Source: Bacillota bacterium (GTDB lineage: Bacteria; Bacillota_I; Bacilli_A; Erysipelotrichales; Erysipelotrichaceae). Taken from it: a stretch of DNA of 45,839 nt. Below the pieces are notes generated by a model. That model was not told the DNA's origin and ran no database searches. It saw only the letters and a list, made by a program, of their open reading frames with translations. The stretch spans positions 1 to 45,839 of the forward strand of contig JAHFCO010000017.1 of assembly GCA_023249475.1 (NCBI GenBank), read 5' to 3'. Each line of letters starts with the position of its first letter. Position 1 is the stretch's first letter. The position numbers were made by a program, and so were the translations under genes. Below, one piece after another: positions 1 to 45,839 of the stretch.

Positions 1-125
1 AGCACCAACCCTGCGATCGGAGCGGCGACGATGGGACGTGTGAAGACTTGCCATGAAGTCAACGTTAAGTCCAAAGCATTCAATAGCCAGTAAACGAATA
101 CAAGTGATAATGCGCTTTGTGCCAT
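1..125 (-). CDS. PTS mannose/fructose/sorbose-family IIC component, N-terminal part
   Basis: Only the first 41 codons lie in the window; the gene runs off the left edge. The peptide starts MAQSALSLVFVYWLLNALDL and continues with a TRPIVAAPIAGLVL stretch. This is the usual start of the integral membrane IIC permease of mannose-class PTS, where an N-terminal helix is followed by a 'RPxVxxPxxGLxLGD' segment. The ATG is preceded by a purine-rich GGAAAGGGAAAG ribosome site. It follows the IIB gene (150-641) by about 24 bases in the order IIA-IIB-IIC, so it is probably co-transcribed. The sugar cannot be read from this fragment, and the matching IID is presumably beyond the edge. Confidence 0.8.
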   Translation of the reverse strand, partial: MAQSALSLVFVYWLLNALDLTLTSWQVFTRPIVAAPIAGLV

Positions 126-149
126 AAAATTTCTTTCCCTTTCCTTTTT

Positions 150-641
150 TTATTTAAAGATACGACTCACATCTTCCGCGGCTTCTTCGGGCGTCGTTTG
201 ATAGATGCACTTCAGGCCGGTCGCGACGAGTTTGCGGAATTCCTCGACTTCCATCTCGTTGCAATAGATGTTTCTGCCGTATGCTTTTCTGGGTTTACCG
301 GGAACATCCGGCGCGATTCGTCCGTAGTTGCCCACATTGATGAACGGGATGTTCTTGACCTGTTCGATGATGGTGACGGCGTCTTTGGGATTGTTGACGA
401 GAATCATGATTTTCAACGAAGCCGCTCGCGGATCGTTGATCAAGGCGATGGATTCATCGATGGTTTTAATGGCGGTCTTGATCCCGGCGGGTGCCGCCAT
501 CATCAACGACTTCTGGATCAATGGATTGGCCGCCGCGGCATCGTTGGCCACGACGATATGGCTGACCCCGGTATGCTTGGACCATTTGATCGCGATCTGT
601 CCGTGGATCAAACGTTCGTCGATTCTGAAGAATGTGATCAT
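150..641 (-). CDS. PTS mannose/fructose/sorbose-family IIB component
   Basis: A cytoplasmic phosphocarrier of 163 residues, the normal length for the sorbose-type IIB family. The N-terminal RIDERLIHGQ motif places the phosphorylated histidine at H13. This residue accepts phosphate from IIA and passes it to the sugar during IIC/IID transport. The central segment FINVGNYGRI also matches the family, where NVGN is near the sugar-phosphate site. It lies 12 bases downstream of the IIA gene and just upstream of IIC. A second, diverged IIB of the same family is encoded at 32375-32857, so the genome has at least two mannose-class transporters. Substrate is unknown. Confidence 0.93.
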   Translation of the reverse strand: MITFFRIDERLIHGQIAIKWSKHTGVSHIVVANDAAAANPLIQKSLMMAAPAGIKTAIKTIDESIALINDPRAASLKIMILVNNPKDAVTIIEQVKNIPFINVGNYGRIAPDVPGKPRKAYGRNIYCNEMEVEEFRKLVATGLKCIYQTTPEEAAEDVSRIFK

Positions 642-653
642 ACTGCCCTCTTT

Positions 654-1064
654 CTAGAAAAAGTCCTCTTGGACGATTTCTGCATGGTCGTGTTTCACCA
701 AACACAATGCGTTTCTGCTCTCTTGTAGGATGGCTTGGATCTCATCTTCGTTCAGATGGGTCTCCCCCGCCACAAGCTCCAACACCACGGCCAGGTTCAC
801 ACCGGCGATCAGATAGGTATCCGCCTGATCGCTATAACGGAAGAGGACTTGGTTGACGCTGCCTCCATAAAGATCCGAAAGCAGGAATTTCTGGTCGTCG
901 CTCGAACAAGCCGCGAAGAAGGCTTCGATCCCGTCTTCCACCCTTGTCTGGTCCAGGTAGGCATCCAAGACCGTGACGTTTTCCGCACTCCCCAATAAAA
1001 TCTCCAGTGAACTCTTCATACCGGACGCCAAGCGTCCGTGTGAAGCGATAAAGAATTTTCGCAT
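654..1064 (-). CDS. PTS mannose-type IIA component
   Basis: A 136-residue EIIA of the mannose class. It begins MRKFFIASHGRLASG with the phosphohistidine at H9, and has the family's SDLYGGSVNQ segment in the middle. The reading frame stays open upstream to 1229, but the start at 1064 is chosen because GGGAGAGACC precedes that ATG directly and the family motif begins there. It is the first gene of the IIA-IIB-IIC operon. Upstream is a 146-base intergenic region rich in CACTTT repeats and a LacI-type palindrome, behind the terminator of the PRD regulator. Control by that neighbouring regulator is likely but inferred. Confidence 0.92.
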   Translation of the reverse strand: MRKFFIASHGRLASGMKSSLEILLGSAENVTVLDAYLDQTRVEDGIEAFFAACSSDDQKFLLSDLYGGSVNQVLFRYSDQADTYLIAGVNLAVVLELVAGETHLNEDEIQAILQESRNALCLVKHDHAEIVQEDFF

Positions 1065-1080
1065 GGTCTCTCCCTTTCGC

Positions 1081-1096
1081 TTGTGAGCGCTCTCAA
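1081..1096. promoter_or_regulatory. LacI/cre-type operator palindrome upstream of the IIA gene
   Basis: The 16-base sequence TTGTGAGCGCTCTCAA is a palindrome with one mismatch per arm around a central GCGC. This is the shape of LacI/GalR-family operators, including catabolite-responsive elements. It lies 17 bases upstream of the IIA start codon. No LacI-family gene is in the window, so a global CcpA-like protein or a distant repressor would be the binder. Confidence 0.55.
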
Positions 1097-1118
1097 ACAT
1101 ACAACTACAGTTTAGTTG

Positions 1119-1175
1119 CACTTTCACTTCTTTTGTATGGAACAATAGAACGAAAAGAAAGTGTAATTTCACTTT
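1119..1175. promoter_or_regulatory. CACTTT repeat cluster, candidate regulator binding region
   Basis: Between the PRD regulator and the IIA gene there is an inverted repeat AAAGTG-N6-CACTTT (1158-1163 and 1170-1175), plus a direct CACTTTCACTT repeat near 1120-1130. Repeated half-sites in front of a PTS operon, next to a DNA-binding PRD regulator gene, suggest activator sites. The promoter itself is not clear; I see no convincing -24/-12 sigma-54 element and only weak -10/-35 matches. Confidence 0.4.
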
Positions 1176-1195
1176 TTTCATCTTATAAGGTGCAA

Positions 1196-1220
1196 TAAAA
1201 AGTCCGAGGTTCACTCGGAC
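1196..1220 (-). terminator. Rho-independent terminator of the PRD regulator gene
   Basis: GTCCGAG (1202-1208) pairs with CTCGGAC (1214-1220) around a five-base loop. On the minus strand the stem is followed by a run of five T. The TGA stop of the upstream regulator gene lies in the loop, so the gene ends inside its own terminator. Confidence 0.8.
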
Positions 1221-3190
1221 GTTAAGCATTCCTTAATCATTTTCTCATAGACTTCTTTTGACGGTTGTCGGATCAACTCATCCAGATTCTCTTTCGAGAT
1301 GACCATCTGCCGACTGATGTTTTCGATCACCTTGGTTTTCTGCTGGGAACCGTCGAAGTCGTGGATGATGACGATGATCGTCTGGACTTCGTGGGCCCCC
1401 CAGAGGCCGTTGTTTTGTAGACTGTAGAGTTCGATGCCTTCTTCTTTCGCCATCCGATACGGAAGGAAGACGGCGACCACGTCCCCGAGTTTATTGTAGG
1501 AGACGAATTTCTCGTTTTCACTCAGCATATCGAAAAGCAAGCTGCTGTAGGTTTCATCCTTGCCGTGTTTATAGGCGATCAGTTTGAAGAATTGGGTCGG
1601 GTTCTCATACTCGAAGTGGCGATAGACCCGGGTCGAGGATGGATCGGGTATCAACTCCTCGAACTGGTAGGCTTTCACCAGCACTTCATCGAAGAGTCTG
1701 TTGAATTGATACGGCCTCGTCACGGTATCGATCAAAATGTATGGAATGTCGTAATAATACGAGAACTCGGGGTCGTTCATGATGACACAGTCATACTCGC
1801 GTTGGTTCAGACCGCGGACTTCATAGAGTTCGACCGGCGTGTTGGTCGCGATCATGTCGGCGAACCGATGGTCGATCCTTTGGATCAGCTGGATCGCCCC
1901 CTGCTTCCCTGCGGAAGACACGGTCAACAGATTCAATTTCCGGATATCGTAGCGGATCGACGCCAACGCGCCGAAAAACCGGAACGATAAACCGATCGAA
2001 CTTCGGACATTCAACCGACAATAGTATTTCTCCTCGATCAGACGCATCGCACTCCGCCCCAGTTCGATCGCTAACGGGGATCCCGCGATTTCGGCGCTCC
2101 GCATGCTCATGCCGATGGATTGTTGCGCGGACTGTCCGTATCGGATCTGGGCGAGCAAGGGTAGGAAGGCCGTGACCAAATCGGTTTTCAGAGTCAGATG
2201 ACAGGTGAAATCGATCGACCATAGCCAGCGTATCCTTTCGACCACTTCATCCGCCAAGATCCTCGCTTCGTCAAGAAACGGCATCCCCTCATGGATGTCG
2301 TCGGTTTTCAGGTCGCGCATGCAATGGAAAAACATCGCGATATGGCAGATTTCATCATCGCACACGTCATATCCCGGAAACGCCTGGAGATTCGCGACGA
2401 CTTTCTTCGCCAAAGGATATTCCACCAAACCCTGCAACTCCTCTTTCAGTTTCTCCTCCAGTCGGATAACATGCCCGTCGCGGATCCGATTGCGCATCAC
2501 GATCAAGTAGAAGGCGAATCGAAGCGTTTCATCGTCGGTCGCCGCCATGCCGCTTTCACGATAGGTCTTCAAGAAATTACGGCGTATCCCTTGTCGTTCC
2601 TCTTCGTCGCATTCCAAAATACGGGCATACTCCGGACTCGAATCGCTGATTTTGATTTGATGATAATGGACGACGACCAACTCCGTCATCGCCAACCGAA
2701 GGTTTTCCTCACTTCCGATGATTCTGACCCCTTTTCCCGCTCTGGAATCGACTTGTAGCCGAAACGAGTTGAAAAAGGATGAAATCGTCTTCATTTCGTT
2801 CTTGATGGATGATCTTGACAGGAACATTCGATCCGCCAGGTCGTCGAGTTTTACATAATCGTCGCTTGCGACCAAGGTCCGTGCGAGAAAAATCGTACGT
2901 GCCAGATGGTCGCTGACAAAGGTCCCCAGCAACATCCGGTTGTACGTCAATTGATCATAGAACGATTTGAACTTCTCCTCATCCAGAATTTTGATCGAAT
3001 ACCCTTGGCTCTTGCGCGATACCAGTTCGGCACCCAGATCAACCAAGCGCTCACGGACTTGGATCATGTCCGACTTCACCGTCCGGGTACTGACGGAAAC
3101 CAAACCCGCCAACATCTCGGATGTCAGCGGCGTCTTGGATTGTGCGAGGTGATAGATGAGTCGCATTTCCCTGCCTTGTTCATCATGCAT
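1211..3190 (-). CDS. PRD-containing transcriptional regulator, BglG/MtlR-like, with degenerate PTS domains
   Basis: A 659-residue multidomain regulator. An N-terminal HTH (about residues 8-60, with VSVSTRTVKSDM) suggests DNA binding rather than RNA antitermination. Two PRD-like domains follow, then a IIB-like domain and a C-terminal IIA-like domain. The phosphorylation sites appear lost. The IIB-like loop reads VSSAGKQGA with no cysteine. The IIA-like domain has AVFLPYR where active homologues have an IPHG-type histidine. The second PRD has VTAFLPLLAQIRYG where HLxP is usual. The start at 3190 is chosen over a GTG at 3226 because GGAGG lies eight bases before the ATG. It is placed directly upstream of the mannose-type PTS operon and probably controls it. 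Confidence 0.8.
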   Translation of the reverse strand: MHDEQGREMRLIYHLAQSKTPLTSEMLAGLVSVSTRTVKSDMIQVRERLVDLGAELVSRKSQGYSIKILDEEKFKSFYDQLTYNRMLLGTFVSDHLARTIFLARTLVASDDYVKLDDLADRMFLSRSSIKNEMKTISSFFNSFRLQVDSRAGKGVRIIGSEENLRLAMTELVVVHYHQIKISDSSPEYARILECDEEERQGIRRNFLKTYRESGMAATDDETLRFAFYLIVMRNRIRDGHVIRLEEKLKEELQGLVEYPLAKKVVANLQAFPGYDVCDDEICHIAMFFHCMRDLKTDDIHEGMPFLDEARILADEVVERIRWLWSIDFTCHLTLKTDLVTAFLPLLAQIRYGQSAQQSIGMSMRSAEIAGSPLAIELGRSAMRLIEEKYYCRLNVRSSIGLSFRFFGALASIRYDIRKLNLLTVSSAGKQGAIQLIQRIDHRFADMIATNTPVELYEVRGLNQREYDCVIMNDPEFSYYYDIPYILIDTVTRPYQFNRLFDEVLVKAYQFEELIPDPSSTRVYRHFEYENPTQFFKLIAYKHGKDETYSSLLFDMLSENEKFVSYNKLGDVVAVFLPYRMAKEEGIELYSLQNNGLWGAHEVQTIIVIIHDFDGSQQKTKVIENISRQMVISKENLDELIRQPSKEVYEKMIKECLTSE

Positions 3191-3252
3191 ACTGAGACCT
3201 CCGCTCTTCCCTTTTTTCACAGTCACTACTATACATACGGTATTTTAAACGG

Positions 3253-4236
3253 TTACTCACGATCCGCCGTGAACTTGATCCCTGCGCTCTTGCGTGCCGC
3301 GCAGAGGACTTCCATGACAGTGCGGATATGGCGGAGTTGCTTGCGATACGTTTCTTCATCCTTCTCGTTGATAACACGTACGATCTCATGCAAGGTGTAG
3401 GTCATGCTTTCATACTCATGGGCTACGGTGATGTCCTTCTTTTCCCCCAGATCCAAGATCACTTTATCGATCCGCGACGCGGTCGGCGAAGCATAGATCG
3501 TCCCCTTCTCCCCTTGGATGGTAATGCGGTTGTCGCAACGGCTGTTCTTGCTTTGGACCAGGCTTGCGATGAAACCGTCATAGATTAAGGTCAGATTCCC
3601 CGAGACATCGATGCTGTTGGGTAGTTTCGAGGCGATATAGGTAATATCATCGGGCATCCCGAACAAGTCCACCATCAGATGGACGCTATAGACTCCCAGG
3701 TCGACCAATGCGCCGCCCGAGTATTCATCCGAGAATACGTTGGGCGTCTTCCCGGCAAGCAGGTCGTTGTATTTGCGGGAGTATTGACTGAAGTTCATCG
3801 TGATCATGCGGACGGGTGCGATGTCGTCCAGGTGGTCGCGGATCACCTGCGTATTGGGAAGGCAGAGGACGCGGTTCATTTCGAACACCATGGTCCGCGT
3901 TTCCTCGGAGATATCGATCAATTCATCGAGTTCTCCAAGATTGGATAAGAAAGGCTTCTCAAGGATCGTGATCTTCTTCGCCCTCAACGCTTTGCTTGCG
4001 TACGCGAAATGCAGGCTGTTGGGCAAGCCGATGTAGACGGCGTCGATCCGCACATCCATCAGCATCCTTTCATACTCCGTAAACGTCAGTTCAACGTCAT
4101 GCTTACGTGCGAATTCCTTCGCCTTGGTTTCATCCCGGCTCTGGATGGCGACGACTTCCATCCCGTCGACGAACTTCGCCCCTTCCGCGAATAATTCGCT
4201 GATCATCCCCGTCCCGACGATACCCACTTTGATCAT
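3253..4236 (-). CDS. Gfo/Idh/MocA family NAD(P)-dependent oxidoreductase
   Basis: A 327-residue cytoplasmic dehydrogenase. The Rossmann GIVGTGMIS motif is at the N-terminus and the family's EKPF motif, containing the catalytic-site lysine, lies near residue 95. A GGALVDLGVYSVHL segment is typical of the C-terminal substrate domain. Family members oxidise or epimerise sugars, inositols and related polyols, and the exact substrate cannot be read from sequence. AGGTGG precedes the ATG. It is 62 bases upstream of the PRD regulator and may share its transcript, which suggests that it acts on the sugar brought in by the mannose-type PTS. Confidence 0.88.
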   Translation of the reverse strand: MIKVGIVGTGMISELFAEGAKFVDGMEVVAIQSRDETKAKEFARKHDVELTFTEYERMLMDVRIDAVYIGLPNSLHFAYASKALRAKKITILEKPFLSNLGELDELIDISEETRTMVFEMNRVLCLPNTQVIRDHLDDIAPVRMITMNFSQYSRKYNDLLAGKTPNVFSDEYSGGALVDLGVYSVHLMVDLFGMPDDITYIASKLPNSIDVSGNLTLIYDGFIASLVQSKNSRCDNRITIQGEKGTIYASPTASRIDKVILDLGEKKDITVAHEYESMTYTLHEIVRVINEKDEETYRKQLRHIRTVMEVLCAARKSAGIKFTADRE

Positions 4237-4338
4237 GGTGCCACCTGTCTTTCTTCATTCAGTGTACCCTTACCTCAAGCGTCTGTAAATCGTAAATCGA
4301 ACAAAATGGTTGGCAATAAGTATGCGAATCGATGAAAA

Positions 4339-4368
4339 TTCGCACTTCGCAAGAATTAGGATTATAAT
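4339..4368 (+). promoter_or_regulatory. Candidate promoter of the AmmeMemoRadiSam operon
   Basis: A perfect TATAAT lies at 4363-4368, with a TTCGCA at 4339-4344 as a partial -35 (18-base spacer). The transcript would start about 20 bases before the ribosome site GGAGGG of the gene at 4396. The rest of the 159-base divergent gap (4237-4395) shows a short direct repeat GTAAATC/GTAAATC near 4285 and nothing else that I recognise. Confidence 0.5.
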
Positions 4369-4395
4369 GAAATCAGATGAAACGGAGGGTTTCAT

Positions 4396-5706
4396 ATGAG
4401 CGTACTCGCTGCATTTGTCCTTCCTCACCCCCCTATCGCCCTGAGTGCCGTCGGCAAAGGGGAAGAAGCGAAAATACAATCGACGATCGAAGGGTTCCGT
4501 CAGGTCGCACGCGAAATCGCGGTGCTTCAACCGGAAACGATCGTCATCAGTTCACCCCATTCCCCCTTGTACGGCGACGCGTTTTTCGTGTCCGACAATC
4601 TGCGGGAACAGGGGGATTTCGGTCGGTTCCGTGCGAAGGAAGTCAAAATCGATGTCAAGACGGATCTCGATTTCGTCCAAGCCTTGAAGCGTAGCAACCG
4701 GAATTTCCTTGTCGGTTCGTCGGAAATTCCAGAGCTGGACCATGGGGTCATGGTTCCTTTGCATTTCATCAAACAAGCCTATCCTGACTTCAAGCTGGTG
4801 CGGATCGGTCTGTCGATGTTGCCGTTCGATACGCATGTGGCCATCGGGAAAACGATCCGCGATGTCGCAGAGTCCTTGGGTCGCCGGATCGTTTTCATCG
4901 CCAGCGGCGATCTATCCCATCGTTTAGCCCACGACGGACCCTACGGTTATGCCAAAGAAGGACCGCGTTTCGACAAGATCATCCAATCGGTGTTGGAAGA
5001 CGGCGATTTCGAGAAACTCCGTTCGATCTCCGCCGGGATGTGCGAACAAGCCGGGGAATGCGGCTACCGTTCGCTGGTCATCCTCTCGGGCGTGGTGGAC
5101 GGCATGGGCTTTTCGGCGAATCTGCATTCCTATGAAGGGACTTTCGGGGTCGGCTATGCGACCGCGAGTTTTCTTCCCAAGTCCATGAAGGCACAGGACC
5201 CGTATCTCCGTTTGGCGAGACTCTCCGTCGAAAACTACGTCCGCAACCAACGCGAAACCGAACTCCCCTTGGATACCCCGGATGAACTCTTGAAGAAACG
5301 GGCGGGTGTGTTCGTCTCTCTCCATCGCCGGGGCCGATTGCGCGGATGCATCGGGACGATCAGTCCGACCCAGTTCTGCGTCGGTAAGGAAGTGCTGCGC
5401 AACGCGGTTTCCGCCTGTAGCGAAGACCCGCGTTTCTATCCCGTTCGACCGGAGGAACTCTCCGAGCTGGTCTATAACGTCGATGTCCTGCTACCTCCCG
5501 AAACGATCCAATACGCGTCGCAGCTGGATGTGAAGAAATACGGCGTCATCGTTTCCAAGGGACACCGTAAAGGCTTATTGTTGCCGGACTTGGACGGGGT
5601 CGACACGATCGCCAAACAAATCGAAATCGCCCTGTCGAAAGGCGGGATCGAGGCCGATGAAGACTATGTCCTTCAACGCTTCGAAGTGGTGCGGCATCAT
5701 GAATGA
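4396..5706 (+). CDS. amrB-amrA: AmmeMemoRadiSam system proteins B and A, fused (Memo/LigB-like plus AMMECR1)
   Basis: A 436-residue fusion. Residues 1 to about 265 form a Memo/LigB-like extradiol dioxygenase-fold domain, with LPHPPIAL, SPHSPLYGD, LDHGVMVPL and SGDLSHRL carrying the histidines usual in the metal site. Residues from about 272 to the end form an AMMECR1 domain, with the diagnostic GRLRGCIGT motif and a DPRFYPVRPEEL segment. In most genomes these are separate parts of a three-part system with a radical SAM enzyme, as here, where the next gene overlaps by eight bases. The biochemical role is not established. The start at 4396 follows an upstream GGAGGG. Confidence 0.9.
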   Translation: MSVLAAFVLPHPPIALSAVGKGEEAKIQSTIEGFRQVAREIAVLQPETIVISSPHSPLYGDAFFVSDNLREQGDFGRFRAKEVKIDVKTDLDFVQALKRSNRNFLVGSSEIPELDHGVMVPLHFIKQAYPDFKLVRIGLSMLPFDTHVAIGKTIRDVAESLGRRIVFIASGDLSHRLAHDGPYGYAKEGPRFDKIIQSVLEDGDFEKLRSISAGMCEQAGECGYRSLVILSGVVDGMGFSANLHSYEGTFGVGYATASFLPKSMKAQDPYLRLARLSVENYVRNQRETELPLDTPDELLKKRAGVFVSLHRRGRLRGCIGTISPTQFCVGKEVLRNAVSACSEDPRFYPVRPEELSELVYNVDVLLPPETIQYASQLDVKKYGVIVSKGHRKGLLLPDLDGVDTIAKQIEIALSKGGIEADEDYVLQRFEVVRHHE

Positions 5707-6523
5707 ATGCACCTTGTGTTTCCATCATTGTCTCCTTTCGGAAAACCAAACCGGGTTTTGTCGGGCACGCAAGAACGTGGACGGAAAGATCGTGCCGGTG
5801 TCCTATGGACACGTCACCTCGGTCGCCCTCGATCCGATCGAGAAAAAACCGCTCCATCGCTTCTACCCCGGAACAAGGATCCTGTCGATCGGAGGGTTCG
5901 GATGCAATCTACGCTGTCCTTTCTGTCAGAACCACGACATTTCGATGGCGGATGAGATCCATGCGAAGACGACGCCCTTGCCGCCTGAACAAGCCCTACG
6001 ACTCGCCCTCAATCTCCTAAACCAAGGCAACATCGGCGTTGCCTACACCTATAACGAACCTTTGATTTCCTACGAATATGTCTATGACACGGCGAAATTG
6101 ATTCATGAGGCGGGTTTGAAGAACGTATTGGTGACCAACGGGACGATCAACGAAGAACCTCTGCGGAAGCTCATGCCCTACATCGACGCCTTGAACGTCG
6201 ACCTGAAGGGATTCACCCAGGATTTCTACGATAAACTGCACGGGGACCTCGCCTCGGTCAAACGGACGATTCAAATCGCCAACGAAAGCGCGCACGTGGA
6301 AATCACGACGCTCATCATCCCCGGGGAAAACGACAGCGAAGAGGACATGGAGAATGAGGCGAAGTGGATCGCGTCCTTGGATCCCGACATCCCCCTCCAT
6401 CTCTCCCGATTCTTCCCCCACTATCATTGGAACGACCGTCCGATCACACCGATCGAAACCCTGCATAAACTGGAAGCGATCGCCAAGAAACACTTGAAAC
6501 ATGTCTATCTGGGGAATGTATGA
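5699..6523 (+). CDS. amrS: AmmeMemoRadiSam system radical SAM enzyme
   Basis: With the start at 5699 the protein has 274 residues. The N-terminus carries a C-x2-C-x3-C-x9-C pattern (C4, C7, C11, C21). The radical SAM cluster motif GCNLRCPFCQN gives C69, C73 and C76. YTYNEPLISYEY and the NVDLKGF segment match the activase-like enzymes of this system. The ATG overlaps the end of the Memo-AMMECR1 gene, suggesting translational coupling; an in-frame ATG at 5657 is the alternative and has a weak GGATCGAGG site. The substrate is unknown for the family. A bidirectional terminator follows at once. Confidence 0.9.
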   Translation: MNECTLCFHHCLLSENQTGFCRARKNVDGKIVPVSYGHVTSVALDPIEKKPLHRFYPGTRILSIGGFGCNLRCPFCQNHDISMADEIHAKTTPLPPEQALRLALNLLNQGNIGVAYTYNEPLISYEYVYDTAKLIHEAGLKNVLVTNGTINEEPLRKLMPYIDALNVDLKGFTQDFYDKLHGDLASVKRTIQIANESAHVEITTLIIPGENDSEEDMENEAKWIASLDPDIPLHLSRFFPHYHWNDRPITPIETLHKLEAIAKKHLKHVYLGNV

Positions 6524-6524
6524 A

Positions 6525-6553
6525 AAAAGGATGTCCGACATGGACATCCTTTT
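6525..6553. terminator. Bidirectional terminator between convergent genes
   Basis: GGATGTCC (6529-6536) pairs with GGACATCC (6542-6549) around a five-base loop, with A-rich sequence before and TTTT after. It sits between the stop of the radical SAM gene and the stop of the nitroreductase gene and can serve both. Confidence 0.8.
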
Positions 6554-6556
6554 CGA

Positions 6557-7156
6557 TTAGGCTTGTACGAGTAAACGTCCGTCGATCGGGAGGAATTCCT
6601 TCTCGCGAAGCGGGGCGACCGGATTCCCGAAGGGCATCTGGGCGACCAGTTTCCAAGTCTCAGGCAGTTCGAACGTCTCTTTCACGTTCTCTTCGATCAA
6701 CTCGTTGTAGTGTTGAAGCGAAGCGCCGATCCCTTGGGTCGCCAATCCGCTCCATACGACATATTGAAGCATGCCGCTGGATTCCGTGGACCAGATCGGG
6801 AAATTATGTTGGTACAGAGGAAAGGCTTCCTGTAGACCCTTGACGACCGCCGTATCCTCGAAGAACAAGACGGTGCCGTAGGCCGCGGCGAACGCGTTGA
6901 TCTTGTCGTCGGTCGGTTTGAAGCTTTCCGCCGGTACGACCTTGCGTAACGCTTCGCGGGTGATCGACCACAAGGTGTCGTGTTTCCCGTTCAGCAACAA
7001 TACGACGCGCGCACTCTGGGAGTTGAACGCGGAAGGCGTATGCAGAACGGCATCTTCAAGCAACGATTGGATCGCTTCATCGGAAACCTGGATTTCCTTG
7101 TTGAGCGCATAGTGGGTACGTCTTGCCTTCAAGACATCGGTGAATTCTTTTTTCAT
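6557..7156 (-). CDS. Nitroreductase family protein
   Basis: A 199-residue FMN-dependent nitroreductase-fold protein. The family's RRTHYALN segment is near the N-terminus, and HTPSAFNSQSARVVLL forms the FMN-binding region. WSGLATQGIGASLQHYN and a final MPFGNP segment match the small YdgI/Frp-like branch. It probably reduces nitro compounds or quinones with NAD(P)H in the cytoplasm. GGAGG precedes the ATG. A near-perfect palindrome overlaps the promoter, so expression is likely repressed and induced by a redox-active compound. It stands alone, convergent with the AmmeMemoRadiSam operon. Confidence 0.9.
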   Translation of the reverse strand: MKKEFTDVLKARRTHYALNKEIQVSDEAIQSLLEDAVLHTPSAFNSQSARVVLLLNGKHDTLWSITREALRKVVPAESFKPTDDKINAFAAAYGTVLFFEDTAVVKGLQEAFPLYQHNFPIWSTESSGMLQYVVWSGLATQGIGASLQHYNELIEENVKETFELPETWKLVAQMPFGNPVAPLREKEFLPIDGRLLVQA

Positions 7157-7185
7157 GGTTTCTCCTCCATCACATACGGATGTTT

Positions 7186-7210
7186 ACTTACTTATTTCTT
7201 GTAAGTAAGT
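7186..7210. promoter_or_regulatory. Palindromic operator of the nitroreductase gene
   Basis: ACTTACTTAT (7186-7195) and GTAAGTAAGT (7201-7210) form a 9-of-10 inverted repeat around a five-base spacer, and each arm repeats TTAC/GTAA internally. A minus-strand TATACT (7207-7212) overlaps it, so a bound protein would block transcription. Winged-helix regulators of the HxlR or MarR type commonly use such sites for nitroreductase genes; the HxlR protein at 41030 is one candidate. Confidence 0.6.
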
Positions 7211-7261
7211 ATATTATTGCATGTGACTTCGCAGAGAACAACGCATATGCCCGAAGAATTT

Positions 7262-7822
7262 TTATCCTTGTTCGACGGGGGTCGGTTTTCCGTCGACCTT
7301 GAAGTATCGAACCGAGAATCCTTCTTCTTCGATGCTAGCATAGTCATGCCCGGCGTCGCTGTTCCAGCACGCCAAGACCGTCAGGATTTCGTCGGATGTG
7401 TTGATCAGCCGATGGGCGACGTCGCCCGGAATATAATGCAGGGAGTTCGGTAAAACCTTCTCCGTCCACCAACGACGGTCGCGATCCATCAGGACAAGCA
7501 AGCCTTCCCCTTTTAGACAGAGGTAGAACTCGGATCGGTTGGATATGGCATGATAATGCCCTTTGGTCATGAAGTATTCCCCGTTGATCGTCCCCGGGTA
7601 GAGATAACTCGTCCCGAACTGAAGCCCGCCTTCGATTTCATCCACCTTCAGCACTTCGACCCGGTAGTTCAATCGATCCAACGTCGCTTGATCGAGTCCT
7701 TCCGTATTCGCATACATGCCCAAGGTATTTGAAATCGTACGTTGCGCACGGGCGATTTCACTATCTTTTCCGGTTATCGCCCCGGATCGAATGTCGTAGG
7801 TCGCTTTGGATAGATTGATCAT
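7262..7822 (-). CDS. Cupin-type glucose-6-phosphate isomerase
   Basis: A 186-residue protein of the archaeal-type cupin phosphoglucose isomerase family. The metal-binding cupin motif is MTKGHYHAISNRSEFY, with H89, H91 and E98 as ligands and H137 in the second motif (IPGDVAHRLINTS). A YPGTINGEYFMTKGHYH context is characteristic of the family. It should interconvert glucose 6-phosphate and fructose 6-phosphate. The ATG at 7822 has AAGGAGA before it; an upstream in-frame start at 7852 has none. It is the last gene of the cellobiose-type PTS cluster, eight bases after a second, longer cupin gene. Confidence 0.85.
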   Translation of the reverse strand: MINLSKATYDIRSGAITGKDSEIARAQRTISNTLGMYANTEGLDQATLDRLNYRVEVLKVDEIEGGLQFGTSYLYPGTINGEYFMTKGHYHAISNRSEFYLCLKGEGLLVLMDRDRRWWTEKVLPNSLHYIPGDVAHRLINTSDEILTVLACWNSDAGHDYASIEEEGFSVRYFKVDGKPTPVEQG

Positions 7823-7830
7823 GTTTCTCC

Positions 7831-8619
7831 TTACGGGATAAAATTTTCCCATTGTTCTTTTGTACGCGAAGGGTCGACCACGAACATGAATCGCTCCGGG
7901 TCCTTTTCATACTGCGTATAAATCGCGACAGAAGGTTCGATTGCGAATTCGGTATATTCCCGGGGTCGCTTCACGATCAGCGGGTCGGCGTCGTATGCGG
8001 GGTTATGCCGCCACTGGAGTTTCCCGTCGGCGAGAATCGGGAAATAGGCCAATCCGCGATGCGCGCGCACTTCTTTATAGTCAAATCCATAATCGCGTAC
8101 ACACCAGGCGCCAAACGCCAAGGGTTGGTCGGGGTCGGCGCTGATGGTCGCATGCGCCCATCCCGGAGGGACCAGGATGATGTCCCCGGGCAAGCCTTCG
8201 ACGGCGAAGCACCGCCCGCATCGATCTTTGGCGGATTCCTGCATATAGATGACGGCTTTCCCGCTCCAGATTTCATAGACCTCGGGGGTCGATTCGTTAC
8301 AACTCGCGGAGACCGCATGGATGTGGCCTTGGCTTCGGATCGGCTCATCCCCGAGGCGGCCTTTCGCATAAAGCACCGTCCCGTAAAGCAGGTTGCGGCG
8401 GATCAATTCTTCTTGATTCTTCGTCTGACCGACATCCATCGCGATCGCATAGACGACGTCCGGACCGGTACATGTCGGATCCATCAACGACGGACGGATC
8501 GAATCCAGCATCCTTCGCTCGACGATCGGTCCGAACGTATCTTCACCGTATCGATATTCCATCTTCTCGAAATCGACTTCGATCGCAAATCCCGGATCGA
8601 AGGATACTGTATCTTTCAT
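7831..8619 (-). CDS. Cupin sugar-phosphate isomerase-like protein
   Basis: A 262-residue protein related to the cupin glucose-6-phosphate isomerases but with extra N- and C-terminal segments. The first cupin motif reads QGHIHAVSASCNESTPEVYE (H99, H101, E116 likely metal ligands) and the second PPGWAHATI (H156). The usual length of the family is about 190 residues, so the substrate may differ from glucose 6-phosphate. The start at 8619 begins one base after the stop of the mannose-6-phosphate isomerase gene and has no good ribosome site, so translation is probably coupled. The tandem pairing with the shorter cupin gene downstream suggests division of labour on epimeric sugar phosphates. Confidence 0.75.
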   Translation of the reverse strand: MKDTVSFDPGFAIEVDFEKMEYRYGEDTFGPIVERRMLDSIRPSLMDPTCTGPDVVYAIAMDVGQTKNQEELIRRNLLYGTVLYAKGRLGDEPIRSQGHIHAVSASCNESTPEVYEIWSGKAVIYMQESAKDRCGRCFAVEGLPGDIILVPPGWAHATISADPDQPLAFGAWCVRDYGFDYKEVRAHRGLAYFPILADGKLQWRHNPAYDADPLIVKRPREYTEFAIEPSVAIYTQYEKDPERFMFVVDPSRTKEQWENFIP

Positions 8620-8620
8620 G

Positions 8621-10351
8621 TTAGCGCACATACGCACGGATCACCTTCACGCTTTCATTGTGTAACGGACGCAATCTGAACTTCCCGACGGACGCAGGGA
8701 TGATGAAGGTTTCCGCATAATGGATCCGATAGGGTTGAAAGGAATGGTCCATGCTTTCCACGACGATTTCCCTTCCCTCGATCAGGTTCAGCATCTGAAC
8801 CGTGCCTTGGGTGGAGAGTTCGATGGGTTCATCGAAAGTATGCCGGCGTGTTTCGATGAACTCACGCTCATGCAAGCCGGTTTTTTCCTCAAGATGGTGT
8901 TTCGACTCGATTTTCGTCTCGAATCGGTTGATCAGATTCTCTTTCACCCATGTCGTATCCCGATCGAACTGGATCACTTTCTCCCCATGTCCGATATGTA
9001 CGGGACGAGGCAGGCCATCCAACCCGACCCGATCCCAATCCCACAGTTTGAACGTGAAGATGTAGGGGGTCGCACTGATTTCCAGGATCATCGCGTTCTT
9101 GCCCGAACAATGGACCGTCCCCGCCGGGATCAAGAAATGGTCATGCTTCTTCGCCGGGAAGCGATTGATGTACTTTTCATCGGGGAAACGCGTCGAGCCC
9201 TGTTGGGCCGCCTTCAGGTCCGCGATCATGTCTTTGGGATCGATTCCTTCCTTCACCCCCAGATAAACGGTTCCATCGTCCTTCGCATCCAGGATGTAGT
9301 AGCTTTCGTCCTGGGTGTAATGCATCCCGAAGTTTTCCTGGATGTATTCCGTCAACGGATGCACTTGAAGGCTCAAATGCTGCCCATCCATGGTATCCAG
9401 GAAATCGAATCGGATCGGGAATTCGAGCCCGAAACGGGCATGGACGGATTCACCGAGCAGGTTGCCGGCTTGCATGAAGACCAGGTCGATCGACGGCACT
9501 TGCACGATCGTCTCGCCGTATTGAAGAAGCAGGCTGTTCTCTTCCGGGACGCCGTCGAAACACCAGGCGTAATTGTCTTTGTCCGGATCGAGTCGACAGA
9601 CTTCCTTCATCCACTGCCCGCCCCATACCCCGGGGTCGAAGAACGGGACGGTCCGGAATGGTTGACGGGACGTCTGTTTCAATCCATCGAGGAATGCGGT
9701 CGATGTGACCAGCTTGGGGTCGTTTTGCGTGTTCGTGTCCAATAAAAAATCAAAGCGGGCAAAGACATCCCGTTTGTGTCGGTCCGCCATGCGCCACTCC
9801 ACGAAAAACCCCCGTTTATATTTACGCAAGATATCTTCTTTATGATTCGAACACTTCCAGTTTCCGATTTCCTGGCTCCGATAACGTTGCTGGATTTCCC
9901 ACCGGGCCAAATCCGCATAGACAAGGACATCCGCACGACCGATCAACGACGCCCCGACCCCGATGACACAGTAGCGATCGTTGCACAAAGCGGTTCTTTC
10001 CTTCAGTGAATCCAGCGCGTCGGAATCGATGAACTCTTCCAAGCGATGGGTTGAAAGGACACCGAAAACACGATCGTCGGTAAGGTTGCGCTCGATCTTC
10101 TTCGTGATCTCTTCACCCGGGATGAACGCATCATCGAAGAGAAAAATCTCCGTGATCCCCATCGGTAAAACCAAGCGTTCGATGATTTCTTCGACCCGGA
10201 CCCCGGGATAACAATCGATGACCAGGCTTCTTTTCCCCAACATCGCTTGATTCAGCGCATGGGCGATCTCAGGATACCCGCGATACGCCTGGTCGTCATA
10301 GTCTGCGACGACGACCGTCGGGTGTTTTTCATAGTGTGAATTCAGACTCAC
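8621..10351 (-). CDS. manA: Class I mannose-6-phosphate isomerase, long form
   Basis: A 576-residue protein with two parts. The N-terminal half (to about residue 225) is the domain found in long class I isomerases: CYPGVRVEEII, a YADLARWEIQQRYR segment and KYKRGFFVEWRMADRHKR. It resembles a nucleotide-kinase-like fold but no P-loop is visible. The C-terminal half has the zinc site SLQVHP, DESYYIL and GTVHCSG, and starts with the PFFDPGVWGGQW segment typical of the family. It converts mannose 6-phosphate to fructose 6-phosphate. The ATG overlaps the stop of the PTS IIA gene as ATGA. It sits between IIA and the two cupin isomerases. Confidence 0.88.
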   Translation of the reverse strand: MSLNSHYEKHPTVVVADYDDQAYRGYPEIAHALNQAMLGKRSLVIDCYPGVRVEEIIERLVLPMGITEIFLFDDAFIPGEEITKKIERNLTDDRVFGVLSTHRLEEFIDSDALDSLKERTALCNDRYCVIGVGASLIGRADVLVYADLARWEIQQRYRSQEIGNWKCSNHKEDILRKYKRGFFVEWRMADRHKRDVFARFDFLLDTNTQNDPKLVTSTAFLDGLKQTSRQPFRTVPFFDPGVWGGQWMKEVCRLDPDKDNYAWCFDGVPEENSLLLQYGETIVQVPSIDLVFMQAGNLLGESVHARFGLEFPIRFDFLDTMDGQHLSLQVHPLTEYIQENFGMHYTQDESYYILDAKDDGTVYLGVKEGIDPKDMIADLKAAQQGSTRFPDEKYINRFPAKKHDHFLIPAGTVHCSGKNAMILEISATPYIFTFKLWDWDRVGLDGLPRPVHIGHGEKVIQFDRDTTWVKENLINRFETKIESKHHLEEKTGLHEREFIETRRHTFDEPIELSTQGTVQMLNLIEGREIVVESMDHSFQPYRIHYAETFIIPASVGKFRLRPLHNESVKVIRAYVR

Positions 10352-10677
10352 TTCACATCCTCCAGACCCGCGGTGCGCTGGTAGAGTTGGATGAAGAAAC
10401 CGACGAGTTCCTTCAGCAGGATGGCGTTCATCAAATGGTCTTGGGCATGGACCATCAACACGTTCATCTGAACGGAGTCGCCGTTGGCTTCCTGCACGAT
10501 CAGTTGGGTTTGGATCTTATGGGCTGTCAACAGCGAAGCTTCGCCTTGTTCCACCAACGCTTTCGCTTCTTCGATCCGCCCCGACTTCGCTTCGTTGATG
10601 GCGCGAAGGAAGAGCGAAGAGGCATCCCCTCCGTTGCATATGAGTTGAAACGGTATATTCTCATTGAAATTTTCCAT
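10348..10677 (-). CDS. PTS lactose/cellobiose-family IIA component
   Basis: A 109-residue all-helical phosphocarrier of the lactose/chitobiose class. The VHAQDHLM motif gives the phosphohistidine H77 and the metal-binding D80. It passes phosphate from HPr to the cysteine of the IIB encoded at 16370-16708. The ATG has AGGAGAA before it. Its stop overlaps the start of the mannose-6-phosphate isomerase gene, and it lies nine bases after the PRD regulator. IIA is separated from IIB and IIC by seven genes, all on the same strand, so those genes probably belong to the same sugar pathway. Confidence 0.93.
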   Translation of the reverse strand: MENFNENIPFQLICNGGDASSLFLRAINEAKSGRIEEAKALVEQGEASLLTAHKIQTQLIVQEANGDSVQMNVLMVHAQDHLMNAILLKELVGFFIQLYQRTAGLEDVK

Positions 10678-10686
10678 GATGTTCTC

Positions 10687-12639
10687 CTATTGGACGTTTT
10701 GTAGATAGAATTCATACAGTAAAGCAATCACCGCATCGAAGGTCGCGCATTTGGCCAATCGTTGGATATTGGCCTCATCCATGGCGAAACGAGAGATGAT
10801 GGCGTAGAAATAATTGAGATAATGGATGTCCTCTTTCGCGATCGCGAAGAGTAGGACGACGGAAACCCTCTGATTGCCCCATTCGATCGGCTCGTGAAGC
10901 GTCGCGATCGCGACGCTGGTCTTCAAGGCATGCACGATGGTCGCATGGGGTAGCGCGACCCCGGTCTGGATCGAGGTCGGAATCAGCGACTCGCGCTCCA
11001 AAACGGAAGCCTCGAACGCATCGTCGACGAAGGACCCTTCCTTCAGCCGGCTACAGAGATATCGGATGCACTCTTCGCTCTTCTTGACGCGAATCGACGG
11101 ATAAAACTGGTCATGGGCAAAGAACACACGGGTCAAGGTGTTGAAGTTGCGTTTCTTCATTTTCTCGATTTCCTTCGTCAGGACGGCTTGGATGGAGAAA
11201 CGATCCCCCATCGACACTTCCGGACGGATGATGAGGTCGGGGGTTTTCCCTCCGACTTTGATCATCGATGTCGATACGATGACATCCGGCATCGTCTGGG
11301 TCTGGACGAACTGTTCCAACTCCGCCGCGGAAACGATTTCGATGCGTTCGATCATGCTTTCTTGACGCAGGACCTCGTTGTTTTTGATGATGTATTTGAC
11401 GACCGATCGTCCCTCAAGAGCGACGACGAGCACTTTCAAGCGATCACGCACGATGTTCCCGCGTTGCAGGCTTTCATAGGTGTCGGCCAGATGGCAAACG
11501 ATGAAACTGATTTCATCCTGATGGAAACGGATCCCCATGATTTCGGAGAGCCGGTTCCCGATATAGAGTGCAACGTCGAACAGGAACGGATATTCCCGTT
11601 TCATCTGTTCGATGATCGGGTTCTTGATGAAAATCCCCTTCTCCATCCTCAGGATGGCGATCTTGATGTGGATCGTGAGATCGATCGCCAATTCCGTTTC
11701 ATGGGTGAAATCGAGGGCGTAATGGGTCTTCACTTCAGTCAAGACGTGGCGGATCGCCATGAAAACAGGCTCGCTCAGCACATCCCCGCTTCGACCAAAC
11801 CCTTCGACCTCCTCCATCGTCTTCACCATGGACAAACTCTCGTTAAGCAGCTCGACATCTTGGGGGGGAATCGAAAGGTCGAAGATTTCCAAGAGACGGC
11901 GCGTGATCCACACGACCAATCCGCTCTCGGGGTTCTGACGGGACTCCGTATTCTCTTCATTGCTTCCGCTTGGGTTTGAGGTCACGGCTTGTTCGGAAAT
12001 CATCAGCACCGTGATCAGCAAGGATCGAAACGAAAGATAGCGCGAGAAGTATTTCTCTTCCACCAACAGTTCAAGAAGCATGTCCGAAATGGCCGGTACG
12101 TCGATCTTGGGGAAAATGCGGGCGAATTGTTCGGGCGTCGAATAACCCAAATTGTTTTTTATCCAATGGATCAAGAATTTGACTTGGTCAAGACGTCTCC
12201 CTTGAAACATGAAGGTATCGTTGTGCCGCTCCAGGGAAAGCGCGAAGCCATGGGATTGGATTTCTTTTCGAATCAAATGCAGGTCCGTCAACAAGGTCGA
12301 TTCGGAAACATACAACGCGTTGGCGAGGTCGAAGTAGTCGATGCCGGTCGGGGACAGGATCATCTCTTTGATGACCACCGCCAACCGTTCCCGTGCGTCC
12401 AGGACGTTCTCGACGTTTAGCGATTTGAAATCGACCTCGCGGTTGTAGCGATATCCGTACTGCTTCGAGGTCTGGATGACGGGTTCGTTGAAAACCGCCT
12501 TGATGCTCTCGATATCCATCCGGATCGTACGATCGCTTACGGCTAAAAGTTCAGACAATTCGCTCCCTTTGACCCAGTCTTCCTTGATGTACAAGGTAAC
12601 CAGGATTTTCTCCTGTCGCTTGGAAAGCATCGGTTTCAT
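10687..12639 (-). CDS. PRD-containing transcriptional regulator with active IIA domain (MtlR/LicR-like)
   Basis: A 650-residue regulator. N-terminal HTH domains (SELLAVSDRTIRMDIE and VSESTLLTDLHLI) are followed by PRDs, a IIB-like domain and a C-terminal fructose/mannitol-type IIA domain. PRD histidines appear kept (LTIHIKIAILRM and IVCHLADTYE), and the IIA site GVALPHAT is intact (about H565). The IIB-like segment VVALEGRSV lacks the cysteine. The start at 12639 is chosen over an ATG at 12654 because GGAGG lies eight bases before it. It probably activates the cluster when its IIA and PRD sites report low PTS flux. The intact sites contrast with the regulator at 1211-3190. Confidence 0.88.
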   Translation of the reverse strand: MKPMLSKRQEKILVTLYIKEDWVKGSELSELLAVSDRTIRMDIESIKAVFNEPVIQTSKQYGYRYNREVDFKSLNVENVLDARERLAVVIKEMILSPTGIDYFDLANALYVSESTLLTDLHLIRKEIQSHGFALSLERHNDTFMFQGRRLDQVKFLIHWIKNNLGYSTPEQFARIFPKIDVPAISDMLLELLVEEKYFSRYLSFRSLLITVLMISEQAVTSNPSGSNEENTESRQNPESGLVVWITRRLLEIFDLSIPPQDVELLNESLSMVKTMEEVEGFGRSGDVLSEPVFMAIRHVLTEVKTHYALDFTHETELAIDLTIHIKIAILRMEKGIFIKNPIIEQMKREYPFLFDVALYIGNRLSEIMGIRFHQDEISFIVCHLADTYESLQRGNIVRDRLKVLVVALEGRSVVKYIIKNNEVLRQESMIERIEIVSAAELEQFVQTQTMPDVIVSTSMIKVGGKTPDLIIRPEVSMGDRFSIQAVLTKEIEKMKKRNFNTLTRVFFAHDQFYPSIRVKKSEECIRYLCSRLKEGSFVDDAFEASVLERESLIPTSIQTGVALPHATIVHALKTSVAIATLHEPIEWGNQRVSVVLLFAIAKEDIHYLNYFYAIISRFAMDEANIQRLAKCATFDAVIALLYEFYLQNVQ

Positions 12640-12661
12640 CCGCTCTACCTCCATGTTCTAT

Positions 12662-13612
12662 CTATTCGTAGTGTAAACGATATCGACAATAAATGAAATG
12701 GGGGGAATGCATATAGATGGAGACCAACTCCGTGTGGGGATGGAGGATCGACGAGAATGGTTCGCACCGTTGGCCGATCGACGTCGCATCGCCGCCGATA
12801 TAGAGACCGGATTGGTTCAGGAAGAGTTCATCCATCAAGCCTTCCTTCATGAAGATGTGGGTGACGGTCGGTGATTCCACCAGCAAGGTATCGACCCCGA
12901 GTTTCTTCAGGATCTTCATTCCGATCTTGTTGTCGAATTTGCGCTCATGGTTCGTTACGAGGATGTACGATTTCTGCGGATCATAGACGAATTCGCCGAC
13001 ATCCACCGAACCGATATCGTCGAAGGGACCGATCACTACGGTTTCTTTGGATGAATGCGAGCGGATGTGTTCGATGCCGGCCGATGTCGTGTAGAAGAAA
13101 CTGGGCATTTCGGGATGGGTGAACTGTGCGGCTTCGAACGCGATGTCCGTTCCGTCAAGCGTCACGACGATCCGCCAAGGGATTTCGTTCTTATGACGAT
13201 CGACGCGATGGGCGGAAATGTTGGCGTCGTAGCAATGCCCCGTCCCGCCTGACCCGACTTCTTTCGCGATGGACTGCGTTCCGCAAAGGATCGCATCCGC
13301 CGAACCGCGCAGGACGTTCAAGATCCAATAATCCACCATGCTTCCATCCCCCGCGAATTTGTTGTTACGGGCGACCAGGGGGCCTTGCGGGGCGTCCGCA
13401 AAGGCGATCTTCCCGTCCACCGACATGACAAGCGAGTTGTAGGCATACGGACGGTCTTCAGGAAATGCACCGAACATCAAATCCCTTCCGAACACTTCCC
13501 TGAGTTGAGGCAGCGCTACCCCTTCATTGGGTAAATCGATCTGCGGATTGAAATAGAGTTCGGTCAATTTTAACCGAGGGTAATCGAACGCGATTTTCTT
13601 TAGGTTGGACAT
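12662..13612 (-). CDS. RibD C-terminal / dihydrofolate reductase-like protein, copy 2
   Basis: A 316-residue protein of the RibD C-terminal (bacterial deaminase-reductase) fold. It has YAYNSLVMSVDGKIAF near residue 60, where RibD-type reductases bind NADPH, and ends with VESPTVTHIFMKEGLMDELFL. No deaminase domain is present, so it is not a complete RibD. It is clearly paralogous to the next gene upstream (13623-14567), including a shared C-terminal HPHTEL-x6-HSPHF segment. AAGGAGG precedes the ATG. The likely role is NAD(P)H-dependent reduction of a carbonyl or lactone-like substrate; the substrate is unknown. It lies just before the PRD regulator of the PTS cluster. Confidence 0.8.
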   Translation of the reverse strand: MSNLKKIAFDYPRLKLTELYFNPQIDLPNEGVALPQLREVFGRDLMFGAFPEDRPYAYNSLVMSVDGKIAFADAPQGPLVARNNKFAGDGSMVDYWILNVLRGSADAILCGTQSIAKEVGSGGTGHCYDANISAHRVDRHKNEIPWRIVVTLDGTDIAFEAAQFTHPEMPSFFYTTSAGIEHIRSHSSKETVVIGPFDDIGSVDVGEFVYDPQKSYILVTNHERKFDNKIGMKILKKLGVDTLLVESPTVTHIFMKEGLMDELFLNQSGLYIGGDATSIGQRCEPFSSILHPHTELVSIYMHSPHFIYCRYRLHYE

Positions 13613-13622
13613 CTCGTCCTCC

Positions 13623-14567
13623 TTACTCCATCAAACGATGGCGGGTATACATGAAATGCGGCGAATGCATGGAGAGATGAATCAATTCGGTATGGGGATG
13701 GACTCTCGAAGTGAACGAATTTCCCCTCTTACCGATCGAAAGCGCATCGCCACCGACATAGAGACAGGAGATGTTGATGAACAGTTCATCCATCAACCGC
13801 TCTTCCAAAAACAAGTGCGTCATCATCGGGGACTCGACCAACAAACGCTTGATGCCCAGTTTATGCAGCATCCGCATCGCGATGTGGGGATCCGGCAGAT
13901 GTCCGTGACCGCAAATCAGGGCGTACTTCTTCGAAGGGTCGACCGTGAATTCGTCAAACGCCACTTCGTCGGGACTGCCATACGGGCCGAGAACCACCAT
14001 GTCCGGGAAATGTTCCTTGAGTCTGTCCAAGGCATTGAGAACGGTATAGAAGACGACCGGGATTTCGCCACAGGTGAACTCCTTGTGATCGAACGGGATG
14101 TCGGTGCCATCCAAGGTCGGGATGACGTTGATCGGAACCGGCGACAAACCTTTGGCGATCCGTGCGTCTTCCAGGGTTTGGTCATAGATGTGCCCCGTCG
14201 CCGTCGGTTCGCTGCGAAGCGTGTTGGCCCCGAAGAGTATCGCATCCGCACTGCTCCGCAACAGGTTCAATAGCCACCAGTCCGTCAGCGCCCCCGTCGG
14301 GTCATACTCATTCTTTGAAGCGATGAGCGGTCCTTCGGGTGCGTCAAGAAACGCGATCTTGCCATCGATCGATGTGACGACCGAGTTGTAGATGAAGGGG
14401 CGCAGGAGATCGTGCCCTTGAAACCGTAGCGGTTCCCCGAGGACTTTCCTGACCGAATCGCAATCGACGACGACGTCTCCGCTCTGATAGGCCGGATGGG
14501 CGAAGAGCGTCGTAAGCTTCATCTGGTCGTAAGGGAAACCCATCTTGGGTAGGTTCGAGGACATCAT
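13623..14567 (-). CDS. RibD C-terminal / dihydrofolate reductase-like protein, copy 1
   Basis: A 314-residue paralogue of the gene at 12662-13612. The FIYNSVVTSIDGKIAF segment, a LRSSADAILFGANTLRSE segment and VESPMMTHLFLEERLMDELF mark the RibD-C fold. The length is larger than a free dihydrofolate reductase and the extra C-terminal tail is shared by both copies. The start codon overlaps the stop of the SDR gene as ATGATG over TGA, and GGGGGTGA precedes it. The copies are different enough that they may form a heterodimer or act on different intermediates. Riboflavin synthesis is unlikely, as no other rib gene is near. Confidence 0.8.
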   Translation of the reverse strand: MMSSNLPKMGFPYDQMKLTTLFAHPAYQSGDVVVDCDSVRKVLGEPLRFQGHDLLRPFIYNSVVTSIDGKIAFLDAPEGPLIASKNEYDPTGALTDWWLLNLLRSSADAILFGANTLRSEPTATGHIYDQTLEDARIAKGLSPVPINVIPTLDGTDIPFDHKEFTCGEIPVVFYTVLNALDRLKEHFPDMVVLGPYGSPDEVAFDEFTVDPSKKYALICGHGHLPDPHIAMRMLHKLGIKRLLVESPMMTHLFLEERLMDELFINISCLYVGGDALSIGKRGNSFTSRVHPHTELIHLSMHSPHFMYTRHRLME

Positions 14568-15292
14568 TTGTCACCCCCGCAAACCGGAAGATGGATCCCG
14601 GTGATCCATGCGGAGGCATCGCAACTCAGGAAGAGGACCGCTTCGACGATATCTTCCACGGTACCGATCCGTTTCATGGGATAAAACCCCGCATACAGAT
14701 CAAGCAACTTCTGCGGGTCTTCCGATTCCCGGATCCGCTTTTGGATCATCGGCGTATCCACGATGCCGGGCATGACGGTATTGGCCCGCACCCGCGGCGC
14801 ATAATCCAATGCGATGCATTCGGTCATCATGTTGACGGCCGCCTTCGACGCATTGTACGAGACCCTCTCGGGGATGGCTTTGACCGCCATGTTCGACGAG
14901 ATGTTGACGATCGTCGAGGGTTGTTTCTTGAGTTCCCCGATGCTCGCCTTGCACATCGCGAACGTCCCATAGACATTGATTTCAAAGGTTTGGCGGAAGG
15001 TATCCAAACTCATGGTTTCAAGCGTCCCTTCACGTGTGATGCCGGCGGAATTCACCAGTCCGTCCAGCTTTCCAAACTTCTCGACGGTCGTTTCGACCGC
15101 TTTCATGCAATCTTGAAGATTCGTCACATCGCCGCTCACGTATACGAAAGAAGGATGCGTGACTTCGCAACGGGTTTCAAGAGAGAACCCTACGACCTTC
15201 GCCCCCTCGGACAAGAAACGTTCGACGATGGCTTTGCCCATCCCGGAAGCTGCGCCGGAGACAAGGAATACGCGATCGTTGAGACTAGGCAT
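14564..15292 (-). CDS. Short-chain dehydrogenase/reductase (SDR)
   Basis: A 242-residue classical SDR. The cofactor site is SGAASGMGKA near the N-terminus, followed by NSAG (about residue 85). The catalytic serine-tyrosine-lysine set is in NISSN and the YNASK motif, and PGIVDTPM follows. It reduces or oxidises a hydroxyl or keto group with NAD(P)H in the cytoplasm. It overlaps the FMN reductase gene at its start and the RibD-C gene at its end, so the three redox genes are translated together. The position inside a PTS cluster suggests a sugar-derived substrate, which is inference. Confidence 0.92.
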   Translation of the reverse strand: MPSLNDRVFLVSGAASGMGKAIVERFLSEGAKVVGFSLETRCEVTHPSFVYVSGDVTNLQDCMKAVETTVEKFGKLDGLVNSAGITREGTLETMSLDTFRQTFEINVYGTFAMCKASIGELKKQPSTIVNISSNMAVKAIPERVSYNASKAAVNMMTECIALDYAPRVRANTVMPGIVDTPMIQKRIRESEDPQKLLDLYAGFYPMKRIGTVEDIVEAVLFLSCDASAWITGIHLPVCGGDK

Positions 15293-15941
15293 GCTGATTC
15301 TCCTTCATCGTGTTTTCTTCCACGTTTAGATAATTCACGGACTGATAGAGATATTTGTAGAACTTCCCTTCCTGTTTGTCCGCATACCATTGATTGAGTC
15401 GCTTGGCGGCCATCTCGCATCTTGTCAATGCTTGACGGTTCTGTCTCGCCGGTAGGACGTCCGTCTTGCTGGCGTAAATGAAATCGATGATCCCGGCATC
15501 GAGATGGGAGAAGACGAATTCGACCGTCGTTTCGACCGATTTGGCCATCGAATGCCATTTCGACCCCGTCGTCATGATGAATACGCCCGCTTTTTCCCAA
15601 TTCGACACCGTATCCTTTCGGAAAATCAGTCCGCAGGAAATCGTTTGCAGACGTGAGAAGAACGATAATAACGGTCCCGTGATCGTTCCGAACCACATCG
15701 GGGATGCGATGACATAGGCATCGGCGGCATGGATGCGATCCAGGATTCCCTGAAACCCGTCTTTGATCGAACATCCGGGTTTTCTGCGGCAATACCCGCA
15801 ATCGACGCAAGGCTTGACATCGAGCGCGTCGAACACGTTGATGATTTCGACTTCACCCTCGACATGCCGAACGAATTCATCGACCAACGCCATGGTATGC
15901 CCTTTGCGATTGGGCGACCCGACAAAAACGATCACCTTCAT
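15285..15941 (-). CDS. NAD(P)H-dependent FMN reductase / flavodoxin-fold protein
   Basis: A 218-residue flavodoxin-like protein. VGSPNRKGHTMALVDEF near the N-terminus is the FMN phosphate loop. A CVDCGYCRRKPGC cluster around residues 45-57 is typical of the iron-sulfur flavoprotein (ISF)-like and multimeric flavodoxin-family reductases. The ASPMWFGTITGPLLSFFSR segment contacts the flavin ring. It may supply electrons to the neighbouring redox enzymes. The start follows the upstream stop as TGAGATG, and its stop overlaps the SDR start. The C-terminal 60 residues are basic and unusual for the core fold, with no motif that I recognise. Confidence 0.88.
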   Translation of the reverse strand: MKVIVFVGSPNRKGHTMALVDEFVRHVEGEVEIINVFDALDVKPCVDCGYCRRKPGCSIKDGFQGILDRIHAADAYVIASPMWFGTITGPLLSFFSRLQTISCGLIFRKDTVSNWEKAGVFIMTTGSKWHSMAKSVETTVEFVFSHLDAGIIDFIYASKTDVLPARQNRQALTRCEMAAKRLNQWYADKQEGKFYKYLYQSVNYLNVEENTMKENQHA

Positions 15942-15942
15942 C

Positions 15943-16308
15943 TCAATCCGCCTTCACAGTCATTCTGACTTTATACAACCCGTGGTTGTTTTCCTTGTGG
16001 ATCCTTCGAACGATACGAAACGGACTTCCGAACGTCGCGATGAACCGTTGGTCGATTTCCTTCAATTTATCAAGAGGGATCGATTTCCAGTCTTCCATGG
16101 TTTTCCAAATCAGCAAGGTGTGGACTTCACCCGGTACGTTGGCGTTGACCCAAACCTCTTTGGACAGAAACCCCGCATAGCGTGAGAGTTCCTCCGTCCA
16201 GATGGCTTCATCCAAACGGATGAACTCTTCGACTTTCGTCGGATCCTCGAGTTGGAACACAAGGTGTTCGATGGGATAGTTGACATTCTCCAGAATCGTT
16301 TGCAACAT
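15943..16308 (-). CDS. TIGR03792-like small protein (dimeric alpha/beta-barrel type)
   Basis: A 121-residue protein with FIRLDEAIWTEELSRYAGFLSKEVWVN and a WKTMEDWKSIP segment. These match from memory the TIGR03792 family, small proteins with a ferredoxin-like barrel resembling antibiotic-biosynthesis monooxygenases. The function of the family is not known. AAAGGAGAA precedes the ATG. The gene starts the group FMN reductase, SDR and RibD-C pair, so a flavin- or redox-linked modification is plausible. It follows a terminator after the PTS IIB gene, so expression may need read-through or a local promoter. Confidence 0.7.
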   Translation of the reverse strand: MLQTILENVNYPIEHLVFQLEDPTKVEEFIRLDEAIWTEELSRYAGFLSKEVWVNANVPGEVHTLLIWKTMEDWKSIPLDKLKEIDQRFIATFGSPFRIVRRIHKENNHGLYKVRMTVKAD

Positions 16309-16321
16309 AATGATTCTCCTT

Positions 16322-16362
16322 TCATAAAGAAGAGTAGCCAGGGACGGATCTCTTGGCTACTC
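16322..16362 (-). terminator. Terminator between PTS IIB and the redox genes
   Basis: GAGTAGCCA (16332-16340) pairs with TGGCTACTC (16354-16362). On the minus strand the stem is followed by TTCTTTATG, a short imperfect T tract. It could reduce transcription of the downstream cluster relative to IIC and IIB. Confidence 0.6.
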
Positions 16363-16369
16363 CACATGA

Positions 16370-16708
16370 TTATTGACTTAATCGGGACGCTTTGATCGCC
16401 TTGAAGGTTTCCGCCAAAATCGGAACAGCCGCCATCATACCGTAGTCTTCTTTATTGATCACCAGAACCGGTATTCTCAGACCCTTCTCCGCGACGACTC
16501 TTTCCACGTCCTGTTTGATCATCGACACTTGCGGACCAAGAAGCACACAGTCGCATCCCTCGAGTTGCTGGACATATTCTTCTTTGCCCCAAGCATCGAT
16601 CTGAATGCCTTTGTCTCTGAATTTCTCCGAATCCTGAATGACTTTACGCATATTGTTGACGAGGATGCTTGTGGACAATCCTCCATAACAGACGAGCATG
16701 ATTTTCAT
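16370..16708 (-). CDS. PTS lactose/cellobiose-family IIB component
   Basis: A 112-residue cytoplasmic phosphocarrier. The sequence MKIMLVCYGGLSTSILV gives the phosphocysteine C7 in the usual CxxGxSTS loop. It receives phosphate from the IIA at 10348-10677 and hands it to the sugar bound by the IIC at 16768-18081. The start at 16708 is chosen because AAAGGA lies six bases before it; an ATG two codons upstream is too close to that site. It follows IIC after a 59-base gap with a strong hairpin and precedes a terminator. Confidence 0.93.
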   Translation of the reverse strand: MKIMLVCYGGLSTSILVNNMRKVIQDSEKFRDKGIQIDAWGKEEYVQQLEGCDCVLLGPQVSMIKQDVERVVAEKGLRIPVLVINKEDYGMMAAVPILAETFKAIKASRLSQ

Positions 16709-16730
16709 GAGCATTCCTTTCTTGACGAAG

Positions 16731-16755
16731 GGGTCGCCAGAGAGTGTGGCGACCC
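16731..16755 (-). other. Stem-loop between PTS IIC and IIB genes
   Basis: GGGTCGCC (16731-16738) pairs perfectly with GGCGACCC (16748-16755) around a nine-base loop. There is no T run on either side, so it is not a normal terminator. It may stabilise or mark a processing point in the IIC-IIB message. Confidence 0.6.
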
Positions 16756-16767
16756 TTCTTTCAATGA

Positions 16768-18081
16768 CTAGATATCGAGATCGAGATCGTCCAAGGAACC
16801 CTGTTTGTTTTCAGCGGCAGCCTTTTCTTGCTCGATCGCACGTTTTTCAACGATTCTAAAGAACGGAAGATAGACGAGAACGCCAGCCAAGAGAATCGCG
16901 GCTGCGACAAGGATGAAACGGAAGTCGGTCGTTGCAACGACCCCGCCGATGGGAATCGGGGTATAGGGCGAAACCAAGACGAACGGATTCATGAAGCCGA
17001 GCTTAATCGAGTACCACCCGATGATCGCAGCGACTTGTGCCGATAGCACCCAAGGAATCAGCATGACAGGATTGTAGACGATGGGGAGTCCGAATACGAT
17101 CGGTTCTCCGATCCCGAAGAAGGAAGGGATGAAATTGAGTCGTCCGATGGCTTTGAAACGTTTGGACTTGGATAGAAGCATGAGGATCATGATCGATCCG
17201 CAAAGTCCCGATCCGGTTAACCCCGCCAGATTCCACATGAAGTCCGGCGTGAAGATGAACATGTCTTTCATGGCTTTACCGGCTTGCAACATGGCGGCGT
17301 TGGCATCGGCGTTCTGGAAGGCGACACCGATCCAAATCGGAGCCATGACGGCATAACCGTGGATACCAAACCACCAGAGAAGCTGAACGAAGAGGAGGAT
17401 CAATAGAATTCCAGGCAAGGTGTTGACGGAAGCCGTCAGCGGGGAGAACAACACTTCAACCAACTTGACGATCGGCGTGCCGGAGACGGTTTCGATCCCG
17501 TACTTCAGCAGAGCGACAATCAGGATGGAGAATAGAATCGGCCACAGATTTTCAAAAGAGCGTTTGATCGGTGTCGGAACCCCGGCACCCAAGTCGATCG
17601 TGAAGTGAAGTTTGTTCACGAAGATATGCATGATTTCAACCGTCAACAATGCGACGACCAAGGCGGTGAAGATGCCGGTACCGCCGAAATAAGACAAGTC
17701 TTGGCCGCCGGTTTCAGTCGTCAGCGTTGCGACAAGCGCGAAAGCCATGACCGAAGCGACGATACCGCCGATATCCCAGACTTTGCGTTCTTTCGCATAG
17801 TAGTAACCGATGAACGCGGCGACAAATAAGGCCATCAAACCAAACGATGCGAAGTAGATCGGATTGGTGACTTTGGCGATCGCACTGCAGACATCGACGA
17901 ACCATTTCGGCATATTCGGGATCGAAGGCAACTGCCAGAATAGAATCGGGATGGAGCCGACAAGCGTCACCGGAATAAGTGTCATCATTCCACGACGTAC
18001 CGCGGCCATTTGGGGGTTGGCTTCCAATTTCGCTGCAAACGGAAGCAATAATTTCTTCAACAACTCTTCAAAGTTCTTCAT
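16768..18081 (-). CDS. PTS lactose/cellobiose-family IIC permease
   Basis: A 437-residue integral membrane permease with about ten hydrophobic segments. The N-terminus MKNFEELLKKLLLPFAAKLE and the segments AVRRGMMTLIPVTLVGS, LLWWFGIHGYAVM and FGIGEPIVFGLPIVYNP are typical of the cellobiose/chitobiose IIC family, whose usual length is 420-450. It moves a disaccharide or aryl-glucoside inward during phosphorylation. The start at 18081 is preceded by CTAGGAGGAAAG; the longer open frame to 18267 contains the promoter and is rejected. A promoter and a palindromic operator lie 49-105 bases upstream. Confidence 0.93.
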   Translation of the reverse strand: MKNFEELLKKLLLPFAAKLEANPQMAAVRRGMMTLIPVTLVGSIPILFWQLPSIPNMPKWFVDVCSAIAKVTNPIYFASFGLMALFVAAFIGYYYAKERKVWDIGGIVASVMAFALVATLTTETGGQDLSYFGGTGIFTALVVALLTVEIMHIFVNKLHFTIDLGAGVPTPIKRSFENLWPILFSILIVALLKYGIETVSGTPIVKLVEVLFSPLTASVNTLPGILLILLFVQLLWWFGIHGYAVMAPIWIGVAFQNADANAAMLQAGKAMKDMFIFTPDFMWNLAGLTGSGLCGSIMILMLLSKSKRFKAIGRLNFIPSFFGIGEPIVFGLPIVYNPVMLIPWVLSAQVAAIIGWYSIKLGFMNPFVLVSPYTPIPIGGVVATTDFRFILVAAAILLAGVLVYLPFFRIVEKRAIEQEKAAAENKQGSLDDLDLDI

Positions 18082-18129
18082 GACTTTCCTCCTAGAATAG
18101 AGTCCCCTTATGAACTTGATTCTGTCTAT

Positions 18130-18158
18130 ATCATAGTGAGTATCGACATTCGCCACAA
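18130..18158 (-). promoter_or_regulatory. Promoter of the PTS IIC-IIB operon
   Basis: On the minus strand TTGTGG (-35, 18153-18158) and TATGAT (-10, 18130-18135) are separated by exactly 17 bases. The start of transcription would be about 40 bases before the ribosome site of the IIC gene. Confidence 0.65.
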
Positions 18159-18166
18159 ATAAGCGT

Positions 18167-18186
18167 TTTCCTAATCGGTTAGGAAA
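18167..18186. promoter_or_regulatory. Perfect palindromic operator upstream of the IIC promoter
   Basis: TTTCCTAA-TCGG-TTAGGAAA is a perfect 8+8 inverted repeat, placed eight bases upstream of the -35 element. The position suits an activator such as the PRD regulator at 10687-12639. The adjoining AATAAGCGTTTTCC resembles a cre site with three mismatches. Confidence 0.6.
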
Positions 18187-18228
18187 TGCGATTCTCTTCT
18201 TTAAGCTTCTTACCCTCCAATGATACCA

Positions 18229-18464
18229 TAAATAAAAGGACCGCCAAGATTCGGCGGTCCGATGCAATTCGATTCACTCTATTCCAAACTATCCGACTCA
18301 AATCAGTAACTCGATACGAACAGATATCCATTCCATTCGAATCCAATCCCGACGAAGATCTTCATTCGGTATTCTCTTCTATTCTCATCTCTTCCAATCC
18401 ATTCTATTCCATTCTCTTCGATGCGAAGCTAAGAAATCTTAACCGATCGAAGCACTACAACTAC
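18229..18464 (-). ncRNA. Predicted GGA-rich small RNA or attenuated leader
   Basis: A transcript of about 235 nt is predicted from a strong promoter (18471-18499) to a strong terminator. The terminator stem pairs GGACCGCC (18238-18245) with GGCGGTCC (18253-18260), followed by TTTTATTTA on the minus strand. The RNA is purine-rich and carries about nine GGA motifs, several as ATGGAAT or TTGGAAT, in single-stranded-looking low-complexity sequence. A 5' hairpin pairs CTTCGAT with ATCGAAG. No protein-length frame exists on this strand; one 20-codon frame (18303-18365) is present. It could be a free regulatory RNA that collects a GGA-binding protein such as CsrA, or an attenuated leader of the IIC gene. 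The family is not recognised. Confidence 0.6.
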
Positions 18465-18470
18465 ACCCAT

Positions 18471-18499
18471 AATATAGCACAAACGGGGGGTAGAGTCAA
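18471..18499 (-). promoter_or_regulatory. Strong promoter of the predicted small RNA
   Basis: TTGACT (18494-18499) and TATATT (18471-18476) are separated by 17 bases on the minus strand, close to the sigma-70 consensus. It lies between the stop of the membrane protein gene (18552) and the GGA-rich segment. A separate hairpin, GGTCGAT (18512-18518) with ATCGACC (18541-18547), lies just upstream and may end the previous transcript. Confidence 0.7.
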
Positions 18500-18551
18500 T
18501 CGAGGCACGTCGGTCGATCGGTGATGCCGATGAAATGTGAATCGACCCTGG

Positions 18552-19385
18552 CTAGTAAATGACGGACTCATCCGACGTTTCAAGGGATGCTTGGTTATTG
18601 ATCGAACGGTAGAGGATGAAGGTGAACGCCATCGTCAACACCGTCGAACCGGTGGCGACCACGCTGCTCAGCAAGGCGCCGACAAGCGGGATTCCGCTGA
18701 ATCCGCCGGCGATGCTCGAAAGGATGTTGGTGAGGATCTGGATCAACAACGTGACGCCGACCACCGTCCAGAAACAACGTTTGACGGAAGCGAAGGATTT
18801 CTTGATCGCATTCATCACGGTCAGATCGTCCAACACCATCGCGGCGAACCAGAAAGTGAAGAAAACCGCGCCGACCGCAAGGACAAGGATCAAAAGGAGA
18901 AGCAATCCGATCAGAGCGAAAAGATTGAGGGTGTCGCCGCTAAAGGTGACCATGAAGGTGACGATGACATAGATGACCGAAACCAATCCGACCGCCAAAC
19001 CAAGCAAAATCCCGCCGAAGATCAACTTAAGATACTTTACGATGTTTTCACTTAGCGCCGTGGTGAAGTCGTTGAACGTGATGTTTTCCCCCATCAAGCC
19101 CAACTTGATCAATCCGGCCGTCATCGGGAACGCCGCAAGATTCAAGATCGTCGCGAACATCCCTCCCGAATTCGTACCGGTTTTGGCGCTTGTGATCAAT
19201 GCCTGTAAGGCTTCCGTATTGGCAACATAGTACTCCCGGTTCAGACTGAACTCCTGCCAGACTTCGCGCAGGTTCCCCGCGGTCGGTCGAATCAATAACG
19301 CCGGGATGAACGTCGCTACGAAGACCGGTACCAAAACGATCCAATGCTTAACGAGAAAATCGAATGCCGCCTTAAGATATTTCAT
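18552..19385 (-). CDS. Multi-spanning membrane protein of unknown function
   Basis: A 277-residue protein with about six hydrophobic segments. A first helix WIVLVPVFVATFIPALLI near residue 15 is followed by a long extracytoplasmic loop to about residue 70, then helices through SGGMFATILNLAAFPMTAGLI and a very hydrophobic ALIGLLLLLILVLAVGAVFF stretch. AIKKSFASVKRCFWTVVGVT resembles bacterial membrane proteins of the glycerophosphodiesterase-membrane-domain type, but the match is weak. It has no catalytic motif. It lies 76 bases after deoC on the same strand, with an inverted repeat CTTACC-N7-GGTAAG (19396-19414) in the gap. The start has AAGGAAA upstream. Confidence 0.7.
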   Translation of the reverse strand: MKYLKAAFDFLVKHWIVLVPVFVATFIPALLIRPTAGNLREVWQEFSLNREYYVANTEALQALITSAKTGTNSGGMFATILNLAAFPMTAGLIKLGLMGENITFNDFTTALSENIVKYLKLIFGGILLGLAVGLVSVIYVIVTFMVTFSGDTLNLFALIGLLLLLILVLAVGAVFFTFWFAAMVLDDLTVMNAIKKSFASVKRCFWTVVGVTLLIQILTNILSSIAGGFSGIPLVGALLSSVVATGSTVLTMAFTFILYRSINNQASLETSDESVIY

Positions 19386-19461
19386 TGTTTTTTTCCTTAC
19401 CTTTTCTAGGTAAGTCCCCTTTCATTTCTTCCTTTTGTCTTTCCCCGACAAAGTTCAGAAT

Positions 19462-20148
19462 CTACTGACTGCCGAATCGCTGCTTGTACTCTTCCAGAAT
19501 TTTGACGCTCGAGGATGAACCGATGCGCTCTGCCCCCGCTTCGACCATCGCCATGAACGTATCCAGATCACGGATCCCGCCGGCGGCCTTGACGCTCACA
19601 TCATCGCCGACCGTTTGCTTCATCAACTTCACATCATCGACGGTCGCTCCGCTTTGGGCGAATCCGGTCGAGGTCTTGATGAAGTCGGGTTTGACCTTCT
19701 TTGCGATTTCCGCACAACGCACGATTTCTTCCTTGGTCAGATAGGCATTCTCGAAAATGACCTTGACAAGGGTACCGTGCTTGCGGCACGCGTGGACGAT
19801 CCGCACCATCTCTTCTTCGATGTAGACGAAATTGCCCGCCTTCACTTCCCCGATGTTGAGGACGTAGTCGATTTCATCCGCGCCGTTCTTGATCGCATCC
19901 AAGGTTTCGAACACCTTGGATTCGACGGTGGTTTGACCCAATGGAAACCCGATGGCCGCCCCGACATGCACATCCGTATCCTTAAGGAACTCGTGGCAGA
20001 ATTTCACCGGATAGGAATTGATCGCGATCATCGCGAAATGATGGGTTTTGCATTCTTCCGCGATCTTCAGGATCTCTTCCTTCGTCGCGAACGGCTTAAG
20101 GATGGTATGGTCGAAATAACGGTTGATCGGCTGCTTTAGGATGGACAT
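19462..20148 (-). CDS. deoC: Deoxyribose-phosphate aldolase
   Basis: A 228-residue class I aldolase that splits 2-deoxyribose 5-phosphate into glyceraldehyde 3-phosphate and acetaldehyde. The Schiff-base lysine is K158 in the FIKTSTG motif and the second catalytic lysine is K187 in [18 protein letters not shown] at the N-terminus and RIGSSS near the end match the family. GGAGGTAGCC precedes the ATG at 20148; the longer frame up to 20346 is non-coding. A palindrome CGCAA-N4-TTGCG lies about 35 bases upstream next to a TACAAT -10. No other deo gene is near. Confidence 0.95.
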
Positions 20149-20179
20149 GGCTACCTCCTTGAATCTATCTCCATTGTAT

Positions 20180-20193
20180 CGCAAAATCTTGCG
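20180..20193. promoter_or_regulatory. Candidate operator of deoC
   Basis: CGCAA (20180-20184) and TTGCG (20189-20193) form a perfect short inverted repeat directly upstream of a minus-strand TACAAT. Its position fits a repressor site for deoC. The 283-base divergent gap between deoC and the aconitase gene also holds TTGGC-TT-GCCAA (20326-20337). Confidence 0.4.
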
Positions 20194-20351
20194 TTCGGGG
20201 AAAGGAATCAACGATTCCGCCTCCGTTTTTAGGCAGATGGATCGCACGGCGCGAGAATCAAAGCGTGACTTCCTCTCGTTGATGAAAGCGGACGAACCCT
20301 CCGTCACGATGTAAATGAAATGAAATTGGCTTGCCAAACATATCATACACG

Positions 20352-20386
20352 TTTACATTGATTTACATGCTTGTTTCAAGTACAAT
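20352..20386 (+). promoter_or_regulatory. Promoter of the aconitase operon with phased repeats
   Basis: TTGATT (20358-20363) and TACAAT (20381-20386) are spaced by 17 bases. A direct repeat TTTACAT occurs at 20352-20358 and 20362-20368, ten bases apart and on the same helix face, overlapping the -35. This layout could bind a transcription factor of the citrate pathway, which I cannot name. Confidence 0.55.
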
Positions 20387-20431
20387 AAGAGATATTTTAA
20401 TCCGTACTTTTCGGAAGAAAGCGAGTGCGAT

Positions 20432-22375
20432 ATGGGCAAATCCTTAGCGTATAAAATCATTGAGAACAATCTGTTGCGGGGCGAGGTGGTCCCGGGACAG
20501 GAAGTTGCGGTGCGCGTGAACCAGACCTTGACCCAGGATTCCACCGGTACCATGGTTTATCTGCAATTGTTGGCGATGGATCCCAAGGAAATCAAAACGG
20601 ATCTTTCCGTCGCCTACATCGACCATAACATGCTTCAGGCGGGTTTCGAGAACGCCGACGACCATGAGTTCATCAAAAGCGTCGCCGCCCGTTACGGCAT
20701 CGTCTACAGTAAACCGGGAGGCGGCATCTGCCATCAGGTCCAACTCGAACGTTTCGCCAAACCCGGTGCGATTCTGATCGGATCGGACAGCCATACGCCG
20801 ACCTGCGGCGGGCTAGGATCGCTTGCGATCGGAGCCGGCGGTTTGGACGTGGCGGTCGGAATGGCGAAAGGCTTGTATTTTTTGACCGTACCGAAAGTCT
20901 GCAAAGTGAACCTTGTCGGAAAACCCGCACCCTTTTTAAACGGAAAAGACATCATTCTCAAGGTTCTGCAAGCGCGCTCCGTCAAAGGCGGCATCGGCTT
21001 CATCCTGGAATACGGCGGCGAAGCGTTGAAATACCTCAGCGTCACCGACCGTGCGACCATCTGCAACATGGGCGCCGAACTCGGCGCGACGACGTCGATC
21101 TTCCCCAGCGATGAAAACACCTTGGTCTACTTAACCAAACAAAGCCGCGCCCAGGATTATACTCCGATGAGTGCGGATGAAGATGCGATTTATGATGAAA
21201 CCTTAACGATCGATCTCAGTCAGGTTTATCCGATGGTCGCCAAGCCGCATTCCCCCGACAACGTGGTGGAAGTGAGCGAAGTCGTCGGCATCAAGGTCGA
21301 CCAAGTGGCGATCGGGAGTTGTACGAACTCTTCCTATGCGGATATGATGAAGGTCGCGTCGATCCTTAAGGGCAAGCAGGTCCATCCGGACGTAAGCTTG
21401 GTCATTTCCCCGGGATCCGCGAACATCCTGAGACTCTTGAGCGAAAACGGGGCGTTGACGACGATGATCAACGCGGGAGCCCGTATCTTGGAATCGGGGT
21501 GCGGACCCTGCATCGGCATGGGGCAAGCCCCGAAATCCGGTGCCGTTTCTTTACGTAGTTTCAACCGGAACTTCAAAGGGCGCTCCGGCACAGCCGACGC
21601 GCAAGTCTACCTCGCTTCCCCCGAAACCTGCGCCTACAGCGCCGTCACCGGCGTGATCAGCGATCCGACGAAACTGACCGAAAACCTCAGCGTCATCGAA
21701 CCGATCACCTATGGGTCCATCGAAAGCTACTTCGTGTACCCGGATCCGGCCAAGCTCCACTGCGACGCCATGATGGGTCCCAACATCCATCCTTTCCCCT
21801 TGGCGAAAAAGGTCGAAGGGCCCCTCACCAAGACCGTCCTCCTCAAAGTCCCCAACAACATCACGACCGACGACATCGTCCCCTCGCATGCGCGTCTGCT
21901 TCCCTACCGTTCCAACATCCCCTACCTGGCGAAACATTGTTTCACCACCGTGACGGAATCCTTCCACGACGATGCGAAACGGATGGACGGCGGATTCATC
22001 GTCGCCGGCGAAAACTACGGACAAGGGTCGTCGCGCGAACACGCCGCCCTGGTCCCCTTGTATCTTGGCGTACGCGCCGTCATCGCGAAGAATTTCGCAC
22101 GCATCCATCGCGCCAACCTGATCAACACGGGGATTCTCCCCTTATCGTTCAAGAACCCGCTCGACTATGACACCGTCGACCAACACGACGTCCTGGTACT
22201 GGACGACGTGGCGCGCTCGATCCAGGAAGACCGTGCGATCCAGATCAAGAACACGACGAAGGACACGGTGTTCGAAGTGACCTTCAACGGATCCGACCGT
22301 GAAAAGGAAGTCCTGTTGGGCGGCGGTTACCTCAACTATGTCATGGCGCTGGATCTGGGAGGCAACCATGACTAG
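20432..22375 (+). CDS. acnA: Aconitate hydratase
   Basis: A 647-residue single-chain aconitase that converts citrate to isocitrate. The [4Fe-4S] cysteines are in GSCTNSSY and SGCGPCIGMG. SDSHTPTCGGLGSLAIGAGGLDVA and the C-terminal swivelling domain with GENYGQGSSREHAALVPLYLG are complete. The length is near that of the short clostridial type rather than the 880-residue AcnA. It is the first gene of a tight plus-strand operon; its stop overlaps the start of the isocitrate dehydrogenase gene by eight bases. A GGAAGAAAGCGAG site precedes the ATG at a slightly long distance. It acts with citrate synthase and isocitrate dehydrogenase to make 2-oxoglutarate. Confidence 0.95.
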   Translation: MGKSLAYKIIENNLLRGEVVPGQEVAVRVNQTLTQDSTGTMVYLQLLAMDPKEIKTDLSVAYIDHNMLQAGFENADDHEFIKSVAARYGIVYSKPGGGICHQVQLERFAKPGAILIGSDSHTPTCGGLGSLAIGAGGLDVAVGMAKGLYFLTVPKVCKVNLVGKPAPFLNGKDIILKVLQARSVKGGIGFILEYGGEALKYLSVTDRATICNMGAELGATTSIFPSDENTLVYLTKQSRAQDYTPMSADEDAIYDETLTIDLSQVYPMVAKPHSPDNVVEVSEVVGIKVDQVAIGSCTNSSYADMMKVASILKGKQVHPDVSLVISPGSANILRLLSENGALTTMINAGARILESGCGPCIGMGQAPKSGAVSLRSFNRNFKGRSGTADAQVYLASPETCAYSAVTGVISDPTKLTENLSVIEPITYGSIESYFVYPDPAKLHCDAMMGPNIHPFPLAKKVEGPLTKTVLLKVPNNITTDDIVPSHARLLPYRSNIPYLAKHCFTTVTESFHDDAKRMDGGFIVAGENYGQGSSREHAALVPLYLGVRAVIAKNFARIHRANLINTGILPLSFKNPLDYDTVDQHDVLVLDDVARSIQEDRAIQIKNTTKDTVFEVTFNGSDREKEVLLGGGYLNYVMALDLGGNHD

Positions 22376-23405
22376 GGTCACCTTGATCCCGGGGGACGGC
22401 ATCGGTCCCGAAGTCACCGATGTCATGAAGGACGTGGTCGCCGCGACCGGAGTGAAGATCGACTGGGAAGTGCAGGAAGCCGGCATGCATGTTTTCGAGA
22501 GCGTCGGGGAATTGGTCCCCGCTTCCGTCTATGAAAGCATCGAACGCAACCGCATCGCGCTCAAAGGTCCGATCACCACGCCCATCGGCAAAGGGTTCCG
22601 CAGCATCAACGTCGCCCTACGGAAGAAATACGACCTCTTCGCCTGCGTCCGTCCGGTCAAATCGGTCGGCATCGTATCCTCGAAGTTTTCAAACGTCGAT
22701 CTGACGATTTTCCGCGAGAACACGGAAGATTTATACATGGGCTTGGAAGAGGAAGTCTCGCCCGATGAAATGCGCAGCATCAAGGTGATCACGCGTTCCA
22801 ACAGCCGGCGTATCTGCGTCGCGGCCTTCGACTATGCGCAATTACATCATAAAAGCAAGGTGACGGTCGTCACCAAGGCGAACATCATGAAACTCAGCGA
22901 CGGCTTGTTTTTGGACGTGGCGCGCGATGTCGCCAAAGACTATCCGACGATCAAACTGCAGGAAATCCTGGTCGACAACATGTGCATGCAGCTGGTGGTC
23001 AAACCGGAGACCTTCGAAGTCATCGTCACCGAGAACCTCTACGGGGACATCCTGTCCGACCTGTGCGCCGGTCTGGTGGGCGGCCTGGGCTTTGTCCCGG
23101 GGGCCAACCTCGGGAAAGACATGGCGATCTTCGAGGCGGTCCACGGATCCGCCCCCGACATCGCGGGGAAAGGCATCGCCAACCCGACCGCCTTGATCCT
23201 CACGTCCGCCATGATGCTGCGTCATCTGGGCCATACGGAGGAAGCGGGTTGGATCGAAAGCGCCGTCGATACGGTCTATCGCGACCGTGAAAACTTCACC
23301 GTCGATCTGGGCGGAAGTCTGGGCAGTACGGCGATCGGGTTGAAAATCATCCAGACGGTGGATGAATTGAAAGGAAACGCATATGGTCAAAAAACTGTCG
23401 GATGA
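22368..23405 (+). CDS. icd: Isocitrate dehydrogenase (isocitrate/isopropylmalate dehydrogenase family)
   Basis: A 345-residue decarboxylating dehydrogenase. LIPGDGIGPEV, RENTEDLYMGLEEE and AVHGSAPDIAGKGIANPTALI are present. The NTEDLY segment fits isocitrate rather than isopropylmalate dehydrogenase, and the length and overall form are like the NAD-type and homoisocitrate branches. The start at 22368 has GGGAGGC before it and overlaps the aconitase stop; an earlier in-frame ATG at 22299 would give an unrelated extension. The operon context, between aconitase and citrate synthase, supports isocitrate as substrate. Cofactor preference cannot be fixed by eye. Confidence 0.9.
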   Translation: MTRVTLIPGDGIGPEVTDVMKDVVAATGVKIDWEVQEAGMHVFESVGELVPASVYESIERNRIALKGPITTPIGKGFRSINVALRKKYDLFACVRPVKSVGIVSSKFSNVDLTIFRENTEDLYMGLEEEVSPDEMRSIKVITRSNSRRICVAAFDYAQLHHKSKVTVVTKANIMKLSDGLFLDVARDVAKDYPTIKLQEILVDNMCMQLVVKPETFEVIVTENLYGDILSDLCAGLVGGLGFVPGANLGKDMAIFEAVHGSAPDIAGKGIANPTALILTSAMMLRHLGHTEEAGWIESAVDTVYRDRENFTVDLGGSLGSTAIGLKIIQTVDELKGNAYGQKTVG

Positions 23406-24735
23406 AAAGATCCATGCGTTGGCTCAACGCATCAAGGAAAACGGGCGCATCGACCCCGAACTCTATGAATTCCATAACGTAAAACGCGGTCTGCGCAATG
23501 CCAACGGAACCGGGGTGTTGGTCGGCATCACGAAAGTCGGCGCCGTCATCGGGTATGAAAAGATCGACGGCCTGAAAGTGCCCTGCGAAGGACGACTCTA
23601 TTATCGCGGAATCAACCTGTTCGACATCGTGAACGGGTTCCAATCCGAGAAACGGACGGGTTTCGAAGAAACCGTCTATCTTCTCTTGTTCGGTGCTTTA
23701 CCCAACGAAACCGAATTGGAAGACTTCAGGATGATGTTGGAAGAATGCCGGACCTTGCCACGAGGATACAAAGAAGACGTCATCCTCAAAATCCCCGCCC
23801 CCAACATCATGAACAAGCTTCAACGCACGGTCTTGACCCTGTATTCCTACGACAAGAACCCCGACGACATTTCCGTCGACAACGTCCTGCGTCAGTCGAT
23901 CGACCTGATCGCCAAACTCCCCCTCATGGCCGCCTACAGCTACGCCTCCAAGCGCCATTACTTCGACCATGAGTCGCTTGTCATCCATACCCCCAAACCC
24001 GGCGTCGGTACCGCGGAGAACTTCCTCTACCTGATCCGCCCCGACGGGAAATACACGCAGAAGGAAGTGGAACTGCTGGACCTCTTGATGGTCTTGATGG
24101 CGGAACACGGCGGGGGGAACAACTCTTCCTTCGCGACCCACGTGGTTTCATCGACCGGTACGGATACCTATTCCGCCATCGCCACGGCGATCGGGTCGCT
24201 GAAAGGTCCCAAACACGGCGGGGCCAACCGGGTCGTCGCCGAAATGGTCGACGACATCCGCAAGAACGTCGCGGATTACGGCGATGAAGAACAGTTAAGA
24301 AACTATCTGAAGCAGATCCTGGCGAAGAAGACCTTCGATAAGAAAGGTCTGATCTATGGGTTGGGCCATGCGGTCTACACCTTATCCGACCCGCGTGCGA
24401 TCATCTTGAAAGACAAGGCGAAAGAACTCGCCGAAGTCACGGGGACTCAGAAAGAATTCACCCTCATCGCCGACATCGAGAGGATCGGTTGCGAACTTCT
24501 CAACGCCAAGGTCAAGAGCGACAACAAGATGGCGGCCAACGTGGATTTGTATGCGGGGTTCGTCTTGGATACCTTGGGGATCCCGGAAGAACTCTATACC
24601 CCGCTCTTCGCGATTTCGCGCATCGCGGGATGGTCGGCCCATCGACTTGAACAGATTTTGGACGAGAAGATCATGCGTCCCGCCTATGTCACCTTGGGTG
24701 ATGAAACACCGTATATCCCACTCCATGAAAGATAG
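23383..24735 (+). CDS. gltA: Citrate synthase
   Basis: A 450-residue citrate synthase of the clostridial type. The active-site region EHGGGNNSSFATHVVSSTGTD and KGPKHGGANR carries the catalytic histidines, and the DPRA segment the aspartate region. LYYRGINLFDIV at residues 65-80 is typical of the family. The start overlaps the end of the isocitrate dehydrogenase gene by 23 bases. A terminator follows two bases after the stop. A 2-methylcitrate synthase activity is possible in this family but the operon partners favour citrate. No other TCA genes are in the window, so this is most likely a biosynthetic branch for glutamate. Confidence 0.94.
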   Translation: MVKKLSDEKIHALAQRIKENGRIDPELYEFHNVKRGLRNANGTGVLVGITKVGAVIGYEKIDGLKVPCEGRLYYRGINLFDIVNGFQSEKRTGFEETVYLLLFGALPNETELEDFRMMLEECRTLPRGYKEDVILKIPAPNIMNKLQRTVLTLYSYDKNPDDISVDNVLRQSIDLIAKLPLMAAYSYASKRHYFDHESLVIHTPKPGVGTAENFLYLIRPDGKYTQKEVELLDLLMVLMAEHGGGNNSSFATHVVSSTGTDTYSAIATAIGSLKGPKHGGANRVVAEMVDDIRKNVADYGDEEQLRNYLKQILAKKTFDKKGLIYGLGHAVYTLSDPRAIILKDKAKELAEVTGTQKEFTLIADIERIGCELLNAKVKSDNKMAANVDLYAGFVLDTLGIPEELYTPLFAISRIAGWSAHRLEQILDEKIMRPAYVTLGDETPYIPLHER

Positions 24736-24736
24736 A

Positions 24737-24764
24737 AACGACCGGGTCAATCCCCGGTCGTTTT
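24737..24764. terminator. Terminator of the citrate synthase operon
   Basis: AACGACCGGG (24737-24746) pairs with CCCGGTCGTT (24753-24762) and TTTT follows. The stop codon of the convergent aminotransferase gene lies in the loop, so both genes end within one hairpin. Confidence 0.85.
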
Positions 24765-25910
24765 AATGAATTCTTCGATTCGGTCGAACGCGATCTTCAG
24801 TTTCTGAAGATCGACGGTCACGGCGATCCGCACGAACCCTTCCCCCGCTTCCCCGAACACGTTGCCTGGTAGCACCAGCACTTTCTTTTCCGCAAGAAGC
24901 CGTGCAGCGAAGGCTTCGCTGCCGAGTTTGGTTTTACGGATGTCGACGAAGAGATAGATCCCGCCTTTCGGGCGTAATACGTCTAATGTGCCCGTCGCGA
25001 CGATCCGCCGATAGCCATAGACCATCCGTTCTTCAAACGCCGCCACAAGCGACGGTTGGAGCGCATGGCGCTGACGCAATGCGGAGAGCGCGGCCCGTTG
25101 GGAAACCGAGGGGGCCGAGAAGCAGATCGACTCGTTGATGTGAACCATGGTCGCGATGACATATTCCGGCGCGATCGCATATCCGATCCGCCATCCCGTC
25201 ATCGCATAGGATTTCGAGAAGCTCCCGAAGACGATGCTGCGGTCTTTCAGATCGGCGATTTCAAGGACGGAAACATGTTTCTGCCCAAACGAAATCGCTT
25301 CATAGACTTCATCCGACAAGACAATCAAGGAGTGTTTCTGTGCGATCTTCCCGAGTCGTTCAAGCGTCTCGCGGCCATAGACCGCACCCGTCGGATTGTT
25401 TGGGCTATTGATCAAGATCGCTTTCGTACGTGAAGTGATCTTCTTTTCCAAAGCATCCAAATCCAGTTGAAACCCCTCTTCGAAGCTTGTTTCAAGCGGG
25501 ACGAACTTCCCTCCCGCCATCGTGACTTGATCAGAGTACGGGACGAAATACGGATCCGGGACGATCACTTCGTCCCCTTCATCCAGGATCGCGCTCATCG
25601 CCACATACATGGCATGGCACGCCCCGACGGTCACCATGATTTCATCCTGTTCGACGTGAGCCTGGTATTCTTCCTTCAAGAACCCTCGGATCGCCGTCAC
25701 CAACTGCGGATCCCCCGAAGGCTTGGTGTATTTGGTATGCCCTTCGCCGGCCTGGACGAACGCCTCGTCGATGATTTCCTGCGGGGTGACGAAGTCCGGA
25801 TCCCCGATGCTCAGGTTGATCAACTCCGGATCTCCGATCTTCTTGGCCGCACTCCCCAAGGCATTGGTCGTTTGGTGGCGATAGGTTTCGGCTAAAAAAC
25901 GATTTCTCAT
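24747..25910 (-). CDS. Class I/II PLP-dependent aminotransferase
   Basis: A 387-residue fold type I aminotransferase. NLSIGDPDF near the N-terminus, INSPNNPTGAVY near residue 170 and the PLP lysine in SFSKSYAMTGWRIGY (about residue 232) are complete. The form is that of the PatA/AspC-like branch that acts on aspartate or aromatic amino acids. The ATG overlaps the LarA stop as ATGA, so the two are translated together. The pairing with a lactate-racemase-family enzyme suggests a role in a 2-hydroxy, 2-oxo and amino acid interconversion, which is inference. Confidence 0.92.
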   Translation of the reverse strand: MRNRFLAETYRHQTTNALGSAAKKIGDPELINLSIGDPDFVTPQEIIDEAFVQAGEGHTKYTKPSGDPQLVTAIRGFLKEEYQAHVEQDEIMVTVGACHAMYVAMSAILDEGDEVIVPDPYFVPYSDQVTMAGGKFVPLETSFEEGFQLDLDALEKKITSRTKAILINSPNNPTGAVYGRETLERLGKIAQKHSLIVLSDEVYEAISFGQKHVSVLEIADLKDRSIVFGSFSKSYAMTGWRIGYAIAPEYVIATMVHINESICFSAPSVSQRAALSALRQRHALQPSLVAAFEERMVYGYRRIVATGTLDVLRPKGGIYLFVDIRKTKLGSEAFAARLLAEKKVLVLPGNVFGEAGEGFVRIAVTVDLQKLKIAFDRIEEFIKTTGD

Positions 25911-27199
25911 GCTTCCTCCCCCGTCAATTCAGGCAGGGTGCTTCCCGCGCTGGGCATGACATAGACATGGTACGCCCCGTCATAGCGTTGATGAACCACA
26001 TGCAAGGCTTCGTCCAAGGAATCGTAGACATCGATCCCGACACGCTTCATCACGTCCTTATCCAGCGATGAAACCAGGTGGATCTTGTATTCCTCCGCCC
26101 AGACGCAAGTCATGTAGGCGAAGAACTTCGCGATCGTATAGTGTTCCTTCACATGCGCTTCGCGCTGTGCGTTGGTTTCGAAATCATGGTAGATGGCTTC
26201 CATTTCCGGATGCCCCAAGCCTTCGTTGCATTCCGCCAGAAGCAGGATGTCCCCGCCCAGTTTACAGGCATGGATCGCGTTGACCAACGATTTGGTGGCT
26301 TGGTAGAAGTTGATGTCTTTGGGGTAACCGCCGCACGACGCGACGACCACTTCGGCCTTATAGGGAATCCGGCTTAAGTCGATCGACCGTAGAAACTCGC
26401 ATCCGGCTTGATGGGCCGTGATGTAGTTCCCCGCGACCGCATGCATGATGTTGCCGTTCTCATCGACCAAGACATTCAGTAAAAAGGAAGGGTTCACAAA
26501 CGCGACGGCTTCCATCAGGTCTTCATGGAACGGATTCCCGTCGGTCAAATTGCTTCGGACATCGGGATTGGCCCCGTTGCCGTTTGGATTCAAGGAATGG
26601 GCATGGTTCTGCATGACCGTCTTGTATCCCGCGATCCCCGGCACGATGCCTTTACGACCGCCGCCGAATCCGGCCAGGTCATGGAACACGATCCCCCCGC
26701 TTACGATGATGTGGTCGTAGGACAACGCGAGTTTATTGATGAAGACCTCGGTCTTTCTTGAAGTCGTCCCCACATAGGTCAGATTACCGTCGTCGCGGCT
26801 ATCGTGGTCGACGATCTTGATGCGACGATACAGTTCATCCCCGATCAGTTCCCGGTGTTCCGCCTCGCTTTGTTTGCGATGCGTCCCCACGCCGCTGATG
26901 AAAATCATCTGGTCGTCCTGTACCCCGCATTTCTTGAGTTCCTCGACCAACACGCCAAGATAAAGACTCGGCTTCTGCCAAGCCCGGGTGACATCGGGGA
27001 TGACGATCGCGACCGTATCGCCCGCTTTCAGGAGTTCATCGAGACGAAGCGAATCGATCGGATTGATTATAGCTTTCCGTACGATTTCGGTTTCGCTATG
27101 GTCTGAAACGACCGGCTTGGATGTGATCACCGAGACATGGCTCGCATCGATCCGGATCGGATAGTCGGTTTGACCGCATTTTAGGTTTAGAATTGACAT
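25907..27199 (-). CDS. larA: LarA-family nickel-pincer racemase (lactate racemase or related)
   Basis: A 430-residue LarA-family enzyme that uses the nickel-pincer nucleotide to racemise or epimerise 2-hydroxy acids. The catalytic residues known in Lactobacillus plantarum LarA are all visible one position earlier: H107 in GVGTHRKQSE, H173 in GIVFHD, the cofactor-attaching K183 in GGRKGIVPG and H199 in QNHAH. IPDVTRAW holds the conserved aspartate and arginine. GGAGGTCCCCT precedes the ATG. No larB, larC or larE cofactor genes lie in the window, so these must be elsewhere if the enzyme is active. Substrate may be lactate, malate or a sugar acid. Confidence 0.9.
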   Translation of the reverse strand: MSILNLKCGQTDYPIRIDASHVSVITSKPVVSDHSETEIVRKAIINPIDSLRLDELLKAGDTVAIVIPDVTRAWQKPSLYLGVLVEELKKCGVQDDQMIFISGVGTHRKQSEAEHRELIGDELYRRIKIVDHDSRDDGNLTYVGTTSRKTEVFINKLALSYDHIIVSGGIVFHDLAGFGGGRKGIVPGIAGYKTVMQNHAHSLNPNGNGANPDVRSNLTDGNPFHEDLMEAVAFVNPSFLLNVLVDENGNIMHAVAGNYITAHQAGCEFLRSIDLSRIPYKAEVVVASCGGYPKDINFYQATKSLVNAIHACKLGGDILLLAECNEGLGHPEMEAIYHDFETNAQREAHVKEHYTIAKFFAYMTCVWAEEYKIHLVSSLDKDVMKRVGIDVYDSLDEALHVVHQRYDGAYHVYVMPSAGSTLPELTGEEA

Positions 27200-27221
27200 A
27201 GGGGACCTCCACTATAGTTTA

Positions 27222-27227
27222 ATTATA
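27222..27227 (-). promoter_or_regulatory. Candidate -10 element of the larA operon
   Basis: A perfect TATAAT on the minus strand lies 23 bases upstream of the larA start. I see no good -35; a short palindrome ACTTT-CTT-AAAGT (27232-27244) is found where the upstream half of the promoter should be and may be an activator site. Confidence 0.45.
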
Positions 27228-27268
27228 TCCTACTTTCTTAAAGTTACGAAATTCAAAGGGGAGAATAT

Positions 27269-27303
27269 GAAAAAAACCTGGATTCAGGGTCGTGACTCCA
27301 GGT
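27269..27303 (-). terminator. Terminator of the beta-lactamase-family gene
   Basis: ACCTGGA (27276-27282) pairs with TCCAGGT (27297-27303). On the minus strand the stem is followed by a run of seven T. It lies just after the stop of the hydrolase gene at 27310. Confidence 0.8.
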
Positions 27304-27309
27304 CTTATT

Positions 27310-28350
27310 TTACTTTCGTTGACCTTCGTCGAAGGATACGAAGATCGCATCGTGGACCGCGTTGCGTATGCCTTTGATGGCATCGTTGTCCCGTTTGGGA
27401 TGGACGCGGTTGGTCAAGAGCACGATGGCGATCCGACGCTTGAAATCCAAACAAAGCGAAGTCCCGGAAAACCCGGTATGAAAGAGCGTCAGATCGCTGG
27501 CATGGTCGCCGAAATGGCTGACGCCATGGTCGCTGAACTGCCATCCCAAGGTACGACGAAGGTTGAGTCCGTCGGTATAGGATGAAAGCAAGCGTCCGTG
27601 GGTTTGCGGATTCAGGATGGGGGCTCCGCCTAGAAGAAGACATCGGGCGAAGTTCATCAGGTCGTGTGCGTTGGAAAACAAACCCGCATTTCCGCTCACC
27701 CCGTCCATGCGGAACGCTTTCCCGTCATGGACTTCCCCTTGGATCAGTCCCCGATCGAGGGTAAGTTCGGTTGGCGCACAGCGTGACGCCAAGCCTTTTT
27801 TCATCGGAGTGAAGCACGTATCCGACATGTTTAGCGGAATCAAGATTTTGTTTGTGACCGCGTCTTCCAGATTCCCATAGATTTTTTCTAAAATGAACCC
27901 GAGTAGAATGTAGCCGAAATCGGTGTATTCCACAAACGATCCCGGAACGAAGTCCAAGTCTTTCTCAAGGATGAATGCCAACATCTCCTTTGGATTTCGG
28001 ACGCTCCGATAGTTTTTATCATCGGCACATAAACCCGAAGTATGGGTTAGAAGATGCTTGATTGTGACCTCGTGGTGTCTGAATCCAACCAGATAGAGAT
28101 TGACGCGATCTTCAAGGTGAAGCTTGCCTTCCTGAAGGGCGATCAAGGCCAAGGTCGTGGTCGACACGACTTTGGTGAGGCTCGCCAGATCATACAAGGT
28201 TTGCGAGTTTACCAAGGAAGTCTCGTCGAAGACATTCGTTTTCCCGACATTGAATTCCTCGATGATCCCGTCATGAAAAACCGAAAGTTGGGCTCCGGGG
28301 ATCTTTCCTTCATCGACGGCTTGCTTGAGGATTTCCTTCACGGGGTTCAT
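27310..28350 (-). CDS. Beta-lactamase-fold serine hydrolase (class C-like)
   Basis: About 346 residues of the beta-lactamase/penicillin-binding-protein fold. The SxxK nucleophile motif is in LASLTKVVST, the second motif is EYTDFGY (Y-x-D), and the third region is HTGFSGTSL. HLLTHTSGL and MDGVSGNAGLFSNAHDL are typical of the family. There is no signal peptide, so it is likely cytoplasmic and may be an esterase or amidase. The start is uncertain. The ATG at 28350 has no ribosome site. The frame also opens at 28389, over the stop of the IIA gene, but then a terminator hairpin lies within the coding part. Confidence 0.82.
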   Translation of the reverse strand: MNPVKEILKQAVDEGKIPGAQLSVFHDGIIEEFNVGKTNVFDETSLVNSQTLYDLASLTKVVSTTTLALIALQEGKLHLEDRVNLYLVGFRHHEVTIKHLLTHTSGLCADDKNYRSVRNPKEMLAFILEKDLDFVPGSFVEYTDFGYILLGFILEKIYGNLEDAVTNKILIPLNMSDTCFTPMKKGLASRCAPTELTLDRGLIQGEVHDGKAFRMDGVSGNAGLFSNAHDLMNFARCLLLGGAPILNPQTHGRLLSSYTDGLNLRRTLGWQFSDHGVSHFGDHASDLTLFHTGFSGTSLCLDFKRRIAIVLLTNRVHPKRDNDAIKGIRNAVHDAIFVSFDEGQRK

Positions 28351-28351
28351 T

Positions 28352-28377
28352 GAAAAAAACCCGTGGTTGGACGGGTT
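28352..28377 (-). terminator. Terminator or attenuator after the PTS IIA gene
   Basis: AACCCG (28358-28363) pairs with CGGGTT (28372-28377), and seven T follow on the minus strand. It ends the PTS operon and begins at the IIA stop codon. The beta-lactamase-family gene starts within it or right after it, so its expression may need read-through. Confidence 0.75.
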
Positions 28378-28780
28378 AGTCTTCATCATCCGACATCGAT
28401 GCCAACATGGTGCGGATATCCAGGATGCCCTGTCTTCCGGTTTCCATGAGGTAGGGGATTTCCGCCCCTTCTTCCAAAAGCGCGGTCAGGATCATCGGGA
28501 AGTTCATCCCGGAAATCAACGTTTTCTTAGGGTCGTTCATGTAGCGGGTGATCGCGGTGTTGCCCGGGGAACCGCCGTAGAGATCCGTGAAGATGACCAC
28601 GTCGTCGTACGCGGCGAGCGCGGGTTCAAGCGCCGCCAGCTTCTCGCCGAAGGATTCGGGGGAATCGTCGAAGTTGAGGGAAGCCGCGAAGAGATTGTCG
28701 TGTTCGCCGGCGATCATCTGGACCGATTCTTTCATGGACGGTGCCAAGGGACCGTGGCTGATTAAGAGGAATGCGCGCAT
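28376..28780 (-). CDS. PTS mannose-type IIA component
   Basis: A 134-residue mannose-class IIA. LLISHGPLAPSM gives the phosphohistidine H9, and VVIFTDLYGGSPGNTA is the family's central motif. It would phosphorylate the IIB encoded at 32375-32857. It is the last gene of the cluster IIB-IIC-IID-SIS-ceramidase-like-IIA and is only distantly like the IIA at 654-1064. The ATG follows AAGGAGACTCCC at a slightly long distance. A terminator begins in its stop codon. Its acidic C-terminal tail is short and of no known meaning. Confidence 0.92.
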   Translation of the reverse strand: MRAFLLISHGPLAPSMKESVQMIAGEHDNLFAASLNFDDSPESFGEKLAALEPALAAYDDVVIFTDLYGGSPGNTAITRYMNDPKKTLISGMNFPMILTALLEEGAEIPYLMETGRQGILDIRTMLASMSDDED

Positions 28781-28793
28781 AAGGGAGTCTCCT

Positions 28794-29948
28794 TTAGTGG
28801 GTTAATTGGTAGAGCGTGTCGAACAACAATTGTTTGCTTTTTGCGGATAAGGTATCCGAAAACAGTTCATAGGTCAAGCGTACCGGACGAAGACCGGTGA
28901 CATAGGGGCGATAGCCTTGGGTATAACAGATCAGGGACGCTTTCCCTTCGGGAAGGGCTTCGATGTATTCGGAGAACAGCTCGTTCTGGGCGAAGACCTG
29001 GGTATAGCCCGGGAAACGCAGACGCTGGATCTTCATCGTTTTGGGCAGAAGATTCTCGTTCGCCCGTAAGCGTTCCAATACTTTGCGACCGTATTCGATG
29101 GTTTCAAGTTCGCGCGGCGTCAGCGCTTCGCCTTGGCTTCGCGTTTCGGGATCGATGAACTCGTGTTCCAAAGGGATTTCGGTTTCATCGAACATGAAAT
29201 CAAACGGCGAACGTTCGACTTCCTCCTTCAACATGGCTTCGACTTCATCATGGAGGATGGACGCGAGGCGTCGGACTTCGTCGTGGGATTGTTCTTTTCG
29301 GACGAAGCGGGTGCTGACGTCGCCGTCCGCACCTTGCATGAAGGTGAAGAACTCGCCGGGGCAGCTCACTGAACAAAGTTTCAGAAACATGCCCGGATAC
29401 TCGGCGCTGAAGAACGGGGTGAAGCCGTTCATGATCGTCGGATGGACGTTGTGGATGACGAAGGTGGCGATGCGATGGTTCTCCGCATGGAGGGAGAAGG
29501 TTTCAAGCAGGACAAACGCGTCGTGACCGGAAATCCGGCTGTTCCCGATGCCCTTGAACGGGCGACGGCGGTAGGCATAGGTGATTTCGCCGACATCGTG
29601 GGGATGGACGGTCTCCAAGGCCAAACGGAACGCGTCGATCAGTTGGGCGCCATAGACTTCATCTTTGGGATCGCCGCCGAAATGCGTGTGGGTGCAGGAA
29701 ACCAAGGTCGCCGTGTCCTCGCCGAATTTTTCTTTGGCGATCCGCTTAAACGTATCGGATTGCGCCTCGGAAATCCCGATGTTGTCGAGGGAGGCATAGA
29801 TGAGGTGTTTGCCCTGGTTTTTGATCAGCGCCAAGCGAAGATAAAGGTCGTCGTGGACATCCAGGATCGGTTGGACTTGCTGGATGAATCCGCACTGTTT
29901 AACGGGTTGAATCGGGTTGATGTTGACTTTCAGACTTCCGAATTCCAT
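28794..29948 (-). CDS. Neutral ceramidase N-terminal domain-like hydrolase
   Basis: A 384-residue protein with the zinc-amidase features of the neutral/alkaline ceramidase N-terminal domain. These are SCTHTHFGGDP (H87 and H89), VIHNVHPTIM (H169, matching the HGTSM-type motif) and QGADGDVS (residues 205-212, matching the GDVSPN motif). Classical ceramidases are secreted and about 700 residues long. This one is short and has no signal peptide, so it acts inside the cell. The gene lies within an amino-sugar type PTS operon, between a SIS-domain isomerase and IIA. An amide hydrolase for an N-acylated sugar or its phosphate is the best guess. GGGGGAG precedes the ATG. Confidence 0.72.
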   Translation of the reverse strand: MEFGSLKVNINPIQPVKQCGFIQQVQPILDVHDDLYLRLALIKNQGKHLIYASLDNIGISEAQSDTFKRIAKEKFGEDTATLVSCTHTHFGGDPKDEVYGAQLIDAFRLALETVHPHDVGEITYAYRRRPFKGIGNSRISGHDAFVLLETFSLHAENHRIATFVIHNVHPTIMNGFTPFFSAEYPGMFLKLCSVSCPGEFFTFMQGADGDVSTRFVRKEQSHDEVRRLASILHDEVEAMLKEEVERSPFDFMFDETEIPLEHEFIDPETRSQGEALTPRELETIEYGRKVLERLRANENLLPKTMKIQRLRFPGYTQVFAQNELFSEYIEALPEGKASLICYTQGYRPYVTGLRPVRLTYELFSDTLSAKSKQLLFDTLYQLTH

Positions 29949-29965
29949 AAGTGCTCCCCCTTTGG

Positions 29966-30670
29966 CTAGATGCGGTTGAGGCGGTCGGCGTATTGCGCAA
30001 GGTACTTGTCGTTGAATTCCGCGCCGCCGTCGATGTTCTGGCTCATGTAGACGGGTGGGACGAAGCCTTTGGAAACCATGATCTGGATGCTTTCCAACAC
30101 CGCCGCGTTCAGCATGACAGCCGCGGAGACGGATGAGGTACCGCAGACTTTGACCGGTAATCCCGGGACGTCGATCGAAGAATCGCCTTTGACGACGCGG
30201 TTGTCGAGGACGACATCCCCGAACTCCCACAGATTCTTCCCGGAGCTATGTTTCGATGTCAATTCCTTGGAAGGTGCCAACGAGGTGACGACGATGATCT
30301 TGGCACCGACTTCCTTGCATTTGAGCGCGATTTCGATCGGCAAGGGATTGCGACCGGAATTCGAGATCAACACCACGACGTCTTCTTGACGGATGTCACA
30401 GCGTTTCAGAAACAAGGCGCCGACGCCTTCGATGGTTTCATATAAGCCGCCTGCGGGTTCCTTGATGGCTTTGGAAGGGATCAGACCCCCTGCCCTGCCC
30501 GTGATTTCGATCGCACCGGCGAACGAATGCCCGCTGCCGAAGGCTTGCAGGATCCCGCCCTTCATGATGCTTTCGGCAATCAACTCCCCGGCAAGACGGA
30601 TGTTTTCGGATTGGGTCGCTTCGACTTCCTTCAATAACGCTTCGATGACTGTGAAATAGGCGTTGCGCAT
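29966..30670 (-). CDS. SIS-domain sugar isomerase-like protein (UPF0309-like)
   Basis: A 234-residue SIS-domain protein. The sugar-phosphate loop is AFGSGHSFAGA near residue 45, and VLISNSGRNPLPIE near residue 105 is the second phosphate contact. The conserved C-terminal part ends in MSQNIDGGAEFNDKYL. The family is thought to act on phosphosugars, often as isomerase or deaminase. AAGGAGGAAAAAACG precedes the ATG. It lies 77 bases after the PTS IID gene and 17 before the ceramidase-like gene. It is paralogous to the gene at 35928-36662, which has a degenerate loop. Confidence 0.85.
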   Translation of the reverse strand: MRNAYFTVIEALLKEVEATQSENIRLAGELIAESIMKGGILQAFGSGHSFAGAIEITGRAGGLIPSKAIKEPAGGLYETIEGVGALFLKRCDIRQEDVVVLISNSGRNPLPIEIALKCKEVGAKIIVVTSLAPSKELTSKHSSGKNLWEFGDVVLDNRVVKGDSSIDVPGLPVKVCGTSSVSAAVMLNAAVLESIQIMVSKGFVPPVYMSQNIDGGAEFNDKYLAQYADRLNRI

Positions 30671-30747
30671 CGTTTTTTCCTCCTTCAGGAAAAGAAACGG
30701 ACTCCGAAAGCAGAATGCCTGCCCATCGGAGTCCGCTGTGAACACGA

Positions 30748-31551
30748 TTATTTGAAGATTAAGAACTTGGTGTAGGCACCGACGATCGCGATCAGAATGA
30801 CAACGAGGATCAGCTTGTTGGAATTCATGGACTTTTTGCCCAATAGCCAGTAGCAGAGACCGACCAATGCGGCGGCTCCGAGTTTCGGCATGATCTTGTC
30901 GGCCAAGACTTGGAAATCGAAGGTGTTCGCGGCGACTTTCGCGGCACCGAACTGTACGTTGACCATCGTGGCAACCATGCCGCCGACAACCATGACGCCC
31001 AATGCGGATGCGGCTTCGGTCAAGGCTTTGAGTTGGTGCGCCATCGTGGTGACCAGCTTGATGCCTTGGCTATAGCCGAGGTCGAACATTTTCGGACGAA
31101 GCAGGAACAAGACGAACAAGTTCCACAAGGTCCATAATCCGATACCGAAGAAGTTTCCTTCGGCGGCGGTGGAGACGGCGATCGAACCGAAGACGGTTCC
31201 GCCGATCATTCCGAAGATCGTATCCCCGATGCCGGCGAACGGTCCCATCAAGGAGGTCTTGACGGCGGTCGCGGTATCGATGGCGTTTTCGCCGCCCGCT
31301 TCTTCGATCGCGATGTTCATCCCGACGATGATATCACCCATCGCAGGTTGCGTATTGAAGAATTGGCTGTGCGAATACAAAGCATGTTTCATGGCTTCAG
31401 GTTTGTCGGCGTATAATTTCTTCATGACCGGAAGCATGGTGGTCAAGTAGCCCAAACCTTGCATACGTTCGTAGTTCCATCCGATTTGGCTATGCCACAT
31501 CCAACGGAAGTTCAATGCACGTAATTCTCTTTTGGTGAATGTGTTACTCAT
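30748..31551 (-). CDS. PTS mannose/fructose/sorbose-family IID component
   Basis: A 267-residue membrane component that works with IIC in mannose-class transporters. RALNFRWMWHSQIGWNYERMQGLGY near the N-terminus and SLMGPFAGIGDTIFGM are diagnostic of IID. Two or three hydrophobic segments are at the C-terminal end, with LILVVILIAIVGAYTKFLI last. The start at 31551 overlaps the IIC stop by eight bases, with GGAGG about ten bases ahead; an ATG at 31560 is a possible alternative but sits too close to that site. The position is after IIB and IIC in the same operon. Confidence 0.93.
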   Translation of the reverse strand: MSNTFTKRELRALNFRWMWHSQIGWNYERMQGLGYLTTMLPVMKKLYADKPEAMKHALYSHSQFFNTQPAMGDIIVGMNIAIEEAGGENAIDTATAVKTSLMGPFAGIGDTIFGMIGGTVFGSIAVSTAAEGNFFGIGLWTLWNLFVLFLLRPKMFDLGYSQGIKLVTTMAHQLKALTEAASALGVMVVGGMVATMVNVQFGAAKVAANTFDFQVLADKIMPKLGAAALVGLCYWLLGKKSMNSNKLILVVILIAIVGAYTKFLIFK

Positions 31552-32314
31552 CGTACTCATCTCCTCCCGAAACAACGGCGACTTCTTCGGTGCGTTTCTT
31601 GAAAATCATAACCGCTGCTGCCAAACCGACCAGGGAGATCCCCAGGATAGGAATGGACAAGTAAGCTGCCAAGACGAACCCGATCAATAAGTATTGAACA
31701 TTACGGGTGGTCGGCAAGTAACGAAGCAGGATGGTGAAACCGACGGCGGGGAGGATTCTGCCAGCAATCCTGAATCCATCGACCAACTGCGCGGGAATCG
31801 CCTTCGATAAACCTTCGACCAGTTCCGGACCGATCAAGAGGGCGAAGAAGACCGGGAGAGCTCTGGACATCGACCAAGGAATGGTACCTAGCCAGTTCAT
31901 CAATTCGATTTTCTTGAAATCACCCTTCAAAGCGTAGGCGTCTGCACGGTGTTGGAACGCCGTGTTCGCGAAACGCGCCATAACGTCGAACTGGATCGTC
32001 AAGGCCGCGATCGGAACTCCGACCAACGTGATATACGTATCCGCGTTTTCCATTCCTCCGGCCAACGCAGTGACTAACATCGCCGCGGTCGTCCAGTTGG
32101 GAATCGAAGCTCCGCCATACGTACCGATACCTAAAGCGTAGGATTGGAGGGTACCGCCGACAACGAGGCCGAGGTTGACATCACCGACGACTAAACCGGT
32201 GAAAATACCCGTCTGGATAATTCCGTTCATACCGATGTTGAAGGACAGAGCATCCAACATGGCTACGCCGGACCAGACCGTTAACAATAAGACTTGCCAA
32301 AACTGTAGTTCCAT
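31544..32314 (-). CDS. PTS mannose/fructose/sorbose-family IIC permease
   Basis: A 256-residue permease with seven to eight hydrophobic segments. The segments DALSFNIGMNGIIQTGIFTG, VNLGLVVGGTLQSYALGIGTYG and PNWTTAAMLVTALAGG match the IIC family of mannose-class transporters. It binds and moves the sugar with IID. AAAGGGGAAAAT precedes the ATG. It follows IIB by 60 bases. The sugar is likely an amino sugar or its acyl derivative, judged from the NagA and SIS neighbours. That assignment is inference. Confidence 0.93.
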   Translation of the reverse strand: MELQFWQVLLLTVWSGVAMLDALSFNIGMNGIIQTGIFTGLVVGDVNLGLVVGGTLQSYALGIGTYGGASIPNWTTAAMLVTALAGGMENADTYITLVGVPIAALTIQFDVMARFANTAFQHRADAYALKGDFKKIELMNWLGTIPWSMSRALPVFFALLIGPELVEGLSKAIPAQLVDGFRIAGRILPAVGFTILLRYLPTTRNVQYLLIGFVLAAYLSIPILGISLVGLAAAVMIFKKRTEEVAVVSGGDEYDE

Positions 32315-32374
32315 AATTTTCCCCTTTCTTAGGATTTTATCGATAAGTCGGTTTCTTGCCTTGATCTCTGCTGG

Positions 32375-32857
32375 CTATTTGGAGATCAACGGCATGAAAT
32401 CGATCTTGTCTTCATTGGGAACCATCTGCGCCGTGAACCGAACGCCAAACGCGTTCAACTTCTTGAAGTTCGCGACATCTTCGTCGTTCACGTTGACCGA
32501 ACGCTTGACTTGTTTGGTGCCAAGGCCGCTGGACATGTTGCCGACATTCACTTCTTCGAAACGCCATCCCAGATCCCACATCCTCGTGCAGGTCTCCGGA
32601 CCCTTCAATACGACGAAGATGCGGTCCCCGTCATATTTGTTGGCTTGTAGGTTCTCGACCGCCTTGTCGATGGACAAGATGGAAAGCTTGACGCCCGCCG
32701 GGCAGGCCATCTTCAACGCCATCTTCTGGACATCGTCGCGCGCCGCGCTATCGTCGATGACCATGATGCGCGTCGCTTTCAGGGTGTTGGTCCAGAACGC
32801 CGCGACTTGTCCGTGGATCAGACGTTCGTCGATTCGGATGTTTACGATTTCTTGCAT
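32375..32857 (-). CDS. PTS mannose/fructose/sorbose-family IIB component
   Basis: A 160-residue IIB. NIRIDERLIHGQVAAFW gives the phosphohistidine H15, and EEVNVGNMSSG the conserved NVGN segment near the sugar-phosphate site. CGGAGGAAATATCC precedes the ATG. It is the first PTS gene after the RpiR regulator (37-base gap) and probably shares its promoter. Compared with the IIB at 150-641 it has a different C-terminal half, so the two transporters should be separate systems. Confidence 0.93.
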   Translation of the reverse strand: MQEIVNIRIDERLIHGQVAAFWTNTLKATRIMVIDDSAARDDVQKMALKMACPAGVKLSILSIDKAVENLQANKYDGDRIFVVLKGPETCTRMWDLGWRFEEVNVGNMSSGLGTKQVKRSVNVNDEDVANFKKLNAFGVRFTAQMVPNEDKIDFMPLISK

Positions 32858-32894
32858 GGATATTTCCTCCGTTTAGTTATACTGTAAGCCCTTT

Positions 32895-33734
32895 CTATTC
32901 CGATTTCAACTGTTTACGCAACAGTTCGTCGGAACTTTGGACTTTATCGAAATGCACTTTGAAGTCCGATTTGAAGAGATTGATGTAAAGCAGGTCGATG
33001 ACCAGCATCTGCGACACCCGTACGGTCAAGAGGTTCAAACGCGTATCGGTCTCGAAGACGATCGTCGTCAGACAAGCGTCGGCCGCCTGTTGGAGATGGG
33101 ATTTCGCCTTCCCCGTGATGGCCAGGATCGGTACGCCGTTGTGTTTCGCGACCGCCACCGCATCCAGGATTTCCTTGGTTTCGCCGGATTCCGACACCAG
33201 GATCAACAAGTCGTCTTTCTCCATCATCGAACATCCGACAAGGAAGGTATGCGTATCGCGGTAACTGGATGCAAGGAACCCGAGTTTCGTCAACTGGTTG
33301 CCGAGGTATTCGCAGAAGATCGACGAATTCCCGACCCCGAAGAGGACGATTTTGCGTGCCTTGCGGATCAGCGCGACGGCTTTGTCATAATATTCCGCCG
33401 GATTGTAGCGGTTGGTGATGTTGAGGACATCGTAATACTGCGCCAACATCCTGAGGTTGGTGTCTTCCGTGTTCTCGTCGGCGACCACTTCTTCTTCGAA
33501 AGGGATCTCGCGGGAGTATTCGGCGTTCAGGTCGACCAGGAATTCGCGGAAACTGGGATAACCCAGTTTCTGGGTGAAACGGATGACCGTGCTTTGCGCC
33601 ACGTTGAGTTGTTCCGCCAAGAGCGACGACGTCAAGGTGCGCGGATCGGCATGCAGGTCCATAATAAAATCCGCGATCATCATTTCCGATTTCGATAAAT
33701 ATTGCATCATCGATTTGATCTTTGACTTAATCAT
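32895..33734 (-). CDS. RpiR/MurR-family transcriptional regulator
   Basis: A 279-residue regulator. The N-terminal HTH (about 1-75) contains LLAEQLNVAQSTVIRFTQKLGYPSFREF, the classic RpiR motif. The C-terminal SIS domain (about 120-260) has VLFGVGNSSIFCEYLGN and LVSESGETKEILD as the phosphosugar-binding site. It probably senses an amino-sugar phosphate and controls the PTS operon that follows. CCGAGGTCCGC precedes the ATG, and a strong promoter (33770-33798) lies about 36 bases upstream. Being first in the operon, it likely also controls itself. Confidence 0.93.
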   Translation of the reverse strand: MIKSKIKSMMQYLSKSEMMIADFIMDLHADPRTLTSSLLAEQLNVAQSTVIRFTQKLGYPSFREFLVDLNAEYSREIPFEEEVVADENTEDTNLRMLAQYYDVLNITNRYNPAEYYDKAVALIRKARKIVLFGVGNSSIFCEYLGNQLTKLGFLASSYRDTHTFLVGCSMMEKDDLLILVSESGETKEILDAVAVAKHNGVPILAITGKAKSHLQQAADACLTTIVFETDTRLNLLTVRVSQMLVIDLLYINLFKSDFKVHFDKVQSSDELLRKQLKSE

Positions 33735-33769
33735 GCGGACCTCGGAGGGATTTTTTCCCTTATGTTTCT

Positions 33770-33798
33770 ATTATATAGAGCGTGGTTTAATTATGCAA
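33770..33798 (-). promoter_or_regulatory. Promoter of the RpiR-PTS operon
   Basis: On the minus strand TTGCAT (33793-33798) and TATAAT (33770-33775) are separated by 17 bases. It reads into the RpiR regulator gene and the PTS genes. A GGGA-N5-TCCC hairpin lies in the leader (about 33747-33760). Confidence 0.75.
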
Positions 33799-33823
33799 TA
33801 GTCTCTTTAATTTTTCGCATATT

Positions 33824-34771
33824 TTATTGATTACGAATTTTTTCCAGGAGTTTCGCCATTTCATGGATGAGGTTCTCGTCGACGTCGGTATCGTTTGGCG
33901 TCTGCGGACCCAGGACCACGAAATCGTCTTTACGCAATTCCCCGACGCTGAGGCTGACGGCTTTCTCATAGAAGTAGAGCGAGGTCCGATTGGCCACTTC
34001 ACTCTCCACGACCCTTTTGTACGTCTTCAGCGACCCCTCGTAGGCACCGATCACCCGATCGGCCAAGTCTTCGTTTTGGATCTTGCATGCGACCTGCAGC
34101 GCACTTCCCTTCCCGACGCTGTCCAGATGGATCACGCGGGCTTTCTTCAGATTCTCCTCCAGCATCTTCTTGACCATGACATCCCCGTGATGGTTGAGGC
34201 ATTGGTTGTCCGTCAGGATGAACGCGATGTTTGTTTTCTGGGGGTTGTTTTTGACATATTCGAGGATCGTAAACAAAGACGAGTTGTTTTTATTGAAGTT
34301 GTAGCGGTTCTTGAGTCCTTTGGGGTACTTGACGAAGGTGTAAAGCAGGGCGATGGTGAACAGCACCAGTGAAACCAAGGTCACCCACAGTTCGCTGACT
34401 TGGTTGATCAGCGTCAAGGACACCATGGCGACCAACAAGACGGCGATCTGGACGACGTTTTCGCTGAAGAGTTGCGGAAGAAGGTGGCGTGTTTCATAGA
34501 AAGGGTCGAATTCCCCGTGCGCGAAAAACATCCGGTTGGGTTGGTCGTAATGGGCGACGACCAAGGTGTGCGCATGGTCGACGTTGCCGATATGGATGTT
34601 GATGGCCTTGGAGAAGCGGACTTTATCCGCAATCCCTTTGACCGGGTAACCGTAGGGTTCGATTTCTTGTTTCAGCGTCGCCACAAGCAACGCCTTGCGT
34701 TTGTAGGTGTCCCTACGCCCCAAAAACACTCCGTATTTTGCGACCACGTCGCGAAAGTCATGTTGGCTCAT
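33824..34771 (-). CDS. M28 peptidase-like membrane protein, probably without full catalytic site
   Basis: A 315-residue protein with an aminopeptidase-like fold. VVAHYDQP (H74, D76) matches the first zinc-ligand motif of M28 peptidases, and RYNFNKNNSSLFTILEYV occupies the place of the GANDNxSGxA motif. The usual glutamate pair and later ligands are not obvious. Two membrane helices (about residues 107-124 and 129-147) are inserted between these motifs, which is unusual for the family. GGGAG precedes the ATG, which starts one base after the nagA stop. A role in processing amino-sugar peptides is possible, but activity is doubtful. Confidence 0.6.
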   Translation of the reverse strand: MSQHDFRDVVAKYGVFLGRRDTYKRKALLVATLKQEIEPYGYPVKGIADKVRFSKAINIHIGNVDHAHTLVVAHYDQPNRMFFAHGEFDPFYETRHLLPQLFSENVVQIAVLLVAMVSLTLINQVSELWVTLVSLVLFTIALLYTFVKYPKGLKNRYNFNKNNSSLFTILEYVKNNPQKTNIAFILTDNQCLNHHGDVMVKKMLEENLKKARVIHLDSVGKGSALQVACKIQNEDLADRVIGAYEGSLKTYKRVVESEVANRTSLYFYEKAVSLSVGELRKDDFVVLGPQTPNDTDVDENLIHEMAKLLEKIRNQ

Positions 34772-34772
34772 C

Positions 34773-35912
34773 TTACACTCCCGCGGCGCTTACGCCGCTC
34801 ACATAGGTATTGACGACGTTGAAATTTTCATCGAGGACCGTGATGTCGGCGTCATAGCCGACCGACAGTTTCCCTTTGTGTTTCTCAAGTCCGAGGTAGG
34901 TCGCCGGATTGATCGTCAGGCTGTTGACGGCGATGTCCCAAGGCAGTTCGATCGGTCCGATCAGATTGCGCATCAGATCGTTCATCTTGTTGGAACTTCC
35001 GGCCAGTCGTCCGTCTTCAAGATGCCCGCACCCTTTGTCGTCGATGGTGACGGTACGGTCGGGGAAATGATAGACCCCTTGCGGTAGTCCTTTGATGGCG
35101 ACCGCATCGGTCACGGTGATCAACCTGTCTTTCCCTTTGCGCATCCCCAGCAAATTGGCGACATCGAAATGCACATGCACGCCATCCGCGATCAACTCGG
35201 CGTACATATCGTCGAAGCGCATCGCGGCCCCGGCTGCCCCGGGCTCACGATGGTGAAGTCCTTTCATCGCATTGAAGGTATGGGTGAAATCGTCCACGCC
35301 GATTTCACGGGCTTTCTTGCAGTCGTCGAAGGTCGCGGCGCTATGTCCGATCGCGACTTTGATGCCTTTTTCGATACAGAATTTACTCATGGCCAAGTCT
35401 TCGTCGCGCTCGATCGCGATTGCGATCATCTTGAGTTCGTCCTTGAACCGGTCATAGAAGGGCATGAAATTCTCGAGTTTGGGTTCAAGCAACCATTCGG
35501 GATTGTGCGCCCCCTTGAATTCTTTCGAAAGGAACGGACCCTCCATGTGGATACCCAGCATATGCGCCCCTTGCGGTTTGATTTCCTTGACCTGGCGATA
35601 GACATCCATCGAATCGAAGAGTTCCTGGACCGGTGCGGTCGAGGTCGTAAACAAGAAGGAAGTGACGCCTTCGTCGGGAAGGTCGTGGACCCAGCGCAAC
35701 AAGCCCTCGACGCTCATGCGGTTGGCATTGGCGCCTTGATAGCCGTGGGAATGGATGTCGATGAAGCCGGGGAAAATCCGCGACTTCCCGTAGTCCACAT
35801 CCGCTTTCGCACTGCCGTAGGGCATGATTTCCTTGATTTTCCCATCTTCGACCCATAAGGCGGCCGGTGAGAACCGCTCGTTGATCCAAACGTTTTCGCT
35901 TTGAATGACCAC
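34773..35912 (-). CDS. nagA: N-acetylglucosamine-6-phosphate deacetylase
   Basis: A 379-residue amidohydrolase that removes acetate from N-acetylglucosamine 6-phosphate. The metal site begins with PGFIDIHSHGYQG, and HMEGPFLSKEFKGAH carries the metal-binding glutamate. IGHSAAT and THTFNAM give the two histidines, and VTDA the catalytic aspartate. The start codon is GTG at 35912, chosen because AAGGAGG lies six bases before it. It follows the SIS-domain gene by 15 bases and precedes the M28-like gene. No nagB is recognised; one of the SIS proteins may take that part. Confidence 0.95.
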   Translation of the reverse strand: MVIQSENVWINERFSPAALWVEDGKIKEIMPYGSAKADVDYGKSRIFPGFIDIHSHGYQGANANRMSVEGLLRWVHDLPDEGVTSFLFTTSTAPVQELFDSMDVYRQVKEIKPQGAHMLGIHMEGPFLSKEFKGAHNPEWLLEPKLENFMPFYDRFKDELKMIAIAIERDEDLAMSKFCIEKGIKVAIGHSAATFDDCKKAREIGVDDFTHTFNAMKGLHHREPGAAGAAMRFDDMYAELIADGVHVHFDVANLLGMRKGKDRLITVTDAVAIKGLPQGVYHFPDRTVTIDDKGCGHLEDGRLAGSSNKMNDLMRNLIGPIELPWDIAVNSLTINPATYLGLEKHKGKLSVGYDADITVLDENFNVVNTYVSGVSAAGV

Positions 35913-35927
35913 GATGACCTCCTTGGG

Positions 35928-36662
35928 TTAATACCCTTTTTCGATATATCTTTGTTCGAGGGTTTGGTTGTATTCTCGGTTCCCCTCGATGTTGACGCTA
36001 CGGAGTACCCCCGGTTCGATGCCGCGTTTCATCAGGCATTCGATGATCTGCGCGTTGAGCGCCCACATGATGTAGGCGGCGGCCAATCCGGAAGCGGGGA
36101 TGATTTTACTGGACAGCCCGTCCACAGCCATCATCGCATCCCCGTAAGGGGCGCAATTGTCGAGGACGAAATCGCTGACTTCGTAAAGAAGTTGCTTGCT
36201 TGCATGAAGCGAGGTCAGCTGGGAGGAAAAGACGACGGAGGTGAGACTCACGACGAAGATCCCCATTTTACGGGCTTCGATCGCCAGGTCGACCACGTTG
36301 ATGGTTTTCCCCGAGACCGAACCGATGATCAGCACGTCGCCGGACTTCAAGTTGGAAAGTTGCAGGATGTATCGCGTGACGCCGGCCATGTTTTCTTCAT
36401 GGCGGTAATCACGGCAATTCTTTTCACGGGAGTGGTCGTTGACTTGGATGTCGTAGGTGAAACGGCGCATCAGGACCAAACCGCCGACCCGGTTGTAGAT
36501 TTCCGAATCGACGATGTGTCCGGTATCGAAAAGATAGACGTTGCCTCCGTTGGCAATCTTATCGGCGATGTGTTCACCGGCCTGATCGATCGCGGTCGTC
36601 TGCGTGTTTCGGATCGTCTCGAAGAGTTTCTCGGCTTCCGAAAAGAACCGTTCTTTCAGCAT
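35928..36662 (-). CDS. SIS-domain protein, divergent paralogue
   Basis: A 244-residue SIS-domain protein related to the gene at 29966-30670. The sugar loop reads LFDTGHIVDSEI instead of FGSGHS, so phosphosugar binding may be altered. LIIGSVSGKTINVVD is the second SIS contact, and the C-terminus ends with SVNIEGNREYN, like the paralogue's QNIDGGAEFN. The middle holds a segment rich in charged residues (NDHSREKNCRDYRHEEN) not seen in the paralogue. The start overlaps the previous stop as TAATG, with AAGGA before it. It lies directly upstream of nagA, which favours an amino-sugar phosphate ligand. Confidence 0.8.
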   Translation of the reverse strand: MLKERFFSEAEKLFETIRNTQTTAIDQAGEHIADKIANGGNVYLFDTGHIVDSEIYNRVGGLVLMRRFTYDIQVNDHSREKNCRDYRHEENMAGVTRYILQLSNLKSGDVLIIGSVSGKTINVVDLAIEARKMGIFVVSLTSVVFSSQLTSLHASKQLLYEVSDFVLDNCAPYGDAMMAVDGLSSKIIPASGLAAAYIMWALNAQIIECLMKRGIEPGVLRSVNIEGNREYNQTLEQRYIEKGY

Positions 36663-37147
36663 TATTTTTCCTTCCTTTTCTCGCGCGCTTCTTTCTGAGT
36701 GCGGACCATGTTCGCGCATCCCGGGGTCATCTTGCCTCTTTCGCCGCTATAAGTGGTGACATCGACGATGCGCAGGACGCCGCGTTTCCGCTCGAAATCC
36801 TTGACGCTCTTGTAGGGGATGTATTTGTTCCCCATGATGAAACCGGACTCGTTGTAATAGAGGCAGCGGTTGACCTGCGCCGCGAAGATATTGCCGCCAA
36901 ACGAGCCGGTCAAGGCGATCGCGATGGCGACCGTGGATTCGTTCTGACGGTCGATAATGCCCAGGATGATCGAGAAAAGGATCATCGCCACTTGGATCGC
37001 CACCCAGATTTTCGCGTCGTTGAGACGTGTGAACGTCCGTCCGCTTTCCGCCTGCGCCTTCAAGAAATCCTTCAAACGCAGATACGGCACGGCATTCAAA
37101 TATACAAAGCTGATCGCCAACGCGATCGAGAAGAGAATGATCCACAT
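36662..37147 (-). CDS. Small membrane protein with a PH-like C-terminal domain
   Basis: A 161-residue protein of unknown function. Three hydrophobic segments occupy residues 1-20, about 47-65 and 71-90. The rest, from CLYYNESGFIMGNKYIPYKSVKDFE on, resembles bacterial PH-like domains of small membrane proteins. A basic tail rich in K, R and E closes it. The gene is the first of the nagA operon and overlaps the SIS gene by one base. The gene at 37283, read in the other direction, has the same order of parts. AAGGTAG precedes the ATG and a TACAAT -10 lies about 40 bases upstream. Confidence 0.65.
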   Translation of the reverse strand: MWIILFSIALAISFVYLNAVPYLRLKDFLKAQAESGRTFTRLNDAKIWVAIQVAMILFSIILGIIDRQNESTVAIAIALTGSFGGNIFAAQVNRCLYYNESGFIMGNKYIPYKSVKDFERKRGVLRIVDVTTYSGERGKMTPGCANMVRTQKEAREKRKEK

Positions 37148-37225
37148 AAGGTGCTACCTTCCTTGTCTTTCCTCACTATTGTAACATAGCGCACTTCTTC
37201 ACGTCTTTTTTTCCGTAAGTCCTCG

Positions 37226-37254
37226 TTGCCAACTTCGCCTTCTTACACTATACT
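37226..37254 (+). promoter_or_regulatory. Promoter of the small membrane protein gene at 37283
   Basis: TTGCCA (37226-37231) and TATACT (37249-37254) are spaced by 17 bases. A short inverted repeat TACTGA-TG-TCAGTA (37251-37264) overlaps the -10 and the likely transcription start, and could be an operator. Confidence 0.65.
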
Positions 37255-37282
37255 GATGTCAGTAAGAAATCGAGGGATGAAG

Positions 37283-37753
37283 ATGGAAACGTCGAAATAT
37301 CTTGTCAACGCCGATCATAAACGAGGCGTCAAACCGTTGTTGAGGGTCAATCTGAGACCTTATCCGAACCTGATCTTCATGGGGGTGCTGGGACTGGTCC
37401 TGGTGGTCACGACCAAACCGGTCATGGTCGTCTTCGGGCTGATCATCCTGGCGACGATCGCCTTTTCGCTCTATCGCATCAAGGACCGCCTGGTCACCGA
37501 AATCTATGAAGACGGGGTGAGCGTCTTCGCTCCCCAGGACCAAAGCATCGTCCACCATCTTCCGTGGAACGAGATGAACGACTGGAAATTCAACCCGGGG
37601 GTCGCGATGGGGGAAGCCATCGAAGTCAACATGCTTAACGGCGAACACTTCGCGATCGAGAGTTTCAAGAGTTCGAAGATCGCGAAACTTTTCCACAAAT
37701 ACGCCAAGGAGAAAGAGATTCACGCGAAAGTATTCGGACTCACACGCAAATAG
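37283..37753 (+). CDS. Small membrane protein with a PH-like C-terminal domain
   Basis: A 156-residue protein of unknown function with two hydrophobic helices (about residues 30-48 and 49-66) and a C-terminal part from EIYEDGVSVFAPQDQSIVHHLPWNEM on that looks like a bacterial PH-like domain. The start at 37283 has GAGG seven bases before it; an ATG two codons earlier is too close to that site. It is divergent from the similar protein at 36662-37147, so they may be paralogues. A terminator lies over the stop codon. Confidence 0.65.
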   Translation: METSKYLVNADHKRGVKPLLRVNLRPYPNLIFMGVLGLVLVVTTKPVMVVFGLIILATIAFSLYRIKDRLVTEIYEDGVSVFAPQDQSIVHHLPWNEMNDWKFNPGVAMGEAIEVNMLNGEHFAIESFKSSKIAKLFHKYAKEKEIHAKVFGLTRK

Positions 37754-37773
37754 GCTAACCGCCTATTTTTTTT
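37748..37773 (+). terminator. Terminator shared by convergent genes
   Basis: AAATAGGC (37748-37755) pairs with GCCTATTT (37761-37768) and a T run follows. The stop codons of both convergent genes (37751-37753 and 37755-37757) lie inside the hairpin. Confidence 0.8.
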
Positions 37774-38630
37774 AGGAATACCCCGATTCCGTCGTTTTCA
37801 TTGCTTTCCGTGATCGATTCGGCGACTTTCTTCACGCTTTCCATCCCGTTTCCCATGGCGACGGTATGGATGCATTCGCGATAAAGGGGCAGATCGTTCT
37901 CGCCGTCACCGAAAACCAGGACGTTTTCTTTTGGAATGTTTTCCATTTCCATGACATGGCGAAGGGCCAATCCCTTGTCCGCTTCCTTGGGGGTCAGCTC
38001 GATCCAGCGCTCGCTGGTGCGGGCGATCGAATAGCGTTCACCGAACTTTTCCATCAGGATCGGATAGAACGACTTGAGGGTTTCCGGTTCTTCCGCGACG
38101 CAGATTTTATAATAGAACGTGTCGATTTCTTCGGGGTCTTTCCCGAATCGGATGGACGTATAGTTGCGACGTTGGTCGACGACCAAGCCGAAAGTGCCGG
38201 CGCATAGGGGGACGTCCTTCGCCATCCCTTTTTCGTCGCGATAGGCTTCTTTGCGTTTGATCAGGGCATCGGGGATGAAATCGTAGATGCTCTGGTCTTT
38301 GACCGCCATGACTTCCATCCCGTAGGGCATGACGAACCCGATGATTTCACGGACTTCTTCCCGGCTTAAGGTGATCTTGCGTAGGACGTCCATCGTATCC
38401 GAACGGACGATTTCGACCCCGTTGACACCGATGTAATAGCCTTTATGGTCATCCATCCCCAAGAGGCTCCCGTGGCGTTGCAACACCTTGTGATGCCGAC
38501 CGGAAGCCAACACGAAAACGACGCCCTTCCCTTGTTGCTTCAGCAACTCAAGACGCGTCAATTCCGAGATGGTCTGATCGTGTTTCAGCAGCGTACCGTC
38601 CATATCCATGACGATCATCTTTATCTCCAT
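37755..38630 (-). CDS. Cof-type HAD-IIB family phosphatase
   Basis: A 291-residue HAD phosphatase. VMDMDGTLLKHD is the catalytic motif with the nucleophilic aspartate (about D10) and the acid/base aspartate two residues later. VLASGRH is motif II, the C-terminal EADKGLAL carries motif III, and FGDGENDLPLY is motif IV. The large C2B cap lies in the middle. Family members dephosphorylate sugar phosphates, nucleotides or pyridoxal phosphate; the substrate is not readable. The start at 38630 is preceded by GAGGTGG; an ATG at 38651 is less likely. A promoter with a palindrome lies 33-60 bases upstream. Confidence 0.92.
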   Translation of the reverse strand: MEIKMIVMDMDGTLLKHDQTISELTRLELLKQQGKGVVFVLASGRHHKVLQRHGSLLGMDDHKGYYIGVNGVEIVRSDTMDVLRKITLSREEVREIIGFVMPYGMEVMAVKDQSIYDFIPDALIKRKEAYRDEKGMAKDVPLCAGTFGLVVDQRRNYTSIRFGKDPEEIDTFYYKICVAEEPETLKSFYPILMEKFGERYSIARTSERWIELTPKEADKGLALRHVMEMENIPKENVLVFGDGENDLPLYRECIHTVAMGNGMESVKKVAESITESNENDGIGVFLKKIGG

Positions 38631-38662
38631 CGTGCCACCTCGCTTTTTCATACGGATATTTT

Positions 38663-38692
38663 ATCATATCTTTTTCTATTATTATGCATAAT
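38663..38692 (-). promoter_or_regulatory. Promoter of the HAD phosphatase gene with overlapping palindrome
   Basis: On the minus strand TTATGC (38686-38691) and TATGAT (38663-38668) are separated by 17 bases. The perfect palindrome ATTATGCATAAT (38681-38692) overlaps the -35, which suggests a repressor site, although AT-rich palindromes also arise by chance. Confidence 0.45.
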
Positions 38693-38729
38693 TTATTGAT
38701 TTTGAACGATTGATTCCCCATTACGACGT

Positions 38730-38756
38730 AAAAACACCGCGGTTTTCCTCGGTGTT
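38730..38756 (-). terminator. Terminator of the CHAD-domain gene
   Basis: AACACCG (38733-38739) pairs with CGGTGTT (38750-38756), and TTTTAC follows on the minus strand. The stem begins at the CHAD gene's stop codon. Confidence 0.7.
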
Positions 38757-39775
38757 TAGGGTTTCGATTTCTTCCACTCTTCAATGCTTAGCGTACGCAC
38801 TTCCCCTTCAAGCGTGGATAGGCGTGAAACGGCGCGATAGCGGGTCTCGCAATCCAGTCCGGGCAGGACATAGAAGCGTCGCAGATCGCGGATGTCGCCG
38901 AGTCGGGACTGGACGGCCTTCACGGATTTGATGAACGATTCCGTCGAAGATCCATGGGTTTTCAATACGTTCAACGCATACGAATGCTTCTTTAAGCGGA
39001 TCCGAAACGCATGGATAGCGTCGTCGTCGCGAAGATCCAACCCGGACCAGCGCTTCACGATCCGTTTGTTTTCTTCGCGAGTAGTTTGCTTTAATTTCTT
39101 GATGAACCCTTGAGGGGCTGAAATCCGGGTCGCGATGTGTAAGGATTCAAACCACAAAGCGCTCGCCGATTCGACCAATTCTTCAAGGACCGCATCGCGC
39201 AACATTGCGTTCTCGTCCAACAGACCTAACGTCGGCGAATCTTCGAACTTCGCGTAATAAGCCAGGCGCACATCGTTGTCGCGCAGCGGATTCCCGGACT
39301 TGGCGAGCAAGCGGCAACGGGTACGCAGCGGTTCGACCTCGTTCACCCCGAACGTAGATGCGATGGCAAGAAACGAACGATACGCCCGCAATGACAAACG
39401 GAAGCGGTGGAATTTCTCGGGATCGTCCGTCGCCGTGAAACAGTCGGCGCAAGCGAGTGCGCATTCTCGAACGCATCGTAAAAACTCAAGCGTGAAGGGA
39501 TCCTCCAGCGAAGCGATATGGAAATCCGTCAAAAAGACGTGCTTGGGGTCGATCAGCAGCATCGTGCCGAAAAGCAGGCTCGTCCAGGAGGTGTGGGTAT
39601 AAAGCATGATTTCTTTCGGATTCGACGTACGACGCAGAAAAACCGACGACGTACCGAAGGTGAGTTCGTACTCTTCGCCGTGGTTCTTCTGATTCCGGTT
39701 GGCGATCGAAATCAATCTACGATAGTTTTCGGAATCATGAAAAAGGATTGTGATCGAACTCGGATCGTCATTCAT
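38756..39775 (-). CDS. CHAD-domain protein
   Basis: A 339-residue protein. The C-terminal two thirds are a CHAD domain, a helical bundle with conserved basic and histidine residues (HRFRLSLRAYRSFL, HAFRIRLKKHSYAL, SRLGDIRDLRRFY). Such domains bind polyphosphate. The N-terminal third (FHDSENYRRLISIANRN and LYTHTSWTSLLFG) shows no domain that I know. The start overlaps the SixA-like gene's end by eight bases. The pairing of SixA and CHAD suggests a role in phosphate or polyphosphate handling, and a phosphate transport operon lies about 2 kb further on. Confidence 0.82.
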   Translation of the reverse strand: MNDDPSSITILFHDSENYRRLISIANRNQKNHGEEYELTFGTSSVFLRRTSNPKEIMLYTHTSWTSLLFGTMLLIDPKHVFLTDFHIASLEDPFTLEFLRCVRECALACADCFTATDDPEKFHRFRLSLRAYRSFLAIASTFGVNEVEPLRTRCRLLAKSGNPLRDNDVRLAYYAKFEDSPTLGLLDENAMLRDAVLEELVESASALWFESLHIATRISAPQGFIKKLKQTTREENKRIVKRWSGLDLRDDDAIHAFRIRLKKHSYALNVLKTHGSSTESFIKSVKAVQSRLGDIRDLRRFYVLPGLDCETRYRAVSRLSTLEGEVRTLSIEEWKKSKP

Positions 39776-40244
39776 TCCAGGGTAGGGCGTTCTTGTCGAT
39801 GTACCAAAGCAGATCCGCCCCTTCGGCGACATCCTCCCCGAATTTCAAGGCGCACGCCGTTCCTTTTTTCATCGGGAGTTTCGCATGGGTGAAACTTTCG
39901 ATCCACTGGCTTAAGGTCGGTTCATGCCCGACGATGATCAAGACTTCGGTCGTGCAGGCCAGGATCGCGTCCTGCAGTTTCCCCATGCTTCCGCCGGCGA
40001 TCCAATCCGTTTCGATCGCGACGCTGTCCAACTTCTTGGCGATGAGGTTCGCGGTTTCCATGGCGCGGATCAGCGAACTGCTGAGAATCGTGATCGAATC
40101 CTTCTTCAGGATCGGACGGATGCTGCGGGCGATCTTCTTGGCGTCGATCTTCCCTTTTTCCGTTAGTTTGCGGAGCTTGTCGTCGCTCTCTTCCGCAATG
40201 GTCTGAGCTTCGGTATGACGTATGAAAATCACGGTTTTGTCCAT
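39768..40244 (-). CDS. sixA: SixA-like histidine phosphatase
   Basis: A 158-residue member of the histidine phosphatase superfamily. IFIRHTEAQ gives the catalytic arginine R9 and histidine H10, LSSSLIRAMETANL holds the phosphate-pocket arginine, and IVGHEPTLSQ the second histidine. In Escherichia coli SixA removes phosphate from histidine on PTS or phosphorelay proteins; this small form fits that subgroup. With several PTS genes in the window a role in HPr or NPr dephosphorylation is possible. Pairing with CHAD points to polyphosphate instead. AAAGGAGCATCG precedes the ATG. Confidence 0.88.
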   Translation of the reverse strand: MDKTVIFIRHTEAQTIAEESDDKLRKLTEKGKIDAKKIARSIRPILKKDSITILSSSLIRAMETANLIAKKLDSVAIETDWIAGGSMGKLQDAILACTTEVLIIVGHEPTLSQWIESFTHAKLPMKKGTACALKFGEDVAEGADLLWYIDKNALPWNE

Positions 40245-40348
40245 CGATGCTCCTTTCTTCCCCACGTTTGTAATCTTATTATGCCACATTTTTTTGGAAA
40301 AGGAAAAAGAGTCGTGCGACCCTTGTAAAATCATGGTTTGTTTCGTTT

Positions 40349-40888
40349 TCACCGCTCAAAAACCGGAAGCTCCGCAAGGAAGTTTAGCCATCGACCAAAG
40401 AAATAAGGGGCGTGACGGTTTCCGGATAAATATTCGATATTTCGAAAATAACCTTCCGCGATCCATTCGAGCCGCCATTCCCCGGCCTCGTCGTTCTCCC
40501 TGAACCCCTTCTGATCCCAGAACTCGAGTCCGCATCGAATCAACCGATCGATGTGTTCTTCCTTCGTGATGATCGTCGTTTTGCACTCCTGGGTCAAGAC
40601 GAGTCTCGCAATCTTGGAATCCGCATGTTCAAGGACGATGTCGAACGACTCGCCGTTCCGCGTGAATTTGATCCGCCGTAGGGCCGACATGAACTCGGGC
40701 GTACTGGTTTGATCGAAGCGGGTCTCACACTCCATGCAGAAAAGCGATTGGGTCAGCCCGTTCACTTTGCATCCCCCGTGCAGGATTTCCCCTGCTTCGA
40801 TGCGCGCGACCATGGCGTCGTCGGGCATCCCGTATTCCACCTTCATCACCTGCGTGCCCCCGCAGTTTACACAACGTGTTTCGTCCAT
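40349..40888 (-). CDS. Hypothetical protein with N-terminal zinc ribbon
   Basis: A 179-residue protein of unknown function. The N-terminus MDETRCVNCGG and a later LFCMECETRF form a C-x2-C ... C-x2-C zinc ribbon (about residues 6 to 57). Residues 80-179 form a charged region with TRNGESFDIVLEHADS and a tryptophan-rich EFWDQKGFRENDEAGEWRLEW part, with no family match. GAGGTGCAC precedes the ATG at 40888; the frame continues upstream without a ribosome site. It is divergent from the HxlR regulator and may be its target. Confidence 0.6.
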   Translation of the reverse strand: MDETRCVNCGGTQVMKVEYGMPDDAMVARIEAGEILHGGCKVNGLTQSLFCMECETRFDQTSTPEFMSALRRIKFTRNGESFDIVLEHADSKIARLVLTQECKTTIITKEEHIDRLIRCGLEFWDQKGFRENDEAGEWRLEWIAEGYFRNIEYLSGNRHAPYFFGRWLNFLAELPVFER

Positions 40889-40972
40889 ATGTGCACCTCG
40901 CTCCCATTGTATCAAACCCGCCCCGTTCTTACCGCTTTTCTTCGCGGTTTTCGTGACATTCTCACCGAAGTC

Positions 40973-41006
40973 AAATTCCTGTGAATTTTTAGAAACATGG
41001 TATAAT
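40973..41006 (+). promoter_or_regulatory. Promoter and operator of the HxlR-type regulator gene
   Basis: A perfect TATAAT is at 41001-41006, but the -35 region (CCTGTG at 40978-40983) is poor. The palindrome AAATTC-CTGT-GAATTT (40973-40988) covers that weak -35 and is a good candidate for autoregulation. AAAGGAG follows 14 bases before the ATG. Confidence 0.5.
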
Positions 41007-41029
41007 AAAGTCACTAAAGGAGACTACTC

Positions 41030-41350
41030 ATGCGGGAAAACCTTCACCTTTGTCCTAAGTTCGAGAGTGCGTTTGAAATCCTCGGGAAACGTTGGAACGG
41101 CTTGATCATCCGGATCTTGGCCGACCAGCCCTTGCGTTTCGGGGAACTGGAACATGCGATTCCGGATTTAAGCGCGCGCATGCTTGCGGCGCGTTTGAAG
41201 GAACTCGAGGAAGAAGGGTTGATCCTACGCAACGTCTACCCCGAAGTCCCGGTCCGCATCGAATATGTGTTGACCGTCAAGGGGCATGAACTCGAGAAGG
41301 CCTTGGATCCGATCCAAGCCTGGGCGGATAAATGGAAAGCGAAACCGTGA
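41030..41350 (+). CDS. HxlR-family winged-helix transcriptional regulator
   Basis: A 106-residue regulator. C8 near the N-terminus is at the redox-sensing position of YodB/HypR-type members. The core has ILGKRWNGLIIRILADQPLRFGELEHAIPDLSARMLAARLKELEEEGLI, the HxlR helix-turn-helix and wing. It probably senses quinones, aldehydes or disulfide stress. A strong ribosome site AAAGGAG lies ahead. The nitroreductase gene at 6557, with a TTAC/GTAA palindrome, is a possible target, though far away. The divergent zinc-ribbon gene is the closest possible target. Confidence 0.92.
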   Translation: MRENLHLCPKFESAFEILGKRWNGLIIRILADQPLRFGELEHAIPDLSARMLAARLKELEEEGLILRNVYPEVPVRIEYVLTVKGHELEKALDPIQAWADKWKAKP

Positions 41351-41370
41351 GTGAAACCACGGTTTTTTTT
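41343..41370 (+). terminator. Terminator of the HxlR-type regulator gene
   Basis: AACCGTG (41343-41349) pairs with CACGGTT (41358-41364) and a run of eight T follows. The stop codon lies within the stem-loop. Confidence 0.85.
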
Positions 41371-41435
41371 CATGGCATAATGATTTTCTCATCGACCGGC
41401 CTATGATAAACTAAGTCCATAAGCGAGGTGTTTCC

Positions 41436-41882
41436 ATGCAAAGCGAAGCGAAAACCGTCGATCAATATTTCGACGAACTCCCCGAAGATCGCAAAGAAGT
41501 CATGCATCGTCTACGTACGCTGATCAAAGAGAATCTTCCCGATGGTTTCGAGGAAGCGATGGGTTATGGTATGCCGGGGTACGTGGTCCCTTTCTCCCGC
41601 TATCCGCAAGGGTACCGGTGTGATCCAAGTGTCCCCCTGCCGTTCGCCGGCCTCGCGAGCCAGAAAAACCACATCGCCGTCTATCATATGGGGATGTATG
41701 CGAAACCGGGCTTGCATGAATGGTTCGAGGAGGAATATGCCAAACGGGTCGGCAAGAAACCGGATTTGGGGAAATCGTGTTTGCGGTTTCGACCGACACA
41801 AGACATACCGTATGACCTCTTGGCTGAACTGTTTCGAAAAATCACCGTGGACGAGTGGATCTCCATGGTCGATAAAATCTAG
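41436..41882 (+). CDS. DUF1801 domain protein (YdhG/YobT-like)
   Basis: A 148-residue DUF1801 protein. TVDQYFDELPEDRKEVMHRLRTLIKENLP and EAMGYGMPGYVV are the family's signature, with KNHIAVYHMG and GKSCLRFRPTQDIPYDLLAELF later. Some relatives bind iron or act as small chaperone-like proteins; a firm function is not known. GCGAGGTG precedes the ATG. Its gene stands alone between two terminators, so it probably has its own promoter (TATGAT near 41402 is a weak candidate). Confidence 0.85.
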   Translation: MQSEAKTVDQYFDELPEDRKEVMHRLRTLIKENLPDGFEEAMGYGMPGYVVPFSRYPQGYRCDPSVPLPFAGLASQKNHIAVYHMGMYAKPGLHEWFEEEYAKRVGKKPDLGKSCLRFRPTQDIPYDLLAELFRKITVDEWISMVDKI

Positions 41883-41883
41883 A

Positions 41884-41911
41884 AAAAAGAGCGACGCGAG
41901 TCGCTCTTTTT
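41884..41911. terminator. Bidirectional terminator between DUF1801 and pstA genes
   Basis: AAAAAGAGCGAC (41884-41895) pairs perfectly with GTCGCTCTTTTT (41900-41911) around a four-base loop. A and T tracts on either side let it serve both convergent genes. Confidence 0.9.
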
Positions 41912-42803
41912 AGTCCATCCGATAGGAGTATTTGTTTCGTATGAAGACCGCGATGGCGTTGAGGGTCAACAACAGCGCCAACAGGACGATGATGCCGGCG
42001 GCGGCGACGTTTTGGAATTCGGTCTGCGGACGCGAGGTCCAGTTGTAGATTTGAAGCGGTAAGGCGCTGAAGACGTCCATCGGGGAATCGGGGAGGAAAC
42101 CGACATATCCGGCGCCGCCGACCATGATGAGGGGGGCGGCTTCGCCCATGGCCCGTGAAATCGCCAAGATCGCACCGGTCAGAATCCCGGGGATGGCGTA
42201 CGGGAGCACGACGCGGCCGACCGTCTGCCACTTCGACGCGCCAAGGGCGAAGGAAGCTTCGCGCAATGAACTCGGAACGGCTTTGATGGCTTCCTGCGAG
42301 GCGACGATGATGACGGGCAGGATCAGAAGCGACAGGGTGAAGGCGCCGGAGAGGATACTGTTGCCGAATTGAAGCAGACGGACAAACACCATCAACCCCA
42401 ACATCCCGTAGACGATCGCAGGGACGCCCGCCAGGTTGGCGATGTTGACGACGAGAAGGTTATAGAACTTCGAACGCTTGTTGGCGTATTCTTCCAGATA
42501 GATCGCGGTGCCGACCCCGATCGGCAAGGCGATGAGGATCGTCAGCGAAATGATCCACACGCTTCCGACAAGCGCGGTCAAAATCCCGGCTTTCGAGGGG
42601 AAACGGGAGGGGAAGGAGGTCAGGAAATTCCAATTCAGATTGCCAAGTCCGTCCCGGAGAATCTTCGTCAATAGGACCGCAAGGAAAACGACGCCCACCA
42701 TCGTGGCTAGGAAGACGATGCCGTGGAAGATCTTGTCCAAGGCTTTGCGTTGTTTGAGTTTGCGTGCGATGTAGCGACGCGCTTCGATGGAATCCAGTTT
42801 CAT
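41910..42803 (-). CDS. pstA: Phosphate ABC transporter permease PstA
   Basis: A 297-residue permease with six predicted helices. [43 protein letters not shown] and [48 protein letters not shown] are the PstA signatures, including the EAA loop that contacts the ATPase. The start overlaps the pstC stop by four bases as ATGA. It is the last gene of the operon and is followed by a terminator. The ATPase PstB and the regulator PhoU are not in the window. Confidence 0.95.
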
Positions 42804-43696
42804 GCGTAGGTCTCCCTGTTCTTTTTCACGATGTATCGGGCGATCAGGTTAAGGCTGAAGGTCAAGAGAAACAAGAGCGCGCCGACGGCGAAGACGGTTT
42901 GGTACTCGATCGATCCGTATTCGATGTCCCCCAAGGCCACGTTGACCATGAATCCGGTCATCGTTTGGATACTGTTCAGAGGGTTGAACGTCAGGATCGG
43001 GCTTTGACCGGCGGCGATCGCGACGATCATCGTTTCCCCGATCGCACGGCTGATGGCCAAGACGAACGCGGATCCGATGCCTGAGAGCGCGGCGGGGACG
43101 ACGACTTTGGTCGCGACTTCGAAACGCGTCGAACCCAAGGCATATGCGCCTTGACGCATCGAGTCCGGGACGGCGTTCATCGCATCTTCGCTTAAGGAGG
43201 CGACCAAAGGGATGATCATGATGCCCACCGCGATGCTGGCGCTGGCGGCGTTGAAGATTTTCGTACTCGGGATCAAGTCGCGCAGGATCGGCGTGATGAA
43301 TGTCAGCGCGAAGAAACCGTAGACGACCGAAGGGATCCCGGCCAAAACTTCCAAGATCGGCTTGATGACCTTGCGGGTTTTCTTTTTCGCATATTCGCTC
43401 AGATAGATCGCACTGCCAAGTCCTAACGGAATCGCGACCGCGGCCGAACCGACGGCGATCATGGCGGTCCCGACGACCAAGGGCCAGACACCGAAGTGTT
43501 GCGGCTTAAGCGAGGGCGACCATTGGAGCGAAGTGAAGAATTCGACGATCGAGACGTGTTGGAAGAAGACGAACGTTTCCGAAAACAAGGAATAGATGAT
43601 GCCCAGGGTGGTGAGGACCGAGATGGTCGCCAAGGCGCTCAACAGGTATTTGATCCAGGTTTCGTTGCGTTTTCTGCGTTGTTTCAAAGTTTTCAT
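42800..43696 (-). CDS. pstC: Phosphate ABC transporter permease PstC
   Basis: A 298-residue permease. [53 protein letters not shown] and [48 protein letters not shown] carry the membrane helices and the EAA loop of PstC. It forms the channel with PstA. It lies 61 bases after pstS and shares four bases with pstA. AGGAGAAGTAC precedes the ATG. Confidence 0.95.
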
Positions 43697-43757
43697 GTAC
43701 TTCTCCTAAGACGCCCAAAGACGTCGCGTGGACGCCTTCGGGATTCGTCAGTTTTGT

Positions 43758-44672
43758 TTACTTCAGTAGTTCGAGCGACGCTTCGTAATCCGCATCCGGT
43801 AGGGGGACATACCCGACGTCCGCCACCAGTTCCTTGGCGTTTTCTAGGTAGAAGGTGACGAACTCGAGGACTTCTTCACGTTCCAGGGAAGCCTTGTTGA
43901 CATAGATGTATAGGGGTCTGGAGAGCGGGGCGTAGGTTCCGTTTGCGATGGTTTCAAAGGAAGGAACGACGGCACCGGCACCTTTATCGACACCGACCAG
44001 TTTCAACTTGTCCGCGTTTTCTTCATAGTAGGCGAATCCGAAGAATCCGATCGCATACTTATCGCCGGCGATGCCTTGGACAAGCACGTTGTCGTCTTCC
44101 GATCCGGTATAGTCGGAGCGCATCGCATCGAGTTCGCCGACGATCGCTTCGGTGAAGTAATCGAAGGTTCCCGAATCGACGCCAGGCGCGTAGAATACGA
44201 TTTTTTCATTCGGCCATGTGGGGTCGATGTCGGACCAGTTCATGATCGTGCTGCCCGGCTTCCACATTTCTTTGAGTTGTTCGACGGTCAACGAGGTGAC
44301 CCAGTCGTTTTCCGGATTGACGAGGATCGAGAGACCGTCGAATCCGACTTTGATTTCGAGATATTCGATGCCTGCGGCCGTCGCGGCTTCGGCTTCGGAT
44401 GATTTGATTTTACGGGATGCGTTCGCGATGTCGATTTCTTTGGCGATGAATTTGGACATTCCGCCGCCGGTTCCGGAGAATCCGACCGAGACTTTCACAT
44501 CGGGGTATTGGGCGTTGAATTCTTCCGCGACCGCTTCGGTTACGGGATAAACGGTGGAAGACCCGTCGATGGCGATGTTGCCTTCGAGTTTCTTCGTGGT
44601 GCTGCAGGCACCCAGGCCGAGCAGTGCGGCCAAGGCAAGGACGATCGTCGTCTTTTTCATGTTGCGTTTCAT
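43758..44672 (-). CDS. pstS: Phosphate-binding lipoprotein PstS
   Basis: A 304-residue substrate-binding lipoprotein. The signal peptide ends in LLGLGACS, where the cysteine is the lipidation site, after a basic MKRNMKK start. AIDGSSTVYPVTEAVAEEF and VGFSGTGGGMSKFI hold the phosphate-binding serines, and VDSGTFDYFTEAI the second half of the pocket. It captures phosphate outside the membrane for PstC and PstA. The start at 44672 has GAGGAA seven bases ahead; the next ATG at 44660 is an alternative. A PhoP-like repeat lies about 75-100 bases upstream. Confidence 0.95.
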   Translation of the reverse strand: MKRNMKKTTIVLALAALLGLGACSTTKKLEGNIAIDGSSTVYPVTEAVAEEFNAQYPDVKVSVGFSGTGGGMSKFIAKEIDIANASRKIKSSEAEAATAAGIEYLEIKVGFDGLSILVNPENDWVTSLTVEQLKEMWKPGSTIMNWSDIDPTWPNEKIVFYAPGVDSGTFDYFTEAIVGELDAMRSDYTGSEDDNVLVQGIAGDKYAIGFFGFAYYEENADKLKLVGVDKGAGAVVPSFETIANGTYAPLSRPLYIYVNKASLEREEVLEFVTFYLENAKELVADVGYVPLPDADYEASLELLK

Positions 44673-44746
44673 TTCATTTCCTCGCATGTTTCTTTCTGTA
44701 TGCAAGGTAAGTGTACCAAAGTCCAACAAGAGATTGATTTCATTCG

Positions 44747-44773
44747 CGTAAAAGGTTCGTTAAATCGGATTAA
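44747..44773 (-). promoter_or_regulatory. Candidate Pho box upstream of pstS
   Basis: On the minus strand TTAATC, TTAACG and TTTACG occur in a row with spacers of four and five bases (44768-44773, 44758-44763 and 44747-44752). This is like the TTAACA direct repeats bound by PhoP in Bacillus. No clear sigma-70 promoter is seen between it and the gene, apart from a TACACT. Confidence 0.5.
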
Positions 44774-44797
44774 CAAAAAAACAGGCTTGCGCCTGTT
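44774..44797 (-). terminator. Terminator of the HAD gene
   Basis: AACAGGC (44780-44786) pairs with GCCTGTT (44791-44797), and a run of seven T follows on the minus strand. It separates the HAD gene from the pst operon. Confidence 0.85.
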
Positions 44798-45614
44798 AGA
44801 TCGAATTGAATACGAACTTTTCGATGACTTCCGCCAAGACCCCTTCGTTGTTGTCGTTGGTCGTCGTATAGGTGCACAATTTCTTTACGTCGAGCACCGC
44901 GTTGTTGGCGGCGACGCTGATCCCCGCCACCTTCAGCATGCTGACATCGTTGTAGTTGTCCCCCACGGCGATGACTTCATCCAGCGTGAACCCCAGTTTC
45001 GCGGCCAACACCTTCACCATCTCCCCTTTGTCGACGCCTTGATTGTTCATCTCGAAGTAGCGGTTGGAGGAGAAGGTGTGCGAAATCCCGTCAAGGACAT
45101 CGCCCATCTCATGCGCGAGTCGTCGCAGGTACGGCATGTCGACTTTCTGGTAGAGCATCTTCGCGACCGGGACATCCGTGAGAAACGCGATGTCTTCCCC
45201 CAATTCGGTGAAGCTGTTGGCGAAGTGGCGGTAGTGTTCCCGTTCGTCGTCGCCCATGTTGTACATGTAGAGTTTGTCCTGCGTATAGATTTGGATGCAG
45301 ACATCTTTGTCTTTTCCGAAGTCGAAGAGTTTTTTTACTTTTTCATAGGGCAAGCCTCTGAACTCGAGGATTCTGTCGCCTTTGTTTTCACTGAGGCAAC
45401 ATCCGTTGTAGGAGATGACGTACTCGTTCTCTTGATCGAAGAGATCCAGTTCCTTCAGGATGCCCGCGATCGCCCAATACCCGCGCCCGGTCGCCGGTAC
45501 GAACTTGACCCCGGCCGCACTGGCTTTGCGGATGGCGTCGATGTTGGCTTGGGGAAGCTTGTGCTTGTCGTCCAACAGGGTTTCATCGATATCGCTGATA
45601 ATGGCTTTGATCAT
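44796..45614 (-). CDS. Cof-type HAD-IIB family phosphatase
   Basis: A 272-residue HAD phosphatase. The catalytic motif reads IISDIDETLLDD with a glutamate in place of the usual glycine after the second aspartate (DxDE rather than DxDG). PATGRGYWA is motif II, and AVGDNYNDVSMLK is motif IV. NNQGVDKGEMVKVLAAKLG carries the motif III lysine. The C2B cap is complete. GAGGTAAACCCC precedes the ATG. The substrate is not readable. A terminator lies at its end and the pst operon follows, but no link is evident. Confidence 0.92.
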   Translation of the reverse strand: MIKAIISDIDETLLDDKHKLPQANIDAIRKASAAGVKFVPATGRGYWAIAGILKELDLFDQENEYVISYNGCCLSENKGDRILEFRGLPYEKVKKLFDFGKDKDVCIQIYTQDKLYMYNMGDDEREHYRHFANSFTELGEDIAFLTDVPVAKMLYQKVDMPYLRRLAHEMGDVLDGISHTFSSNRYFEMNNQGVDKGEMVKVLAAKLGFTLDEVIAVGDNYNDVSMLKVAGISVAANNAVLDVKKLCTYTTTNDNNEGVLAEVIEKFVFNSI

Positions 45615-45718
45615 GGGGTTTACCTCGTATCGATGTAAGTGTAGCGTGATGCAGGGTTCAAAGCAACGTCTTCTTGCATTTCGGTTTGTTTTTTCATCAT
45701 TCGTCCGCTTTGTTTCCT

Positions 45719-45748
45719 AAAAAAAGATAGGTGCGTTTCGCACCTATC
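45719..45748 (-). terminator. Terminator of the MoaD/ThiS-like gene
   Basis: GATAGGTGCG (45726-45735) pairs with CGCACCTATC (45739-45748) around a three-base loop, with seven T after it on the minus strand. It starts at the stop codon of the partial gene. Confidence 0.9.
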
Positions 45749-45839
45749 CCCCCGCCAACGGGGTGAGGAAACTCACCGTATCCCCGTCGTGCAGGACATG
45801 ATTCTTTTTCACGGTTTTTCCGTTGACCGAAACGATAAG
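45744..45839 (-). CDS. MoaD/ThiS-family sulfur carrier protein, C-terminal part
   Basis: The last 31 residues of a gene that continues past the right edge. The end VLHDGDTVSFLTPLAGG has the free GG of ubiquitin-like sulfur carriers, and the 'L-x-D/G-D-x-V-x-F-x-P-x-x-GG' form is closer to MoaD (molybdopterin synthase small subunit) than to ThiS. If it is MoaD the organism may have a molybdenum or tungsten cofactor pathway or a tungsten-enzyme-type ThiS-like carrier. The rest of the gene and its neighbours are needed to decide. Confidence 0.7.
   Translation of the reverse strand, partial: LIVSVNGKTVKKNHVLHDGDTVSFLTPLAGG

Follow-up and report, generated by a model that had tools for sequence, protein, structure and literature searches.

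The sites of the TRAP (MtrB) protein in the trp leader of Bacillus consist of 11 (G/U)AG triplets with spacers of 2–3 nt (PMC3913778). The small RNA described here resembles these sites in having one triplet per 5 nt and about the same number of units. Read in the TRAP register, its array becomes (G/U)(A/G)G-AA, with G or U at the first place in 19 of the 20 units; (G/U)AG itself occupied approximately 6 of the 9–10 register positions in each of two sister species, the rest being UGG, GGG or AAG, and the spacing was TRAP-like. Unlike in the TRAP sites, the second triplet base was G in 6 of the 20 units, where TRAP wants A. The array also lies in a stand-alone RNA instead of an mRNA leader, in a genus whose two genomes gave no match to mtrB/TRAP (PF02081) even at an E-value of 10, while the B. 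subtilis control was positive.

The CsrB/CsrC and RsmX/Y/Z RNAs are likewise stand-alone small RNAs with repeated purine motifs, and titration may be another shared trait; the present RNA differs from them in belonging to a lineage without detected CsrA and in having GGA motifs that are near chance frequency and interchangeable with AGA. Further, the GGA motifs of CsrB/RsmY-type RNAs are presented in hairpin loops, whereas the motifs here form a linear array with a 5-nt phase. In size the RNA is comparable to 6S RNA, but it contained no match to RF00013, and a different contig of this genome carries a 6S-like match that falls short of the Rfam cut-off (35.6 of 46.4 bits). With the orphan intergenic small RNAs of Gram-positive bacteria it shares its own promoter and intrinsic terminator, a length of 200–250 nt and a narrow phylogenetic range; the pentamer-phased purine array sets it apart from them. 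The Rfam search revealed no family at the gathering score and a single snoRNA match at chance level (E 0.76), in agreement with the original prediction that this RNA stands outside the known families, 6S included.

The gene comes from an uncultured bacterium and is located beside a sugar-uptake (PTS) operon, on the minus strand of the window (the whole 45,839-nt stretch of DNA that was analysed). Its features are as follows.

18471–18499, minus strand: sigma-70 type promoter TTGACT-17-TATATT with extended -10 (TGC), 29 of 29 positions identical in the sister species (G001)
18233–18467, minus strand: small RNA as modelled, nt 1–235, start expected at approximately 18464 and end in the U tract
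18416–18452, minus strand: 5' inverted repeat CTTCGAT...ATCGAAG, nt 16–52, a potential hairpin according to folding models
18370–18419, minus strand: pentamer array of 10 consecutive GANNN units, consensus G-A-A-(U/G)-(A/G), nt 49–98
18349–18369, minus strand: predicted small hairpin CCGA(A/G)TGAAGATCTTCGTCGG, with palindromic GAAGATCTTC, pair probability approximately 0.75–0.8 in both species
18324–18348, minus strand: second pentamer stretch, GATTG GATTC GAATG GAATG GATAT, fully conserved
18303–18365, minus strand: possible 20-codon ORF MKIFVGIGFEWNGYLFVSSY, start codon ATG here and GTG in the sister species, weak ribosome site
18294–18364, minus strand: invariant block, nt 104–174, 71 nt with zero differences between the two species
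18229–18260, minus strand: intrinsic terminator, 10-bp stem and U tract, 1 of 28 stem positions changed in the sister species

Both the promoter and the U-tailed hairpin could be found as predicted, the latter being the hairpin GGACCGCCGA-ATC-TTGGCGGTCC of 10 bp followed by TTTTATTT (minus strand, 18260–18229). Promoter-like sites by themselves were not rare (4 found against 4.1 expected); the promoter of the small RNA is credible because it is fully conserved in the sister species. Between the two signals lie approximately 233 nt of purine-rich, gene-free sequence. The earlier description of a minus-strand segment without a protein gene was thus correct, as no ORF of at least 100 amino acids was found inside it on the minus strand; the ORF finder listed a plus-strand ORF spanning it (18186–18524). 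The small RNA is present as a single copy in its own genome and, having its own conserved promoter and terminator, is probably the product of an autonomous small RNA gene. Judging from these signals and their conservation, RNA polymerase would start near 18464 and stop at the hairpin proper (18260–18238, minus strand), which would produce an RNA of approximately 233 nt. The promoter spacer CTACCCCCCGTTTGTGC (18493–18477, minus strand) was 100% conserved between the two species; promoter spacers usually drift, and a putative regulator site may lie inside this one.

The genus consists of two genomes, and in a DNA search of 41 genomes (its own and 40 relatives) the sister species was the only relative in which the RNA was matched. 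There the orthologue occupied the same place with promoter, RNA and terminator all kept. The two RNAs were identical at 218 of 235 positions, that is, with 17 differences. Alignment by part revealed 54/55 identical positions in the 5' part, 34/42 in the array, 106/113 in the 3' part and 27/28 in the terminator stem, where one C-G pair had become U-G with pairing kept. The spacer between terminator and PTS operator had 28/46 identical and 18/46 changed positions (39%), and four-fold degenerate sites of the five neighbouring genes that could be scored without alignment gaps differed by 14–37% (IIC 23.5%, IIB 14%, the other three 22–37%). A sixth gene, 18552–19385, gave a four-fold figure of 7.3%, which is unreliable because the ten gapped columns in its alignment break the reading frame. 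This gene, on the minus strand just upstream of the RNA, codes for a membrane protein whose match to DUF7847 stayed below threshold (24.2 of 28.7 bits). Compared with these higher rates in neighbouring four-fold sites and spacer, the 17/235 changes in the RNA and 0/29 in its promoter point to a selected, self-contained RNA gene. Judged from the comparison of the two species, the RNA is under purifying selection, and the invariant block may represent a specific functional part. Whether or not its array binds a protein, the locus clearly exemplifies a small RNA gene that is under selection and restricted to one genus.

Beyond the genus, a covariance model built from the two sequences found the RNA in 0 of 194 other family genomes and 0 of 293 order genomes (the two samples overlap), one match in G142 aside; with only two sequences behind it the model has little power, and diverged relatives could have escaped it. 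The match in G142 (E 1e-5), the only one below 0.001 outside the genus, overlaps a folA-like gene at its end together with the hairpin downstream of it, and was considered compositional. Among viral contigs the 5' hairpin had no exact match.

The most distinctive part of the RNA is its purine-rich section, with ten RGA-type triplets exactly five bases apart, followed later by a second run of five. The array reads GAAGA GAATG GAATA GAATG GATTG GAAGA GATGA GAATA GAAGA GAATA in the window and GAAGA GAATA GAAAA GAATA GACGG GAATG GAAGA GAATA GAAGA GAATA in the sister species. Such a ten-unit GANNN run was reached by 0 of 2000 shuffles, and the array was the sole run of at least six GA at 5-nt spacing on both strands of the 1.35 Mb scanned (65% of the genome). 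When the sequence outside the array was tested separately (nt 99–207), GA at 5-nt spacing was also in excess (P=0.0015 in the window, 0.0005 in the sister species); the RNA has a 5-nt period. All eight array differences between the species fell at pentamer positions 3–5 and none at GA (P=0.011), and the array length was unchanged, with no indels. Position 4 was G or U in 19 of the 20 units of both species, and position 5 was A or G in all of them. The substitution level within the array (8/42, 19%) was close to the neutral rate, so that the phase of the changes is the one test that speaks for selection on the array.

Folding predictions were less distinctive. The 5' inverted-repeat hairpin was stable in the model of the sister species, whereas the window model preferred an alternative fold. 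Predicted folding energies were weakly or not better than those of shuffled sequences (z -1.63 and -0.45). Four differences between the species fell in predicted pairs and all four kept pairing; no pair was changed on both sides, and covariation cannot be tested with only two orthologues. Given the weak energies and the lack of double-sided changes, the structure is not proven. The array was predicted to be mostly unpaired in the sister species (0.77–0.83) and partly so in the window (0.53–0.57), an openness no greater than that obtained with shuffled flanks. In the two-sequence consensus fold the array carried no hairpins, and its earlier description as linear holds insofar as it is not made up of hairpins capped by GGA.

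Our tentative explanation, held at well below even confidence, is that the stand-alone RNA serves as a multivalent binding platform for a putative RNA-binding partner. An oligomeric or multi-domain RNA-binding protein, other than CsrA, Hfq or a recognisable TRAP, would sit on the phased triplets, and the RNA would either titrate the bound protein or be the site on which the protein is made to work. Both the partner and the titration are inferred. Among candidate partners, neither mtrB/TRAP nor hfq was matched in the two genomes of the genus, and csrA was not matched in 41 genomes. A narrower form, in which the RNA titrates or scaffolds a putative ring-shaped or multi-domain protein that reads (A/G)GA every five bases, in a TRAP-like mode although the lineage yielded no TRAP, CsrA or Hfq, is improbable. 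If the array does bind a protein, this would mean that an Erysipelotrichaceae-type lineage without detected CsrA, TRAP or Hfq has a regulator acting post-transcriptionally, and that triplets at 5-nt spacing are put to a new use beyond the trp system of Bacillus.

Two other readings are close rivals of the binding platform. Most free-standing small RNAs that have a promoter and terminator of their own act by base pairing, and it is possible, if on the unlikely side, that this RNA pairs with target mRNAs through seeds in its conserved 5' region and in nt 104–174 (the invariant block), the array being a flexible, fast-evolving linker. Conservation is indeed highest outside the array, and the genus, which has no detectable hfq, would resemble other Gram-positive lineages that lack hfq and still use small RNAs. 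Against this, a target scan covering the translation-initiation regions of 1184 genes (the scan took in approximately 65% of the genome) revealed no complementarity beyond that of shuffled RNA, whose best helices were just as good. The mRNA of the adjacent PTS IIC gene was considered as an antisense target, as GAAUAGAGU can form a 9-bp match with ACUCUAUUC beside its Shine-Dalgarno sequence; this match was not exceptional among the 1184 regions, and the pairing is not conserved, since its rank falls from 60th with the window RNA to 731st with the RNA of the sister species.

It is somewhat more doubtful that the array represents a pentanucleotide microsatellite in decay, (GAATR)n, which originated within an untranslated RNA and serves no function, so that only the RNA's other parts matter. 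Its near-neutral substitution level would suit such a tract, and the second GAATG-like run could stem from the same expansion. Moreover, other genomes of the family carry pentamer tracts without the other parts of the RNA: patterns of this type occurred in nine of them and, where inspected, were coding or simple-sequence tracts, some of them perfect (GAGCA)n and some decayed and apparently intergenic (G209, G249 and G066). As coding sequences, perfect microsatellites or simple-sequence tracts, they were rejected as relatives of the RNA. A decaying tract is harder to reconcile with the avoidance of GA by eight of eight changes, with an array of the same length in both species, and with an invariant second stretch and a period present in both parts of the RNA. 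Degenerate 5-nt purine arrays of the GATAG and GAAAA types were seen in other family genomes at L116 (1486–1535, minus), L117 (1501–1545, plus) and L118 (1466–1535, minus; all positions along the named strand), apparently intergenic and without the rest of the RNA.

A function as a short mRNA or dual-function RNA for the 20-residue peptide MKIFVGIGFEWNGYLFVSSY, with the purine tract as a ribosome landing region, appears decidedly unlikely. The start codon was kept through the change from ATG to GTG, the residues were otherwise identical, and the synonymous codon choice ranked at the 31st percentile when compared with real genes and at the 98th when compared with out-of-frame sequence. However, zero synonymous changes were found in the 20 codons and the conservation extended beyond both ends of the ORF, which together suggest constraint on the nucleotides. 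The Shine-Dalgarno match, assessed by eye, comprised 3 bases only, and no convincing relative of the peptide was found outside the genus.

The neighbouring genes encode a PTS EIIC and a IIB of the lactose/cellobiose type; a regulator of the PRD/EIIA type is encoded further along (10687–12654). A second promoter and an operator for this operon had been predicted after the terminator, and both were located approximately 50–80 nt beyond it.

18167–18186, minus strand: operator-like palindrome TTTCCTAACCGATTAGGAAA with perfect arms, upstream of the -35 of the PTS operon, a single occurrence in 1.35 Mb
18130–18158, minus strand: PTS operon promoter TTGTGG-17-TATGAT, identified by eye, -10 kept in all three sequences

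The PRD/EIIA regulator (10687–12654) probably acts at this palindrome. The palindrome was kept in the sister species and, with one base changed, in L006, a relative with an 86% identical EIIC. In L006 a manA-like gene and another terminator stood where the RNA would be, while the palindrome and TATGAT were kept; the operon therefore does without the RNA. The original prediction had left open a free RNA or an attenuated leader. The data agree with a free small RNA that has a conserved promoter and terminator of its own, whereas a transcription attenuator or riboswitch-like leader with conditional read-through at 18238 is very unlikely, because the operon's own promoter and operator are kept in L006 without the RNA and conservation is lacking in the 47 nt that separate the terminator from the operator. 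The RNA does lie on the same strand with its terminator just upstream of the operon, and in window models of truncated transcripts its 5' end can pair with the first arm of the terminator; however, this pairing was not seen in the sister species, where another partner was predicted.

The weakest alternative, a decoy for CsrA/RsmA-type proteins as originally proposed, can practically be set aside, since these bacteria yielded no CsrA: a search for csrA (PF02599), positive in the control genomes of E. coli, B. subtilis and T. maritima, drew a blank in all 41 genomes searched across the genus, family and order, its own and the sister genome among them. The proposal was based on about nine GGA motifs, and ten are in fact present. 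However, dinucleotide-preserving shuffles gave 7.4 expected (P=0.10), which indicates no enrichment beyond dinucleotide content, and the sister species had 8 against 7.45 expected (P=0.51). The motifs were also not conserved, several GGA having changed to AGA between the species. The locus illustrates how a GGA count can mislead. Many of these motifs had been described as ATGGAAT or TTGGAAT, which is true of only three of the ten; what is enriched is the phased GAAT, with 12 occurrences in each species against approximately 3.6 expected.
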